From Novosphingobium sp. IK01 (GTDB lineage: Bacteria; Pseudomonadota; Alphaproteobacteria; Sphingomonadales; Sphingomonadaceae), in NCBI RefSeq assembly GCF_033242265.1, contig NZ_BTFW01000001.1, positions 2,532,501 to 2,596,500 on the forward strand: a DNA stretch of 64,000 nt. The letters run 5' to 3'. Positions 1-64,000 of the stretch are shown here, piece after piece. The translations under genes were made by a program, and so were the position numbers. Each line of letters opens with the position of its first letter. Position 1 is the stretch's first letter. Below the pieces are notes generated by a model. The model was not told the DNA's origin. It saw only the letters and a list, made by a program, of their open reading frames with translations, and did not search any database.

Positions 1-665
<665 letters not shown>

Positions 666-772
666 CCCACCATCACCATCAGCCCTGCAAAGGCTACGGT
701 GATAACCGGACGATACAAAAGCCAGACACCCAATCATCGATCTAAAAACAAATCATGTGCGCCCGCTCCATT

Positions 773-888
773 GCCTGGTGACCATAGCGTCTGTGAACCA
801 CCCGATCCCATCTCGAACTCGGCCGTGAAACCAGTCCGCGCCAATGGTACTAACGCTCAAGCGTTGGAAGAGTAGGTCGTCGCCAGGC
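773..888 (+). rRNA. rrf: 5S ribosomal RNA
   Basis: The 5' GCCTGGTG and 3' CGCCAGGC ends pair as helix I, and the internal CCCGATCCCATCTCGAACTC is the conserved loop region of 5S rRNA. It lies about 110 bases after the 23S gene, as in other alphaproteobacterial rrn operons. Confidence 0.95.
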
Positions 889-940
889 ATTGAAGCCGGC
901 GCACACGATTAAAAACCCATCACAATCTCATTCAACAAAT

Positions 941-974
941 CGGCCCCAAGGCAAAAACGCCAAGGGGCCGTTTT
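941..974 (+). terminator. Hairpin with T tail between 5S and tRNA-fMet
   Basis: CGGCCCC (941-947) pairs with GGGGCCG (964-970), with an inner GGC/GCC stem and a TTTT tail. It has the shape of an intrinsic terminator yet stands upstream of the tRNA that normally ends this operon, so it may be a partial terminator or a processing hairpin. Confidence 0.55.
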
Positions 975-982
975 GCTATCAT

Positions 983-1059
<77 letters not shown>

Positions 1060-1073
1060 TACCAACACACGCC

Positions 1074-1103
1074 AAGCCGTCTCCACACAGAGGCGGCTTT
1101 TTT
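1074..1103 (+). terminator. Intrinsic terminator of the rrn operon
   Basis: AAGCCG (1074-1079) pairs with CGGCTT (1094-1099), extended by CTC/GAG around a CACACA loop and followed by a run of T to 1103. It stands 15 bases after the tRNA and is the likely end of the rRNA transcript. Confidence 0.85.
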
Positions 1104-1130
1104 GCGTTCCGGCCTCGCTGCCCCTCCACC

Positions 1131-1171
1131 ACCCGCTTCGCGGGCGGTCCCCCTCCCCGTGAACGGGGAGG
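1131..1171. repeat. Double palindrome, REP-like
   Basis: Two adjacent palindromes: CCCGC-TTC-GCGGG (1132-1144), and CCTCCCCG facing CGGGGAGG across TGAA (1152-1171). The second core recurs with a different loop in the larger inverted repeat at 12744-12849, so it looks like a dispersed element rather than a copA control site. Confidence 0.55.
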
Positions 1172-1178
1172 AGCGGGG

Positions 1179-1209
1179 TTGACCTTGACATTGTGTCAGG
1201 GGCTATTCG
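1179..1209 (+). promoter_or_regulatory. MerR-type (CueR-like) promoter/operator of the copper ATPase
   Basis: A -35 TTGACC (1179-1184) is separated by 19 bp from a weak -10 TATTCG (1204-1209). The long spacer holds a dyad, CCTTGACA (1183-1190) facing TGTCAGGG (1194-1201). A 19-20 bp spacer with a centred dyad is the hallmark of promoters twisted open by MerR-family activators. The regulator gene sits at the end of the same unit (3598). The predicted start, near 1216, would leave almost no leader before the ribosome site GAAGGAG at 1216-1222. Confidence 0.55.
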
Positions 1210-1228
1210 GGGTGCGAAGGAGTGATGG

Positions 1229-3601
1229 ATGAACGACTCGCATCGCCATGAAGGGCATTGCTGCGGCGGCAAGGCGCCGGAAACGGGTTCCCAACCGGGC
1301 AAGGTGACTGACCCGGTTTGCGGGATGATCGTCGATCCGGCCGTGACCCCGCATCATGCCGAACATCAGGGCAAGACCTTCCATTTTTGCGGTGCGGGGT
1401 GTCGTGCGAAATTCATCGCCGATCCGGACAAGTTTCTGGGTGATCGCCCGGCGCCGCCGGTGGAAGCCCCGCCCGGTTCGATCTGGATCTGCCCGATGCA
1501 TCCTGAAATCCGGCAGGAGGGGCCGGGCACTTGCCCGATCTGTGGCATGGCGCTCGAACCGGAGGCCCCCACGCTCGATGATGGGCCCAATCCCGAACTG
1601 GTCGATTTCACCCGCCGCCTCAAGGTCAGTGCGGTGCTGGCGGTGCCCTTGCTGCTGCTCTCGATGGGGGCGGAGATGCTGGGGCTTCATCTCGTGCCGA
1701 TGGCCTGGTCTCCCTGGATACAACTTCTGCTGAGCGCGCCGATCGTGCTTTGGGCGGGGCGGCCTTTCTTCGAGCGGGGCTGGGCCTCGCTCGGAAGTCG
1801 TCACTACAACATGTTCACCCTGATCATGATCGGGGTGGGGGCGGCCTTTGGCTACAGTCTGGTGGCGACGATGGCGCCGGGGCTGTTTCCGGCGTCGTTC
1901 CATGATCATGCCGGGATGGTGCCGGTCTATTACGAGGCGGCGGGCGTGGTCGTGACGCTGGTCCTGCTGGGGCAGGTGCTGGAACTGCGCGCGCGGGCGG
2001 CGACGGGGCGGGCGATCCGCGCGCTGCTCGATCTTGCGCCCAAGACCGCGCGGCGGATCGGGGCGGATGGGGGCGAGCATGACGTGCCACTGGCCGAGAT
2101 CGAAAAGGGCGACCATCTGCGTGTCCGGCCCGGAGAGGCCGTGCCGGTCGACGGGGTGGTGCTCGAAGGGCGCTCCGCGGTCGATGAAGCGATGCTGACG
2201 GGCGAGCCTGCGCCCGTGCTCAAGACACCCGGCGCGGCGCTGACCGGGGGGACGGTCAACGGGACCGGAAGCCTCGTCATGGAAGCGCAGGCGGTGGGCT
2301 CCGAAACCATGCTGTCGCGGATCGTGGCGATGGTGGCCAATGCGCAGCGCAGCCGCGCGCCGATCCAGGCGGTGGCGGATCGCATTTCGGGGTGGTTCGT
2401 GCCGCTGGTGGTGCTGGTGGCGGCCATCACGTTCGTTGTCTGGAATCTGGTCGGGCCCGAGCCGCGTTTCGGCCATGCCCTGCTCAATGCGATTGCCGTG
2501 CTGGTCATTGCCTGCCCCTGTGCGCTGGGGCTGGCGACGCCGATGTCGATCATGGTGGGGACCGGGCGCGGCGCGCAAGCCGGGGTTCTGGTCAAGGATG
2601 CCGAAGCCTTGCAGGCGCTCGACAAGGTCGACACGCTGGTGATCGACAAGACCGGCACGCTGACCCAGGGCAAGCCGAAGCTGATCGCGGTGGAGGTGCA
2701 GGACGGGTTTGCGGCAGATGAAGTTCTGGCGCTGGCGGCGGCGGTCGAGGCAAATTCGGAGCACCCGCTGGCCCTCGCGATCCTTGCCGGTGCGCGTGAA
2801 CGGGGATTGCACCCCGCCCCTGTCGAGGGCTTTGCCTCGCAGACCGGCATGGGCATCAGTGGCCGGGTCGAGGGGCGCGAGGTCGCGGTCGGCAATGCGG
2901 CGCAGATGCGGCGTGTCGGCGCCGATACGGCCGGGCTGGAGGCCGTGGCCGAGGGCTATCGCGCGCAAGGGGGCGGGGTGATGCTGGTGGCTGTCGATGG
3001 CCGGGCCGCCGGGCTCGTCGCGGTGGCTGACCCGATCCGCGATACCGCACGCGAGGCGATTGCAGCCTTGCGCGCGCAGGGCCTGCGGATCGTCATGCTG
3101 ACCGGCGACAGCCGGGGAACGGCACAAGCCGTTGCCTCGGCGATTGGCGGGATCGACGAGGTTCATGCCGAACTCAGGCCCGAGGACAAGGCGCGGATCG
3201 TCGGTGAACTCAAGGGCAGGGGCGCGCGCGTGGCGATGGCCGGCGACGGGATCAACGATGCCCCCGCGCTGGCGGCGGCCGATGTCGGCGTGGCGATGGG
3301 GACGGGAACCGATGTGGCCATCGAGAGCGCGGGGATCACGCTGACCAGCGGCGACCTGTCGGCGCTGGTGCGGGCAGTTCGTCTGGCCCGCGCGACGATG
3401 GCGAACATTCGCCAGAACCTGTTCTTCTCGTTCGTGTTCAACGGAATGGGGGTGCCGGTGGCCGCCGGGGTACTCTATCCGGTGACCGGAACGCTGCTCT
3501 CGCCGATGTTCGCGGGGGCGGCGATGGCGCTTTCGTCGTTCACGGTCGTCGTCAACGCGCTGCGGTTGAACGGGGTGCGTCTGGAGGGGGCGGGATCATG
3601 A
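1229..3601 (+). CDS. copA: Copper-translocating P1B-type ATPase
   Basis: This 790-residue inner-membrane pump exports Cu(I) with ATP. The N-terminus has a His-rich start, a YHS domain (DPVCGM) and a heavy-metal-binding domain (CPMHPE, then CPICGM) in place of the usual ferredoxin-like HMA domains. The core has the CPC ion-path motif at residues 429-431, the phosphorylation motif DKTGTLT from D473, the HP motif at 512-513 and GDGINDAP from G672. The start at 1229 follows the ribosome site GAAGGAG by 6 bases. The stop overlaps the start of the next gene, a CueR-like regulator, through ATGA, so the two are cotranscribed. Copper is inferred from the CPC motif and the CueR-type partner; silver is possible. 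Confidence 0.95.
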
Positions 3602-3984
3602 ACATCGGGCAGGCTGCCGAGGCGAGCGGGGTCTCGCAACGCATGATCCGCCATTACGAGAAGATCGGCCTGATCCCGCCGCCGCCCCGGCGCGACAGCG
3701 GCTATCGCGACTATGCGCAGGCCGATGTCCACCGCCTGCGCTTCATCGCCAATGCGCGCGATCTGGGGTTCCCGATCGAGGAGATCCGTGCCCTGCTCAA
3801 TCTCTGGCAGGACCGGGACCGGGCGAGCGGCGACGTCAAGGCGCTGGCGCTCGCCCGGGCCGGGGAACTGGGGCGCAAGGCGGCCTCGATCGAGGCCATG
3901 CGGGCGACCCTGCTTGATCTGGCCGAGGCCTGTCACGGGGATTCGCGGCCCGACTGCCCGATCCTCGACCGGCTGACGGGGTGA
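3598..3984 (+). CDS. cueR: MerR-family copper-responsive regulator (CueR/HmrR type)
   Basis: A 128-residue activator with an N-terminal winged-helix of MerR type ([20 protein letters not shown]), a long dimerisation helix and a C-terminal metal loop. Cys112 and Cys120 lie in [10 protein letters not shown], the same spacing and positions as the two Cu(I)-binding cysteines of E. coli CueR. It overlaps the ATPase stop by four bases and probably acts on the dyad promoter at 1179-1209. That would make a self-controlled unit in which the pump is read before its own activator. Confidence 0.93.
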
Positions 3985-4000
3985 ATCCTGCTTCGGGCTC

Positions 4001-4342
4001 TCAGAGAATTTCGGCGACCTTTTCCTTGGGGCGGCACAGGCGCACGCCCTTGTCGGTTTCGACCAGCGGGCGCTCGATCAGGCGCGGCTCGGCGGCCATG
4101 GCGGCCAGCACGGTGGCGTCGTCCGCATCGGGCAGGCCGCGTTCCTGTGCGTCGGTGCCCTTGAGGCGCAGGCCCTCTTGCGGGGTGATCCCGGCATCGC
4201 GGTAGAGCTGGGCGAGCTTTTCCGCGCTCGGCGGGGTCTTCAAATATTCGATCACGGTCACTTCGGCCCCGGCTTCGTGGAGCAGGGCGAGCGTGTTGCG
4301 CGAGGTGCCGCAGGCGGGGTTGTGCCAGATCGTGGCCTTCAT
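4001..4342 (-). CDS. arsC: Arsenate reductase, glutaredoxin-coupled ArsC type
   Basis: A 113-residue thioredoxin-fold protein. HNPACGTSRN holds the catalytic Cys11, and the C-terminal RPLVETDKGVRLCRP carries the arginine region expected in E. coli-type ArsC. It is about 28 residues shorter than the E. coli plasmid protein, as in many chromosomal members. The ATG at 4342 follows AGGAG at a good distance; a longer upstream frame is spurious. It lies 23 bases after the 2Fe-2S subunit gene, in the same minus-strand run as dacB. The true arsenic operon is elsewhere (25784-27758), so arsenate as the substrate here is inferred from family only; YffB/Spx-like roles are possible. Confidence 0.85.
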   Translation of the reverse strand: MKATIWHNPACGTSRNTLALLHEAGAEVTVIEYLKTPPSAEKLAQLYRDAGITPQEGLRLKGTDAQERGLPDADDATVLAAMAAEPRLIERPLVETDKGVRLCRPKEKVAEIL

Positions 4343-4365
4343 GATGATCTCCTGATGGGGGCGGC

Positions 4366-4875
4366 CTAGAAGCCGGGTGTCGTGGCGGTGGTGGGCGCGG
4401 GCAGGGGGGCTGCGTGTTCCTGTCCGCGCAGGATGTGGCCCGCGCGCTGGACCGCCCGCACGAGGCGGGGCTGGACTCCGCAGCGGCAGACATGGGGCAG
4501 CGCGGCGGCAATGTCGGCCTCGCTGGGGTCGCTGTTGTGGGCGAGCAGGGCGGCGGCGGCCATGATCAGGCCCGGCGTGCAAAAGCCGCACTGGATCGCC
4601 TGCTCGGCCACGAAGGCCTGCTGGACGGGGTGGCTGCGGTCGGGCGAGAGACCCTCGATGGTGGTCACGCTGCGGCCCTCGGCCTCGCCCAGCGAGAGTG
4701 TGCAACTGGGCATGGCCTGTCCGTCGACGATCACCGTGCAGGCCCCGCATTCGCCGGTGCCGCAGCCATATTTGGTGCCGGTGAGGTTGGCCGCGTCGCG
4801 CAGCGCCCAGAGCAGCGGGGTATCGTCGGGCAGCCGGATTTCGAGGGGCTGGGAGTTGAGGGTGAGGCTGGCCAT
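4366..4875 (-). CDS. 2Fe-2S small subunit of a molybdenum hydroxylase (IorA-like)
   Basis: A 169-residue protein of the xanthine oxidase family small-subunit type. The plant-ferredoxin cluster ligands are Cys38, Cys43, Cys46 and Cys58, and the second cluster uses Cys96, Cys99, Cys130 and Cys132. It should pass electrons from a molybdopterin large subunit to an acceptor. No large subunit or FAD subunit is present in this window, since the neighbours are arsC and dacB. The partner must be encoded elsewhere or the gene is a remnant. The short proline/threonine-rich tail after residue 150 is not part of the fold. Confidence 0.88.
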   Translation of the reverse strand: MASLTLNSQPLEIRLPDDTPLLWALRDAANLTGTKYGCGTGECGACTVIVDGQAMPSCTLSLGEAEGRSVTTIEGLSPDRSHPVQQAFVAEQAIQCGFCTPGLIMAAAALLAHNSDPSEADIAAALPHVCRCGVQPRLVRAVQRAGHILRGQEHAAPLPAPTTATTPGF

Positions 4876-4889
4876 GGCAGGGTTCGGGC

Positions 4890-6323
4890 CTAGAACGCGG
4901 CGGCCAGCGCCAGCAGGAGCGAATCGATGGCAGGCGTTGCGCTTTTCCCTTCGGGCAGGTCGTTGACGAGCACCGCGAAAGTCAGCACGCGGCCACTGGC
5001 GGCGGGGAAGGTTCCGGCCAGCGCCTGCGTGCCCATCAGGGTGCCGGTCTTGGCGCGCAGCTGGCCTTCGAGCGCGGTGCCGCGCAGCCGCCCCTTCAGC
5101 GTGCCATTCTGCCCGGCGATGGGCCATCCGGCCTGCCACAGCGGGCCCCAGGGCTGGGCGAGGCCCCAGCGCAGCAGCGCGACGAGCGCGCGCGGGCTGG
5201 TGCGGTTGTAGGTCGACATGCCCGAGCCATCGTAAAGGCTGGTGCTGCCGGGCGGAAGCTGCGCCGGGGCCAGCGCCGCCTGCCGCGCGGCAAGGCCATC
5301 GGCGACCGTGCCCGAGGCGCCCAGCCGCCGCAGCAAGAGTTCGGCATGAAGGTTCTGGCTTTGCCGCAAGGTGAGCGCCACATCTTCGGCGAGCGGCGGC
5401 GGGACAAGCCGGGCGAGGGGCGTTGAGGATGGGGGCTGCGGGGGGGCGCTGCGGTGGCGGGCCAGCGCCGGGCCGGAAACCCTGATCCCGCGCGCGACCA
5501 GCATTGCGCGCAGCACGGCGGCGGCATGGGCCGCCGGATCGGCCAGCGCGAGGGGCACGGTCAGGGCCTGCCCCGCCGGGATCGTGCCGGCCACCTGCCA
5601 TGTGTCGCTGCCCACGGCCATCTGCCGGGTGAACGGCGCGCCGCCGCCCGTCTGGCTCACTACCGTGCCGCTGATCGTCACGCCGGGGGGCGCGGCCAGC
5701 ACGGCGGGGCTACCCGGCGCGCCACTGGCGATGGGCAGGATGGCCAGATTGTCGTCGAGCGTGAGCGCCGAGATCGCCGTGCCCGAGCCGGTGGCCATGT
5801 TGTCCCAGCTCATGCCCGAGGGCCAGCGTTCATCGGCCATCGCGCTGTCGTCGCCGATCACCCGCGCGACGCGGGCGCCCCTGCCCAGCCGGCTGGCGAG
5901 GGCATCGGCGAGGGTGGACAGGCAATCTTGCGTGCAGTCGCTCGCTGAAGACAGCCGGGCATCGCCATGGCCGCGCAGCACCACGTCGGGCGCGCGCGCC
6001 GGGCCTTCGAGCACGACATCAGCCCCGCCGGTCGCATCGGGCGCGGTGGGATCGGGCAGCAGGGCGAGCGCGGCGGCGGTGGTGAACAGCTTGGTGGTCG
6101 AGGCCGGGACCATCCGCTGGTCGGCACTGGCCTGCGCCAGCACGGCGCCCTTGTCGTCGACCACCAGCAACCCCATCCGCGCGCCTTGTGGCAGCGCGGC
6201 GAGCGCCACGGCGACCGGATCGGTGCGGGCGGCAGGGGTGCGGGCTTGCACAGGGGCCAGAGCCGGACCAGCCAGCAGCATGGCCACGCACCCGAGCGGG
6301 GCAAGAAGATGGCGGACGATCAT
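4890..6323 (-). CDS. dacB: D-alanyl-D-alanine carboxypeptidase/endopeptidase (PBP4 family)
   Basis: A 477-residue periplasmic peptidoglycan hydrolase of the S13 family. The start encodes a signal peptide (LAPLGCVAMLLAGPALA, cleaved near residue 28). The three penicillin-binding motifs are present: STTK in VPASTTKLFTTA, SQN in RQSQNLHAELLL, and KTG in AKTGTLMGTQ. The insertion between the first two motifs is typical of PBP4. It precedes the 2Fe-2S gene by 14 bases in the same direction, although no functional link is evident. Confidence 0.93.
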   Translation of the reverse strand: MIVRHLLAPLGCVAMLLAGPALAPVQARTPAARTDPVAVALAALPQGARMGLLVVDDKGAVLAQASADQRMVPASTTKLFTTAAALALLPDPTAPDATGGADVVLEGPARAPDVVLRGHGDARLSSASDCTQDCLSTLADALASRLGRGARVARVIGDDSAMADERWPSGMSWDNMATGSGTAISALTLDDNLAILPIASGAPGSPAVLAAPPGVTISGTVVSQTGGGAPFTRQMAVGSDTWQVAGTIPAGQALTVPLALADPAAHAAAVLRAMLVARGIRVSGPALARHRSAPPQPPSSTPLARLVPPPLAEDVALTLRQSQNLHAELLLRRLGASGTVADGLAARQAALAPAQLPPGSTSLYDGSGMSTYNRTSPRALVALLRWGLAQPWGPLWQAGWPIAGQNGTLKGRLRGTALEGQLRAKTGTLMGTQALAGTFPAASGRVLTFAVLVNDLPEGKSATPAIDSLLLALAAAF

Positions 6324-6353
6324 GCCCCGGCTTGCCGCGTCAAGGCGCGCCGG

Positions 6354-7208
6354 TCAATTGGCTGGCCAGTTGTCGATCAGGCGCGCCTTGCCCATCTGGG
6401 CGGCCACCAGCACGCGGGCCGGGCGGCTGCCCAGCGCGTCGAGCGCTTCGAGGGTTTCGGCATCGCGCAAGTCGGCATAGTCCACGCGCGAAAACCCGGC
6501 GGCGAGCAACCCGGCGCGCAAGGTGTCGAGCGCTGGCTGGGCCGGGCCCCCTTCGCGCAAGGTGGCGATGGCCGCCTCGATTCCCGTGGGCAGGGCCAGC
6601 GCGGCGGTGCGTTCCTGTGCGGTGAGGTAGCGGTTGCGGCTGCTCATCGCCAGCCCGTCGGCCTCGCGCACGGTGGGCACGCCGATGATCGCATCGACAT
6701 GGGGCGCGGTCAGGTCGAGGTCGCGGGCCATGGCGCGGATGATCGCCAGTTGCTGCCAGTCCTTTTCGCCGAACAGCGCGACATCGGGGCGGACCTGGTT
6801 GAACAGCTTGCACACCACCGTCGCCACGCCGTCGAAATGGCCGGGGCGATTGGCGCCGCACAAGGGCGCGTCCAGCCCGGCGACCGAGACCGTCGTGGCA
6901 AAGCCAGCCGGGTACATCGCCTCGGGCGTGGGGGCCCAGAGCACATCGACACCCTCGGCTTCGAGCAGCGCGGCATCGGCGGCCAACTGGCGCGGATAGG
7001 CGCCGAAATCCTCGTTGGGTCCAAACTGGCGCGGATTGACGAAGATCGAGACCACGACGATGTCGGCACGCGCGCGGGCCTGGCGTACAAGGGTCAGGTG
7101 GCCTTGATGGAGCGCGCCCATGGTAGGCACCAGTGCGACTGTTTTTCCCCCGCTTTTGGAAAGGGCAAGGGCTTGGCGCAAGTCGTCGAGACGAGAGATG
7201 GTTTGCAC
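6354..7208 (-). CDS. panC: Pantothenate synthetase
   Basis: A 284-residue enzyme that joins pantoate and beta-alanine with ATP in the last step of pantothenate synthesis. VPTMGALHQGH holds the HxGH nucleotide motif, VSIFVNPRQF is the conserved pantoate-site segment, and MSSRNRYL is the KMSKS-like loop. The start codon is GTG. It is divergent from mipZ, with about 160 bases between them. Confidence 0.96.
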   Translation of the reverse strand: MQTISRLDDLRQALALSKSGGKTVALVPTMGALHQGHLTLVRQARARADIVVVSIFVNPRQFGPNEDFGAYPRQLAADAALLEAEGVDVLWAPTPEAMYPAGFATTVSVAGLDAPLCGANRPGHFDGVATVVCKLFNQVRPDVALFGEKDWQQLAIIRAMARDLDLTAPHVDAIIGVPTVREADGLAMSSRNRYLTAQERTAALALPTGIEAAIATLREGGPAQPALDTLRAGLLAAGFSRVDYADLRDAETLEALDALGSRPARVLVAAQMGKARLIDNWPAN

Positions 7209-7366
7209 GCTGGCGGGCTCTCCATTAAGCCGGGGAAAGCGGATCCTCGCGGCGGGGCTTTGCCCTAGCGAGGGCTGTCCGCGTGTACAAGGGTCGGCAA
7301 GATCGGGGTTTTAGGGCCGGGATATGTCCGGGCCGCTTTGCAACCAGTCATCGAGAGAGAAAGCGC

Positions 7367-8215
7367 GTGTCGGTAGAGCCTCAAGCTTCGGGTCCTTTCG
7401 CGGGCCCGCATCGCATCGTTTTCGCCAACGAAAAGGGCGGAACCGGCAAGTCGACGACGGCGGTCCATGTCGCCGTGGCGCTGGCCTATCAGGGCGTGCG
7501 TGTCGCCGCGATCGACCTCGACAGCCGTCAGGCCACGCTCCACCGCTATCTGGAAAACCGCGACGAGACCGCGCGCCGCCGCCAGATCCCGCTGCCCAAC
7601 GCCACCCATGCCGTTTTCCGCGAGGACAGCACCGAGGCGCTCGATGCCCTCGTCGCCGATTTCGCGCAGGACCACGATTTCATCATCTTCGACACGCCGG
7701 GCCGCGACGACATGCTCGCCCGCCATGTCGCCACCAGCGCCGACACGCTGGTCACCCCGCTCAACGACAGTTTCGTCGATTTCGACCTGATCGGGCAGGT
7801 CGATGCCGAGACGTTCCGCGTCCGCCGCCTGTCGTTCTATGCCGAGCTGATCTGGGAAACCCGCAAGAAGCGCGCGATGGCCACGATCCGCGATGCGCGC
7901 AAGGACATGGACTGGGTCGTCGTGCGCAACCGCACCCAGCATGTCGAGGCGCGCAACCAGAAGCGCATCGACCAGGCGCTGAACGAACTCTCGCGCCGCG
8001 TGGGCTTCCGCATCTCCAACGGCCTGTCCGAGCGCGTGATCTATCGCGAACTGTTCCCCAGCGGGTTGACCCTGCTCGACAAGGGCTATCTGGGCGAACT
8101 GGGCACCAGCCATCTGGTCGCCCGGCAGGAACTGCGCACGCTCGTCGCCGGTCTCAACCTGCCGATCGCGGCGGCCAAGGCCCATCTGATGGACCAGACG
8201 CGGGGCGCGGCGTGA
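7367..8215 (+). CDS. mipZ: MipZ-like ParA family ATPase, division site positioning
   Basis: A ParA-superfamily ATPase of about 282 residues. NEKGGTGKST is the deviant Walker A motif and FIIFDTPGRDD the Walker B region. In Caulobacter MipZ forms a polar gradient and blocks FtsZ assembly away from midcell; the same role is inferred here. The GTG at 7367 is chosen as start because homologues begin a few residues before RIVFANEKGG. An ATG at 7283 in frame would add 28 basic residues that look untranslated. The stop overlaps the GTG of the J-domain gene (GTGA). Confidence 0.9.
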   Translation: MSVEPQASGPFAGPHRIVFANEKGGTGKSTTAVHVAVALAYQGVRVAAIDLDSRQATLHRYLENRDETARRRQIPLPNATHAVFREDSTEALDALVADFAQDHDFIIFDTPGRDDMLARHVATSADTLVTPLNDSFVDFDLIGQVDAETFRVRRLSFYAELIWETRKKRAMATIRDARKDMDWVVVRNRTQHVEARNQKRIDQALNELSRRVGFRISNGLSERVIYRELFPSGLTLLDKGYLGELGTSHLVARQELRTLVAGLNLPIAAAKAHLMDQTRGAA

Positions 8216-8532
8216 TCAAGCTGCTCTGGCTGGCGGCGCTGGTCTGCGCCCTGGTCCGCCTGCTGACCGGGCATTGGCCCTGGGAAAAGAAATGGGGGGA
8301 ACTGGCCGGGCGCGCCCCGCATTCGGGCACGCTTCGTTCGGGTATGCAGGGCAAGGCCTGCAATCTTCTGGGAGTGGCCCCCGATGCAAGCCGTGAACAG
8401 ATCATCGAGGCGCACCGCCGCCTCATCGCCATGGTTCACCCCGACCGGGGCGGCACCAACGAGGCCGTCCACGAGGCCAATGCCGCGCGCGACCTGCTGC
8501 TCGCCCGCCTTGCGGAAACCGCGCAGCGCTAG
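8212..8532 (+). CDS. Membrane-anchored J-domain protein
   Basis: A 106-residue protein that begins with GTG inside the mipZ stop codon. One N-terminal membrane helix (LLWLAALVCALVRLL) is followed by a short J domain with the HPD motif in AMVHPDRGG, so the DnaK-stimulating side faces the cytoplasm. The layout, one helix plus a terminal J domain, resembles mitochondrial Tim14/Pam18. It is translationally coupled to mipZ; the client is unknown. Confidence 0.85.
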   Translation: MIKLLWLAALVCALVRLLTGHWPWEKKWGELAGRAPHSGTLRSGMQGKACNLLGVAPDASREQIIEAHRRLIAMVHPDRGGTNEAVHEANAARDLLLARLAETAQR

Positions 8533-8606
8533 GCGGCGTGGACACATTCTGATCCTTGATGCGAACCCTGACGTTTGGAACAAAACAGGGTTGCCTGAAT
8601 TGTATT

Positions 8607-8697
8607 CGTCATCCCCGCGAAGGCGGGGATCCAGTTGCGACGGCTGCGCATGCACACGGGGCACGGAATCTGGATTCCCGCCTTCGCGGGAATGACG
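8607..8697. repeat. REP-type palindromic pair
   Basis: Two related palindromes in opposite orientation, CCCCGCGAAGGCGGGG near 8612 and CCCGCCTTCGCGGG near 8677, are bordered by CGTCAT and ATGACG. This is the common CGTCATTCCCGCGAAGGCGG class of dispersed repeat found in many proteobacteria. It stands after the J-domain gene and may act as a 3' mRNA hairpin. Confidence 0.8.
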
Positions 8698-8798
8698 GGA
8701 GATGGATCAACCATCTCCCGGTACTGTCTTGCAGAATCCCGACAGCCGCGAATTTTTCCGCGTAATCCAAGGTTTTTTCGTCCGATCGGCAGGCCCGC

Positions 8799-10193
8799 AT
8801 GATGACCCACCATTTCGATCCCACGATCCTGCGTGAATACGATGTGCGCGGGGTGTTCGGCCAGACGCTGGGCGCGGAAGATGCGCGCGCCATCGGGCGC
8901 AGCTTTGCCGCGCGGGTGATCCGGGGCGGCGGACGCTGCGTGGCGGTCGGGCTCGACGGCCGGGTGTCTTCGCCGATCCTTGAACATGCGCTGGTCGAGG
9001 GGCTGGCGGCGGGCGGTGTCGATGTCGTGCGGATCGGGCTTGGCCCCACGCCGATGCTCTATTTCGCGGCGGCCACGCTCGATGGGGTCGATGGCGCGGT
9101 GATGATCACCGGCAGCCACAACCCGGCCAACCACAACGGCTTCAAGTTCGTGCTCCATGGGCGCCCGTTCTTCGGCGCGCAGATCGCCGAACTGGGCGCT
9201 CTGGCGCAAGCCGGGGCCTGGACGAGCGGCAGCGGCACGGTTTCGAGCGCCGACGTGATGGACGCCTATGTCGCCGCGCTGCTGCGCGCGCTCGACGGGC
9301 TCGATCCGGCGGCGCTCGCGCGCCTCGCGCTGGCGTGGGACGCGGGCAATGGCGCGGCCGGCCCCGTGCTGGAACGGTTGGTCGCGCGCCTGCCGGGCCG
9401 CCATGTCCTGCTGCACACGGCGGTCGACGGCACGTTCCCCAATCACCACCCCGATCCCACGGTCGAGGCAAACCTTGCCGACGTGCGCCGCGCGGTGGCC
9501 CAGCAGCACCTCGATTTCGCGGTCGCCTTCGACGGCGACGCGGACCGGCTGGGCGCGGTCGATGGCCTTGGCCGCGTGGTCTGGGGCGACCAGTTACTGA
9601 TGATTTTCGCGCAGGACCTGCTCGCCCGCCAGCCCGGCGCGACGGTGATCGCCGACATCAAGGCCAGTAGCGCGCTGTTCGACCGAGTGGCGCAACTGGG
9701 CGGCAAGCCGATGATGTGGAAGACCGGCCATTCGCTGATGAAGGCGCGGATGCTCGAAACCGGCAGCCCGCTGGCTGGCGAGATGAGCGGCCATGTGTTC
9801 TTCGCCGACGACTGGTACGGCTTCGACGACGGCATTTATGCCGCGCTGCGCCTGATCGCCGCGACGATCCGCCTGCACACTTCGCTGACCGACTTGCGCA
9901 GCGCGATGCCCGCGATGGTCAACACTCCCGAACTGCGCTTCCCGGTCGATGAAGCCCGCAAGTTCGCCGCCATCGAGGAAGTTCGCGCCCGCCTCGAAGC
10001 CGAAGGGGTCGACCTGGTCGCCATCGACGGCGTGCGCGTGACCACGCCCGACGGCTGGTGGCTCCTGCGCGCCTCGAACACGCAGGACGTGCTGGTCGCC
10101 CGCGCGGAAAGCACCAGCGAAGCAGGCCTCGCCCGCCTCCTCGCCCAGATCGACGCCCAACTGGCCGCCTCGGGCCTGTCGCGCAAGGGATAG
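8799..10193 (+). CDS. Phosphomannomutase/phosphoglucomutase
   Basis: A 464-residue alpha-D-phosphohexomutase, probably interconverting the 6- and 1-phosphates of mannose and glucose for cell-surface polysaccharide precursors. TGSHNPANHNG carries the phosphoserine, DGDADR the magnesium ligands, and GEMSGHVFF the sugar-binding loop. The length and motifs fit the ManB/AlgC branch rather than GlmM, which is encoded separately at 51249-52589. A second in-frame ATG follows the first directly, so the start is uncertain by one codon. Confidence 0.92.
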   Translation: MMTHHFDPTILREYDVRGVFGQTLGAEDARAIGRSFAARVIRGGGRCVAVGLDGRVSSPILEHALVEGLAAGGVDVVRIGLGPTPMLYFAAATLDGVDGAVMITGSHNPANHNGFKFVLHGRPFFGAQIAELGALAQAGAWTSGSGTVSSADVMDAYVAALLRALDGLDPAALARLALAWDAGNGAAGPVLERLVARLPGRHVLLHTAVDGTFPNHHPDPTVEANLADVRRAVAQQHLDFAVAFDGDADRLGAVDGLGRVVWGDQLLMIFAQDLLARQPGATVIADIKASSALFDRVAQLGGKPMMWKTGHSLMKARMLETGSPLAGEMSGHVFFADDWYGFDDGIYAALRLIAATIRLHTSLTDLRSAMPAMVNTPELRFPVDEARKFAAIEEVRARLEAEGVDLVAIDGVRVTTPDGWWLLRASNTQDVLVARAESTSEAGLARLLAQIDAQLAASGLSRKG

Positions 10194-10213
10194 TGGCTGC
10201 CATACCCGGCGCA

Positions 10214-10252
10214 GCCAAAGATAATGGGGTCGAAGGGGCAATGGCCCCTTCC
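10214..10252. repeat. Dispersed hairpin repeat, family A, copy 1
   Basis: GCCAAAGATAATGGGGTC leads into the palindrome GAAGGGG-CAATGG-CCCCTTC (10232-10251). Related copies follow other stop codons at 32218, 49402, 49521 and 63804. It lies 20 bases after the mutase stop and could act as a 3' end hairpin. Confidence 0.7.
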
Positions 10253-10302
10253 TGATTCCTTTTCTTTCTGTTTTTGCGACCCACCATGCCTATCTAGGCT
10301 CC

Positions 10303-12735
10303 ATGCCCGCGCTTCCTCCTGAAATCGCCGAATGGTTTGCCTCGCGCGGGTGGCGGGTGCGGCGGCATCAGGCCGAGATGCTCGATGTGGCCGATGCCGG
10401 GGGGCATGCCCTGCTGGTGGCGGACACCGGGGCGGGCAAGACGCTGGCGGGTTTTTTGCCGACGCTGGCGGCGTTCTGTCCCTCGCGGCTGGGCGGGGCG
10501 GGGGCCCCTGAAGGGCTGCACACGCTCTATATCTCGCCCTTGAAGGCGCTGGCCCATGATGTGCAGCGCAACCTGCTGGCGCCGATTGCGGAGATGGGGC
10601 TCGACCTGCGGGTGGAGACGCGCAGCGGGGATACGCCTTCGGAGCGCAAGGCGCGGCAGCGGGCGCGGCCGCCCCATGTCTTGCTGACGACGCCCGAATC
10701 GCTGTCGCTGCTGCTCAGCTATCCCGAGGCGCCCGAGATTTTCAGCGGGTTGAAGCGCGTGGTGATCGACGAGATTCACGCTTTTGCCACGGGCAAGCGT
10801 GGGGATTTGCTGGCGCTGGCGCTGGCCCGGCTTCAGGCGCTGGCACCGGGCCTGCAACGGGTGGGGCTGTCGGCGACGGTCGCGCACGAGGATGGTTTTC
10901 GCAGTTGGCTGGCCCCTTGGGGCGAGGTGGACACCGTCGCGCTGGTCGAGGGGGAGACGGGCGCACCGCCGCAGGTTGAGATCATGGTTCCGGCGGGCGA
11001 GCGGGTGCCATGGGGCGGCCATGCGGCGGCATGGGCCGTGCCGCAACTGATGGACCTGATCCGCGCCAACCGGGTCACGCTGGTCTTTACCAACACCCGG
11101 TTTCTGGCCGAATATATCTTCCAGCTGCTGTGGGACGCCAACGAGGAGACGCTGCCCATCGGCATCCACCATGGCTCGCTCTCGGTCGAGGCGCGGCGCA
11201 AGGTGGAAAGCGCGATGGCGCGCGGGGCCTTGCGCGCGCTGGTCTGCACGGCCAGCCTCGATCTGGGGGTGGACTGGGGCGATATCGACCTTGTCGTCCA
11301 GATGGGCGCGCCCAAGGGCTCCTCGCGGCTGCTGCAGCGGATCGGGCGGGCCAACCACCGGCTGGACCAGCCGAGCCGGGCGGTGCTGGTGCCGGGCAAC
11401 CGCTTCGAGTTTCTCGAGGCCATGGCGGCCTGCGACGCGGTGAACGAGGGGCAGCGCGATGGCGAGGATTTCCGGCCCGGCGGGCTGGACGTGCTGGCCC
11501 AGCATGTCATGGCCTGCGCCTGTTCGGGGCCGTTCCACGAGGAGGCCCTGCTGGCCGAAATCCGCTCGTGCTGGCCTTATGCGTGGGTGGACGCGACCGT
11601 TCTGGCGCGCGTGCTCGATTTCGTGGCGACGGGGGGCTACGCGCTGCGCGCCTATGACCGGTTCCGCCGGATCGTGCGCACGCGCGACGGGCAATGGCGG
11701 CTGGCCCACCCGGAACAGGCCGCGCGGCACCGGCTCAACGCCGGGATCATCGTCGATTCCGAGATGCTCGATGTGCGTTTTCGCAACGGGCGCTCGCTGG
11801 GCAAAGTCGAGGAATTCTTCGGCGCGCAATTGAGTCCGGGTGATACCTTCCGCTTTGCCGGGCTCGATCTGGAGGTCGAAGGCGTGCGCGATCTCGACCT
11901 GATCGTCCGCGCGGCGAAGAAGGCCGGGCGCATTCCCAGCTATGGCGGCCTGCGCATGCCGCTCACCACCCATCTGTCGACGCGGGTTCAGGCCATGCTG
12001 GCCGACCGCAGCGGCTGGGCGCGCTTTCCCGACGATGTGCGCGAGTGGCTCGAAATGCAGGACTGGCGCAGCCGCCTGCCCCATCCGGGCGAACTGCTGG
12101 TCGAGAGTTTCCCGCATCAGGGGCGGGCCTATAGCGTGTTCTATACGTTCGAGGGGTGGAACGCGAACCAGTCGCTGGGCATGCTGATCACCCGGCGGAT
12201 GGAGGAACTGGGGCTTGGTCCGCTGGGCTTCGTGGCCAATGACTATGCGCTGGCGGTCTGGAGCCTGCGCCCGATAGCCGACCCTGCGCCGCTGCTTTCG
12301 CCCGACATTCTGGCCCATGAATTCGTCGAATGGGTGCAGGGCTCGCACCTGCTGCGGCGCGCCTTTCGCGAGGTGGCGGTGATTTCGGGGCTCGTCGAGC
12401 GGCAGCATCCGGGCAAGCGCAAGAGCGGGCGGCAGGTCACCTTCTCGACCGACCTGATCTACGATGTCTTGTGCCGCCACGAGCCCGACCATGTGCTGAT
12501 CGAGGCGGCCTGGGCCGATGCGCGCACGCGGATGACCGATCTGGGGCGGCTGGCCGACCTGCTGGAGCGGGCAGGGGCGCAACTGGTCCATGTCGAGGTG
12601 GAGCGGGTGACGCCGCTGGCCGTGCCCGTGCTGGTGATGATCGGGCGCGAGAGCGTGCCCGATGGGGCGGCCGATGACGAGCTTGTGCTGGAGGCCGAGA
12701 GTCTGGGCGGGTTGGCCATGCGGCCTGATTGTTAG
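10303..12735 (+). CDS. Lhr-type DEXH helicase, ligase-associated DNA repair class
   Basis: An 810-residue superfamily-2 helicase of the Lhr-core type. ADTGAGKT is motif I, DEIH in VVIDEIHAFATGKRGD is motif II, SAT is motif III, and RIGRANHRLDQPSRA is motif VI. The C-terminal winged-helix and Lhr-specific domains follow, with a length normal for this family. It is predicted to unwind or anneal strands during DNA damage repair. In many bacteria it sits with an ATP-dependent DNA ligase, an exonuclease and the phosphoesterase PdeM. None of these are beside it here: upstream is a sugar mutase, and downstream are a repeat and sucD on the other strand. Confidence 0.92.
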   Translation: MPALPPEIAEWFASRGWRVRRHQAEMLDVADAGGHALLVADTGAGKTLAGFLPTLAAFCPSRLGGAGAPEGLHTLYISPLKALAHDVQRNLLAPIAEMGLDLRVETRSGDTPSERKARQRARPPHVLLTTPESLSLLLSYPEAPEIFSGLKRVVIDEIHAFATGKRGDLLALALARLQALAPGLQRVGLSATVAHEDGFRSWLAPWGEVDTVALVEGETGAPPQVEIMVPAGERVPWGGHAAAWAVPQLMDLIRANRVTLVFTNTRFLAEYIFQLLWDANEETLPIGIHHGSLSVEARRKVESAMARGALRALVCTASLDLGVDWGDIDLVVQMGAPKGSSRLLQRIGRANHRLDQPSRAVLVPGNRFEFLEAMAACDAVNEGQRDGEDFRPGGLDVLAQHVMACACSGPFHEEALLAEIRSCWPYAWVDATVLARVLDFVATGGYALRAYDRFRRIVRTRDGQWRLAHPEQAARHRLNAGIIVDSEMLDVRFRNGRSLGKVEEFFGAQLSPGDTFRFAGLDLEVEGVRDLDLIVRAAKKAGRIPSYGGLRMPLTTHLSTRVQAMLADRSGWARFPDDVREWLEMQDWRSRLPHPGELLVESFPHQGRAYSVFYTFEGWNANQSLGMLITRRMEELGLGPLGFVANDYALAVWSLRPIADPAPLLSPDILAHEFVEWVQGSHLLRRAFREVAVISGLVERQHPGKRKSGRQVTFSTDLIYDVLCRHEPDHVLIEAAWADARTRMTDLGRLADLLERAGAQLVHVEVERVTPLAVPVLVMIGRESVPDGAADDELVLEAESLGGLAMRPDC

Positions 12736-12743
12736 GCCAAGGG

Positions 12744-12849
12744 CCCCTCCGTCAGGCCTGCGGCCTGCCACCTCCCCGCAAGCGGGGAGGACCATAGAGA
12801 TCCTCCCCATGAAATGGGGAGGTGGCAGGCCGCAGGGCTGACGGAGGGG
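12744..12849. repeat. Long imperfect inverted repeat, REP-like
   Basis: The outer arms CCCCTCCGTCAG and its complement near 12838-12849 enclose a CTGCGGCCTGCCACCTCCCC-type segment on each side and two inner CCTCCCC/GGGGAGG palindromes. The inner core matches the palindrome at 1152-1171. It lies in the convergent gap between the helicase and sucD and could fold into a branched hairpin in RNA. Confidence 0.7.
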
Positions 12850-12859
12850 AAGAAGGCAC

Positions 12860-12896
12860 AAAAAAAGGCCGGAAGGTTTCCCCTCCGGCCTCCTTT
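12860..12896. terminator. Bidirectional intrinsic terminator between helicase and sucD
   Basis: AGGCCGGA (12866-12873) pairs with TCCGGCCT (12884-12891). The run of A on the left serves as the T tail for sucD on the minus strand, and CCTTTT on the right serves the plus strand. Confidence 0.8.
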
Positions 12897-12913
12897 TGCA
12901 TCTGTGTGAAAGC

Positions 12914-13798
12914 TTAGCCCTTGAGCACTTCGGCCAGGGTTTCGCCCAGCAGCGACGGGCTGGGGCTGACACGGATGCCTGCTGCTTCCATCGCCGCGAT
13001 CTTGCTTTCCGCGTCGCCCTTGCCGCCCGAGACGATGGCGCCGGCATGGCCCATGCGGCGGCCCGGAGGGGCCGAGCGACCGGCGATGAAGCCCGCCATG
13101 GGCTTCTTGCGGCCACGCTTGGCTTCGTCGATCAGGAACTGTGCGGCCTGTTCTTCCGCGTCGCCGCCGATTTCACCGATCATGATGATCGACTTGGTGT
13201 CTTCGTCGGCCAGGAACAGTTCGAGCACGTCGATGAAGTTGGTGCCGTTGACCGGGTCGCCGCCGATGCCGACCGCGGTGGTCTGGCCAAGGCCGATGTT
13301 CGAGGTCTGGAACACGGCTTCATAGGTCAGCGTGCCCGAGCGCGAGACCACGCCGACCGAGCCCTTCTTGAAGATCGAACCGGGCATGATGCCGATCTTG
13401 CATTCATCCGGGGTGAGCACGCCGGGGCAGTTCGGGCCGATCAGGCGCGACTTGCTGCCCGAAAGGGCGCGCTTGACGCGGACCATGTCGAGCACCGGGA
13501 TGCCTTCGGTGATGCACACGATCAGTTCCATCTGCGCGTCGATCGCTTCGAGGATCGAGTCGGCGGCGAACGGCGGCGGAACGTAGATGCACGAGGCGGT
13601 CGCACCGGTCGCGGCCTTGGCTTCGGCGACGGTGTTGAAGTTGGGCAGGCCGATGTGGGTCGTGCCGCCCTTGCCCGGCGTCACGCCGCCGACCATCTGG
13701 GTGCCATAGGCCAGCGCCTGCTGGGTGTGGAACGTGCCGGTGGCGCCGGTCATCCCCTGGGTGATGACCTTGGTGTTCTTGTTGACCAGAATGCTCAT
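12914..13798 (-). CDS. sucD: Succinyl-CoA synthetase, alpha subunit
   Basis: A 294-residue alpha subunit of the TCA-cycle enzyme that makes succinate and a nucleoside triphosphate from succinyl-CoA. The N-terminal CoA-binding Rossmann fold begins [19 protein letters not shown]. The phosphorylated histidine lies in [11 protein letters not shown]. It starts 3 bases after the sucC stop, so the two subunits are cotranslated. A terminator follows at 12860-12896. Confidence 0.98.
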
Positions 13799-13801
13799 GG
13801 A

Positions 13802-15016
<1,215 letters not shown>

Positions 15017-15221
15017 GAAAAATCCCCGCTTGCAGATGAGAAAAGGGATGGCTTGCGCCGCGATTCTGCGTTGCCTTAAGCACACCCACAGGTAGTTGCA
15101 ACGTCCTTGACGCCGCTATCAAATTCTACGGGTGGCAAATTTATCGCAATTGCGGTGCACTTGCATAAGTATGCTATTTTGCTTGCCAAGGGGCAATTTC
15201 TGGCTCAATTCTTGGCGTTGC

Positions 15222-16115
15222 ATGATTGATCCTGCCTCACTTGCGCCTCTTGTCGGCCCGATCGTCGGTCAGGCCGGGCAACTGGCGCTCGACCTCTGGC
15301 CGGGCCATGGCCACGCGCCGCGGATCTGGGAGAAGGGGCCCGACAACCCGGTCTGCGAGGCCGACATTGCCGTCGACAGGTTCCTGCATCAGGCGCTGGG
15401 CGATCTCCTGCCCGAGGCGGGCTGGCTTTCCGAGGAAACCGTCGATGATCCCGCCCGGCTGGCGCGCGAGTTGTGCTGGGTGGTCGATCCGGTCGACGGG
15501 ACGCGCGATTTCGTGCGCGGGGCGCCCGGCTGGGCGGTTTCGGTGGCCCTGATCGCGCGGGGGCGTCCGGTTCTGGCGGTTCTCGATGCGCCGGCGCGCG
15601 ATGAACTGTGGGTGGCCGGGGCCGGTCTTGGCGCCACGCGCAACGGGTTGCCACTGGCTACGAGCACGCGCACCCGGCTCGAAGGGGCGCGCATGCCGAT
15701 GGACTTGCGCCTGCCTTCGGGCGTCGAGCTGACCATGGTGGACAAGCCCAATTCCATCGCCTTGCGCATGGCGATGGTCGCTTCGGGCGAGGCGGACCTT
15801 CTGGCCACCTGGCGCTGGGGCTATGAGTGGGACATCGCCGCCGCCGCCCTGATCGCGCAGGAAGCGGGCGCGACAGTCACCGATGCCCATGGCGCGGGCC
15901 TCGTGTTCAACAAGCCCGATCCGCGCGCCTTTGGCGTGCTGGTGAGCGCGCCAGCCATTCATGACGAGGCGCGCGCGCGGGTGGCGCCGACCACGGCCAA
16001 GTCCCTGCGCGGGCTGGGAAACCCGCCGCAGGGTGTCGACCTGTCGCTGCCCGTCAGGCCTGTCGCAAAGGACGGAGCGGGACCGGACGGGCCCGGACCG
16101 GACAGGAACGACTGA
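15222..16115 (+). CDS. Inositol monophosphatase family protein (CysQ-like 3'-phosphatase)
   Basis: A 297-residue metal-dependent phosphatase. Motif WVVDPVDGTRDF holds the metal-binding aspartates and the catalytic threonine region, and YEWDIAAAALIAQEAGA is the second family motif. The SEET segment supplies the first metal glutamate. Close relatives hydrolyse 3'-phosphoadenosine 5'-phosphate; inositol phosphate or histidinol phosphate cannot be excluded. The tail after residue 270 is Pro/Gly/Asp-rich and unlikely to be folded. The start at 15222 is chosen at the beginning of family homology, since the upstream frame encodes Cys- and Trp-rich junk. Confidence 0.85.
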   Translation: MIDPASLAPLVGPIVGQAGQLALDLWPGHGHAPRIWEKGPDNPVCEADIAVDRFLHQALGDLLPEAGWLSEETVDDPARLARELCWVVDPVDGTRDFVRGAPGWAVSVALIARGRPVLAVLDAPARDELWVAGAGLGATRNGLPLATSTRTRLEGARMPMDLRLPSGVELTMVDKPNSIALRMAMVASGEADLLATWRWGYEWDIAAAALIAQEAGATVTDAHGAGLVFNKPDPRAFGVLVSAPAIHDEARARVAPTTAKSLRGLGNPPQGVDLSLPVRPVAKDGAGPDGPGPDRND

Positions 16116-16131
16116 CCGGGGTGACCCGGTA

Positions 16132-17151
16132 TCAGGCAGGTTCAAAATCCTCGGTATCGATCGTGGCGTGCATGGTCTGGGCATAGCGGTGCCCGGACAC
16201 GGTCTGCTGGTTGATCAGCGCGTCGACTTGCGCGGTCAGGTCGGCCGGGATGGTCCAGTCCTGACGGGCGATGTTTTCTTCGAGATGGGCGATCTTGCCG
16301 GTGCCGGGAATGGCCACGATGTGTTCGCCCTTGCCCAGCACCCAGGCCAGCGAAAGCTGCGCCGGGGTGACGCCCGCTTCGTGGGCGAGGGCGTTGAAAC
16401 GGTCGATCAGCGCGAGGTTGCGGGGCCAGTTGTCGGCCATGAAGCGCGGCATGGCCTTGCGGATGTCGCCCTCTTCCAGCGCCTGTGGGTCGCGCACGCC
16501 ATTGGCCAGCGCCCCGCGCGCGACCGGCGAGAAAGCGACGAACGTGGTGCCCACCTCGCGGCAGGCGTCGAGCACGGCGATCTCGGCCTGACGCGTCCAG
16601 GGTGAATATTCGGTCTGCATCGCGGCGATGGGGTGGGTGGCGGCGGCGCGGCGCAAAGTGTCTGCCGACATTTCCGACAGGCCGATGGCGCCGATCTTCC
16701 CTTCCCGGACGAGGTCGGCCATCGCGCCCACCGAGTCCTCGATCGGCACCGTGAAGTCGCGGCGGTGCATGTAGTAGAGGTCGATGTGGTCGGTCTGGAG
16801 CAGGGTCAGCGACTTTTCCAGCTCGGCGCGGATGGTGTCGGGGTGGCAGTCGATCCCGCGCTTTTCGCCGCTGGCGAAGATGCCCATCTTGCTGGCGAGG
16901 AAGACCTTGTCGCGCTTGCCCTTGAGCGCGCGGCCCACCAGCGTCTCGTTGTGGCCCTGTCCATAGAGGCGGGCGGTGTCGAAATGGTCATAGCCCAGCT
17001 CGATCGCGCGGTGGAGCAGGGCGATGCCGTCCTCCTCGGACGGGCGCTCGCCATAGGCCCAGCTGAGCGACATGCAGCCAAGCCCGATGGGAGCAAGGGC
17101 CCGTCCGGCGAGGGGCCGGCGAAAGGGAGAGGCGGGGGGCAGGATCGACAT
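16132..17151 (-). CDS. Aldo/keto reductase
   Basis: A 339-residue NADPH-dependent oxidoreductase with a TIM-barrel fold. The catalytic tetrad is visible: Asp in FDTARLYG, Tyr in the same segment, Lys in LASKMG, and His in LYYMHRRD. The C-terminal cofactor site IPGTGKIAHLEEN is typical of the AKR11-13 type. It is convergent with the CysQ-like gene and follows the OmpA lipoprotein gene on the same strand, after a terminator. The substrate is not predictable. Confidence 0.93.
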   Translation of the reverse strand: MSILPPASPFRRPLAGRALAPIGLGCMSLSWAYGERPSEEDGIALLHRAIELGYDHFDTARLYGQGHNETLVGRALKGKRDKVFLASKMGIFASGEKRGIDCHPDTIRAELEKSLTLLQTDHIDLYYMHRRDFTVPIEDSVGAMADLVREGKIGAIGLSEMSADTLRRAAATHPIAAMQTEYSPWTRQAEIAVLDACREVGTTFVAFSPVARGALANGVRDPQALEEGDIRKAMPRFMADNWPRNLALIDRFNALAHEAGVTPAQLSLAWVLGKGEHIVAIPGTGKIAHLEENIARQDWTIPADLTAQVDALINQQTVSGHRYAQTMHATIDTEDFEPA

Positions 17152-17223
17152 GCGGGGGGAACTCCTTGTTCCCCGATGGATGCCAGCGGGATGCCCCAGC
17201 CGTCAACCTGTGCGGGAATCACG

Positions 17224-17255
17224 AAAAAGGCGCCCTCCCGCGTGGGAAGGCGCCC
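17224..17255 (-). terminator. Intrinsic terminator of the OmpA lipoprotein gene
   Basis: On the minus strand GGCGCC pairs with GGCGCC (17229-17234 with 17249-17254), with an inner TCCC/GGGA stem, and is followed by five T. It lies about 75 bases after the OmpA-family stop. Confidence 0.85.
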
Positions 17256-17330
17256 TGTTCTGGCCGCCGGCCCGGCAAAGCGCCGGGCCCTTGTGCCGGT
17301 TGCCTGCGCTGGCTGCTTACTGGCCGCGCA

Positions 17331-18020
17331 TTACTGGCCGCGCGCGCGGGCCACGTCGTCCTGCGTGACGGGCACGATCTTGATTTCCACGCGACGGTTG
17401 GCGGCGCGGCCTTCCTCGGTGGCGTTCGAGGCGATCGGCTGGGTCTTGCCATAGCCCTGCGAGCGGATGCGCGCCGGGGCGACCCCGCGCGAGGACAGGT
17501 AATCGGCCACCGACTGGGCGCGGTTCTGCGACAGGGTCATGTTGTAGGCGTCCGAGCCGGTCGAGTCGGTGTGGCCATAGACGTCGATCAGCGAATCCGG
17601 GTACTGGACCAGCGAGCCGGCCACCTTGTCGAGCGTGTCGCGGAAGGCGGGCTTGATCAGCGTGCTGTCGGTGTCGAACGTCACCCCGTTGGGCAGGTTG
17701 ACGAGGATGGCCTTGCCGTTGTCGACCGGGGTCACGTCGACGCCGGTGCCGGCGGTCTGTTCCTTGAGCTGCCTGATCTGCTTGTCCATGGTGTAGCCCA
17801 CGGCCGCGCCCGCGACGCCGCCGATGCCCGCGCCCACGATGCGGCCCGTGCCACCGCCGATCAGCCCGCCCAGCAAGAGGCCGCCCAGCGCGCCCGCGCC
17901 CGCGCCCAGCGCCGTGCGCGAGACCTTCTGCTGGCCGGTGTTGGGGTCGGTCACGCAGCCCGAGAGGCTGATCAGCGACACCGCGCAAAGGCTGGAAACG
18001 AGCACCCGACGAATCTTCAT
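17331..18020 (-). CDS. OmpA-family lipoprotein with glycine-zipper segment
   Basis: A 229-residue outer-membrane lipoprotein. The signal peptide ends in the lipobox LSGC (cysteine near residue 22). A glycine-rich stretch (GAGAGALGGLLLGGLIGGG) forms a glycine-zipper membrane segment. The C-terminal OmpA domain has the peptidoglycan-binding core DVYGHTDSTGSDAYN and the arginine in RVEIKI. It likely anchors the outer membrane to the wall. The ATG at 18020 is chosen because the lipoprotein signal starts there. A 14-base direct repeat (17317-17330 and 17331-17344) covers the stop codon. Confidence 0.92.
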   Translation of the reverse strand: MKIRRVLVSSLCAVSLISLSGCVTDPNTGQQKVSRTALGAGAGALGGLLLGGLIGGGTGRIVGAGIGGVAGAAVGYTMDKQIRQLKEQTAGTGVDVTPVDNGKAILVNLPNGVTFDTDSTLIKPAFRDTLDKVAGSLVQYPDSLIDVYGHTDSTGSDAYNMTLSQNRAQSVADYLSSRGVAPARIRSQGYGKTQPIASNATEEGRAANRRVEIKIVPVTQDDVARARGQ

Positions 18021-18243
18021 TGGTATTCCCCTTCGTTGCATCCCTCTCCCGCGCCTGATCGCAGGGCGGGAGCCAGGCAGGCGGCGAACCGTGAGCGGAT
18101 CACGGCAGCCTGCTTTGCGTCCAATACACGGCCACGGGCTGAATGGTTCCCGAATAATGAACGGTATCGGGCGGGCTGCGGGTATCACGCGAGGCTTCGC
18201 AAGGACTTCGCGGCGCCGCGCAAATCTGCTAGGGGCTTGCCCC

Positions 18244-19569
18244 GTGACCCCATTTCCATGGCCAGATGCGCTCATAATCCTGGGCCTTGTCGTGCTCAAC
18301 GGTCTGTTTTCCATGTCGGAGCTGGCCATTGTCTCGGCACGTCCGGCCCGGCTCAAGGTTCTGGCCGAAGGGGGCAGCGGGGGGGCCCGCGTGGCGCTCG
18401 AACTGGCTGCCGATCCGGGCAAGTTCCTCTCGACCGTGCAGATCGGCATCACCCTCGTGGGCATCATCGCAGGCGCCTATTCGGGCTCCAGCCTGGGCGG
18501 GCCGGTGGGCGAGCGGCTGGCCGCGCTGGGTGTGCCGGGCGCCTATGCCGGGGAGGCCGGGTTCGCGCTGGTCATCGCGCTGACGACCTATCTCAGCCTG
18601 GTGGTGGGCGAACTCGTGCCCAAGCAACTGGCGCTGGCGGCGGCTGAATCGATTGCGGTTCTGGCCGCGCGGCCCATGGTGATCATGGCCAGGGTGACCG
18701 CGCCTTTCGTGTGGACGCTCGACCGGTCATCGAGCCTGATCCTGCGTCTGCTCGGGCTGGCGCGGGGGGGCGAGCAGGAAGTCACCGCCGAGGAACTCCA
18801 GATGATCTTCGCCGAGGCCACCCGTTCGGGGGTGATCGAGGAGGAGGAGCGCGCGCTGATGACCAGCGTGATGCGTCTGGCCGACCGCCCCGTGCGCGAG
18901 GTGATGACCCCGCGCATCGAACTCCACTGGATCGAGCTGGACGCCAGCCCCGAAGACCTGACCGCCGCCATCGAGGACAGCCCCCATTCGCTGCTGCTGG
19001 TGGCCGATGGCTCGCCCGATCACATCGTCGGCGTGGTCAAGGTTCGCGACGTGCTGGCCGCGCGCCTGCGTGGCGACGAGCATGCGCTCGAAAGCCTGAT
19101 GCGCAAGCCCGCGATCCTGCCCGACCGGCTCGACACGATGGACGCCCTGCGCGTGATCCAGCAGGCCGAAGTCGGCCTTGCGCTGGTCCACGACGAATAT
19201 GGCCATCTCGAAGGGATCGTCACCCCGGCCGACCTGCTGGCGGCCATCGCCGGAACTTTCGTGGCCCATGGCGACGAGGGCGACAGCCCGATGATCACCG
19301 AGCGCGAGGACGGCTCGCTGCTGCTGGCCGGCGGTCTTCCCGCCGATGCCATGGCCGACCGGCTGGAGATCGAGCTGCCCGAAGACCGCGACTATGCGAC
19401 GGTGGCCGGTTTCGTCCTCTCGGTCCTGCGCAAGCTGCCGGTCGAGGGCGAGCATTTTACCGAGCAGGGCTGGCGGTTCGAGGTCGTCGACATGGATGGC
19501 CGCAAGATCGACAAGCTGCTGGTAGCCCGCGTCAAGGCCGTGGCGCCGGTGGACGAACTCGACGGTTGA
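18244..19569 (+). CDS. CNNM/CorC-type transporter (hemolysin family)
   Basis: A 441-residue inner-membrane protein. The N-terminal CNNM/DUF21 domain has several hydrophobic helices and the conserved SELAIVSARPARL. A CBS pair follows (VREVMTPRIELHWIEL onward), then a C-terminal CorC_HlyC domain. Relatives move or sense magnesium or cobalt. The start GTG at 18244 begins VTPFPWPDALIILG, which matches the usual family start. Longer in-frame starts lie in sequence that overlaps the divergent OmpA promoter. DUF983 follows after 47 bases. Confidence 0.9.
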   Translation: MTPFPWPDALIILGLVVLNGLFSMSELAIVSARPARLKVLAEGGSGGARVALELAADPGKFLSTVQIGITLVGIIAGAYSGSSLGGPVGERLAALGVPGAYAGEAGFALVIALTTYLSLVVGELVPKQLALAAAESIAVLAARPMVIMARVTAPFVWTLDRSSSLILRLLGLARGGEQEVTAEELQMIFAEATRSGVIEEEERALMTSVMRLADRPVREVMTPRIELHWIELDASPEDLTAAIEDSPHSLLLVADGSPDHIVGVVKVRDVLAARLRGDEHALESLMRKPAILPDRLDTMDALRVIQQAEVGLALVHDEYGHLEGIVTPADLLAAIAGTFVAHGDEGDSPMITEREDGSLLLAGGLPADAMADRLEIELPEDRDYATVAGFVLSVLRKLPVEGEHFTEQGWRFEVVDMDGRKIDKLLVARVKAVAPVDELDG

Positions 19570-19616
19570 GTGGGGCCTGAACATCCGTTCCGGCGCTGCA
19601 TGGGGGGAGAGGACGG

Positions 19617-20006
19617 ATGGCGGAACACGCCGGATTGGGCTGGATCGCGCGGTGCGGATGGAAGGGGCTGTGCCCGCGGTGCGGCAAGGGCCACCTGTTT
19701 GCGGGCTGGCTGCGTCTGGCGCCGTGCTGCGATGTCTGCGGGCTCGATTTCCGCTTTGCCCGCGCCGATGATGGCCCGGCCTTCTTCGCGCTGTGCCTGA
19801 CCGCCTTTCCGCTCACGTTCGTCGCCGTCGGGGTCGAAGTGGCCTACAGCCCGCCCTGGTGGGTCCATCTGCTCACTTCAGTGCCGATTCTGGCCATCGG
19901 CTGTCTGGGCTCGCTGCGTCCGTTCAAGGGCTGGCTGGTCGCCTCGCAATATGTGAACGGCGCGCATCAGGCCGGAACAGAGGGGCCGGACGATCCGGCC
20001 CCCTGA
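19617..20006 (+). CDS. DUF983 family membrane protein
   Basis: A 129-residue protein with an N-terminal zinc-ribbon-like pair, CPRC and CDVC (LCPRCGKGHLF and CCDVCGLDF), followed by two hydrophobic helices (FFALCLTAFPLTFVAVGVEV and a second near residues 84-100). This is the standard DUF983 layout. No function is established; in alphaproteobacteria the family often sits near cytochrome oxidase assembly genes, which is not the case here. It probably shares a transcript with the CNNM gene. Confidence 0.87.
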   Translation: MAEHAGLGWIARCGWKGLCPRCGKGHLFAGWLRLAPCCDVCGLDFRFARADDGPAFFALCLTAFPLTFVAVGVEVAYSPPWWVHLLTSVPILAIGCLGSLRPFKGWLVASQYVNGAHQAGTEGPDDPAP

Positions 20007-20071
20007 CCGGCCCCCTGAATTCTGACCGGCCCCCTGGATTTTCCCTGTGCGGCGCCCGCTATTGGGCCCGT

Positions 20072-20755
20072 TCAGGCGAGGCGATAGTCGGCGGTGATGG
20101 CGCCGGCGGCCAGAAGCTCGGCCTCGTGGCTCTCCTCGCGCCAGCTTTCGGCCAGAGCGGCGTCTTCCCAGGCGCGCATGGCCGGGTGGGCCAGCACATG
20201 GTCCACCCAGGCCTGCCCGCGACCGACATCGAGGCCATAAGTCCGTACCCGGAAGGCCACCGGCGCAAAGAACGCATCGAGCGCGCAAAAGGTATCCCCG
20301 GCCAGCCAGGGGCCGCCGAAACGGTCGAGTCCCTCTTCGAACAGCTCGCGCAGGCGGGCCACGTCACGCGCCAGCGGGGGCTTCATCGCGGGAAGCGCCA
20401 CCCGCACCCCCACGTTCATCGTGCAGGTCGAACGCAGCGCGGAAAAGCCGCCGTGCATCTCGCACACCGCGCTCTGGGCAAAGGCGCGTGCGGCGGGTTC
20501 TTCGGGCCAGACCCCGGCATGGCGGTCGGCCAGATAGAGCGTGATGCCCAGCGAATCCCAGACAGTCGTGGCCCCGTCGATCAGCGCGGGCACCTGCCCG
20601 GTGGGCGAGAAACTGCGGAAGGCCTCGTAATTGACCGGTTTGGCAAAGGGTTCGAGGCGGTCGGCAAACGGGATGCCGAGCGCCTTCATCAGCAGCCAGG
20701 GGCGCAGCGACCAGCTCGAATAGTTCCGGTTGGCGGTGATCAGGGTATAAGGCAT
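20072..20755 (-). CDS. Glutathione S-transferase family protein
   Basis: A 227-residue cytosolic protein with an N-terminal thioredoxin-like domain. NYSSWSLRPWL holds the active-site serine region, and GQVPALIDG has the cis-proline that contacts glutathione. The C-terminal part is the all-helical GST domain. The substrate is unknown. It is divergent from the universal stress gene and has its own upstream region of about 200 bases. Confidence 0.92.
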   Translation of the reverse strand: MPYTLITANRNYSSWSLRPWLLMKALGIPFADRLEPFAKPVNYEAFRSFSPTGQVPALIDGATTVWDSLGITLYLADRHAGVWPEEPAARAFAQSAVCEMHGGFSALRSTCTMNVGVRVALPAMKPPLARDVARLRELFEEGLDRFGGPWLAGDTFCALDAFFAPVAFRVRTYGLDVGRGQAWVDHVLAHPAMRAWEDAALAESWREESHEAELLAAGAITADYRLA

Positions 20756-20879
20756 CCTGCGTGCTCTCCATGGGTGGCCGCCGTGGCGACGACATCACGC
20801 GCTGACCGGACGATCTGGCCCGGCAAGGCACTGGTGCAGGACGGATTTGGATGAAACAAGGGCCAATATCGTCAATACC

Positions 20880-20893
20880 TTGATTCAGATCAT
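20880..20893 (+). promoter_or_regulatory. FNR/FixK-like box before the universal stress protein
   Basis: TTGATTCAGATCAT matches the FNR consensus TTGAT-N4-ATCAA at 9 of 10 defined positions. It lies about 60 bases before the universal stress ATG, a distance that fits an activator site at -41.5 with a short leader. Confidence 0.5.
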
Positions 20894-20951
20894 GGCTCTG
20901 TGCCGATCTGCTGCCACAATCACCCCAACGAAAGAAGAAGGACGATCCCAC

Positions 20952-21731
20952 ATGCGCTCCATTCTCTGCCCGATCGACGGCGCCGTCACGATGGATGACC
21001 GCCTCGAAACCGCTCTTGCCTTGGCCCGCGTCATGGATGGCCATGTGAGCGTGCAGATCGCCAGCCCCTTTGCCGAACTCGCCGTGTGGGAGCCGTTCGG
21101 CGGCGCTGCGCTGACGGCCGAGGTGATCGATCAGGTCCGCCGCGAGGATACCGCGCTGGCTGCCAAGGTCGATGCGCGTCTGGCGCCGCAGGATGTCCCC
21201 TTCGACGTGGAACAGACCGCCCAGGCGCCGATTCCGGCGGCCTATGCCGGGGCCCGCTTTGCCGATGTGGTCGTCACCAGTCTGGCCGATCCGCTGGTCG
21301 AGGAACTCGTGCTGGGCGTGCGCAGCCCGGTGCTCGCCGTGCCCAAGGGCACCGCGATGACCGACTTTTCCAAGCCCGCAGTGATCGCGTGGGATGGCGG
21401 GATCGAGGCCGCCCATGCGCTGCGGGCCAGCCTGCCGCTGCTGCATCAGGCCGGGGCGGTCCATATCCTCACCGTCGATGAAAAGCCCGATGCCCTGCCT
21501 GCGCTTGATGCGGCGACCTACCTCTCGCGCCATGGCATCCACGCCGAAGTCCACGGGCTCACCGCCAATGGCCCGATTGCGGCCACGCTGGCGGATGCCG
21601 CGCGCCGTCTGGGCGCGGGGCTGATCGTGATGGGCCTGTTCGGGCGCAGCCGCCTGCGCGAGCTTCTGCTGGGCGGCGTCTCGCGCGCGATGCTCGACAA
21701 TTCGACCCTGCCGCTGCTGCTGGCGCACTGA
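20952..21731 (+). CDS. Universal stress protein, two-domain type
   Basis: A 259-residue protein with two Usp domains in tandem. The second ends GLIVMGLFGRSRLRELLLGGVSRAML, close to the ATP-binding G-X2-G-X9-GS/T motif, while the first domain lacks a clear loop. It starts MRSILCPIDGAV at 20952, after AAGGA, and the upstream frame is not conserved. An FNR-like box at 20880-20893 suggests expression at low oxygen, as seen for Usp genes in other proteobacteria. No partner gene is adjacent. Confidence 0.9.
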   Translation: MRSILCPIDGAVTMDDRLETALALARVMDGHVSVQIASPFAELAVWEPFGGAALTAEVIDQVRREDTALAAKVDARLAPQDVPFDVEQTAQAPIPAAYAGARFADVVVTSLADPLVEELVLGVRSPVLAVPKGTAMTDFSKPAVIAWDGGIEAAHALRASLPLLHQAGAVHILTVDEKPDALPALDAATYLSRHGIHAEVHGLTANGPIAATLADAARRLGAGLIVMGLFGRSRLRELLLGGVSRAMLDNSTLPLLLAH

Positions 21732-21844
21732 GGCCGGATTGCCGTTGTACCAGGTTGCCATGACCTTGCGGTAACTGCGAGGTCTGGCATGGTGTCTCTC
21801 AAGGCGGTGGCGCGGGGGCTCCGCCGCCTTGGGAGACACGTTTC

Positions 21845-22687
21845 ATGCGCTTGTTCCATCGACATTCATTCCGTTCGTTTTCGCTTTCCCGGTCCCTGTT
21901 CGGGGCAGGGTCCGGGGCAGTGCCCGGCGCAGTATCCGCGGCGGTTTGCGCTCTGGCGCTCGTGGCCGGGCCCCCGGCTTTTGCGGCGGCTGCGGCGCCT
22001 TCCCCGGCTGCGGCGATCGCCCGCGCACTGGCCGATCCTGCGCGCAGCGAGGCCAGCCGCAAGCTCGACGAAAGCCGCGATCCGGCCCATGTGCTGGCCT
22101 TCGCCGGGTTCGCGCCCGGTCAGGTCGTGGCCGACTGGGGCGCTGGCGGCGGCTATTATTCCGAACTGATCGCCGATCTGGTGGGGCCGCGCGGGGCGGT
22201 CTATGCCCTGTCCGATCCGGCCTATCTCAAGCCCGGCACGCTCGACGTGGTGGCCAAGGCCCATGCCAATGTGCGCCCGCTGGTGGCGCCCGAGGCGGCC
22301 ATGGCACTGCCTCCGGCGAGCCTTGACGCGATCTTCGCCCATCTCGAATTCCACGATCTCTATGCGCCTGCCACGCGCGGCGGGACCGAGCCTGCGCGCC
22401 CTGTCGCGCAGGTTCTGGCCAACTGGTTCGCCGCGCTCAGGCCGGGGGGCATGGTGGTGATCGTCGATCACGTCGGCCTGCCGGGCAATCCGGCGGTCGT
22501 GGGCAGCACGGTACACCGGATCGACCCGGCGCAAGTCAAGGCGGACATGGCCGCCGCAGGGTTCGTGCTCGATGGCGAGAGCGACATATTGCGCCGCAGC
22601 AATGACGACCATACCGCCGTGGTCTTCGCCCCCGGCTTGCGGGGCAAGACCGATCGCTTTGTCCTGCGTTTCCGCCGTCCTGGCTGA
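21845..22687 (+). CDS. Exported class I methyltransferase-like protein
   Basis: A 280-residue protein that starts with a long signal peptide (hydrophobic AAVCALALVAGPPAFAAAAA, cleavage near residue 48). The mature part has a Rossmann methyltransferase fold: VADWGAGGGYYSELIADLVG as motif I, PASLDAIFAHLEFHD as the acidic loop region, and LRPGGMVVIVDHVG as motif IV. The predicted periplasmic location is puzzling for an S-adenosylmethionine enzyme, but this exported family is widespread in sphingomonads. The substrate is unknown. Confidence 0.85.
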   Translation: MRLFHRHSFRSFSLSRSLFGAGSGAVPGAVSAAVCALALVAGPPAFAAAAAPSPAAAIARALADPARSEASRKLDESRDPAHVLAFAGFAPGQVVADWGAGGGYYSELIADLVGPRGAVYALSDPAYLKPGTLDVVAKAHANVRPLVAPEAAMALPPASLDAIFAHLEFHDLYAPATRGGTEPARPVAQVLANWFAALRPGGMVVIVDHVGLPGNPAVVGSTVHRIDPAQVKADMAAAGFVLDGESDILRRSNDDHTAVVFAPGLRGKTDRFVLRFRRPG

Positions 22688-22990
22688 GTTACGGGCTGGG
22701 ATTTGACGAATAATTGCAAAAAACGCAATTTTCTCGCTGTGTTTCGCACTTGCGAGAAGCCGGGGGCAGGCGCATAGAAAAACTGCCTTTCAGGCATCCT
22801 CTCCCAAAACTTCCAAAGGCCTGGCTGGCAACAGCCGGGCCCTTTTTTTGTCCTGAATCCGGGCATTTGCGCCCGCTGGCCCCGCCCGTTTTGAAACGCG
22901 GGCATTTGAAAAGCGGAGGCGTGCTTCCTAACTTGGGTCAGACGCGGGCATTCCGCTCGCACGAAGAACCCCCAAGGGCATAGCGAAGCA
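22688..22990 (+). other. Intergenic region before the Cdc48-type gene
   Basis: There is no supported gene in these 303 bases. The region holds the terminator at 22818-22849. The remaining 140 bases before the AAA gene should hold its promoter, but I see no clear -35/-10 pair. Confidence 0.5.
22818..22849 (+). terminator. Intrinsic terminator
   Basis: GGCCTGGCTG (22818-22827) pairs with CAGCCGGGCC (22832-22841) across GCAA, followed by seven T. It lies 130 bases after the methyltransferase stop. Confidence 0.85.
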
Positions 22991-25306
22991 ATGGCAGAGG
23001 CAGCAACACTGGGCGATCAGAAGATCGCCCGCTTGCAGGTCGCAGGGTCACGGCAGGAGGAATCCGGCCACGGCATCGCGCGGATCAGCCGCGCGGTCAT
23101 GGGCCGTCTGGGCGTGGCCGAAGGCGACGTGATCGAGATTATCGGCAAGCGCAGCACCGCCGCGCGGGCCGTGCTCCCCTATCCCGAGGATGAAGGTCTC
23201 GAACTGATCCGTCTCGACGGGCTTCAGCGTGCCAATGCCGATGTCGGCTCGGGAGAGCATGTCGAGGTGCGCCGGATCGAATCGCGCCCCGCGCAGCGCG
23301 TGGTCTTTGCGCCTGCCCAGCGCGACTTGCGCCTTCAGGGCCCCGCCGCCGCGCTCAAGCGCAACTTTGCCGGGCGCCCGCTGCTGACGGGCGATCTGGT
23401 GGCGACTTCGGGGCAGCAGCAGGTCAACCGGGGCGACATGCCCGCGCAACTGCGCCAGATGCTCAATGCGCCGGCCTTCGCGCTCACCCAGATTCGTCTG
23501 ACCGTTGTTTCGACGACGCCTAAGGGCGTGGTCCACATCGACGAGAACACCGAAGTCGAACTGCGCGCCGAATACGAGGAGCCGCGCTCGAGCCGTGCCG
23601 ACGTCAATTATGACGACGTGGGCGGCATGGGCGACACCATCCGCCAGTTGCGCGAGATGGTCGAACTGCCGTTGCGCTATCCTGAAATTTTCACCCGGCT
23701 GGGGGTCGATCCGCCCAAGGGCGTGCTGCTGCATGGCCCGCCGGGGACCGGCAAGACGCGTTTGGCGCGCGCGGTCGCCAACGAGAGCGACGCCAGCTTT
23801 TTCACCATCAACGGCCCCGAGATCATGGGGTCGGCCTATGGCGAGAGCGAAAAGCGCCTGCGCGAGGTCTTCGAGGAGGCCACGCAGAACGCGCCCTCGA
23901 TCATTTTCATCGATGAAATCGATTCCATCGCGCCCAAGCGCAGCCAGGTGACCGGGGAGGCCGAAAAGCGCCTCGTCGCCCAGTTGCTCACGCTGATGGA
24001 CGGGTTGCAGAGCCGCTCGAATCTGGTGGTCATCGCCGCGACCAACCGGCCCGACGCGCTCGACGAGGCGTTGCGCCGTCCCGGTCGCTTCGACCGCGAG
24101 ATCGTCGTGGGCGTGCCCGACGAGCCGGGCCGTCGCGAGATTCTGGGCATCCACACGCGCGGCATGCCCCTGGCCGAAGACATCGACTTGCGCGAGCTGG
24201 CCCGCACGACCCACGGTTTCGTGGGCGCGGATCTGGCCGCGCTGGCGCGCGAGGCAGCCATCGAGGCCGTGCGCCGGATCATGCCAAGGCTCGATTTCGA
24301 GCGGCAGACGATCCCTGTCGAAGTGCTCGACAGCCTGCGCGTGGTGCGCGACGACTTTCTGGAGGCACTCAAGCGCGTGCAGCCTTCGGCGATGCGCGAG
24401 GTGATGGTGCAGGCGCCGACGATCGGCTGGGACGATGTCGGCGGGTTGGACGAGGCACAGGCGAAGTTGCGCGAAGGGGTCGAGCTGCCGCTCAAGACGC
24501 CCGAGGCGTTTCATCGGCTGGGCATCCGCCCGGCCAAGGGCTTCCTGCTCTATGGTCCGCCCGGAACCGGCAAGACGCTGCTGGCCAAGGCTGTCGCCAA
24601 GGAGGCCGAGGCCAACTTCATCGCGATCAAGTCGTCCGACCTGCTCAGCAAGTGGTATGGCGAAAGCGAACAGCAGATCGCCCGCCTGTTCGCGCGCGCG
24701 CGGCAGGTGGCCCCTTGCGTGATCTTCATCGACGAGATCGACAGCCTCGTGCCCGCGCGCGGGACCGGGGTGGGCGAGCCGCAAGTGACCGCGCGGGTGG
24801 TGAACACCATTCTGGCGGAAATGGACGGGCTGGAAGAGCTGCAATCGGTTGTGCTGATCGGCGCGACCAATCGGCCCACGCTGGTCGATCCCGCGCTGCT
24901 GCGCCCCGGCCGGTTCGATGAACTGGTCTATGTCGGCACGCCCAGTCTGGCCGGGCGGGTGCGGATCCTGAAAATCCACACCGGGGCCATGCCGCTGGCG
25001 GCGGACGTGGACCTTGAGGACGTGGCGCGGCAGACCGAGCGCTTTACCGGCGCCGATCTGGAAGACGTGGTGCGCCGGGCGGGGCTCAACGCCATCCGCC
25101 GGGCCGGAGGCGATGTGCAATCGGTTACGGCAGGCGATTTCGCCGGGGCGCTGGCCGATTCGCGCGCGACCGTGACCGAGGAAATGGAAGCCGAATATGG
25201 CCGGATGAAGGGCGAACTGAAGAAGCGTGCCGTCGAACCCGGCCCGGTTGTCGGCTTCCTCGCGCCGGGCATGGTGCAGTCCACGCGCGAGAGCAAGCAT
25301 CGCTGA
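22991..25306 (+). CDS. Cdc48/VCP-type double AAA+ ATPase
   Basis: A 771-residue protein with the full Cdc48 layout. An N-terminal double-psi barrel and Cdc48-2 domain (residues 1-190) precede two AAA+ modules. The P-loops GPPGTGKT lie at 249-256 and 522-529. The Walker B motifs are [14 protein letters not shown] and [15 protein letters not shown]. Second-region arginines sit in RRPGRFDRE and LRPGRFDEL. The D2 pore loop KWYGESE keeps its aromatic residues, so substrate threading is plausible. In archaea and eukaryotes this enzyme unfolds or extracts proteins; bacterial clients are poorly known. The small GNAT-like gene follows after 60 bases. Confidence 0.94.
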
Positions 25307-25366
25307 ACAGGCGGCAGGCTGGCCTTGCGGGGCGGCCTGCTGCCATCATATCGAAGGAGAATGCGC

Positions 25367-25672
25367 GTGTCCGAACCTGTCAGCGTGACACTCGAAGACC
25401 GGGGTGACCAGGGCGCCTTTCGCGCCGTGGTCGAAGGCATGGCCGAGCAGGGCGAACTGACCTGGCGGGAAACCGCGCCCGGCGTGATCGTGGCCGATCA
25501 TACGCTGGTGCCCAAGGCCATTGGCGGGCGCGGCGTGGCCGGGCTGCTGGTCGATGCCCTGATCGGCGAGGCGCGCGTGCGCGGGTGGAAGATCGTCCCG
25601 GCGTGCAGCTATGTCGAAGCGCAGTTCCGCCGCCACCCCGAATGGAGCGACCTGCTCGCACAAACGGCCTGA
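25367..25672 (+). CDS. Small GNAT-like N-acetyltransferase (YjdJ/COG2388 type)
   Basis: About 101 residues. The segment IVADHTLVPKAIGGRGVAGLL, extending from near residue 42, resembles the acetyl-CoA-binding loop of the minimal GNAT family, and KIVPACSYVEAQFRRHPEW is its conserved C-terminal motif. The ribosome site AAGGAG (25354-25359) stands one base from an ATG at 25361 but seven from the GTG at 25367, so GTG is preferred and two residues are lost. It follows the Cdc48-type gene closely. The substrate is unknown. Confidence 0.83.
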   Translation: MSEPVSVTLEDRGDQGAFRAVVEGMAEQGELTWRETAPGVIVADHTLVPKAIGGRGVAGLLVDALIGEARVRGWKIVPACSYVEAQFRRHPEWSDLLAQTA

Positions 25673-25783
25673 ACGGCCTGAAGCCTGTGCCCGGCACCAG
25701 CCTGTGCTCCCCCCGAAGCGCAGGCCGGTGCCGGACGATCCGGGGCCATGCCCCGGATCAAGCCGGTTCCCGGTCGAGGGCGG

Positions 25784-26839
25784 TCAATCGGCAAACCAGT
25801 GGCGTTCGAACCAGAACGCCAGATTGACCAGACCGATCATCACCGGAACTTCGACGAGCGGCCCGATCACCGCCGCGAAAGCGACCGGCGAGGCGAGGCC
25901 AAAGGCCGCCACGGCCACCGCGATGGCCAGCTCGAAATTGTTCGAGGCCGCTGTGAAGGCGAGCGCCGTCGTCCGCGCATAGCCTGCCCCCAGCAGCCGC
26001 CCGCCCACGAAGGCGAGCACGAACATCACCAGAAAGAAGATCACCAGCGGGATCGCCACGCGCAGCGCGTCGCCCGGCAGCGCGACGATGGTATCACCCT
26101 TGAGGCTGAACATCGCGATGATCGTGAACAGCAGCGCGAGCAGCGTGAGCGGGCTGATCGCGGGGACCAGCACGTTTTCATACCAGTCCACGCCCTTGGC
26201 CCGGACCATCGCCGTGCGGAACAGGAAGCCCGAGGCGAAAGGAATGCCCAGATAGGTCAGCACCGCGCGGGCAACGAGCGCGAAATCGACATGGGCGACT
26301 TGCGCCTGAAGCCCGAACAGCGGCGGCACGACGGCGAGGTAGAACCACGCCATCGGCGCATAGAACACGATCTGGAACAGCGAATTGAACGCGACCAGCC
26401 CGGTCACGTATTCGGCGCTGCCGCGCGCGAGCTGGTTCCACACCAGCACCATCGCGATGCACGGAGCGATCCCGATCAGGATCAGGCCGGTCATGTAGGC
26501 GGGCTTGTCGGGCAGGGTCAGCGCGGCGAGCGCGAACAGGAAGGCGGGCGCCACCACCCAGGCCAGCACGAACGAGAGCCCCAGCACGCGGGTATCGCGG
26601 AACACCTGGCCGAGCGCCTCGTAGCGCACTTTGGCCAGCGGCGGGAACAACATGCAGATCAGCCCCACCGCGATGGGGATATTGGTCGCCCCTGAAGACA
26701 TCGCCGCCAGCGCATGGGGCACGGCGGGGACCATCCGCCCGAGCGCAAGCCCCACGGCCATCGCCGCGAAGATCCAGACGGTCAGGAAACGGTCGAGAAA
26801 GGCCAGATGGGGTGAGGACGCGGGCAAGTTGGTACCCAT
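25784..26839 (-). CDS. acr3: Arsenite efflux transporter, ACR3 family
   Basis: A 351-residue inner-membrane protein with ten predicted helices. GIAPCIAMVLVWN contains the conserved cysteine and TALAFTAASNNFELAIAVAV the conserved glutamate region of ACR3 carriers. It exports arsenite using the proton motive force. The start at 26839 overlaps the arsC stop (TGATG), so it is the last gene of arsR-arsC-acr3. The long N-terminal extension in the open frame is antisense noise. Confidence 0.94.
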   Translation of the reverse strand: MGTNLPASSPHLAFLDRFLTVWIFAAMAVGLALGRMVPAVPHALAAMSSGATNIPIAVGLICMLFPPLAKVRYEALGQVFRDTRVLGLSFVLAWVVAPAFLFALAALTLPDKPAYMTGLILIGIAPCIAMVLVWNQLARGSAEYVTGLVAFNSLFQIVFYAPMAWFYLAVVPPLFGLQAQVAHVDFALVARAVLTYLGIPFASGFLFRTAMVRAKGVDWYENVLVPAISPLTLLALLFTIIAMFSLKGDTIVALPGDALRVAIPLVIFFLVMFVLAFVGGRLLGAGYARTTALAFTAASNNFELAIAVAVAAFGLASPVAFAAVIGPLVEVPVMIGLVNLAFWFERHWFAD

Positions 26840-27342
26840 CAGGCGGCTCCTTCCATGGCACCGATGCGGGCGAGGTGGGCGGACAGTTCGGCGCGGTCCA
26901 TCGTTTCGAACGGCAGCGCGAGCAGGGCCTGCGCGCGCAGGGCGAGCCAGTCCCAGGTCCGGGCGAAAGCAGCGTCGATTGCGGCATCGCTGCCGGTCAC
27001 GTCGGCCGGGTCGGGCAGGCCCCAGTGGGCCTTCAACGGGGCGCCCAGGAAGACCGGGCAGGCCTCGCCAGCGGCATTGCCGCACACGGTGATCGCCAGA
27101 TCGATGGGCGGCGCACCCGGAACGGTGAATTCGTTCCAGCTCTTGGAGCGGAAGGGGGCGGTGTCGATGCCCTTGGCCGCCAGCAGGCGCAGCGCGCCGG
27201 GGTGGGGCGCGCCCTTGGGCTTGCTGCCCGCGCTGAAGGCCTCGATGCGCCCATATCCGAGCTGGCCGAGGATCGCCTCGCCCAAAATCGAGCGGGCCGA
27301 ATTGCCGGTGCAGAGCACCAGAATGCGGAATGGAGCGGTCAT
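26839..27342 (-). CDS. arsC: Arsenate reductase, low-molecular-weight phosphatase type
   Basis: A 167-residue thioredoxin-coupled type reductase. The P-loop VLCTGNSARS is the CX5R motif with the nucleophilic cysteine. ITVCGNAAGEACPVF supplies the second and third cysteines of the redox cascade, and HWGLPDPADVTG is the conserved aspartate loop. It converts arsenate to arsenite for the ACR3 pump encoded next. The start overlaps the arsR stop by four bases. This enzyme differs in fold and partner from the glutaredoxin-type ArsC at 4001-4342. Confidence 0.94.
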   Translation of the reverse strand: MTAPFRILVLCTGNSARSILGEAILGQLGYGRIEAFSAGSKPKGAPHPGALRLLAAKGIDTAPFRSKSWNEFTVPGAPPIDLAITVCGNAAGEACPVFLGAPLKAHWGLPDPADVTGSDAAIDAAFARTWDWLALRAQALLALPFETMDRAELSAHLARIGAMEGAA

Positions 27343-27758
27343 GTCCTGTCTTTCATGCAGGAGGAGTTTGGCATGCAGGAGGAATCAGGCGGGCAGGCGG
27401 GAACCGGGGCGCAGGAAACGCCGCCGCAGCAGTTTTCGGTGAGGAAGCCCATCAGGGCGTTCATCGCGGTAAAATCGGCGCTGTAGACAATCGAGCGGCC
27501 CTGTCGGCGCGCGACGATCAGGTCGGCGTGGACCAGTTGCGCCAGATGAAAGCTGAGCGAGGAAGCCGCCAGCCCCAGCCGCTGCGCCAGAACGCCTGCG
27601 GCCATGCCTTCCGGCCCGGCCTGAACCAGTTGGCGATAGGCGGCCAGCCGATGCTCCTGCGCCAGCGCACCGAGCGCCCGCACGACGCGCGCGCTTTCTG
27701 TGCCTGCCGTGTTTGACGCCGTATCTGACACTGTATCGGGCGCGGGGCTGCTGGCCAT
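27339..27758 (-). CDS. arsR: ArsR-family arsenic repressor
   Basis: A winged-helix repressor of about 139 residues. The recognition helix lies in GLAASSLSFHLAQLVHADLI. The C-terminus carries a cysteine cluster: CC in ENCCGG, then C at five further residues, followed by two SSCM units that add more thiols. These cysteines would bind arsenite and release DNA. The start at 27758 is preferred over 27773, because GGAAAG stands 7 bases before it and because 27773 lies inside the palindromic operator. It is the first gene of the arsenic operon. Confidence 0.92.
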   Translation of the reverse strand: MASSPAPDTVSDTASNTAGTESARVVRALGALAQEHRLAAYRQLVQAGPEGMAAGVLAQRLGLAASSLSFHLAQLVHADLIVARRQGRSIVYSADFTAMNALMGFLTENCCGGVSCAPVPACPPDSSCMPNSSCMKDRT

Positions 27759-27771
27759 CGCGAATCTTTCC

Positions 27772-27787
27772 ATAGTTCAACAACTAT
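27772..27787 (-). promoter_or_regulatory. ArsR operator palindrome
   Basis: ATAGTT-CAAC-AACTAT is a perfect 6-bp-arm palindrome directly before arsR. The AT-rich dyad in a GC-rich genome and its position fit an ArsR-family site that covers the promoter. Confidence 0.7.
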
Positions 27788-27903
27788 TGAAATATGGAAG
27801 CCGCGAGGCCCGCGCAAGCCATGTGCGCGGATTGTCACAATTCGCGCAAAAAGGGCCCGGCGGCCTGATGGGCTCTTGCCCGAAATTTCAGGGGAGGGGG
27901 AAA

Positions 27904-27978
<75 letters not shown>

Positions 27979-28128
27979 ACACCATTTCCGCGAAAGCCCG
28001 GTTATAAAACCGTTGGGCTTCGTTCCAGCGGCGGGTTGTCGCCGGTGGAGGCGCGCTATTGGCGCCAAGGCTTCGGGATGTCAAGCAGGGTTGCGGACAA
28101 AAAGTTCACGCGGCAAAGAACAATCCCC

Positions 28129-28350
28129 ATGAGCCTGTCGAAAACTTTTCCCGCCGCCGCGTCCGATCAGGGGGGCGAGGTGGCCCCTTCCAACGCCAAG
28201 GGTGTGGCCAGCCGTGAGGCCAGCCGCGAAGAACGCCTTGCGCAGCGACTGCGCGAGAATCTGCGCCGTCGCAAGGCGCAGGCGCGCGCGCTTTCGGCCA
28301 CGGAGGGCGCATCGGATGCGGCGCCCGATGATAAGGGCGATGGGGCCTGA
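28129..28350 (+). CDS. Small basic protein, conserved in appearance
   Basis: A 73-residue hypothetical protein. The N-terminal half is low complexity. Residues 32-55 form a charged helix (EERLAQRLRENLRRRKAQAR) that resembles short proteins common in sphingomonads just upstream of metabolic genes. No domain is recognisable. The start at 28129 is the only ATG close to this motif. The tRNA-Thr lies upstream on the other strand and gpmA follows after 107 bases. It could still be a spurious frame, though the helix and base composition argue for coding. Confidence 0.55.
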   Translation: MSLSKTFPAAASDQGGEVAPSNAKGVASREASREERLAQRLRENLRRRKAQARALSATEGASDAAPDDKGDGA

Positions 28351-28457
28351 TCTGCGCCTGATCTGCCTTTCCAAACGCGCCCCGGCCCGCTAGGGCCCGC
28401 CTTCGCGTTCCGTTCCGTGTTTTATCTTGTTTTCCCATCTAGCAACAGGAAGCCTCG

Positions 28458-29144
28458 ATGCCTCGTCTGATCCTGATTCGTCACGGCCAATCGCAGTGGA
28501 ACCTGGAAAACCGCTTCACCGGCTGGTGGGACGTGGACGTGACCGAAAAGGGCGCGGCCGAGGCCTTTGCCGCCGGCCAGCTGCTCAAGGACAAGGGCGT
28601 GCTGCCCACGGTCGCCTTCACCTCGCTCCAGACCCGCGCGATCAAGACGCTGCATCTGGCGCTCGAAGCGGCCGGTCGCCTGTGGATTCCCGAAACCAAG
28701 GACTGGCGCTTCAACGAGCGTCACTATGGCGGGCTGACCGGGCTCGACAAGGCCGAGACCGCCGCCAAGCATGGCGACGAGCAGGTCAAGGTGTGGCGCC
28801 GCAGCTTCGACATTCCGCCCCCGCCGCTCGACGCGGGCAGCGAGTTCGATCTGGCCTCCGACCCGCGCTATGCCGGGATCCCCGTGCCCGCGACCGAAAG
28901 CCTCAAGGACACCATCGCCCGTGCGCTGCCGGCCTATGAAGAGCTGATCGTGCCCGCGCTCAAGGCCGGGGAAACCGTGATCGTCTCGGCCCACGGCAAT
29001 TCGCTGCGCGCGCTGGTCAAGCACATCTCGGGCATTGCCGACGACGAGATCACCGGCCTCGAAATCCCGACCGGCCAGCCGATCGTCTACGAACTCGACG
29101 ACAATCTGGCCGAAATCGAGCGCTACTACCTGTCCGAGCGCTGA
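28458..29144 (+). CDS. gpmA: 2,3-bisphosphoglycerate-dependent phosphoglycerate mutase
   Basis: A 228-residue glycolytic enzyme interconverting 3- and 2-phosphoglycerate. LILIRHGQSQWN holds the phosphohistidine, WRFNERHYGGLTGLDKAE is the substrate-binding segment, and VSAHGNSLRAL has the second histidine. The length is usual for this class. purE begins 30 bases later, so the gene may share a transcript with the purine genes. Confidence 0.97.
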   Translation: MPRLILIRHGQSQWNLENRFTGWWDVDVTEKGAAEAFAAGQLLKDKGVLPTVAFTSLQTRAIKTLHLALEAAGRLWIPETKDWRFNERHYGGLTGLDKAETAAKHGDEQVKVWRRSFDIPPPPLDAGSEFDLASDPRYAGIPVPATESLKDTIARALPAYEELIVPALKAGETVIVSAHGNSLRALVKHISGIADDEITGLEIPTGQPIVYELDDNLAEIERYYLSER

Positions 29145-29174
29145 GCAGCAGGCTTCTCGAAAAGGGGAAACGGG

Positions 29175-32188
<3,014 letters not shown>

Positions 32189-32217
32189 CCGCGTAAAAAG
32201 AAAACCAGAATATTATC

Positions 32218-32245
32218 CCGGGGGCCATCGCCCCCGGACCCCCGG
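32218..32245. repeat. Dispersed hairpin repeat, family A, divergent copy
   Basis: CCGGGGGC-CATC-GCCCCCGG (32218-32237) is followed by ACCCCC. Layout and loop match the family A palindromes, although the arms are G/C only. It lies between ribF and ileS. Confidence 0.6.
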
Positions 32246-32341
32246 GAACTGGTGCCGGTGTCATGCCCGTCGCGCTTGCCTTTCGCTCGGACGCAACAGG
32301 CGTTTGCAGGAATCCGCGCGCCGGGCTAAGGCCCGCCGATC

Positions 32342-35110
32342 ATGACCAACCAGCGCGACTATCGAGCCACCGTCTTCCTGCCGAAGACCGATTTCCCGAT
32401 GAAGGCCGGACTCCCCCAGAAGGAGCCGGGTATTCTTGCGCGCTGGCAGGAGGAAGACATTTACGGTCAGGTGCGCGCCGCGCGCGCGGGCCGTGAAAAG
32501 TTCATCCTCCACGATGGCCCGCCCTATGCCAATGGCGACATGCATATTGGCCATGCCCTCAACCATATCCTCAAGGACATGGTCGTGCGCACCCAGACCC
32601 TCTTGGGCAAGGACGCGCCCTATGTTCCGGGCTGGGACTGCCACGGGCTGCCCATCGAATGGAAGGTCGAGGAAGAATACCGCAAGAAGAAGAAGAACAA
32701 GGACGAGGTTCCCCCCAAGGAATTCCGCGCCGAATGCCGCGCCTATGCCCAGAAGTGGGTGGACGTGCAGCGCGAGCAGTTGAAGCGCCTTGGCATCAAC
32801 GCGGCCTGGGATCGCCCGTACCTGACGATGGATTTTCAGGCCGAGGCGACCATCGTTGGCGAACTTTTGAAGTTTGCCGAGAGCGGCCAGCTCTATCGCG
32901 GCGCCAAGCCGGTGATGTGGAGCCCGGTCGAAAAGACCGCGCTGGCCGAGGCCGAAGTGGAATACGAGGACATCGTTTCCACCCAGATCGACGTGGCCTT
33001 TGAAATCACCGCGTCTGCCGTGCCCGAACTGGTCGGCGCCTATGCGGTGATCTGGACGACGACCCCGTGGACGATCCCCGTCAACCAGGCGCTCGCCTAT
33101 GGGCCCGAGGTTGACTACGTGCTGGTGGCCGTGGGCGACAAGCGCGTGCTGCTCGCCGCCCCGCTCGCGGGCGAAGCGGCCAAGCGCTATGGCGTCGAAC
33201 TGGCCGCCCCGCTGTGGGAGGGCAAGGGCGCGGATCTGGCCGGCACCATCGCGCGCCATCCGATGCACGCGCTGGGCGGCTTCTTTGCCGAGCCGCGCCC
33301 GCTGCTTGCGGGTGATTTCGTCACCACCGAAAGCGGTACCGGCCTTGTCCACATGGCGCCCGACCATGGCGAGGACGACTTCGCGCTGTGCAAGGCCCAT
33401 GGCATCGAGCCCAAGTTCGCCGTGATGGGCGATGGCAAGTATCGCGAGGACTGGGGCTGGCTCGGCGGTCAGGGCAGCGTGATCAACCCCAAGTTCAATG
33501 CGCCCGATGGGCCGATCTGTTCGGCGCTGGCCGAAGTGGGCGCTCTGCTGGCGGCGAGCGCCGACTACAAGCATTCCTACCCGCATTCGTGGCGCTCGAA
33601 GGCCAAGGTGATCTTCCGCTGCACGCCCCAGTGGTTCGTGCCGATGGATCAGGCCCGCGAGGGCGGCACCTTGCGCGAAAAGGCCGTTAAGGCGATCGCG
33701 GATACGCGCTTCGTCCCCGAAAAGGGCCGCAACCGCATCGGCGCGATGGTGGAGGGGCGCCCGGACTGGGTGCTTTCGCGCCAGCGCGCCTGGGGCGTGC
33801 CGATCACCCTGTTCGTCAATCGCCAGACCGGCCAGTATCTGGCTGACCCCGAAGTCAACGCCCGCATCATCGCGGGCGTGCGCGCCGAGGGTGTCGACGC
33901 GTGGGACGACGAGCGCGCGCAGGACTATCTGGGCGAGGCCTACAAGCTCGACGACTACGAGCGCGTGACCGACATTCTCGATGTCTGGTTCGATTCGGGT
34001 TCGACCCATGCTTTCGTGCTCGAATCGGGCCGCTGGCCCGAGCTGAGCTGGCCTGCCAACCTCTATCTTGAAGGCTCGGACCAGCATCGCGGCTGGTTCC
34101 AGTCCTCGCTGCTCGAAAGCTGCGCCACGCGCGGTCGCGCGCCCTATGACGCCATCCTGACCCACGGCTTCACGATGGACGCCAAGGGCATGAAGATGTC
34201 GAAGAGCCTGGGCAACACGATCAGCCCGCTCGACCTCATGCGCGACTATGGTGCCGACATTTTGCGTCTGTGGGCGCTCTCGGTCGATTTCACCGAGGAC
34301 CACCGCATCGGCAAGGAGATCCTGGCGGGCGTTGCCGACCAGTATCGCAAGCTGCGCAACACGTTCCGCTATCTGCTGGGCGCGCTCGACGGCTTTGGCG
34401 AGGACGAGCGCCTGCCCGTGGCCGAGATGCCCGAGCTGGAACAGTACATGCTGGCCCGCCTGAACGGGCTCGACGCCACGCTGCGCCAGGCCGTCGCGGA
34501 CTTCGATTTCAATACGTATGTCCGCGCGCTCAGCGAGTTCTGCAACGAAGACCTCTCGGCCTTCTTCTTCGATATCCGCAAGGACAGCCTCTATTGCGAC
34601 GCGCCCGCCGATCCCCGGCGCCGTGCCTATCGCACCGTGCTCGACACGCTGTTCCATGCCCTCGTGCGCTATGCCGCGCCGGTCATGGTCTTCACGGCGG
34701 AAGAAGTCTGGCAGAGCCGTTATGCCGGGGCTTCGGTCCACTTGCTCGAATGGCCCGAGCTTCCCGCCGTCAGCGTCGACGGGACGCAGTGGGATGCGCT
34801 GCGCGCGCTGCGCACGAGCGTCAACGAGGCGATCGAGCCGCTGCGCCGCGAAAAGGTGCTGGGTTCGGGCCTCGAAGCGCGGGTGACGGTGCCCGCCGAT
34901 GCGCCCGAAGCGCCCGCCAGCATCGCGGGCGGTCTGGCCGAACTGTTCATCACTGCCGCCGTCGTGCGCGGGGAGAGCCTTGGCGTCGAGCGCACGCAGG
35001 ACGCCAAGTGTGGCCGTTGCTGGCGCCACCTGCCCGAAGTGTCGGAAGACGGCGCGCTGTGTGGCCGCTGCGAGGACGTGGTGGCCGCGCAGGATGAGGC
35101 GGCTGCATGA
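32342..35110 (+). CDS. ileS: Isoleucyl-tRNA synthetase
   Basis: A 922-residue class I synthetase. The HIGH motif is at residues 68-71 (DMHIGHALNH) and KMSKS at 618-622. The editing domain lies between them. The C-terminal zinc-finger cysteines are in CGRCWRHL and LCGRCEDV. The length is normal for the bacterial type that carries the zinc finger. The stop overlaps the lspA start by four bases, an arrangement shared with many proteobacteria. No T-box-like leader is seen upstream, as expected outside Gram-positives. Confidence 0.98.
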   Translation: MTNQRDYRATVFLPKTDFPMKAGLPQKEPGILARWQEEDIYGQVRAARAGREKFILHDGPPYANGDMHIGHALNHILKDMVVRTQTLLGKDAPYVPGWDCHGLPIEWKVEEEYRKKKKNKDEVPPKEFRAECRAYAQKWVDVQREQLKRLGINAAWDRPYLTMDFQAEATIVGELLKFAESGQLYRGAKPVMWSPVEKTALAEAEVEYEDIVSTQIDVAFEITASAVPELVGAYAVIWTTTPWTIPVNQALAYGPEVDYVLVAVGDKRVLLAAPLAGEAAKRYGVELAAPLWEGKGADLAGTIARHPMHALGGFFAEPRPLLAGDFVTTESGTGLVHMAPDHGEDDFALCKAHGIEPKFAVMGDGKYREDWGWLGGQGSVINPKFNAPDGPICSALAEVGALLAASADYKHSYPHSWRSKAKVIFRCTPQWFVPMDQAREGGTLREKAVKAIADTRFVPEKGRNRIGAMVEGRPDWVLSRQRAWGVPITLFVNRQTGQYLADPEVNARIIAGVRAEGVDAWDDERAQDYLGEAYKLDDYERVTDILDVWFDSGSTHAFVLESGRWPELSWPANLYLEGSDQHRGWFQSSLLESCATRGRAPYDAILTHGFTMDAKGMKMSKSLGNTISPLDLMRDYGADILRLWALSVDFTEDHRIGKEILAGVADQYRKLRNTFRYLLGALDGFGEDERLPVAEMPELEQYMLARLNGLDATLRQAVADFDFNTYVRALSEFCNEDLSAFFFDIRKDSLYCDAPADPRRRAYRTVLDTLFHALVRYAAPVMVFTAEEVWQSRYAGASVHLLEWPELPAVSVDGTQWDALRALRTSVNEAIEPLRREKVLGSGLEARVTVPADAPEAPASIAGGLAELFITAAVVRGESLGVERTQDAKCGRCWRHLPEVSEDGALCGRCEDVVAAQDEAAA

Positions 35111-35628
35111 GCCTGCTGACCCGTGAGCGCCTGATCGGCTTCGCGCTGGCGCTGGTCACGTTCGGGCTGGACCGTGGGGTCAAGGCCTGGGTGGCCGGGC
35201 CCCTCGCGCTGGCCGAGCGCGGGCCGATTGCGGTGACCGGGTTCTTCAACTTGCGCTGGACGCAGAATCTGGGCGTTTCGCTCGGTCTGTTCAGCGCGAG
35301 TTCGAGCGAGGGCAAGCTGGCGCTGCTGGCGATGACCGGGCTTCTGGCGCTGGGTGTCTTCGTGTGGATGATGCGCGAAAAGGTGCAGGGCGAACTGCTC
35401 GCGCTGGCGCTCGTGCTGGGCGGGGCGCTGGGCAATATCTATGACCGGTTCATGCGCGGCTATGTGATCGACTATGCCGATCTGCATTTTGGCGAATGGC
35501 GTCCGTTCCTCATTTTCAATCTGGCCGACGTGGCCATCTCTCTGGGCGTGCTGATCCTGCTTGCCCGCTCGCTGATTTCGCGCGAAAAGCCCGCATCGGG
35601 CATGCCCAGCCCTTCGGAGACCCATTGA
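35107..35628 (+). CDS. lspA: Lipoprotein signal peptidase (signal peptidase II)
   Basis: A 173-residue inner-membrane aspartic protease with four helices. The two catalytic aspartates are in YVIDYADL and FNLADVAIS, and GNIYDRFMRG is the conserved preceding motif. It cleaves prolipoproteins ahead of the lipidated cysteine. It overlaps ileS and is followed, with one base of overlap, by a lipoprotein gene that would be its own substrate. Confidence 0.97.
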   Translation: MSLLTRERLIGFALALVTFGLDRGVKAWVAGPLALAERGPIAVTGFFNLRWTQNLGVSLGLFSASSSEGKLALLAMTGLLALGVFVWMMREKVQGELLALALVLGGALGNIYDRFMRGYVIDYADLHFGEWRPFLIFNLADVAISLGVLILLARSLISREKPASGMPSPSETH

Positions 35629-36041
35629 TGCGCAAAGCCGTTGCCCTCGCCACTCTCGTTTCGGCCGGGAGCCTGCTGGCTGCGTGCAGCACGAACAGTT
35701 CGCTGTTCAACCATGCGCGTCCCGACGAATTCGCGGTGAGCCGTCAGGCCCCGCTGGTGGTTCCGCCCGATTTTTCGCTGGTTCCGCCCAACCCCGGCGC
35801 ACCGCGCCCGCAGGACGTGGATTCCTCGCGTCAGGCGCTCGATGTCCTGTTCGGCGGGCCGGCCCCGCGCAGCGCGATCGAGACCGACACGCTGGGCAAG
35901 GCGGGCGCATCGGCGGCTGCCATCCGCAGCACCGTGGGCGATCCGCAGACCAGGACCATCGCCAAGGGTTCGCAGGTCCGCGATATTCTCGCCGCCCCGC
36001 AGGGGGATGGCGCCGAAGCGCACGCCTCGATTCCGGGCTGA
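35628..36041 (+). CDS. DUF3035 family lipoprotein
   Basis: A 137-residue predicted lipoprotein. The signal peptide ends LLAAC, with the lipidated cysteine at about residue 20. The mature part has PLVVPPDFSLVPPNPG, the proline-rich motif shared by DUF3035 proteins. The function is unknown. In sphingomonads it is regularly found after lspA, and this copy shares one base with the lspA stop (TGATG). A terminator at 36100-36133 ends the unit. The M16 peptidase gene that often follows it in relatives is not here; a TonB receptor is. Confidence 0.88.
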   Translation: MRKAVALATLVSAGSLLAACSTNSSLFNHARPDEFAVSRQAPLVVPPDFSLVPPNPGAPRPQDVDSSRQALDVLFGGPAPRSAIETDTLGKAGASAAAIRSTVGDPQTRTIAKGSQVRDILAAPQGDGAEAHASIPG

Positions 36042-36099
36042 CCCTTTTGGGCTGATCCCGGATGGGGCCTCGCGCCCGATTTGTCAGCTTTTGTTTCCT

Positions 36100-36133
36100 G
36101 AAAGCCCGCCGGTGATCCCGGCGGGCTTTCTTC
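36100..36133 (+). terminator. Intrinsic terminator after the ileS-lspA unit
   Basis: GAAAGCCCGCCGG (36100-36112) pairs with CCGGCGGGCTTTC (36118-36130), followed by TT. The stem is 13 bp and perfect, although the T tail is short. Confidence 0.8.
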
Positions 36134-36198
36134 ATCGTGCGTTTATGTGCGCGATGGCCTCAATGGGGGCACGAGAAAGGCCGCTTGCGCCTTCCCAA

Positions 36199-36218
36199 TG
36201 AAACGTTATATCATTTCA
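36199..36218 (+). promoter_or_regulatory. Zur-like box before the TonB receptor
   Basis: TGAAACGTTATATCATTTCA is a 20-bp dyad with 8 of 10 half-site positions paired. It resembles the GAAATGTTATA-type Zur consensus. It is the only AT-rich stretch in this gap and lies 110 bases before the receptor start, so it would cover or adjoin a promoter. Confidence 0.6.
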
Positions 36219-36327
36219 GAATTGACCGAGGGCCATGCTTGGCCCGGTGCATCGGCGCGTGGATGGCGCGGGTGCGCCGGGGGCCAGTTTGGGTGCCAGT
36301 GTGGGTGGTCATGGAGGAGATTTCTTG

Positions 36328-38370
36328 ATGCGTTCGATTTTGATGCGGGGCTGTGCGTCGCTGGCCGTCGTGGTGGCTGTCGCCGCTGTTCCCGGCCTTG
36401 CTCTGGCCGACAGCCCGGCGCCTGCTGATGCGGGCTCCGATGTGCCGGTTCACACCGGGCCTGCCGCCGCGCCGATCGTGGTGACGGCCACGCCCTTTGG
36501 CCACACCACCGACGAAACGCCCACGATCTCCGTCCACATCGATGCCGAGCAGATCTCGCGCGCGGGCGGCGCCAGCATCGCCGATGCGCTGCGCGACACG
36601 CCGGGGATCTCGGTCAGCGGCTTTGCCACCGGGGCCAGCCGCCCGATCATTCGCGGCATGGATGCCACCCGCGTCCGCCTGCTCGAAGATGGCACCTCCA
36701 GCTCCGACGTCTCGGACATCGGGCCTGACCACGGCATTCCCATCGATCCGCTCTCGGCCCGCTCGATCGAGGTCGTGCGCGGGGCGGCCACGTTGCGCTA
36801 TGGCAGCCAGGCCATCGGCGGCGTGGTCAACACGATCAACAACCGCGTGCCGATGAGCCTGCCCAAGGAGACGATCTCGGCAGAGGCCAGCTCGTCGTAC
36901 ACGACCGTCAACAAGGGCGCCGAAGTGGCGGGGCTCGTCGATGGCAAGGCCGGGCAGTTCGCGCTCCATGCCGATGCCTTCTGGCGCACGACCGACAACT
37001 ACGACACGCCCGACGGCACCCAGCAGAATTCGTGGTTCCACGGCTGGGGCGGCTCGCTGGGCGGGTCCTATTTCCTGGGCGATGGCAAGAGCCACATGGG
37101 GCTGGCGGTCACGCACTACGATTCGCAATATGGCGTGCCGAGCGACACCACCTACATCGACATGCGCCAGACCAAGGTGATGAGCCGCAACAGCTTCGAT
37201 CTGGGCACCGGCCTGCTCAAGGCGCTGACGCTCGACGGCTCCTATGGCGATTACAAGCACTCGGAAAAGAATCCCGACGGCTCGATCAACTCTACCTTCA
37301 AGAACAAGGAATGGAACGGGCGCGGCGAGCTGCTGTTCAACGCGCTCGGGCCGGTGCGCAACACGGCGCTGGGCGTCGAATATATCAACCGCAAGTTCCA
37401 GGGGCTGGGCGAGGCGACCGACTACCTGTCGCCGGCCACCAACGAATCGATTGCCGGCTACCTGTTCAGCGAGATCCAGCTCGCCTCGCGCTTCCATGTC
37501 GAGGCCAGTGGCCGTGTCGAACATGCCCACATCACCGGCACTCCGGCCGACGACCGCTTTACCTCGCGCGATTTCACGCCGCTGAGCGGGGCCATCGGCG
37601 CGCTCTACGAGCCGATCACCGGGGTCAAGCTGGGCCTCAACTTTTCGAGCACGGGCCGCGCGCCCGCGCTTACCGAACTGTTCGCGCGCGGCGCCCACGA
37701 TGGCCCGCAGACGTTCGAGATGGGCGATGCGAACCTCAAGGTCGAGCGCGCCAATTCGCTTGAGGCGAGCCTGCGCGTACACGAGGGCGGTTTCCGCCTG
37801 ACCGGTTCGATCTACTCGACGTGGTTCCGCAACTATATCTATGGCGACCTGACCGGGCGCACCTGCGACGATGCCGGGGTCTGCGCGGTGGGCGGCGATG
37901 GCGAATTGCGCGAGCTGTTCTATCGCCAGCAGGGCGCGCACTTCCGGGGCTTGGAAGGCCAGATCGAGCAGGTCCTGACCAAGACGGCCGAGGGTACGTT
38001 CTCGGCCAAGGTGCTGGGTGACTATACCCGCGCCACGCTCGACGATGGCAACAACGTGCCGCGCATCCCGCCCTATCGCGTGGGGGGCGGGTTCACCTGG
38101 GAAGGCCGCAAGATGGACGCGGGGATGACCCTCATCCACTATGGCCGACAGGACAAGGCCGGGCTCTTCGATACGCCCACGCCCGGCTACAATTCGCTGA
38201 GCATGAATCTGGCCTGGCGCCCGTTCACGCGCCGTCCGGGGGTCGAGTTCTCGGTGATCGGCCAGAACCTGACCGACGATACCCAGCGTCTGGCCACGGC
38301 CCTCAACAAGGATCTGGTGGTCATGCCCGGCCGGTCGGTCCGGTTCGTGATCAAGGTTGCCACACTCTAA
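36328..38370 (+). CDS. TonB-dependent outer-membrane receptor, probable zinc uptake (ZnuD-like)
   Basis: A 680-residue receptor. A signal peptide (ending PGLALA) is followed by the TonB box region PIVVTATPF and the plug domain with GASRPIIRGMDATRVRLLEDG and SIEVVRGAATLRYGSQAIGGVVN, then a beta barrel ending in FVIKVATL. The plug sequence DVSDIGPDHGIPIDPL is close to the ZnuD type. The ATG at 36328 stands 8 bases after GGAGGAGA, so the longer upstream frame is rejected. The Zur-like box at 36199-36218 supports zinc as the cargo. Copper or a siderophore remains possible. Confidence 0.88.
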   Translation: MRSILMRGCASLAVVVAVAAVPGLALADSPAPADAGSDVPVHTGPAAAPIVVTATPFGHTTDETPTISVHIDAEQISRAGGASIADALRDTPGISVSGFATGASRPIIRGMDATRVRLLEDGTSSSDVSDIGPDHGIPIDPLSARSIEVVRGAATLRYGSQAIGGVVNTINNRVPMSLPKETISAEASSSYTTVNKGAEVAGLVDGKAGQFALHADAFWRTTDNYDTPDGTQQNSWFHGWGGSLGGSYFLGDGKSHMGLAVTHYDSQYGVPSDTTYIDMRQTKVMSRNSFDLGTGLLKALTLDGSYGDYKHSEKNPDGSINSTFKNKEWNGRGELLFNALGPVRNTALGVEYINRKFQGLGEATDYLSPATNESIAGYLFSEIQLASRFHVEASGRVEHAHITGTPADDRFTSRDFTPLSGAIGALYEPITGVKLGLNFSSTGRAPALTELFARGAHDGPQTFEMGDANLKVERANSLEASLRVHEGGFRLTGSIYSTWFRNYIYGDLTGRTCDDAGVCAVGGDGELRELFYRQQGAHFRGLEGQIEQVLTKTAEGTFSAKVLGDYTRATLDDGNNVPRIPPYRVGGGFTWEGRKMDAGMTLIHYGRQDKAGLFDTPTPGYNSLSMNLAWRPFTRRPGVEFSVIGQNLTDDTQRLATALNKDLVVMPGRSVRFVIKVATL

Positions 38371-38697
38371 AAATTCGATGGAATTGTGACAGTGCCGCGC
38401 GTCGGTGGCCCGTTCGGAAACGGGCTGCCGGCGCGTTTCTGTATCGGGCCTGTCGGGCGCGAAGGGCAATTTTTTCCAAATTATATATGGTCTTGTGCGT
38501 GAGTGACATGGCGCGCGCAGGGTCGAGAATACCCCTCCGGTTTTGTGACAGCGAATCACCCCTGATGTCACTGGGCTGCAATAATCGACCGATAGTGGCC
38601 CGCCTATCGGAAGACACCGGACATCAAACGATACGTGATGCCAAAAATCGGGTGGGGGCGAGACGGATCGCCTTCCCTCGTCTCGGAGGGTTAAGAC
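38371..38697 (+). other. Intergenic region between the two TonB receptors
   Basis: No gene is supported. The region holds the terminator at 38396-38440 and a perfect 7-bp hairpin, CCGATAG-TGGCCCGC-CTATCGG (38589-38610), about 90 bases before the next start. The latter could be a leader structure or operator. Confidence 0.5.
38396..38440 (+). terminator. Probable intrinsic terminator of the first receptor gene
   Basis: A long stem built from CGCGC, GGCCCGTT and their partners AACGGGC and GCGCG, followed by TTTCT. It contains small mismatches, so it is rated lower than the perfect hairpins. Confidence 0.6.
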
Positions 38698-41103
38698 GTG
38701 ACATTCAAGAGGGCCATTCTCGCCATGCCGCTTCCGGCTGTGGCGCTGTTCCATGCCGGCATCGCGATGGCTGCTGATGCAGCACCTGCCGCTGCGGCAG
38801 ACGCTGCCTCCGAAGCTGCTCCCGAAGCCGCCCAGGGCTCGCGTCTCGACGAAATCGTCGTGACCGCCACCAAGCGTGAAACCAACCTTCAGAAGACGCC
38901 GGTCGCCATTTCGGTGATCGACGACAAGATCATCGCTGATCGTCACATCCAGAGCCTGCTCGACCTGGCCGATGGTGGCGTCCCCTCGCTGCGCGTGGCC
39001 ACCTTCGAAGCCCGCCAGTCGGCGCTGACCATCGGTATCCGCGGCATCGTGCCCTTCGACCAGAACCAGACCGCCCGCGACAGCGGCGTTGGTGTCTACA
39101 TCGACGGCGTCTACCTCGCCCGTTCGCAGGGCCTGAACGCCGCCCTGTTCGACGTGCAGCGCATCGAAGTTCTCAAGGGGCCGCAGGGCACCCTGTTCGG
39201 CCGCAACACCGAAGGCGGCGCGCTTTCGATCGTGACGCGCGACCCGAGCGGCGTGTTCGGTGGCCGCGTGACCGCCGGCGTTGGCAACTACGGCAGCCAC
39301 AACGTCGAAGGCCACATCGACCTTCCCGAATTCCACAACATCTCGATCAAGATCGACGGTGTGCACCAGCACCAGGATCCCACCGTGCTCAACCCGCTCG
39401 CGGGGCAGGCTGGCTGGAACCAGTACAACCGCACCGGTGGCCGCGTTTCGGCCAAGTGGGCGCCGATCCCGGCGTTCTCGGCCATCCTGACCTATGACAA
39501 GGCCAAGGACGAGAACACCCCGAACTACAGCCAGCTGATCAACTACAACCCCAAGAACCTGCCGGTTGCCACGCTGGCCCAGATCGCGGCCAACGGCAAC
39601 AAGCTGCCCTCGGGCATGATCGCGCCGCTTTCGCCGCTGGTGGTGGTGAGCGGGGGTGACCGCATGCGCGTGGCCGACATCGGCGTGCCGCAGCAGCCCA
39701 GCGTCGACCGCACCGAAGGCACCTCGCTGCGCATGCACTACCAGCTTGCGCCGCACCTCGACTTGCGCTCGATCACCGCGTGGCGCACCGTCTCGACCGA
39801 CCAGTGGGACAACTCGGGCGGCGCCCACCGCACCGTGTTCCTGCCCAACACCAACTTCAGCCGCTACAGCCTTTCCTACCTGAACCAGCGCCAGTTCAGC
39901 CAGGAACTCCAGCTGGTCGGCAGCTTCCCGCAGTTCGACTACGTTCTGGGTGGCTACTACTTCAACGAACGCGCCCAGGAACAGGCCTCGACGCCTTCGT
40001 CGAACCGCTGGAACGGGGACGGCACCGGCTACACGATCAACAGCGAAACGGTCGTCGGTCCGGTCACTTCGGGCAACCAGGGCTGGGCGATTGGCCAGCA
40101 GTTCCTCCAGCGCGCCAGCGTGGCCTATGCCAAGAGCTATGCCGCGTTCGGTCAGGTCACTTTCACGCCTGACTTCCTGGCCGACAAGTTCCACCTCACC
40201 GTCGGTGGCCGCTACACCAGTGATCGCCGCCACGGCACGCTCTACCTGGTTCAGGGCAAGGCCTCGAACTTCCTGTTCCGCGAGAACGTGAGCCGCTTCG
40301 ACCCGCTGTTCGTGGCTGCCGTCGATGTGACCGACACCGTCAACGTCTACGCCAAGTACTCGACCGGCTACCGCGCCGGTGGCGCCAACGACCGCTCGCA
40401 GACGTTCAGCTCGTTCGGGCCCGAAGTGGTGCGTTCGTATGAAATCGGCAGCAAGATGGACCTCTTCGACCATCACGTCCGCCTGAACCTGGCCGGCTAC
40501 ATGATGGATCGCCGTGGCACCCAGACCGACTTCGACAACGTCGACATCAACCCGGCCAGCCCGACCTACAACCTCCACACCGAAGAAACCCGCAACGCGC
40601 CCGGCACGTCGCGCATCCGCGGTGTGGAAGCCGATATCACCGTGCGCCCGGTCGCCGGCCTGACGCTGGCGGGCTCGTATGCCTATACCTACACGCACAT
40701 TCCGGCGACGGCGAACCCGTTCCTGAACAACGCGCTCTATCAGGTCTACACCGTCTATACGCCTGAGAACGCGGCTTCGGGCTCGATCGACTATGCCCTG
40801 CCGATCGGTCATGAAGGGGCCGAGGCGCGCCTGCACCTCGACGCCAACTATGCCTCGTCGCAGTACAGCTTCCAGAACGAACCGGTGAAGACCGACTCGA
40901 GCTTCGTGGTCAATGGCCGCATCTCGCTCGCTTCGGTGCCGATGAAGGGCGACACCAAGGCCACCTTCGGCTTCTGGGTGCGCAACCTGTTCGACACCAC
41001 CTACATCTACCGTCGTTCGGCGGCGAACGCCTCGTCGCTGGGTGATTATGGCAACTTCAACCCGCCGCGTACGTTCGGTGGCGAAGTCCAGATCTCGTTC
41101 TGA
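38698..41103 (+). CDS. TonB-dependent outer-membrane receptor, substrate unknown
   Basis: An 801-residue receptor. The start is GTG at 38698, after the strong site GGAGGG at 38685-38690. The signal peptide (ALFHAGIAMA) is followed by an alanine-rich linker, the TonB box LDEIVVTATKRE and a plug with GVYIDGVYLARSQG and EVLKGPQGTLFGRNTEGG. The barrel ends GGEVQISF with a terminal phenylalanine. Codon choice is strongly biased toward C-ending codons compared with neighbours, a sign of high expression. The plug resembles sphingomonad receptors for organic nutrients. There is no linked enzyme or regulator to tell the cargo. Confidence 0.92.
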   Translation: MTFKRAILAMPLPAVALFHAGIAMAADAAPAAAADAASEAAPEAAQGSRLDEIVVTATKRETNLQKTPVAISVIDDKIIADRHIQSLLDLADGGVPSLRVATFEARQSALTIGIRGIVPFDQNQTARDSGVGVYIDGVYLARSQGLNAALFDVQRIEVLKGPQGTLFGRNTEGGALSIVTRDPSGVFGGRVTAGVGNYGSHNVEGHIDLPEFHNISIKIDGVHQHQDPTVLNPLAGQAGWNQYNRTGGRVSAKWAPIPAFSAILTYDKAKDENTPNYSQLINYNPKNLPVATLAQIAANGNKLPSGMIAPLSPLVVVSGGDRMRVADIGVPQQPSVDRTEGTSLRMHYQLAPHLDLRSITAWRTVSTDQWDNSGGAHRTVFLPNTNFSRYSLSYLNQRQFSQELQLVGSFPQFDYVLGGYYFNERAQEQASTPSSNRWNGDGTGYTINSETVVGPVTSGNQGWAIGQQFLQRASVAYAKSYAAFGQVTFTPDFLADKFHLTVGGRYTSDRRHGTLYLVQGKASNFLFRENVSRFDPLFVAAVDVTDTVNVYAKYSTGYRAGGANDRSQTFSSFGPEVVRSYEIGSKMDLFDHHVRLNLAGYMMDRRGTQTDFDNVDINPASPTYNLHTEETRNAPGTSRIRGVEADITVRPVAGLTLAGSYAYTYTHIPATANPFLNNALYQVYTVYTPENAASGSIDYALPIGHEGAEARLHLDANYASSQYSFQNEPVKTDSSFVVNGRISLASVPMKGDTKATFGFWVRNLFDTTYIYRRSAANASSLGDYGNFNPPRTFGGEVQISF

Positions 41104-41135
41104 TCCTTACGCGGGTTTCCACCCTGCATCCTGGC

Positions 41136-41168
41136 GGGCCGTCTCTTTGGGAGGCGGCCCGTTTTTTT
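41136..41168 (+). terminator. Intrinsic terminator of the second receptor gene
   Basis: GGGCCGTCTC (41136-41145) pairs with GAGGCGGCCC (41151-41160) with one wobble, followed by G and seven T. Confidence 0.9.
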
Positions 41169-41454
41169 GCGTGGAGTGCGCACAGGCCGGGCGACCATGG
41201 CCAAACGGTAATGTTTTGATCACGCCCGAGGAAGCCGGTCTTGCGTAGACCGCTTTCGACGGTGGGCGACCCTGGATCCGTGACGTGACGGTCCCCTGTT
41301 TCGGTTCCGCCAAGTGCTGCCCACCGTCACCCCTGTTTCTTGTGTTAACTTCAAGTCTGTACCTGCCGCCCCCTACGCCCGAGGCGTCCGCCCCTCTTCC
41401 CTGATCGCATCTGATCTGCCAGAGGTCCGCGCACCGAGAGGCGCCCTGTCGACC
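41169..41454 (+). other. Leader region of the fused polysaccharide enzyme gene
   Basis: No separate gene is seen. GACGGTGGGC (41258-41267) is the exact complement of GCCCACCGTC (41319-41328), enclosing 51 bases, and CGGTCT-TGCGT-AGACCG forms a small hairpin near 41235-41251. These could be a structured leader. The open frame extends back to a GTG at 41314, but that part looks untranslated. Confidence 0.45.
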
Positions 41455-44400
41455 ATGCAGGGTCGGACAATGCAGGGCCGGACCATGCAGCCGGGATCTT
41501 TGGCCGTGTCACGCCCTATCTTTTTCGACCCCACCGGGCGCCGCCGTCGCTGGACGCGGCGCCTTGCTTTTGCTGTTCTGGCGGTTCTCGTCGCGATGTG
41601 CGTGGTCTTTGCGACCACGCTGGCGACCATCGTCCCGCGCGAACCGCTGGCGTTCGCGCAGGAGCGCCTCGCGCCGCTGCCGCTCAAGAGCCAGGTCAGC
41701 CGCCTGTCGCATCGCCTTGCCGCGCTGCTCGGGCGCCGGGCGGTCCTGCGTGGCGGTCAGCAGGCGGCCCCGATCACCATCGGTTTCTATCAGGCCGAAA
41801 GCGACGAGAGCGCGGGTGCGTTGCTGCGCCATGTCGGCCAGCTCGACTGGGTGGCCCCCACGCTGATGACCATCGACCATGGCGGGCACCTGACGGTGAC
41901 CGACGATGCGCCCCTGCGCCGTATCGTGGCCGGGTCGATCCATCGCCCGCTTGTCGTGCCCGTGCTCCAGAACGTGAGCCCGAGCGGCTGGGATGGCGCG
42001 GGCACGGCCAGCGTGCTGGCCAATCCGGCGCGCCGCGCGGGGCTGGTCAAGGCCATCGACGCCGCGCTCGATACCTCGGGCGATGCCGGGGTGATGATCG
42101 ACTTTGAAAACCTGCCCGATGCAGGCCTGCCCGCGCTGCGCCAGTTTGCCGCCGATCTTCATGCGCGCCTTGCCCCCAAGCACCGGCTGGTGGCGATCAC
42201 CCTGCCGGTCGACAACCCGGCCTGGAGCCCGCGCGTCTTTGCCGCCGTGACCGACAAGGTCGTGCTGATGGCCTATGACGAACACTGGCAGGGCGGGGAG
42301 GCCGGACCGATCGCCTCGAACGGCTGGTTCGTCGACCATGTCACCGACGCGCTCAAGGGCGTGGCGCCGGGCAAGGTGGTGGTGGCGCTGGGCAACTATG
42401 CCTACGACTGGCACCAGGGCCATGCCGACGCGCTGACCGTCGAAGAAGCCTGGCTGGCTGCCCACGACAGCGGCACGGCGCCCGCGTGGGACAAGGCCAG
42501 CGGCAACACCGGCTTTGCCTATACCGACGATGCCGATGCCGACGCGGGCACCCCCGCGATCCGCCACGACGTGTGGATGATGGATGCGGCCACCAGCTGG
42601 AACCAGATGCAGATGCTGCGCCATCTGGGCGTGGGATCGGTCGCGCTGTGGCGGCTGGGCTCCGAAGACCCCGGCTTCTGGGACGTGCTCAAGGCCTGGC
42701 ACGGCGGCGCACAGACCCCGCCCGACCTTTCGCGGATCACCCAGAGCAGCAATGTCGATGTCGAGGGCAATGGCGAGATCCTGCGCATCGATTCGACCCC
42801 CACCGCCGGCACGCGCAGCCTGGTCACCGACCGGCGCACCGGGCTGGGCCTGAGCATCGTCACCGACGAACACTATGCCAGCCTGCCCACGCCCTATGTC
42901 GTGCGGCGGACCGGCGACCGGCCCAAGCTTGTGGCGCTGACCTTCGACGACGGCCCCGATCCGACGTGGACGCCCCAGATTCTGGCCATCCTCGAAAAGT
43001 ATCATGTTCCGGGCACGTTCTTCGTCATCGGCGAGAACGGGGTGGGCAATCGCGGCCTGTTGCGGCGCATGGTCGCCGATGGCGACGAGATCGGCAACCA
43101 CAGCTACACCCATCCCAACATGGCCAACAGCACGCCGACCGGCATCAAGCTGGAGCTGAACGCCACCCAGCGCCTGATCGAGGCCTATACCGGCCGTTCG
43201 ACCCGCCTGTTCCGCGCGCCCTATTTCGGTGACGCCGAGCCGACCACCGCCGACGAGCTCGACCCCGCGCTGGTCGCCCAGAAGCAGGGCTATACCATCG
43301 TCGGGCTCCATGCCGATCCGGGCGACTGGATGCGCCGCCCGGCCGATCAGGTCGTGCAGATCGCGGTCAGTGCCATCGAGAACAGCAATGCCGACCGCAC
43401 GGCCAATGTCATCCTGCTTCACGATGGCGGGGGCGAGCGGTCGCAGACGGTGGCCGCGCTGCCCCGGATCATCGAGCAGTTGCAGGCCAAGGGCTATCGC
43501 TTCGTGCCGGTCTCGACGCTGGCAGGGATGCGCCGCGACGATGTCATGCCCGAAGTCAGCGGCTGGGATCTGGTCGCCGTGCGCGCCGACATCGGCATCT
43601 TCGCGGTCCTGGCCGCAGCCCTTTCGACGCTCAACTGGACGTTCTTCTTCGCCATCGCGCTGGGCACCTTGCGCGCGGTCGGCCTGACCGGGCTGGCGCT
43701 GTTCCCGCAGCGGCGCAAGGATCTGCCGTGGATCAACCGGGCGGCCGATCTGCCCCCCTATCTTCCGCGCGTGACGGTGATCATCCCGGCCTACAACGAG
43801 GAGCGCGTGATCGAGGCTTCGGTCCACCGCATCCTGGCCAGTGATTATCCCGAACTCGACGTGATTGTCGCCGACGACGGCTCGAAGGACCGCACGAGCG
43901 CCATCGTCGCGCAGGCCTTCGGACAGGAGCCGCGCGTGCGGCTGATGACCCTGACCAACGGGGGCAAGGCCAGCGCGCTCAACCGCGCCCTTGCCGCTGC
44001 CGACGGGGAAATCATCGTCGCCCTCGACGCCGATACCCAGTTCGAGCCGCAGACCATCGGCAAGCTCGTGCGCTGGTTCGAGAAGCCCGAAATCGGCGCG
44101 GTGGCGGGCAATGCCAAAGTCGGCAACCGGGTCAACCTCGTCACCCGCTGGCAGGCGGTCGAATATGTGACCGCGCAGAACATCGAACGCCGCGCGCTCA
44201 CCCGCTTCGACGCGATCATGGTCGTGCCCGGCGCGGTGGGGGCATGGCGCCGCGAGGCGCTTAATGACGTGGGCGGCTACCCGGAAGACACGCTGGCCGA
44301 GGATCAGGACCTGACCATCGCGATCCAGCGCGAAGGCTGGAAGATCGCCTACGACGAGGACGCCGTGGCCTGGACCGAGGCCCCAGAAACCCTGCGCGCG

Positions 44401-44913
44401 CTGGGCAAGCAGCGTTTCCGCTGGGCCTTCGGCACGCTTCAGTGCCTGTGGAAGCACCGGGTGATCATGGCCCGCCAGCGCCCCTCGGGCCTTGCCTTCG
44501 TGGGCATGCCGCAGGCCTGGCTGTTCCAGATCGCCTTTGCCATCGCCTCGCCGCTGATCGATCTGGCGCTGGGCATCTCGATTGTGGGCACCATCGTGCG
44601 CGTGCTCCAGCACGGCTGGGCCCAGACCGAGACGGATGTCTTGCGCATGGGCGCCTACTGGCTGGGCTTCACCCTGATCGATCTGGCCTGCGGCCTCGTC
44701 GCCTTCCGCCTCGACGTGCGCGAAAAGCGGTTGCCCGCACTGCTCCTGCTCAGCCAGCGCTTCGTCTATCGCCAGCTCATGTACGGCGTGGTCATCCGCG
44801 CCGTGAGCGCGGCGCTGGCAGGCCTTGGCATCGGCTGGGGCAAGCTCGAACGCACCGGCCGCGTGAGCACGCCGGGCGCCGGAGCGGGGACGGGCGGGCG
44901 TCCGGGCGCCTGA
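41455..44913 (+). CDS. GH18-like hydrolase / CE4 polysaccharide deacetylase / GT2 synthase fusion
   Basis: About 1152 residues in three enzyme modules, counted from 41455. A basic N-terminus and one membrane helix (about 35-57) lead into a GH18-like domain with catalytic Glu218 in MIDFENL. A NodB-type deacetylase follows, with TFDDGPD (D498, D499), HSYTH and RAPYFG. After two membrane segments, a family 2 glycosyltransferase has the DAD motif at 858-860, ED in AEDQDLTIAI and QRFRW from Q986, then further helices. The first two domains should be periplasmic and the GT2 domain cytoplasmic. Family knowledge suggests synthesis and trimming of an N-acetylglucosamine polymer, like PgaC plus PgaB. 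Starts at 41470, 41485 or GTG 41506 are equally possible. Confidence 0.88.
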   Translation: MQGRTMQGRTMQPGSLAVSRPIFFDPTGRRRRWTRRLAFAVLAVLVAMCVVFATTLATIVPREPLAFAQERLAPLPLKSQVSRLSHRLAALLGRRAVLRGGQQAAPITIGFYQAESDESAGALLRHVGQLDWVAPTLMTIDHGGHLTVTDDAPLRRIVAGSIHRPLVVPVLQNVSPSGWDGAGTASVLANPARRAGLVKAIDAALDTSGDAGVMIDFENLPDAGLPALRQFAADLHARLAPKHRLVAITLPVDNPAWSPRVFAAVTDKVVLMAYDEHWQGGEAGPIASNGWFVDHVTDALKGVAPGKVVVALGNYAYDWHQGHADALTVEEAWLAAHDSGTAPAWDKASGNTGFAYTDDADADAGTPAIRHDVWMMDAATSWNQMQMLRHLGVGSVALWRLGSEDPGFWDVLKAWHGGAQTPPDLSRITQSSNVDVEGNGEILRIDSTPTAGTRSLVTDRRTGLGLSIVTDEHYASLPTPYVVRRTGDRPKLVALTFDDGPDPTWTPQILAILEKYHVPGTFFVIGENGVGNRGLLRRMVADGDEIGNHSYTHPNMANSTPTGIKLELNATQRLIEAYTGRSTRLFRAPYFGDAEPTTADELDPALVAQKQGYTIVGLHADPGDWMRRPADQVVQIAVSAIENSNADRTANVILLHDGGGERSQTVAALPRIIEQLQAKGYRFVPVSTLAGMRRDDVMPEVSGWDLVAVRADIGIFAVLAAALSTLNWTFFFAIALGTLRAVGLTGLALFPQRRKDLPWINRAADLPPYLPRVTVIIPAYNEERVIEASVHRILASDYPELDVIVADDGSKDRTSAIVAQAFGQEPRVRLMTLTNGGKASALNRALAAADGEIIVALDADTQFEPQTIGKLVRWFEKPEIGAVAGNAKVGNRVNLVTRWQAVEYVTAQNIERRALTRFDAIMVVPGAVGAWRREALNDVGGYPEDTLAEDQDLTIAIQREGWKIAYDEDAVAWTEAPETLRALGKQRFRWAFGTLQCLWKHRVIMARQRPSGLAFVGMPQAWLFQIAFAIASPLIDLALGISIVGTIVRVLQHGWAQTETDVLRMGAYWLGFTLIDLACGLVAFRLDVREKRLPALLLLSQRFVYRQLMYGVVIRAVSAALAGLGIGWGKLERTGRVSTPGAGAGTGGRPGA

Positions 44914-44919
44914 TCGGGC

Positions 44920-44940
44920 GCCCCCGACCATTCAGGGGGC
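44920..44940. terminator. GC hairpin in convergent gap
   Basis: GCCCCC pairs with GGGGGC across 9 bases between the fusion gene and the chemotaxis receptor gene. There is no T tract on either side, so its role as a terminator is uncertain. Confidence 0.35.
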
Positions 44941-44953
44941 CGCTCAGGGCCGG

Positions 44954-46690
44954 TCAGGCGGCCTGCTGCACAGGCGCACAAAAGCGCGAGTCCGTCGTGC
45001 CGAGGTCAAATTTCTCCACCTCGCTGCGCAGCATCGAGGCATTGCGGGCCATGCTGACACAGGCCGCAGTGGCTTCCTCGGCCATGGCGGTGTTGTGCTG
45101 GGTGGTCTGTTCCAGCCCCTGCATGGCGCGGTTGATCTGGTCGACGCTGGCGGCCTGGCGCTGCGAACTCTCGGAAATGGAGATCACCAGCGTCCCCAGC
45201 TCCTCCACCTGATCCGAGATATGGCCCAGCCGGTTCTCGACATTGGCGACCAGCCCCACCCCGGACTGCACTTGTGCCACCGAGGTCATGATCTGGGTTT
45301 CCACGTCCTTGGCGGCACGGGCGCTGCGCAGGGCCAGCGCGCGCACTTCGTCTGCCACCACGGCAAATCCGCGCCCGGCTTCGCCCGCACGGGCGGCCTC
45401 GACCCCGGCGTTCAGCGCCAGCAGGTTGGTCTGGAAGGCAATCCCGTCGATCAGCGCGATGATCTGGCGGATGTTTTCCGAGGACTGGGCGATGGTCTTC
45501 ATCGCTTCGACCGCCTGTTCCATCACGATGCCCGATTCCTGAACTGCCGTGACGGTGCTTTCCACCAGCGATCCGGCATTGGCCGCGCTTTGGGCGGCCA
45601 TGCGCACTTCTCGCGTCACATCGGCCAGATCGCGCGCGGTGCGTTCCAGTGCGGCAGCTTCCTGTTCGGTGCGCTGGGCCAGATCGACCGAGCCATCGCG
45701 GATGCCGGTAGCGGCCTCGGTAATGGCGGCGGTGTTGCTGTGCACCACGCCCAGCGCCGTGTTGAGCCCCTCGACCGCGCGGTTGTAATGGTCGAGCAGC
45801 ACGGAATAGGCGGGCGGGATGTAATGCATCCGGGCTCCCAGATTGCCATTGGCCAGCGCATGCAGGTGCTGGCCCACGGTGTCGATGGCGGTGTGCAGGT
45901 CATGCTCTGCCGTCTTTTGCGCGATGGCGGCCTGGCGAAACACCTCCAGTGCCTGGGACATGCCGCCGATTTCGTCCTGCCGGTCCAGATTGGGGACCGG
46001 GCTTTGCGTGTCACCCCCGGCCAGCCCGGCCATGCGCCGGGTCAGGTCCTCGATCGGGGTGGCAACGCTGGCGGCGATGCGGCGCGATACCAGCAGCACG
46101 CCGCCGATAATCGCGATGGCCAGCACGGCCAGCAGCCCTGTCTGCCTGAGCAGGGCATCGCGGATGTCGTCCTTGTAAACGCCCGTGCCGATCAGCACGT
46201 TCCATGGCGCAAATCCGCGGACATAGCTGATCTTCGGCGCGCCCCTGGTGCCATCGGGCTTGTCCCAGTGGTATTCGACAAAGCCCGCCCCCCTGGCTTT
46301 GACCACTGCGATCATGTCGGCGAACATGCGGTTCCCGTTGCTGTCGGTCAGCGAACGGACATCGGTGCCTTCCAGTGCGGGCTTGAGCGGGTGCATGGCC
46401 ATCCGGCCATCAAGATCGGTGACCCAGAAATAGTCGCTCGTGTTGAAGCGCAGCGTGCGGATGGCTTCCAGCGCCTGGTGCCGGGCGGCCTCGTGGCTCA
46501 GCGTGCCTTGCTGTTCCAGCTTCTGGTAATGGCCCAATATTCCATACGCGGTTTCCACCGTATGCTTGGTAGAATCGGCAATATCCTTTTCCATGATCAT
46601 GCCCAGCGTCCAGATGCTGAAGCAGGAAATGAAAATCAGGCTGATCCCTGACAGGATCGTCAGGCCGTTCATTTTGCGCCGAATGCTCAC
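44954..46690 (-). CDS. Methyl-accepting chemotaxis protein
   Basis: A 578-residue membrane receptor. The first helix (LTILSGISLIFISCFSIWTL) and the second near residue 190 (LLAVLAIAIIGGVLLV) flank a periplasmic single-Cache domain (TSDYFWVTDLDGRMAMHP, read near 85-102; GTGVYKDD near its end). A HAMP domain follows. The cytoplasmic signalling tip is NLLALNAGVEAARAGEAGRG, the CheA/CheW contact. The C-terminus lacks an obvious NWETF pentapeptide. The Cache type often binds small organic acids. No other chemotaxis gene is present here. Confidence 0.94.
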   Translation of the reverse strand: MSIRRKMNGLTILSGISLIFISCFSIWTLGMIMEKDIADSTKHTVETAYGILGHYQKLEQQGTLSHEAARHQALEAIRTLRFNTSDYFWVTDLDGRMAMHPLKPALEGTDVRSLTDSNGNRMFADMIAVVKARGAGFVEYHWDKPDGTRGAPKISYVRGFAPWNVLIGTGVYKDDIRDALLRQTGLLAVLAIAIIGGVLLVSRRIAASVATPIEDLTRRMAGLAGGDTQSPVPNLDRQDEIGGMSQALEVFRQAAIAQKTAEHDLHTAIDTVGQHLHALANGNLGARMHYIPPAYSVLLDHYNRAVEGLNTALGVVHSNTAAITEAATGIRDGSVDLAQRTEQEAAALERTARDLADVTREVRMAAQSAANAGSLVESTVTAVQESGIVMEQAVEAMKTIAQSSENIRQIIALIDGIAFQTNLLALNAGVEAARAGEAGRGFAVVADEVRALALRSARAAKDVETQIMTSVAQVQSGVGLVANVENRLGHISDQVEELGTLVISISESSQRQAASVDQINRAMQGLEQTTQHNTAMAEEATAACVSMARNASMLRSEVEKFDLGTTDSRFCAPVQQAA

Positions 46691-47045
46691 TGACCATTCT
46701 CGATGCTATGGGTTCAGGAGCCCGATCCGAAATACGGCGGCGGGTTGGCGAGGGGGCATCACCATGGCAAGGCTGAGCCGGGCGATGCCGCAGTCATCGT
46801 GGCGAACCGCTGTTGCCGTGGTGGCCCAAAAGACCTGCCAGACCGCCTCTTCCGAAGGTTCGGACCAGGCTTCAGCGCGGGCATAGAACCGCAGCATAAA
46901 GCTTTGTGCCATTGCCTTATAAGCGCATTTACATAGGCCGCGCAGTTGGGCCGGTGATATTCCAAGTGGGGGAAGGCTGCCGGAAGAGCTGGGTGCAGCC
47001 AGCGCCGATTTCTACAGGGGAGGATGCGGCAGGTGGCGCCAGAGA
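46691..47045. other. Intergenic region before the chemotaxis receptor
   Basis: About 355 bases with only short overlapping frames on both strands, none with a ribosome site or a recognisable domain. I see no convincing gene, repeat or terminator. The promoter of the receptor must lie here on the minus strand. Confidence 0.4.
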
Positions 47046-47119
47046 TGGAGCGGGTAGCGGGAATCGAACCCGCATAACTAGCTTGGAAGGCTAGGGCTTT
47101 ACCACTAAGCTATACCCGC
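47046..47119 (-). tRNA. tRNA-Gly (TCC)
   Basis: A 74-nt cloverleaf with encoded CCA. The acceptor GCGGGTA pairs with TACCCGC, the anticodon stem CTAGC/GCTAG encloses CTTCCAA, and the T arm GCGGG-TTCGATT-CCCGC is complete. Confidence 0.95.
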
Positions 47120-47230
47120 CCGCTGGCTCTGCGCTTGCCACGGGGCGGGCGGGCTCGTCAACCTCTCATGTTTGCGAAAAGATGTGGATGGCGCAGGCGT
47201 GCCATGGCGGCTCTTGTCGCCCAAAAATGA

Positions 47231-47249
47231 TTGCTATACAACATAGCAA
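47231..47249 (+). promoter_or_regulatory. Palindromic operator, MarR-type, before the acyl-CoA synthetase
   Basis: TTGCTAT-ACAAC-ATAGCAA has perfect 7-bp arms and lies 15 bases before the start codon. Its size, AT-rich arms and position fit a repressor site of the MarR class. No regulator gene is adjacent. Confidence 0.6.
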
Positions 47250-47264
47250 AACACGGAGGATGTC

Positions 47265-49403
47265 ATGGCTGTTCAATGCGCTCTTTCGCGCCACGCGATT
47301 GCTCGCTTTCTGCGCCCACAATCGGTTGCAATCATTGGTGCTTCGGACAAGCCGGGGGCGCTGGGGGCGGCTTTGCTGGGCAATCTGGAGCGCAATGGCT
47401 TTGCCGGGGCAATCTATCCGGTAAACCCCCGGCGCGACGAGATCGGTGGCCGCAAGTGCTATGCCAGCGTCGAGGCGCTGCCCGAGGGGGTGGACGTGGC
47501 GGTCCTCGCGATTCCGCGGGCCGGGGTGCTCGATGCGGTGCGGGGGCTGGCCGCGCGCAAGGTGGGCGGCGTGGTGATCTTTTCGGCGGGATTTGCCGAA
47601 GGGGGCGAGGAAGGGCTTGCCGAACAGCGCGAGATCGCGCGGCTGGCCGCCGGGGCGGGGATGGTGGTCGAAGGACCCAACTGTCTGGGCATGGTCAATT
47701 ATGTCGACCGCATTCCGCTCACGTTCGTCGAGGTCGATGCGGTGCCGCCTGCCGGACGGCGCGCGGTGGGGATCGTCTCGCAGTCGGGGGCCATGGCGGC
47801 GGTGCTGGGCACGACGCTGCTCGCGCGGGAATGCGGGGTGTCCTACTCGGTTTCGACCGGCAACGAGGCGGCCAGCGGGGTGGAGGATTTCGTCGACTGG
47901 CTGGTCGATGATCCCCACACCCATGCCATTGCCATGATCGTCGAGCAGTTCCGCAAGCCGCAGGCGTTTCTGGCGGCGGCCCGGCGGGCCCATGCGGCGG
48001 GCAAGCCGGTCGTTCTGCTCCATCCGGGCAAGTCGAGCGCGGCGCGGGAATCGGCGGCCACGCATACCGGGGCCATGGCCGGCGATTACAAGCTGATGCG
48101 CGCGATGGTCGCACGGGCCGGGGTGATCTTTGCCGAAACCCTCGAAGAACTGGCCGACATTGCCGAGATCGCCGCGCGCTGCCCGATCCTGCCCTCGGGG
48201 CAAACGGCGGTGCTGGGGGAATCGGGGGCGTTCAAGGCGCTCACGCTCGATCTGGCCGAGGAACTCCGGCTCCCCCTTGCGTCGCTGCACGATGCGGATT
48301 CGCCCGCCCTGCGCGCGGCCCTGCCGCCGTTCGTGCCGGTGTCCAACCCGCTCGACATTACCGCGCAAGGGTTGTCGGAGCCCGAGATTTATACCCGCAC
48401 GCTCGAAGCCCTGCTCGACGATCCGCGCGTGGGCACGGTCATGGCCGGGATCATCCAGGCCGAGGCGGTGACCTGCGCGATCAAGTATCCCGCGATCCTC
48501 GCTGCCGTCGAGGGCAAGACCCTGACCAAGCCGCTGATCTTTGCCGGGCTCGACGAAGGGGCGCCGGTTCCCCCCGAACGCATCGCCGCCTTGCGCGCGG
48601 CGGGCATTCCCTGGTTCCCGACGACCGAGCGCGCCTTGCGGGCGATCACCCGGCTGACCCACTGGGCGGCGCGCGACCATGGCGTTGCCGAGGCGCCGCC
48701 GCTCGGGCTGCCCGGATTGGCGGACGAAATGGGGGTGATCCCCGAATACAGGGCCAAGGCGCTGCTGGGGCCTGCCGGTGTGGCGTTCCCGCGCGGGCAG
48801 TTCGCGGCGAGCGCGCAGGCGGCGGTCGCCGCCGCCGAGGCGGTCGGCTATCCGGTGGCGATGAAGGCGCAGGCCGCCGCGCTCGGTCACAAGAGCGACG
48901 CGGGCGGGGTGATCCTGAACCTTGCCGATGGCGCCGCCGTGCATGAGGCCTGGAGCCGCATCCACGCGAATGTGGCCGCCTATGACGGGACAATCGCGCT
49001 CGATGGCGTGCTGATCGAGGGCATGGGCAAGCGCGGCCTCGAAATGATCGTGGGCGCGCGCAACGATCCCGAATGGGGGCCGGTGATCCTGGCCGGATTT
49101 GGCGGGGTGACCGCCGAGATCCTCCAGGACGTGCGGCTTCTGACCGCCGACCTGACACAGGAGGCGGTCGAGGCCGAACTGATGCAGCTTGCGAGCGCGG
49201 CCCTGCTGGCCGGCTATCGCGGAGCGCCCGCGCTCGACGTGCCCGCGCTGGCGGCGCTGATCGTGAAAGTGGGGCAGGTCTTGCGGGCCGAGCCTTCTAT
49301 CCGCGAGATCGACCTCAATCCGGTGATCCTCCATCCCAGAGGGGAGGGCGTAGTGGCGCTCGATGCCCTGATGCTGGTGGAAGGAAAAGAAAGGGAAAAA
49401 TGA
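47265..49403 (+). CDS. ADP-forming acyl-CoA synthetase (acetate-CoA ligase family)
   Basis: A 712-residue fusion of the alpha and beta parts of an NDP-forming acyl-CoA synthetase. It begins with a CoA-binding fold (SVAIIGASDKPGALGAALL). The phosphohistidine is in SAATHTGAMAGD, and the ATP-grasp part begins near residue 500 with YRAKALLGPAGV. It activates a carboxylic acid with ATP and CoA, releasing ADP. In Sphingobium SYK-6 the feruloyl-CoA synthetase FerA belongs to this family, so an aromatic acid is possible, but FerB is not nearby. GGAGGA stands 4 bases before the start, and a palindromic operator lies at 47231-47249. The stop codon is the first part of a hairpin repeat. Confidence 0.9.
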   Translation: MAVQCALSRHAIARFLRPQSVAIIGASDKPGALGAALLGNLERNGFAGAIYPVNPRRDEIGGRKCYASVEALPEGVDVAVLAIPRAGVLDAVRGLAARKVGGVVIFSAGFAEGGEEGLAEQREIARLAAGAGMVVEGPNCLGMVNYVDRIPLTFVEVDAVPPAGRRAVGIVSQSGAMAAVLGTTLLARECGVSYSVSTGNEAASGVEDFVDWLVDDPHTHAIAMIVEQFRKPQAFLAAARRAHAAGKPVVLLHPGKSSAARESAATHTGAMAGDYKLMRAMVARAGVIFAETLEELADIAEIAARCPILPSGQTAVLGESGAFKALTLDLAEELRLPLASLHDADSPALRAALPPFVPVSNPLDITAQGLSEPEIYTRTLEALLDDPRVGTVMAGIIQAEAVTCAIKYPAILAAVEGKTLTKPLIFAGLDEGAPVPPERIAALRAAGIPWFPTTERALRAITRLTHWAARDHGVAEAPPLGLPGLADEMGVIPEYRAKALLGPAGVAFPRGQFAASAQAAVAAAEAVGYPVAMKAQAAALGHKSDAGGVILNLADGAAVHEAWSRIHANVAAYDGTIALDGVLIEGMGKRGLEMIVGARNDPEWGPVILAGFGGVTAEILQDVRLLTADLTQEAVEAELMQLASAALLAGYRGAPALDVPALAALIVKVGQVLRAEPSIREIDLNPVILHPRGEGVVALDALMLVEGKEREK

Positions 49404-49427
49404 AGGGGCCATTGCCCCTTCGACCCC
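49402..49427. repeat. Dispersed hairpin repeat, family A, copy 3
   Basis: GAAGGGGCCATTGCCCCTTC (49402-49421) followed by GACCCC. The repeat begins within the stop codon of the acyl-CoA synthetase. Together with the inverted copy at 49521-49558 it forms a pair around about 100 bases with no gene. Confidence 0.75.
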
Positions 49428-49520
49428 GGGACTCCTGCTCCCCATGCGCAAGGGGGCAGGCGTCTTGCCTCCATCCAGACGTTTGTCGGGAAGGGTGCCT
49501 TTGCCGCAAACGCAGCGCCA

Positions 49521-49558
49521 GCCAAAGCTAACGGGGTGCAGGGGCATTGGCCCCTGCA
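49521..49558. repeat. Dispersed hairpin repeat, family A, copy 4 (inverted)
   Basis: GCCAAAGCTAACGGGG leads into TGCAGGGG-CATTGG-CCCCTGCA. The lead sequence matches that of copy 1 at 10214, showing that the repeat unit is longer than the palindrome. Confidence 0.75.
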
Positions 49559-49588
49559 TTTATACTTCTTATAAAAATACTATCACAC

Positions 49589-50830
49589 TCAATGCCCGCC
49601 TTCGAGCAGCCGCTTGCGTGCGCGGCCCAGCCCCAGCCATGTCGCCGCGATCACGATCGGGGTGAGCACGCCGATGGCCAGCCGGGCGTCGAAGTGGACG
49701 AGGCTTTCCCCGCCTTCGAGGACGTGGCCGATCAGGGCCGTCGCGTAGTAGCTGATGCCGACGACCGAGAGCCCTTCGACGAGGTGTTGCAGGCGCAACT
49801 GGTGGGTGGCGCTGCGTTCGAGCGAGGCGAGCAGGGCCCCGTTCTGGTTTTCGATGCGGGTCTCGATCCGGGTGCGCAGCAGCGAGGTGAACTGGCTGGC
49901 GCGGGCGGCGACCTGCCGTTCGCGGGCTGAAAAGGCCGCGCAGGTGCGCACGGCGGGCAGGAAGCGCCGCTGGGTGAATTCCGACAGCGAGATGAAGCCG
50001 GGGATCGGGGTGGGGGCCAGTTCGTGGAGGCGTTCGTCGACCAGCAGGGCATAGGCGGCAGTTGCCCCCATGCGATAGTCGGTCGAGCTGGCGACGGCGG
50101 CGATTTCGAGGCTGAGCGCGGAAAGTTGCGTCATCAGGTCGTCGTCGCGCACATCGGCGCGGTTGAGGCTTTCGCCCAGCTCCCGCAGGCCCGATTCGGC
50201 TTCGTCGAGGCGGGGCCAGGCCGCGCGGGCGACCGGAAGGCCGATCAGCGCGAGGTTGCGGTAGTTGCCCAGTTCCTGCATGCGCTGGACCGCGCGGCTG
50301 AGCGGGCCGCCGTCGAGGCCGTTGGCCGCGATCAGCAATTGGCCATAGCCCTGGTCGCCGATGCGGAAATCGGACCAGATGCGCATGGGGCCGGCCACGT
50401 GGCACGAGACGAGTTCCTCGTGGTCGAAGGCCATGGCCGGAAGCATCTGGGCGGCGGCTTCATCGTCGGGGACGATGGCGATGCGGGTGGCGCGCAAGGT
50501 GGCGCCGGGCAGGCTTTCCATCCAGGCGACGGCCGCTTCGAGGGCTTCGCCAGCGTCGGCGGGGGCGAACAGGGTGTGGGTGCTCGCCTCGCTGTGGCGT
50601 TCCCACGTGAAGTCGATCCCGCCGGCAAGGTTGCCCGAGACATGGCGGCGATAGGCACGGCGGACCATGCCGCCTTCGGGCATGGCGCGCCATGCGGCCC
50701 ATTCGGCGTCGCGATCGGTATTGTCGACCAGGCGCACGAGCTGGACCACCAGCATCGGTGCGTGAATCTGGGGCCAGCGACGCAAGTGCATCTCGCTGAC
50801 GATCTGTCGGCGCCATTCGTGTTCGTGCAT
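49589..50830 (-). CDS. DUF3422 family membrane protein
   Basis: A 413-residue protein. The large N-terminal part is soluble with a mixed fold, followed by a helical region and two C-terminal membrane helices (LSVVGISYYATALIGHVL and LAIGVLTPIVIAATWLGLG). This is the layout of DUF3422, whose members are presumed cytoplasmic-facing and of unknown function. The HxTxE-like segment FTWERHSEASTHTLF is typical of the family. It lies 25 bases after the DUF1272 gene on the same strand and may be cotranscribed with it. Confidence 0.87.
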   Translation of the reverse strand: MHEHEWRRQIVSEMHLRRWPQIHAPMLVVQLVRLVDNTDRDAEWAAWRAMPEGGMVRRAYRRHVSGNLAGGIDFTWERHSEASTHTLFAPADAGEALEAAVAWMESLPGATLRATRIAIVPDDEAAAQMLPAMAFDHEELVSCHVAGPMRIWSDFRIGDQGYGQLLIAANGLDGGPLSRAVQRMQELGNYRNLALIGLPVARAAWPRLDEAESGLRELGESLNRADVRDDDLMTQLSALSLEIAAVASSTDYRMGATAAYALLVDERLHELAPTPIPGFISLSEFTQRRFLPAVRTCAAFSARERQVAARASQFTSLLRTRIETRIENQNGALLASLERSATHQLRLQHLVEGLSVVGISYYATALIGHVLEGGESLVHFDARLAIGVLTPIVIAATWLGLGRARKRLLEGGH

Positions 50831-50855
50831 GTACTTTCCCTCTCGACGCCTGATT

Positions 50856-51080
50856 TTAGGGACGGAAGCGGCGCTCTGTCGAGGGGAGATGCTGGGCGTG
50901 GAGAGCCTTGGCGCGGGTGGGGCGGTCCATCAGTTCGCCCTGGCAATTGGGGCAGCGGTCGTCGAGGTCTTCGGCGCATTCGGCGCAGAAGGTGCATTCC
51001 ATCGAACAGATGAAGGCGCCGGGGGCTTCGGCGGGAAGCTCGGTGCCGCAGTGTTCGCAATCGGGGCGCATTTCCAGCAT
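50856..51080 (-). CDS. DUF1272 small zinc-ribbon protein
   Basis: A 74-residue protein with four cysteine pairs or singles: CEHC, C in FICSMEC, CAEC and CPNC. They probably bind two zinc ions. The family DUF1272 has no known role. The start at 51080 begins MLEMRPDCEHCGTELP, the usual family start, and AAGGA stands about 9 bases upstream. The longer frame enters the inverted repeat at 51106 and is rejected. DUF3422 follows. Confidence 0.88.
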   Translation of the reverse strand: MLEMRPDCEHCGTELPAEAPGAFICSMECTFCAECAEDLDDRCPNCQGELMDRPTRAKALHAQHLPSTERRFRP

Positions 51081-51105
51081 TGCTTTTATCCTTCGCTCGT
51101 CTGGT

Positions 51106-51241
51106 CGAAATTCGCCTTGGGGCGAATTTCGGTTCGGCACCGGCCCGCTCCCCCACCCGGCCTCCCATAGGGTACTATCGTAGGGAGGCCGGGTGGGGGA
51201 GCGGGCCGGTGCCGAACGATCCGAAACGACAGTTTCGGATC
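51106..51241. repeat. Composite inverted repeat with 35-bp perfect arms
   Basis: Three nested structures lie in series. A hairpin CGAAATTCGCC/GGCGAATTTCG (51106-51131) comes first. A perfect 35-bp inverted repeat follows (51132-51166 with 51183-51217), with a 16-base loop that itself has an ATAG/CTAT stem. Last is a hairpin GATCCGAAAC/GTTTCGGATC (51218-51241). It fills the gap between glmM and the DUF1272 gene, both on the minus strand. The arm core GGGGAGCGGGCCGGTGCCG recurs at 61296. Confidence 0.85.
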
Positions 51242-51248
51242 TTGAGAA

Positions 51249-52589
51249 TTACGCCGCGGCTTTGCGGACGGCGTCGCAGATGGCGTCGACCACTTGTTCG
51301 ACTTCCTGCGCGTCGTCGCCTTCGGCCATGACGCGGATCACTGGTTCGGTGCCCGAAGGGCGGATGACGAGGCGGCCGTGTCCGGCCAGGCGTTCCTCGG
51401 CCTGGGCGATGGCGGCCTGGACGCTTTCGGCTTCGAGCGGCTTGCCCCCGGCAAAGCGCACGTTCTTGAGCAACTGGGGCACCGGATCGAACAGGTGGAG
51501 CGTCTGGCTGGCAGGCTTGCCGCTCGACACCAGCGCTGCCAGCACTTGCAGCGCGGCGATGGTGCCATCGCCGGTCGTGGCGTGGTCGGTCAGGATCATG
51601 TGGCCTGATTGCTCGCCGCCCACGTTGTAGCCGCCCTCGCGCATCTTTTCGAGGACGTGGCGGTCGCCCACGGCCGTCCGCACGAGGTCGAGGCCCTTGC
51701 TGCGCAGGAAGCGTTCGAGGCCCAGGTTCGACATGACCGTGGCCACCACCCCGCCGCCCGTGAGCGCGCCGCGCTTGGCCATCTGGCTCCCGATCAGCGC
51801 CATGATCTGGTCGCCATCGACCGTCTGGCCCTTTTCGTCGACGACGATCAGGCGGTCGGCGTCGCCATCGAGGGCAATGCCGACATCGGCGCGCACTTCG
51901 CGCACTTTGGCCTTGATGGCTTCCAGATGGGTCGAGCCGACACCCATGTTGATGTTGCGGCCATTGGGTTCGACGCCGATGGCGATCACTTCGGCGCCCA
52001 GTTCCCACAGCGCCGAAGGGGCGACCTGATAGGCCGCGCCATGGGCGCAATCGACCACGATGCGCAGGCCGTCGAGGCGCAGGTTGTGCGGGAGCGAGGC
52101 CTTGACCGCGTGGATATAGCGTCCGCGCGCGTCCTCGATGCGGCGGGCGCGGCCAACGTCGGTGGCCGGGGCGAGGGGAAGCTCTTCTTCGAGCATGGCC
52201 TCGATGGCCAGTTCGTCTTCATCGGAAAGCTTGAAGCCGTCGGGGCCGAACAGCTTGATGCCGTTGTCCTCGAACGGGTTGTGGCTGGCCGAGATCATCA
52301 CGCCCACGTCGGCGCGCATCTCGCGCGTGAGCAGGGCGACGGCCGGGGTGGGCATCGGCCCGAGCAGGACGACATCCATCCCCACGCTGGTAAAGCCCGC
52401 GGTCATCGCGTTTTCGAGCATGTAGCCCGACAGGCGCGTGTCCTTGCCGATCACCACGCGATGGCGGTGTTCGCCACGCTGGAAATAAGTGCCGGCGGCC
52501 TGGCCTACCTTCATGGCGGTTGCCGCGGTCATCACCCCGGCATTGGTCCGGCCCCGGATACCGTCGGTGCCGAAGAATTTGCGTCCCAT
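51249..52589 (-). CDS. glmM: Phosphoglucosamine mutase
   Basis: A 446-residue phosphohexomutase that converts glucosamine-6-phosphate to glucosamine-1-phosphate for UDP-GlcNAc and so for peptidoglycan and lipid A. It begins [16 protein letters not shown], the GlmM signature. The phosphoserine is in [12 protein letters not shown], the magnesium loop is DGDADRL, and the C-terminal phosphate loop is [13 protein letters not shown]. The length matches GlmM. UDP-GlcNAc may also feed the glycosyltransferase fusion at 41455. Confidence 0.97.
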
Positions 52590-52669
52590 CGCGAAGATCT
52601 TGTCCCTTTTCGCAGCGCCCGTGCGGCGTGCATTGCGCTTGCTCCCTACACCATTATTCTCACCATGGC

Positions 52670-54028
52670 ATGAACCATCCGATTACCGATCCGTCATCCC
52701 TTCCAGATTCTTCGCAAGGGCCGTCTTCTTCCCATTCCGGCGGGGCTGTTTCGAGTCAGGCTGATTCGAGTCAGGCCGACTCCGGGCTTCCCGCGATGAC
52801 CAGGGTTCCCGCGCTGTGGATCTTTGTCGCGCTGGTGGCCGGGCTTGGTCTGGGCCTGGGGCTTGCGCTGGTTCGGCCTTCGGCGTTGCCCGCGGTGCTG
52901 GCCGTGGCCCAGCCGGTGGGCGACCTGTGGCTGCGTGCGCTGCGGGCGACGATCCTGCCCCTGGTGGTCGGCCTGCTGTTTTCGGGGATCGTGCAGATGA
53001 TGGCCGCGGCGCGGGCCGGGGCCATGGCGCGGCGGGCGCTGGGGTGGTTCATGGCGGTGCTGGTGGGCGGTTCGGCGATGGCCGGGCTGGTTACGCCCGC
53101 ATTGCTCGCGCTGTTTCCGATTCCGCAAGGAGCCGGGGCGGCCCTGTTGATGCATGTCGGGGCGGGGGCGGCTGGTCATGGCCCGATGCCCGGTTTGGCC
53201 GATTTCGTGGCCTCGATGGTGCCGGTCAATGTGCTGGCCTCGGCGGTGGACGATGCGATTTTGCCGGTGATCCTGTTCACGGCGGTCTTTGCGGTGGCGG
53301 CCACGCGGCTGGGCGCGGCGCAACGGCGTAGCCTGACGCTGTTTTTCGAAGCCGTGGCTGGGGCAATGCTGGTGGTGATCGGCTGGATTTTGTGGTGCGG
53401 GCCGGTGGGGGTCTTTGCGCTGAGCCTGGCGCTCGCCGCGCGCAGCGGGACGGCGGCGATCGGGGCGCTGGCGCACTATGTGATGATCGTGGCGCTGACG
53501 GGGAGCGTGGTCCTGCTGGCAGCCTATCCGCTGGCGGTGCTGGGCGGGCGGCTCAGGCCGGGGGCTTTTGCCCGCGCGATCCTGCCCGCACAGGCTCTGG
53601 CGCTTTCGACGCAATCCTCGCTCGCTTCGCTTCCCGCGATGCTGACAGCCTGCCGCACGCTGGGCCTGCGCGATGCGAGCAGCGAATTCGTGTTGCCGCT
53701 GGCCGTCGCGCTGTTCCGGGCGACGGGGCCGGCGATGAATTTTGCCGTGGCGATCTATGTCGCGCACTGGCTGGGCATACCGGTCGATGGCGGGCACATG
53801 CTGGCCGGGTTTGCAGTGGCCTCGGTGATGAGCTTTGGCGCGGTGAGCCTGCCCGGCACGATCAGCTTCGTCAGTTCGATCGGGCCGATTGCGCTGACGA
53901 TGGGGGTTCCGGTCGAGCCGCTGGCGCTGCTCGTGGCGGTGGAAATGCTGCCCGATCTGATGCGTACGCTGGGCAACGTGACGATGGACGTAGCCGTGAC
54001 CGCCGTGGTGGCCGCGCGCGAGGATTGA
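52670..54028 (+). CDS. SLC1/DAACS-type dicarboxylate or amino acid:cation symporter
   Basis: About 452 residues, with a transporter core of roughly eight hydrophobic helices and two re-entrant loops. [17 protein letters not shown] and the segment around [16 protein letters not shown] are the substrate and sodium sites of this family, although the usual NMDGT motif is replaced by NFAVA. The first 42 residues are Ser/Gln/Asp-rich with a tandem SSQAD unit and may not be translated; an ATG at 52796 gives a start directly before the first helix. The substrate cannot be assigned. It is divergent from glmM. Confidence 0.85.
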
Positions 54029-54173
54029 TCAGTTATCCCTTTTTTCACGATCAGAAAAATTCACTGGCAATCGGGGCAAAAGGGGATAGGCCCACGGCAA
54101 CCGATGGCCCTTTGGGACGTTGGTTGGCATTGCAGTTGGCATTGCCAACAGCCACATTCGAAATGGAGCGACC

Positions 54174-54788
54174 ATGGCGATTTCCCTTCTTCCGCTGCCC
54201 TATGCCGATAGCGCGCTGGACCCCACCATCTCGGCGGTGACCTTGCAGACCCACCACGGCAAGCACCACAAGGCCTATGTCGACAAGACCAACGCGGCCA
54301 TCGAAGGCACCGACCTGGCTGGCAAGAGCCTGGAAGAAATCGTCGCGGCTGCGCAGGCCAAGGGCGACAAGGGCCTGTTCAACAACTCGGCCCAGACCTG
54401 GAACCACGGTTTCTACTGGCACAGCCTGACCGCGCAAACGACCGAGCCCACCGGTGAACTGGCCGCCGCCATCGAAGCCTCGTTCGGCACGCTCGACGCG
54501 CTCAAGGCCGAACTGGCCGCGCAGGGCGCCGCGCACTTTGCTTCGGGCTGGGTGTGGCTGGTGGCCAAGGACGGCAAGCTCGTGGTCGAACAGACCCACG
54601 ACGCGGCCACCTTCTCGGATCTGGGCGGCACCCCGCTGCTCGTGATCGACCTGTGGGAACACGCCTATTACGTCGATTACAAGAACCTGCGCCCCGACTA
54701 CCTGAAGGGCGTGATCGAAAAGCACCTGAACTGGGCTTTCGCTGCCGAGAACTTCGGTCGCGGCTCGGTCTGGGCCTACCCGGCCTGA
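54174..54788 (+). CDS. sodB: Superoxide dismutase, iron type
   Basis: A 204-residue cytosolic dismutase. The metal ligands are His in LQTHHGKHHKAYV, His in TWNHGFYWHSL, and Asp and His in DLWEHAYY. FNNSAQTWNH carries the active-site glutamine position typical of iron enzymes, although cambialism is possible. The start at 54174 follows GGAG by 5 bases; the longer frame lies in a direct repeat of GTTGGCATTGC. Two hairpins follow the stop, the second a strong terminator. Confidence 0.96.
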   Translation: MAISLLPLPYADSALDPTISAVTLQTHHGKHHKAYVDKTNAAIEGTDLAGKSLEEIVAAAQAKGDKGLFNNSAQTWNHGFYWHSLTAQTTEPTGELAAAIEASFGTLDALKAELAAQGAAHFASGWVWLVAKDGKLVVEQTHDAATFSDLGGTPLLVIDLWEHAYYVDYKNLRPDYLKGVIEKHLNWAFAAENFGRGSVWAYPA

Positions 54789-54797
54789 TCCGGTTTT

Positions 54798-54820
54798 CCG
54801 GGCCCGGCTTGCGGGCCCGG
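54798..54820. repeat. GC palindrome after sodB
   Basis: CCGGGCCCG pairs with CGGGCCCGG around GCTTG. There is no T tract; it probably forms a protective 3' hairpin ahead of the terminator that follows. Confidence 0.6.
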
Positions 54821-54829
54821 ATCATCCCC

Positions 54830-54868
54830 AAAAAGGCAGGCGACCTGGCAAGGGCGCCTGCCTTTTTT
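54830..54868. terminator. Strong bidirectional terminator between sodB and the AI-2E family gene
   Basis: AAAAAGGCAGGCG (54830-54842) pairs with CGCCTGCCTTTTT (54855-54867), giving T tails on both strands for two convergent genes. Confidence 0.92.
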
Positions 54869-54898
54869 GTGGCCGGTGTGCGTTCAGGCGCTGATCGG

Positions 54899-56149
54899 TC
54901 AGGCCCGGATCGGCTGGATGACCACTTCGGGGGCCGTGTCGTTGTCGGCGGGCGGAGTGTCGGGGGGCGGGGGCGGGCTGGCGCCGGGGTCTTCGGGATC
55001 GAGCAGGTCGTCCTGCGCGATCTGGCCGGGCTGGAACAGCGGTTCGCCAAACAGGAAGCCCACGAGGTTGGGCCGCCCGAGGTGGTCGACCAGCGCGGTC
55101 AGCGTGAGCAGGATCGGCACCGAGAGCAGCGCGCCCAGCGTGCCCCAGATCCACGTGAAATAGCTGATCGAGATGAGGATCGAGACCGGGTTGAGCGTGA
55201 GCCGCGCGCCCAGGATCGAAGGGGTGACGAAATTGGCCTCGGTCGCGTGGAGCGCGAGGAAGGCCAGCGCGGGCAGCACGCCCACGGCCACCGTGCTCGA
55301 CGTGCCGACCCCCACCAGCGCGATCAGCCCGGCCATCGTGAGCGGGCCGAGATAGGGCAGGAAGTTGAGCGCGAAGGCCAGCCCGCCCCACATGATCGGC
55401 GCGGCAAAGCCGAAGGCCCAGGCACCGCCTGCCACGATCAGCCCGACCCCCAGATTGATCTGGGCGACAGTGAGGATGTAGGAGGCCACGCGGTCCTGCA
55501 CGGCGCGGATGACCCGCGCGATCCGCACCGAGGCGCCAAAGCTCTGGCGGTCGAACAGCAGGCGCCGCTTGGTGCGGATGCGCGATTCGATCATGAAGAA
55601 CGTCAGCAGGAAGGTGAGCAGCACTTCGAGCAGGACGCTGGGCGTGGCAAAGGCGACCTGCTCGATCACCGAAGGCGTGGCCACCACCACCTCGCGCGTG
55701 GTCGGGGTGCCGGTGACGCGGGCGATCTGGCGGTTCAGCTCGTTCATCCAGGCCAGGTTGTTGCGCAGTTCGGCAAAGCGCAAGGCCACCCGGCGAACCA
55801 TCGCGGGCACCTGGTCGACCATGACATAGGCCGGCTGGAGGATCAGCGTGAGCGCCACGACGACGACCGCCACCATCAGCAGCAGCGCGAGGAACGAGGC
55901 GAGCATGTTGGGCATGCCCAGCCGCACCATGCGATCAGCCGCCGGGGCGAGGATGATCGTGAGCACCACCGCCGTGACCGGGGGCAGGAACACCACCGAG
56001 CCGATCGAGAGCACGAAGGGCAGCGCGCACAAAAGCCCCAGCCCGAGGATCAGCACGATGGCCGATTGCAGGCGCGCCTGCTGGGTCTGCACGCAAGGGT
56101 CGTTGATTTCGGGCAGGGCCGGAGCGGGATCGGGGGCGTTTCTCGACAC
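54899..56149 (-). CDS. AI-2E family transporter (PerM-like)
   Basis: About 416 residues of an inner-membrane protein with seven to eight helices in the usual family layout: two helices, a soluble loop with amphipathic helices, then the conserved half with NFLPYLGPLTMAGLIALVG and PSILGARLTLNPVSILIS. The C-terminal tail is Pro/Asp-rich. Members include quorum-signal exporters and sodium/proton antiporters, so the cargo is open. The GTG at 56149 is chosen because the 21 residues after the upstream ATG at 56212 are basic and unlike the family. It lies downstream of, but apart from, the stress sigma gene. Confidence 0.88.
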   Translation of the reverse strand: MSRNAPDPAPALPEINDPCVQTQQARLQSAIVLILGLGLLCALPFVLSIGSVVFLPPVTAVVLTIILAPAADRMVRLGMPNMLASFLALLLMVAVVVVALTLILQPAYVMVDQVPAMVRRVALRFAELRNNLAWMNELNRQIARVTGTPTTREVVVATPSVIEQVAFATPSVLLEVLLTFLLTFFMIESRIRTKRRLLFDRQSFGASVRIARVIRAVQDRVASYILTVAQINLGVGLIVAGGAWAFGFAAPIMWGGLAFALNFLPYLGPLTMAGLIALVGVGTSSTVAVGVLPALAFLALHATEANFVTPSILGARLTLNPVSILISISYFTWIWGTLGALLSVPILLTLTALVDHLGRPNLVGFLFGEPLFQPGQIAQDDLLDPEDPGASPPPPPDTPPADNDTAPEVVIQPIRA

Positions 56150-56313
56150 GGGCGGAGGCCTGCAAAGGCGGTGATTCGCCTTGTTCCGTCTTGCGCGTGC
56201 CAGGGGGCGCAATCAAGAGGCGGGCAGGGGCACAGCGGCGGTATGCCTGTGTTTTGCGGCGGGACTGATGCCGCATTGCACAGGCGCGCCCAGGCGGTTG
56301 GCGGCGGAGGTTT

Positions 56314-57000
56314 TCAGCGGTCCAGCTGCACGGTGGCGTCGAGTTCGTCCATGATGGCATCATGGGCCACCGAATCGTCGGTGCTGCGCCGGGGAATCTG
56401 GCCGGCATCGATCATCTGGGACAGCGTGGCACGGGCGCGGCCCACGCGGCTCTTGATCGTGCCCACCGCACACTGGCAGATCTGCGCGGCTTCCTCGTAG
56501 GAAAAGCCGCCTGCGCCCACCAGCAGCAGCGCCTCGCGCCGTTCGGGGGGGAGGGTGAGCAGCGCTCGGTGCATGTCCGAGAGGTGCAGCGGACCTTCCT
56601 GTCCGGCCGGGGCGACCAGCACGCGTTCGGCCACGGTCTCGTCGTAGTCGGCGCGGAAGCGGTTGCGGCGCATGTCGGTGAGGTAGGCGTTGCGCAGGAT
56701 CACGAATGTCCATGCGCGCATCGAGGTGCCCGGTTCGAACCGTTCCTGCGCGGCCCAGGCCTTGAGCAGGGTTTCCTGCACGAGGTCGTCGGCCAGGTCG
56801 GGGCGACCGCACAGACCGCGGGCAAAGGCGCGCAAGTGCGGGATCACGCCGGTCAGCTCGCGCTTGAAGGCGATGGCATCGTGCGCGCTGCGGGGCGCGC
56901 GGGCCGGGGCGGCGGATGGGGTGGTGCCGGAGGAGGACGCGCCCTGCGGCGCGCTGTCGGTGGGTGTTGGGGCTGCTGCATTACCCATGCGCATCGTCAT
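56314..57000 (-). CDS. ecfG: General stress response sigma factor EcfG
   Basis: A 228-residue ECF sigma factor of the EcfG (ECF15) group. A low-complexity N-terminus of about 40 residues precedes region 2 (DDLVQETLLKAWAAQERFEP and MRRNRFRADYDE) and region 4 (LTLPPERREALLLVGAGGF, then CQCAVGTIKSRVGRA, the DNA-reading helix). It directs stress genes from GGAAC-N16-CGTT promoters. NepR holds it inactive until PhyR is phosphorylated. The ATG at 57000 overlaps the nepR stop by 20 bases; ATGs at 56994 and 56988 are alternatives. One perfect EcfG promoter lies upstream of nepR, so the unit is self-activating. Confidence 0.94.
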   Translation of the reverse strand: MTMRMGNAAAPTPTDSAPQGASSSGTTPSAAPARAPRSAHDAIAFKRELTGVIPHLRAFARGLCGRPDLADDLVQETLLKAWAAQERFEPGTSMRAWTFVILRNAYLTDMRRNRFRADYDETVAERVLVAPAGQEGPLHLSDMHRALLTLPPERREALLLVGAGGFSYEEAAQICQCAVGTIKSRVGRARATLSQMIDAGQIPRRSTDDSVAHDAIMDELDATVQLDR

Positions 57001-57157
57001 CCAGCTGGTCGAGCAGCTTGGCGAAGCTGTCGGGCAGGGGTTCTTCCACGACAGAATCGTAGAGGCGGCGCAGGCCGTCGGCCCACTCGGGCGACTTGCC
57101 CCGCTCGCCGTTGCGGCGCCGGGGGGCAGGGGTCTTCATAGGTGCATCTTTCGACAT
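56981..57157 (-). CDS. nepR: Anti-sigma factor NepR
   Basis: A 58-residue protein (52 if the second ATG at 57139 is used). The conserved helix pair is LRRLYDSVVEEPLPDSFAKL, followed by LDQLDD, the signature of NepR. It binds EcfG at rest and moves to phosphorylated PhyR under stress. It lies directly before ecfG with a 20-base overlap, and the pair is read from the EcfG-type promoter at 57334-57358. Confidence 0.9.
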   Translation of the reverse strand: MSKDAPMKTPAPRRRNGERGKSPEWADGLRRLYDSVVEEPLPDSFAKLLDQLDDDAHG

Positions 57158-57618
57158 TCGCTTTCGGCTACGCCTCCCCCCTTGGGTCGTCGCGAGAATG
57201 ATGGCCCTTCGGCAGGATGTGCCGGAGGCGCTGGTTGGCATGCACGACGAGGCAGCCTCCGGGGCGGTGCCAGGGCACCTGAGCCAGCCAACGGACTGCT
57301 TGCGCCCGCCTGTCGTGCGGTGATCGCGGGTGAAACGGTGCCAGTCTCCTTCGGTTCCCGCCAAATCACAATGGGAACGTTGGGGCAGGTGGGGCGGGCA
57401 GGCGGTGGTTCGGGCGCTTTTTTTGGGGCTAACCTGCGGGAATCTCGAAAAATCGGGAAATTTCCAAGATTTCCGGGCACCTGACCTTGCATGGAGCGTT
57501 TGGGCAGGCATGATTGCTCCTTCGGGGCGGCAAGGGCTCTGGCCTCCTTTCTGCGGGGAATGCTCCGGTACTGTTTCGAGAGGGCTCCGGCCCGGCGCGC
57601 AAGACTGACGAGAAAGGC
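57158..57618. other. Divergent control region between nepR-ecfG and the histidine kinase
   Basis: There is no gene in these 461 bases. The region contains the minus-strand EcfG promoter at 57334-57358. A cluster of short palindromic units around GGAAATTTCC (57456-57465), about 155 bases before the kinase start, could be an operator. I found no EcfG-type promoter pointing toward the kinase. Confidence 0.5.
57334..57358 (-). promoter_or_regulatory. EcfG-dependent promoter of nepR-ecfG
   Basis: On the minus strand GGAAC (57354-57358) and CGTT (57334-57337) are separated by exactly 16 bases, matching the EcfG consensus in full. It lies about 180 bases before nepR and gives positive feedback. Confidence 0.85.
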
Positions 57619-59352
57619 ATGCAAGGTCCGGTGGGGAAGTCGTTTTCAGAGAAGAATCTGGCCCCACGGTGGTACGAACGGTTTCCGCGTGCGCTGCCGA
57701 TCGGCATTTTCGTGCTGACCATGGCGGTCACGCTGGTCAGCGTCTTTGCGATCGAACGGGCCGAGCACCAGCGCCAGATTGCCCAGATCGACAAGGCCGC
57801 GCAGGAAATCACCGCCGGGCTCGAACGCCGGGCCAACAGCAACGCGGCCTTTCTGCGGTCGGCGGCTGCGCTCTTTGCGACACGCTCTTCGGTCGAGCCG
57901 GCGCTGTTCGCCTCGTTCGTCGACCAGCTCCGCATCGAGGACAGCGGCGCGGGCGTGAAGGGCATGGGCTGGGCCATGCGCGTGGCGCCCGGCGATATCC
58001 CGATGGTCGAGCGGGTCATGCGCGAGGGTGGCGCCCGGCAGTTCACGATCTATTCCATCGCCAGCGTTCCCGGACATGCCGGGGCGGCGCCTTCTGGCGG
58101 CGCGACGCGCGGCGGCAGGGGCTATGCGGTGCCGATCATGTATCTGGCGCCCGAAGATGCCCGCAACCGGCGCTTCATCGGTTTCGACATGGCGAGCGAT
58201 CCGGTGCGGCGGATGGCGATGGACCGGGCCGAACTGCTGGCCCGGCCGGTGGCCTCGGGCCTGCTGCATCTGGTCGGTGACGGACACAGGGGCGGGCCGA
58301 CCGGGTTCATCATGGTCATGCCGGTGTTCGGTTCCGCGCATGAAGGGGGCAAGCGGGTCCTGCGCGGCTTCGTCTTCATGCCGTTCGAGGCGGCTGGTTT
58401 CCTGCGGGCCTCGTTGCCAGCCGATGATTCCGGCGAGCCTCTGGCCGTGCGCCTCTACGACGGCCAGGAAGCGCCCGGACGGCTTCTGGCCAGCGCCCAT
58501 CCTGAAATCCATTCGGGCCGGGTTGTCCGGCGCGGGGTGGAACTGGCCGGGCGGCACTGGGGGCTGGTGGTCGAGGCGGCGCCGAGCCTGGTGCTGAGCA
58601 TGCTCTCGATGATGACCTTGCTGTTCGGCCTGCTGGTGGCGACGCTGCTGATGGCGCTGGCCCGGCTGGTTGGCCATCAGGTGGCCGAGGACCGGCTGGC
58701 GCTGGCCTGGTTCGAGCAGCAATCCTCGATCCGCGATTCGCTCACGCGCGAGTTGAACCACCGGGTCAAGAACACGCTGGCCAATGTGCTCTCGATCATT
58801 GCGCTCACCCGCCGCCGGGCGACCGACCTCGACAGCTTCGTGGAAAGCCTCGAAGGGCGCATCCGCGCGCTTTCGGCCACGCACGACCTGCTTACCCAGT
58901 CGGAATGGGGGACCACCCCGGTCGGTCTGGTGATCCGCACCGAACTGGCGCCTTATGCGCAAGGGACCGAGCGCCATGTCGACATCGACGGCCCCGATGT
59001 GCAACTGGCCCCCAACGACGCGCTGTCGCTGGGGCTGGCCATTCACGAACTGGCGACCAATGCGGCCAAGTATGGCGCGCTCAGCGTGCCGGGCGGGCGG
59101 GTTTCGGTGCGGTGGGAACTGGCCGGAAACGCGACCGCGCGCATTTGCTGGGAAGAGCGCGGGGGGCCGGCAATCGACCCCGAGGTTCGCCGCAAGCGGG
59201 GCTTTGGCACCGATCTGATCGAGAAGATCGTGGCGCATGAATTGCGCAACCCGGTCGACTTGCGCTTTGAGCCCGAAGGCGTGCGCTGCACGCTCGTGAT
59301 CCCGGTGCGCCAGCGGGGCAACTTTGCCATTCGCGCGGGGCGCAAGGGCTGA
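57619..59352 (+). CDS. CHASE-domain sensor histidine kinase of the HWE/HisKA_2 type
   Basis: A 577-residue membrane kinase. Two helices (ALPIGIFVLTMAVTLVSVFA and SMLSMMTLLFGLLVATLLMA) flank a periplasmic CHASE domain with RRANSNAAFLRSAAALFA and GVKGMGWAMRV. The phosphoacceptor is His381 in RELNHRVKNTLANVLS. The ATPase part has IHELATNAAKYGALS and GFGTDLIEKIVAHEL. Kinases of this type phosphorylate or dephosphorylate PhyR; sphingomonad PhyP and Caulobacter PhyK are the models. It is convergent with phyR. The ATG at 57619 follows AGAAAGG. Confidence 0.92.
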   Translation: MQGPVGKSFSEKNLAPRWYERFPRALPIGIFVLTMAVTLVSVFAIERAEHQRQIAQIDKAAQEITAGLERRANSNAAFLRSAAALFATRSSVEPALFASFVDQLRIEDSGAGVKGMGWAMRVAPGDIPMVERVMREGGARQFTIYSIASVPGHAGAAPSGGATRGGRGYAVPIMYLAPEDARNRRFIGFDMASDPVRRMAMDRAELLARPVASGLLHLVGDGHRGGPTGFIMVMPVFGSAHEGGKRVLRGFVFMPFEAAGFLRASLPADDSGEPLAVRLYDGQEAPGRLLASAHPEIHSGRVVRRGVELAGRHWGLVVEAAPSLVLSMLSMMTLLFGLLVATLLMALARLVGHQVAEDRLALAWFEQQSSIRDSLTRELNHRVKNTLANVLSIIALTRRRATDLDSFVESLEGRIRALSATHDLLTQSEWGTTPVGLVIRTELAPYAQGTERHVDIDGPDVQLAPNDALSLGLAIHELATNAAKYGALSVPGGRVSVRWELAGNATARICWEERGGPAIDPEVRRKRGFGTDLIEKIVAHELRNPVDLRFEPEGVRCTLVIPVRQRGNFAIRAGRKG

Positions 59353-59376
59353 AGGGACCGGAATCCACCCGGAATG

Positions 59377-59412
59377 CAAAAAGGGCCGCCCCGGTTGATG
59401 GGGGCGGCCCTT
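59377..59412. terminator. Bidirectional terminator between the kinase and phyR
   Basis: AAGGGCCGCCCC (59381-59392) pairs with GGGGCGGCCCTT (59401-59412) across a short loop. The A run on the left gives a T tail for phyR on the minus strand. Confidence 0.88.
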
Positions 59413-59482
59413 GTGCATTGAGGGGGCATCGGGCCGCGTGGGACGGCACAAAGACGGGATTGAGTGACGGGATTGGGAAAGG

Positions 59483-60298
59483 TCAGGCGAGCGGGCTGCT
59501 CGATCCGAAGAACAGGGCCTGGCTGATCGCCGCGCGCACGGTGGCTTCCTGAAAGGGCTTGGTGATCAGGTAGGTCGGCTCCGGGCGGTCGCCGGTGAGC
59601 AGGCGCTCGGGATAGGCGGTGATGAAGATCACCGGCACGTCGACCAGCTTGAGGATGTCGTCCACCGCGTCGAGGCCCGAGGAACCATCGGCGAGCTGGA
59701 TGTCGGCCAGCACGAGGCCGGGTGTCTCGCTCATCGCGATCTCGCGCGCCTGGGTCCGCGTGGCGGCCATGCCGCACACGTCGTGGCCGAGCGAGCGCAC
59801 GAGGTCTTCGAGCTGCATCGAGATCAGCGGTTCGTCCTCGATGATGAGGACGGTGGTGGCCGATTCGCGGTCGATCTCCTCGACTGCCTCCTGTACAAGC
59901 GCCTCGACATCGGCGGGCGTGGTGTCGAGAATCTCGGCGGCCTGGGCGACCGAGAAATCTTCGAGCGTCACCAGCAGCAGCGCCTGACGGTTGGCGGGTG
60001 TGACCTGTGCGAGGCGTTCCTGCGCGGCGGTCTCGTGAAGGCCGAGGCCTTCTGCCCCGGACTGATCGCCCCCGGAATGAACAACCGTATCGACGAAGGC
60101 GCTCGACCAGACCTTGTTGAACGCCCGGTAGAGCGCGACGCGGCCCTCGCCGATCTGGCTGCGCAGGCTGGCATCGGCCAGTGCGGCTTCGAGCGTGGCC
60201 CGCACGAAAGCATCGCCGGTCTGCTGGCTGCCGGTCAGGGCACGCGCATAGCGGCGAAGATAGGGCAGATTGGAAGCTACTTTGGCGCCCAGTGACAT
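59483..60298 (-). CDS. phyR: PhyR, anti-anti-sigma response regulator of the general stress response
   Basis: A 271-residue protein with an N-terminal sigma-like domain (residues 1-140; NLPYLRRYARALTGSQQTGD and the degenerate region 4 LLLVTLEDFSVAQAAEIL) and a C-terminal receiver. The receiver has acidic E154 and D155, phosphoacceptor Asp199 in LVLADIQLADGSSG, and Lys247 in ITKPF. When phosphorylated it sequesters NepR and frees EcfG. A GGAAC element lies 55-59 bases upstream, but its partner reads AATT rather than CGTT, so EcfG control of phyR itself is uncertain. Confidence 0.96.
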   Translation of the reverse strand: MSLGAKVASNLPYLRRYARALTGSQQTGDAFVRATLEAALADASLRSQIGEGRVALYRAFNKVWSSAFVDTVVHSGGDQSGAEGLGLHETAAQERLAQVTPANRQALLLVTLEDFSVAQAAEILDTTPADVEALVQEAVEEIDRESATTVLIIEDEPLISMQLEDLVRSLGHDVCGMAATRTQAREIAMSETPGLVLADIQLADGSSGLDAVDDILKLVDVPVIFITAYPERLLTGDRPEPTYLITKPFQEATVRAAISQALFFGSSSPLA

Positions 60299-60489
60299 TT
60301 AAACCCCTTCCTGGCTACGCGATGCCTGTCCAAATTCTCTAGGCGTGATTTGGTTCCCGTGCCAGCGCAAGGAAGGCGGGGCGGGCCATCCGCCGCGCGG
60401 GGATCGGCTCGGGAATGGTCCATTCGGACGAGCCCGTTCGTTCTCTTGCGGTTCTTGCCAGAGGGCCGACAGTTTTTTTCCAAAGGCAG
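60299..60489. other. phyR upstream region
   Basis: No gene is supported here. GGAAC on the minus strand at 60353-60357 with a weak AATT 16 bases away is a poor EcfG match. The small overlapping frames in this stretch have no ribosome sites. Confidence 0.4.
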
Positions 60490-60514
60490 GGAACTGCCGG
60501 ACGGGCACGCCGTT
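60490..60514 (+). promoter_or_regulatory. EcfG-dependent promoter of a candidate sRNA
   Basis: GGAAC (60490-60494), 16 bases, then CGTT (60511-60514): a full match to the EcfG consensus, reading away from phyR on the plus strand. No coding gene lies in this direction before a terminator about 90 bases on. Confidence 0.8.
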
Positions 60515-60519
60515 TAGCC

Positions 60520-60604
60520 CTTGTCACCGCCGAGACCCCCCTCCCGTCCAAGCGGCTGGTGATACGATCCCGAAGGCCTCCGCCTCCCCGGCGGGGGCCT
60601 TTTT
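60520..60604 (+). ncRNA. Candidate GsrN-like stress small RNA
   Basis: About 85 bases between an EcfG promoter and a strong terminator. The 5' stem TCACC-GCCG (60524-60532) pairs with CGGC-T-GGTGA (60553-60562) with one bulge. It presents a 20-base loop with CCCCCCTCCC, which can pair with ribosome-binding sites. The 3' hairpin AAGGCCTCCGCC (60573-60584) pairs with GGCGGGGGCCTT with one wobble and ends in T. Caulobacter GsrN shares all these traits: a sigma-T promoter, a place beside the stress regulators, a C-rich loop in the 5' stem and an intrinsic terminator. The exact 5' end is inferred. Confidence 0.7.
60573..60604 (+). terminator. Intrinsic terminator of the candidate sRNA
   Basis: A 12-bp stem, AAGGCCTCCGCC with GGCGGGGGCCTT and one T-G wobble, with loop TCCCC and a T run to 60604. 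Confidence 0.9.
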
Positions 60605-60633
60605 CGTGGGCGACAGCGCTTCGGGGGCGGTTT

Positions 60634-61152
60634 TCAGAGGTGCAGGGCGTTGCGCAGGCGGCTGAGCAGCCCCGGATGCCGGGCATGATGGCGCACGAGA
60701 TCGGCCAGCGCATCGGGCGGGAAGGGCTTGGCCAGAACATGGCCGAGGCGGGCGATGCGCGGGGGGATGCTTTCGGGCGTGCCGGTCGAGAACACGATCA
60801 GCGGCGGCGTGGGGCTCATGGCCACGGCCAGTTCGGCCAGGGCCCAGCCATCGTCGCGGTCGGCCAGATGGACATCGAGGACGAGGATCGCGGGGCGCAG
60901 GGCCTGCATGGCGGCCCGCGCTGTGGCGGTCGAATGGCAGGTGGTCACGGTGTCGGCACCCGCCTCGTGCAGGGCCTCGGCCATGGCGAGCGCGAGGATC
61001 GGTTCGTCCTCGACGATCAGCGCCTGCCCTAATCCGCGTGACCCTGAGCCTCCCTGACCCGCTCCTGCATGCCCCTGCGGATCATGCCGGTGAGGCACGG
61101 ATGAGGGGGTGGAAGCGGGAGGGGAAGCGTCGGTCGGGGCGCTCTTGTCCAT
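60634..61152 (-). CDS. Single-domain response regulator
   Basis: A 172-residue protein. The first 40 residues are low complexity (Pro, Ser, Gly, His); the rest is a receiver domain. VEDEP supplies the acidic pocket (E48, D49), Asp93 in VLDVHLADRDDG is the phosphoacceptor, and Lys142 is in LAKPFPPD. There is no output domain. Beside the PhyR locus, such proteins can pass phosphate between HWE kinases and PhyR, like Sphingomonas SdrG or Caulobacter MrrA. That role is inferred from place and type. The ATG at 61152 follows AAGGAA by 9 bases; the longer frame is discarded. Confidence 0.88.
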   Translation of the reverse strand: MDKSAPTDASPPASTPSSVPHRHDPQGHAGAGQGGSGSRGLGQALIVEDEPILALAMAEALHEAGADTVTTCHSTATARAAMQALRPAILVLDVHLADRDDGWALAELAVAMSPTPPLIVFSTGTPESIPPRIARLGHVLAKPFPPDALADLVRHHARHPGLLSRLRNALHL

Positions 61153-61290
61153 GGTCTCGCGTTCCTTCGCCGGCCGTGTTGGCCAAGCCCTTGCAGCATC
61201 AGGTCTTTGCGAGGATAGCCTGGAGGCCTGCCAAATCAACGGGGCTGTACGGAAAATGTTCCGTGCCCGCGCCCTGCACCCGGCTGCTGC

Positions 61291-61344
61291 GGGTAGGGGA
61301 GCGGGCCGGTGCCGAACCGAAATTCGCCTCTTCGGCGAATTTCG
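61291..61344. repeat. Copy of the glmM-side repeat after the GNAT-like gene
   Basis: GGGGAGCGGGCCGGTGCCG (from 61297) followed by the hairpin CGAAATTCGCC/GGCGAATTTCG repeats the order found in reverse at 51106-51166. It lies directly after the stop of the minus-strand gene at 61355. Confidence 0.8.
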
Positions 61345-61354
61345 AATCAGACTC

Positions 61355-62509
61355 TCAGAGCGTGCGTTCGTAGATCGTGTAGCGCTTGTTGACCTTGCTC
61401 TCGATCGCATCGGCAATGGCGATCATGCCCTGGTTGTCGTCGAGGATCCAGCCGATCTCCCCGCGCGAGGCGCCATAGTTGGCCACCGAGTTGCGGCGGA
61501 TATATTCGATCATCATGAAGGCCAGCTGGCTGGCGAGGCGCGAGGACTGGAGCTTCTTGCGCACCCCCATCAGCGGCACGCGCATGGTGCGGCAGTGCGG
61601 GCGGTTGAGCCAGCGCAGCAGCTTGAACCAGTTGAACGGGAGCAGCTTGCCGCCCATCGGCTGGAGCACTTCGTTGAGGTCGGGCAGCGTCATCATGAAA
61701 GCCACCGGCTCGCCCTCGTACTCGGCGATCTGGATCAGGTCCTCGCGCACGATCGGCTTGAACTTCTTGCCCGCGTAGGCGATCTCGGTCTGGGTGAAGG
61801 GCACGAAGCCCCAGTTGTCGGACCAGGCATCGTTGAGGATGTCGAGGATGATCGCCGCCTCGGCGTCGAACTTGCTCTTGTCGACATTGCGCACGCGGAT
61901 CTTGGCGTTCTTCTCGCCCGATTGCACGATGCGCTGGATCAGCGGCGGGAACTGCTTCGAGATGTCCAGCTCATACGTCAGCAACTGCTTGGCCGGGGTA
62001 TAGGGCAGGGCCTCGATATAGTGCTGATAGCGCTCGGCCTGATGCCCCATCATCACCGTGGGCGGATGGTCGAAGCCAAGGGTCAGCTGGCCCGGCTCCT
62101 CCCAGACCGACATCGAGAGCGGCGCGAGCACGCGGGTCATGCCCTTTTCGCGCAGCCAGGCCTCGGCCCGCGCGATCAGCGCATGGGCGACGGCTTCGTC
62201 CTCGGCTTCGAGCAGGCCCCAGTTGCCCGTGCCCGGCCCCATGCCCTGTACAGGGTCCATGGCAATGGCGAGGCGGTCGATATGGGCCGAGATGCGCCCC
62301 ACCACGGCCCCGGCGCGGCGGGCCAGGAACAGCTGGACATCGGCATGTTCGAAAAACGGGTTCTTGCCCGGCGTGATCAGTTCGGCCGCTTCCATGCGCA
62401 GCGGCGGCACCCAGTTGGAATCGCCGGCGTTGAGGCGGTAGGCCAGGTCGACGAAGGCAGCACGTTCGGCCTTGCCTGCAACGGGGGTGATCACTACTTC
62501 GCCTGCCAC
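61355..62509 (-). CDS. GNAT-fold N-acyltransferase-like protein, candidate bacterial ceramide synthase
   Basis: A 384-residue soluble or peripheral protein. It lacks a membrane helix, has GNAT-like halves (AGAVVGRISAHIDRL and EGEPVAFMMTLPDLNEVL), and carries the conserved motifs LAPLSMSVWEEPGQLTLGFD and SDNWGFVPFTQTEI. Proteins of this family are often listed as hypothetical or as dATP pyrophosphohydrolase. From memory, the acyltransferase of Caulobacter ceramide synthesis (bCerS) belongs here, which would suit a sphingolipid-making organism and the divergent desaturase gene. No serine palmitoyltransferase is in the window, so the assignment stays tentative. Confidence 0.8.
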   Translation of the reverse strand: MAGEVVITPVAGKAERAAFVDLAYRLNAGDSNWVPPLRMEAAELITPGKNPFFEHADVQLFLARRAGAVVGRISAHIDRLAIAMDPVQGMGPGTGNWGLLEAEDEAVAHALIARAEAWLREKGMTRVLAPLSMSVWEEPGQLTLGFDHPPTVMMGHQAERYQHYIEALPYTPAKQLLTYELDISKQFPPLIQRIVQSGEKNAKIRVRNVDKSKFDAEAAIILDILNDAWSDNWGFVPFTQTEIAYAGKKFKPIVREDLIQIAEYEGEPVAFMMTLPDLNEVLQPMGGKLLPFNWFKLLRWLNRPHCRTMRVPLMGVRKKLQSSRLASQLAFMMIEYIRRNSVANYGASRGEIGWILDDNQGMIAIADAIESKVNKRYTIYERTL

Positions 62510-62669
62510 GATATCGCCTTTGTTTGGAGTTACACGCGCTCTGTCCCGGCTGCCTGCGGTGCAGGCCGGGGACTTGTCAAGCCGGACGAACCCAGGCGGA
62601 CCGGCTATCGCATGTGGGCGGCCCCGTTGCCGTCTGCTATGTCATGGGTATCTTGGGATTCATTTTGCA

Positions 62670-63788
62670 ATGCTTGCCACCGACCATCTCGACCACACCG
62701 ACGTGCACGACGCGCATGAAGCTGCCGGACGGCCCCGTCCGCCCGGCCTTGCCGGCACGCCCGAAGACAAGGCGATGCTGCGCGCTGCCGCCGACCTCAC
62801 CCGCGACATCACGCGCGCGCGGCCCGAAATCTACTGGCCCGACATGCTCGTCTCGGCGGTGCTGGGCTATGGCGCGCTGGCGCTGGCGATCCGCACGGCG
62901 ATTTCAGGGGGCAGCGGTCTGGTCGTGTTGGCGCTCGGCGTCTTTGCCGCGCTCGCGCTCTATCGCGCGCTGCTGTTCATCCACGAGTTGACGCATATCC
63001 ACCGCGATGCGCTGCCCGGTTTCCGCTTCGTGTGGAATCTGCTGGTCGGCATTCCGGTGCTGATGCCCTCGTTCATGTATGAAGGCGTCCACTCGCTTCA
63101 CCATTCGCGCATCCGCTATGGCACGGTCGAAGACCCCGAATACCTGCCGCTCGCGCTGATGAAGCCGTGGTCGCTGCCGGTCTTCACGCTCACCGCGCTG
63201 CTCCTGCCGGTCGGTCTGCTGCTGCGCTCGGCGGTGCTGGTGCCGCTGGGCGTGATCGTGCCGCCGCTGCGCACGCTGGTGTGGGAACGCGCTTCCTCGC
63301 TCTCGATCAACCCGTCCTTCCGCCGCCGCAAGCCCGAGGGGGCCTTTGCCCGCATGGTGTTCTGGCAGGAACTGGGCGCGACGCTCTGGGCCTGGACGGT
63401 GCTGGGCTGGTCGGCCACGCATGGCTGGCTGCCGCTCGAAATCGCCATCGGCGTGATCGCGCTGGCTGCGCTGCTCAACCAGGTGCGCACGCTCGTGGCC
63501 CACTTGTGGGAGAACGAGGGCGACCAGATGACGGTGACCGGCCAGTACCTCGATTCGGTCAATGTTCCGCCGCCGGGCGTGTGGGGCGGGATCTGGGCTC
63601 CGGTGGGCCTGCGCTATCACGCGCTGCACCATCTCCTGCCCAGCATGCCCTATCATTCGCTGGGCGAATGCCACCGCCGGCTGCGCGCGCATCTGGGCAT
63701 GGGCTCGACCTATGAAAAGGCCAATTATCCGGGCCTGTTCCCGCTGCTGGCCCGTCTGGTCCGCTCGACGATGGGAGCGCGGGCTTAA
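62670..63788 (+). CDS. Membrane fatty-acid/sphingolipid desaturase family protein
   Basis: A 372-residue integral membrane di-iron enzyme. The three histidine boxes are HELTHIH (105-111), HSLHH (141-145) and HALHH near residue 312, with hydrophobic pairs of helices between them. It should introduce a double bond or hydroxyl into a lipid acyl chain. It is divergent from the acyltransferase-like gene across 160 bases, which suggests a shared lipid pathway. The start at 62670 is the first ATG with sensible sequence behind it. A family A hairpin follows the stop. Confidence 0.9.
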   Translation: MLATDHLDHTDVHDAHEAAGRPRPPGLAGTPEDKAMLRAAADLTRDITRARPEIYWPDMLVSAVLGYGALALAIRTAISGGSGLVVLALGVFAALALYRALLFIHELTHIHRDALPGFRFVWNLLVGIPVLMPSFMYEGVHSLHHSRIRYGTVEDPEYLPLALMKPWSLPVFTLTALLLPVGLLLRSAVLVPLGVIVPPLRTLVWERASSLSINPSFRRRKPEGAFARMVFWQELGATLWAWTVLGWSATHGWLPLEIAIGVIALAALLNQVRTLVAHLWENEGDQMTVTGQYLDSVNVPPPGVWGGIWAPVGLRYHALHHLLPSMPYHSLGECHRRLRAHLGMGSTYEKANYPGLFPLLARLVRSTMGARA

Positions 63789-63803
63789 AGTTTAAGGGAG
63801 ACT

Positions 63804-63829
63804 GAAGGGGGCATGGCCCCCTTCACCCC
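63804..63829. repeat. Dispersed hairpin repeat, family A, copy 5
   Basis: GAAGGGGGCATGGCCCCCTTC in two arms (63804-63824) followed by ACCCC. It lies 15 bases after the desaturase stop, in the convergent gap with glpX. Confidence 0.75.
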
Positions 63830-63845
63830 GTTGTCTGTTGCACGC

Positions 63846-64000
63846 TCAGCGCTGGCGGCGGTGTTCGCCCTTGACCCAGCGCACGGTGCCCGAGCTGGCG
63901 CGCATCACCACGCTGTCGGTGGTCATGATCCCGTTCTTGCGGAACTTCACCCCGTCGAGCAGCGAGCCATCGGTCACCCCGGTCGCCGCGAAGATGCAGT
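63846..64000 (-). CDS. glpX: Fructose-1,6-bisphosphatase class II, C-terminal part
   Basis: The last 50 or so codons of a minus-strand gene cut by the window edge. The translated end contains [19 protein letters not shown] and [19 protein letters not shown], which are the C-terminal signatures of the GlpX class II phosphatase of gluconeogenesis. The stop is TGA at 63846-63848. The start and the catalytic N-terminal part lie outside the window. Confidence 0.9.

Follow-up and report, generated by a model that had tools for sequence, protein, structure and literature searches.

Results

Genes and features of the locus

In the general stress response (GSR), stress frees EcfG from NepR through PhyR. 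The 64,000-nt stretch of DNA analysed here (the window) contains a GSR cluster in which Pfam recognises ecfG, nepR, a CHASE-HWE histidine kinase, phyR and a response regulator (Table 1). Between phyR and the response-regulator gene, on the plus strand, lies a small RNA gene, here called family A, with 192 bases separating the phyR start from its promoter. Proximity to phyR, nepR and ecfG, a trait typical of GsrN although not of C. crescentus itself, is present. Among relatives, phyR was found in the locus in 74 of the 75 distinct segments of L001-L084 (the exception is L068). The gene at 61355-62509 (-), for which Pfam gives nothing at E ≤ 0.001, accompanies the RNA in 72 of the 75 distinct loci, the exceptions being L068, L067 and L006, the last of which ends early. 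In L017, L019, L021, L027, L028, L047 and others the phyR start is ∼0.8 kb farther from the RNA than elsewhere, so an insertion between the two seems present.

Table 1. Coordinates of the RNA gene, its parts and the surrounding stress genes in the window
Feature	Position	Strand	Evidence and remarks
ecfG	56314..57000	-	Pfam Sigma70_r2, Sigma70_r4_2
nepR	56981..57157	-	Pfam NepR PF18557, E 3e-16; 5′ end set at MSKDAPM start
EcfG-type site upstream of nepR	57358-57334		motif scan
CHASE-HWE histidine kinase	57514..59352	+	Pfam CHASE, HWE_HK; frame from first start codon
phyR	59483..60298	-	Pfam PhyR_sigma2, PhyR_sigma-like, Response_reg
AGTTTTTTT, at place of relatives' UP-like A/T element	60471..60479	+	sequence; T-rich in window, without A half
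EcfG-type promoter GGAAC-N16-CGTT, GGAACTGCCGGACGGGCACGCCGTT	60490..60514	+	motif scan
Family-A small RNA gene	60520..60605	+	fold, BLAST, covariance model R1; 5′ end inferred from promoter, ∼60521-60523
5′ hairpin, nearly invariant	60522..60564	+	fold, alignment
C-rich loop CCCCCCTCCCGTCC, presumed seed	60536..60549	+	seed alignment
Conserved linker TACGATCCCGA between the two hairpins	60563..60573	+	seed alignment
Intrinsic terminator, letters variable, pairing kept	60572..60604	+	fold, covariation
Single-domain response regulator, convergent with RNA gene	60634..61152	-	Pfam Response_reg
EcfG-type site upstream of response regulator	61262-61238		motif scan

Predicted fold of the RNA

The 88 nt from 60520 to 60607 fold at -42.5 kcal/mol (z -4.02), and 0 of 200 shuffles were as good. 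After the promoter comes a non-coding unit of ∼85 nt, made of a 5′ hairpin exposing CCCCCCTCCC, a linker and a terminator. In the predicted fold the 5′ stem (UCACC-GCCG with CGGC-U-GGUGA) spans 60524-60562, or 60522-60564 with its outer pairs, and an extra GAC/GUC helix closes the loop, leaving nine nucleotides fully open. A 5′ hairpin with an exposed C-rich loop, another GsrN trait, is found in the predicted folds of family A. The terminator stem (60572-60602) has 13 pairs, counting A-U pairs and one G-U at the base, and runs into TTTTT (60600-60604). An earlier note, made from the letters alone, had described a folded non-coding stretch beside phyR with this 5′ stem, a C-rich loop and a 12-bp terminator. 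The position, the non-coding fold, the stem and the terminator all hold; the loop is narrowed by the extra helix, and the terminator stem has 13 pairs rather than 12. The stretch thus has the features of an sRNA gene: its own promoter, a conserved fold, a terminator and no conserved ORF.

Conservation and spread of family A

BLAST with 133 bases matched 66 of 149 genomes of the bacterial family, the own genome included, 64 of them via the 5′ domain; in G071 and G020 the match was confined to the terminator part. Covariance model R1 was built from 30 BLAST loci, with the window sequence among the 30 seeds, and scores the window at 90.4 bits (60519-60602). It matched 92 of 296 genomes of the order, in 24 of 79 genera, and 4 of 385 genomes of the class sample, all four belonging to the same family and one being the own genome. 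An exact pattern of loop and 3′ stem was present in at least 119 stretches in named records, and the matches listed include Novosphingobium, Erythrobacter, Qipengyuania, Porphyrobacter, Altererythrobacter, Croceicoccus, Croceibacterium, Citromicrobium, Tsuneonella and Pontixanthobacter.

The 5′ domain hardly changes across Novosphingobium and the Erythrobacter group. In the 30 seeds the hairpin, loop and linker are unchanged in nearly every column, with ACGATCCCGA of the linker identical in 30 of 30; variation in the 5′ domain comes down to C-run length, one bulge letter and one insertion, and it is the terminator letters and the promoter spacer that vary. The C run preceding TCCCGTCC differs in length among the 171 distinct loci, with 6 residues in 89, 7 in 70, 8 in 6, 9 in one and 5 in one; the other 4 read otherwise. 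Judged by its sequence, the family-A stretch is a real, strongly conserved RNA gene.

Among the 296 genomes of the order, the family-A RNA was seen only where PhyR was present. In genus g1, taken to be Novosphingobium, R1 matched 8 of 11 PhyR-positive and 0 of 5 PhyR-negative genomes, and two of the three misses carry divergent copies: G261 (L204, 31.4 bits) and G318 (L265, 23.1 bits, ∼5 kb from phyR). In genus g42, taken to be Erythrobacter, all 22 PhyR-positive genomes matched; G249, the one PhyR-negative g42 genome among those listed, was not R1-positive. The g1 genomes G243, G253, G260, G264 and G322 have neither PhyR at E ≤ 1e-30 nor an R1 match, the two being absent together. A second R1 match of G302 (L068, 37.5 bits), with neither promoter nor phyR, was judged false. 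The copies at L069 and L070 (G307 and G369) have a loop lacking the C run (ATTCTTCTCCCGTCC) and retain promoter, stem and linker; they adjoin a divergent phyR of 57-58% identity, and both genomes have two PhyR matches.

An EcfG-type promoter at a fixed distance

GGAAC-N15..17-CGTT sites number four in the window versus 1.05 expected, a count reached by 2 of 100 shuffles. By position, three of the four lie inside the GSR cluster, upstream of nepR, the RNA and the response regulator; the other, a GGAAC-N17-CGTT site at 46178-46203 (-), lies outside it. The promoter was then read across relatives in a sample of 204 loci giving 173 distinct segments, or 171 after removal of L068 and of L181, where the locus reaches just 17 nt upstream. 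GGAAC precedes the hairpin by 34-36 nt in 171 of 171 (34 in 162, 35 in 8, 36 in 1), and because the search pattern behind the 119 named loci held no promoter letters, conservation there is independent. An UP-like tract appears in 162 aligned loci, with 67-83% A at -53 to -49 and 60-78% T at -48 to -45.

The perfect GGAAC-N16-CGTT promoter of the earlier note is confirmed in the window, and the placing of its GGAAC in every locus; its CGTT box does not extend to most relatives. Over the 171 loci the -10 box reads CATT in 139, CGTT in 17, CGTA in 9 and otherwise in 6, and in most relatives it differs from the nepR and phyR promoters. Among fetched loci, the sites in 68 nepR-ecfG leaders read CGTT 49 times, GTTT/GTTA 8 times and CATT 0 times, and those in 178 phyR leaders CGTT 85 times, GTTT/GTTA 46 times and CATT once; sites read as GTTT/GTTA are mostly CGTT one base late, and up to 22 leaders of this core-GSR set come from genomes lacking R1. 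In Sphingopyxis granuli (PMC7083833), CATT ranks with the most frequent alternatives to the consensus EcfG box, and EcfG1 and EcfG2 transcribe a CATT promoter in vitro, although less than its CGTT mutant. Taken together, the conserved promoter and in vitro transcription from CATT make it likely that the family-A RNA is under EcfG control, its own box being kept below consensus in most species. The stress-sigma-factor promoter, also a GsrN trait, is present here as a matter of sequence only.

Evolution of the stems

Of the 26 consensus pairs, 7 have double compensatory changes, and every one of these lies in the terminator. Wider relatives have a few changes in the 5′ stem, with A-U for G-C in L088, L110, L123 and L185 and U-A for C-G in L089 and L167; the stem is rewritten in L067, L204 and L265. 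A column test covered 52 sequences picked because their stems differ, namely L265 and 51 of the 93 distinct segments, with 31 distinct stems among them. It was not significant, with 312 of 341 cells paired (91.5%) versus 89.7% on average and 91.8% at most in shuffles, and neither were the 7 double-changed cells (shuffle mean 3.5, maximum 16). There is little variation in the stem, and its register is displaced by indels. Compensatory changes, on which the earlier note had staked its fold, are thus found in the terminator and sparsely in the 5′ stem; for the latter the column test is not significant, while a mutation null supports it. All 81 distinct 47-nt segments keep the 5′ hairpin in the predicted fold (dot-brackets read by eye). 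Against a null of randomly mutated consensus sequences, the 42 variants carrying two or more arm changes come out as the more stable, a median of 6.7% of the null being as stable (KS p 5e-22, kinship ignored).

Comparison with GsrN and other known RNAs

The Rfam family RF01529, 'Caulobacter sRNA CC3552', is probably GsrN (Caulobacter CCNA_R0081), as GsrN is among the RNAs of Landt 2008 (PMC5869019). RF01529 was not among the 8 Rfam matches at E ≤ 10 for 60300-60700, and its covariance model matched 0 of 21 genomes including the own, with Caulobacter vibrioides matching among 14 controls. The earlier note had claimed no identity in sequence with GsrN, and the covariance search that it proposed found RF01529 neither in the segment nor in the genome. 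At L247 an RF01529 RNA adjoins phyR and has a C7 run as well as an EcfG promoter. No Rfam family reaches its gathering score at 60490-60605; the E-value search gave weak matches over most of the RNA to ar14 (RF02344, 19.9 bits) and CC1840 (RF01521, 20.4 bits), whose gathering scores of 58.8 and 50 are far above these. Elsewhere in the window, at 22778-22856 (+), lies the suhB/mmgR sRNA (RF00519, 54.5 bits versus a gathering score of 41).

Like family A, GsrN has a stress-sigma promoter, a 5′ hairpin, six exposed C and a length of ∼100 nt, and most of the Caulobacteraceae that Tien et al. show carry it close to phyR-nepR-ecfG (PMC5869019). That study places gsrN of C. crescentus away from the GSR locus, so the earlier statement that GsrN sits beside the stress regulators is right for other Caulobacteraceae and wrong for C. 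crescentus. Unlike GsrN, family A gives no covariance-model match, has other stem and loop letters and a -10 box that is mostly CATT, and the katG leaders of its genomes lack complementarity to the loop. Pairing of GsrN with katG mRNA was shown by compensatory mutation (PMC5869019). The GsrN-like architecture proposed at the outset is borne out, with promoter, place, C-loop hairpin and terminator conserved far beyond chance; by the RF01529 tests family A is GsrN-like on paper but not a member. The GsrN-like candidates of Rhizobiaceae, which were predicted from a GSR locus, an EcfG site and a 5′ loop rich in C (PMC5869019), resemble family A in this description as well, but they belong to another lineage. 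Among the titles, abstract openings and passages covered, with few subscription papers among them, no description of an EcfG-dependent sRNA in sphingomonads was found.

A class-wide pattern of EcfG promoter plus C6 matched 64 of 385 genomes, and its reversed control ∼100 (hand count), so that there is no class-wide signal. In the 30 loci fetched from these matches phyR adjoins in L247 only. It was from a place in G091 matched by this pattern that a second family was traced.

A second C-loop family and co-occurrence with PhyR

Family B was found near phyR in genomes without R1 (L264, L267, L268, L276, L278, L281, L282, L284 and later L269), in sister genera of Sphingomonadaceae. Its plan is that of family A: behind a GGAAC promoter come a GGATAGCGA/TCGCTATCC-type hairpin containing 7-10 consecutive C and then a long terminator, whose loop is also C-rich. 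A regular expression located 28 of 30 loci; in all 28 the distance from GGAAC to the hairpin is 34-35 nt, and the -10 box is CGTT in 23 of them. Unlike family A, it has the GGATAGCGA/TCGCTATCC stem, its own loop letters and a mostly CGTT box; the two families are not alignable, their stem and loop letters being unrelated. No Rfam family reached its gathering score for family B. In one locus the best weak match was to a Streptomyces family (32.1 bits versus a gathering score of 52), and RF01529 had no match at E ≤ 10 in the one locus tested.

Covariance model R2, built from 8 sequences, has matches, a few of them weak, in 76 of the 296 order genomes, spread over 18 of 79 genera. Relative to the listed phyR, 46 of 54 paired places are at 1.9-3.2 kb; the other 8 are not, several being on other contigs. 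R1 and strong R2 matches were not seen in any one genome together, and the R2 match (32.8 bits) of G370, the sole genome with both, is probably false. Either family was present in 167 of 198 PhyR-positive genomes and 0 of 98 PhyR-negative ones (PhyR match at E ≤ 1e-30; Fisher p 3e-51, kinship ignored); 31 of the 198 matched neither R1 nor R2. Given these comparisons, family A is best read as a new GsrN-like sRNA family, separate from GsrN, with family B as its sister.

Candidate targets of the C-rich loop

Although katG is present in 29 of 30 R1 genomes, its leaders show no sign of pairing with the loop: in 30 of 33 loci, katG leaders (-120..+15, guessed starts) gave a mean z of +0.59 versus shuffles, with no shared G-tract. 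katG was dropped as a candidate for want of a complementarity signal, in a stretch that is short, with guessed start codons and room for a site outside -120..+15.

In family-A loci phyR has an unusual ribosome-binding site, GGGAAGGG. Leaders of phyR (136 distinct, family A) pair with the loop at a mean of -14.7 kcal/mol versus -11.8 in 318 control leaders (p 1e-11, kinship ignored), and 21% of these controls match or exceed the phyR average in strength. In 22 genomes lacking R1, phyR leaders have mostly plain AGGAG or GGAG, but those of L217 and L225, likewise without R1, have GGGAGG and pair better than family A (-18.2 and -16.9). A regular expression found G-rich phyR leaders in 86 of 138 distinct family-A cases; the remainder are not G-rich or were missed by the expression (as in L017), and the loop is unchanged in most of them. 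These mixed results make phyR's own ribosome-binding site, and hence feedback, a partial candidate. The invariance of the loop suggests several targets or a protein partner. In the own genome, GGGAGGGGG has 126 sites versus 81 for the reversed pattern, with repeats among the sites; five of them, on one strand at G000:C1:60335-60974, are 157-159 bases apart, as in a tandem repeat.

Discussion

Computation places at this locus an RNA gene with its own promoter, fold and terminator, conserved in sequence, adjacent to phyR and co-occurring with PhyR. We consider it probable that 60520-60605 encodes a trans-acting sRNA of the general stress response, driven by EcfG and pairing through its C-rich loop with several mRNAs; EcfG-dependent transcription, the base-pairing mode and the targets are what we infer. 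In such a mechanism, stress would release EcfG from NepR via PhyR, and EcfG RNA polymerase would start just before the 5′ hairpin from GGAAC-N16-C(G/A)TT, the transcript ending at the intrinsic terminator. The hairpin would then present its almost invariant loop to G-rich mRNA stretches, mostly ribosome-binding sites, and pairing would alter translation or decay of several mRNAs, as GsrN does in Caulobacter, with phyR mRNA as a partial candidate target that would provide feedback.

Two alternatives deserve some weight, though we regard both as unlikely. The RNA might act mainly on a protein, be it Hfq, another RNA-binding protein or a GSR protein, through the C-loop hairpin and linker. Conservation of loop and linker does extend beyond what a short seed would need, and neither of the two mRNAs tested, katG and phyR, is a conserved single partner; yet the loop letters differ in L067, L204, L265, L069 and L070 while staying C- or pyrimidine-rich, and GsrN, built on the same plan, pairs with an mRNA as described above. 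Equally improbable in our estimate is that most relatives drive the RNA with a different ECF factor, a view prompted by their CATT -10 box, which is nearly absent from the nepR-ecfG and phyR leaders. Against this stand the CGTT of the window and 16 other loci, the in vitro activity of EcfG1 and EcfG2 on CATT, the restriction of family A to PhyR genomes, and sister family B, mostly with CGTT at the same distance.

A tiny ORF in place of an RNA gene is very improbable. A 13-codon frame (NTG TCA CCG ... TGA) does cross the hairpin in 73 of 171 loci, but in the other 98 its end is shifted by C-run or bulge length, which led us to reject a short ORF; a start where the promoter predicts would leave no room for a ribosome-binding site, and conservation tracks the hairpin. 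Least credible of all is that the stretch is merely a conserved terminator or untranslated region. It does end in a strong terminator and points towards the 3′ end of the gene for the response regulator, but its own promoter keeps its distance in every locus, the 5′ domain rather than the terminator is most conserved, and the next downstream genes are on the opposite strand. An EcfG-driven, base-pairing sRNA is thus the reading we prefer.

A wider joint reading is possible but tentative. The alphaproteobacterial GSR may have a widespread RNA arm of at least three unalignable C-loop RNAs (GsrN, A and B), which would replace or outrun each other near phyR and keep one plan: an EcfG promoter, a close 5′ hairpin, an exposed C run and a terminator. 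The family-A loop would mimic the anti-Shine-Dalgarno sequence and throttle G-rich ribosome-binding sites, often the GGGAAGGG of phyR, so that the response would limit itself, with the weaker CATT box delaying the brake.

GsrN had been presented as a layer of the stress response that is conserved in Alphaproteobacteria, and Tien et al. 2018 named Erythrobacter litoralis as having no apparent gsrN-like gene (PMC5869019). A family that Rfam lacks is now seen in the Erythrobacter group itself, and a second in sister genera. The question of whether a C-loop RNA accompanies each EcfG response becomes testable in harmless environmental bacteria, and the sharing of neighbourhood and plan with no common sequence poses an evolutionary puzzle.
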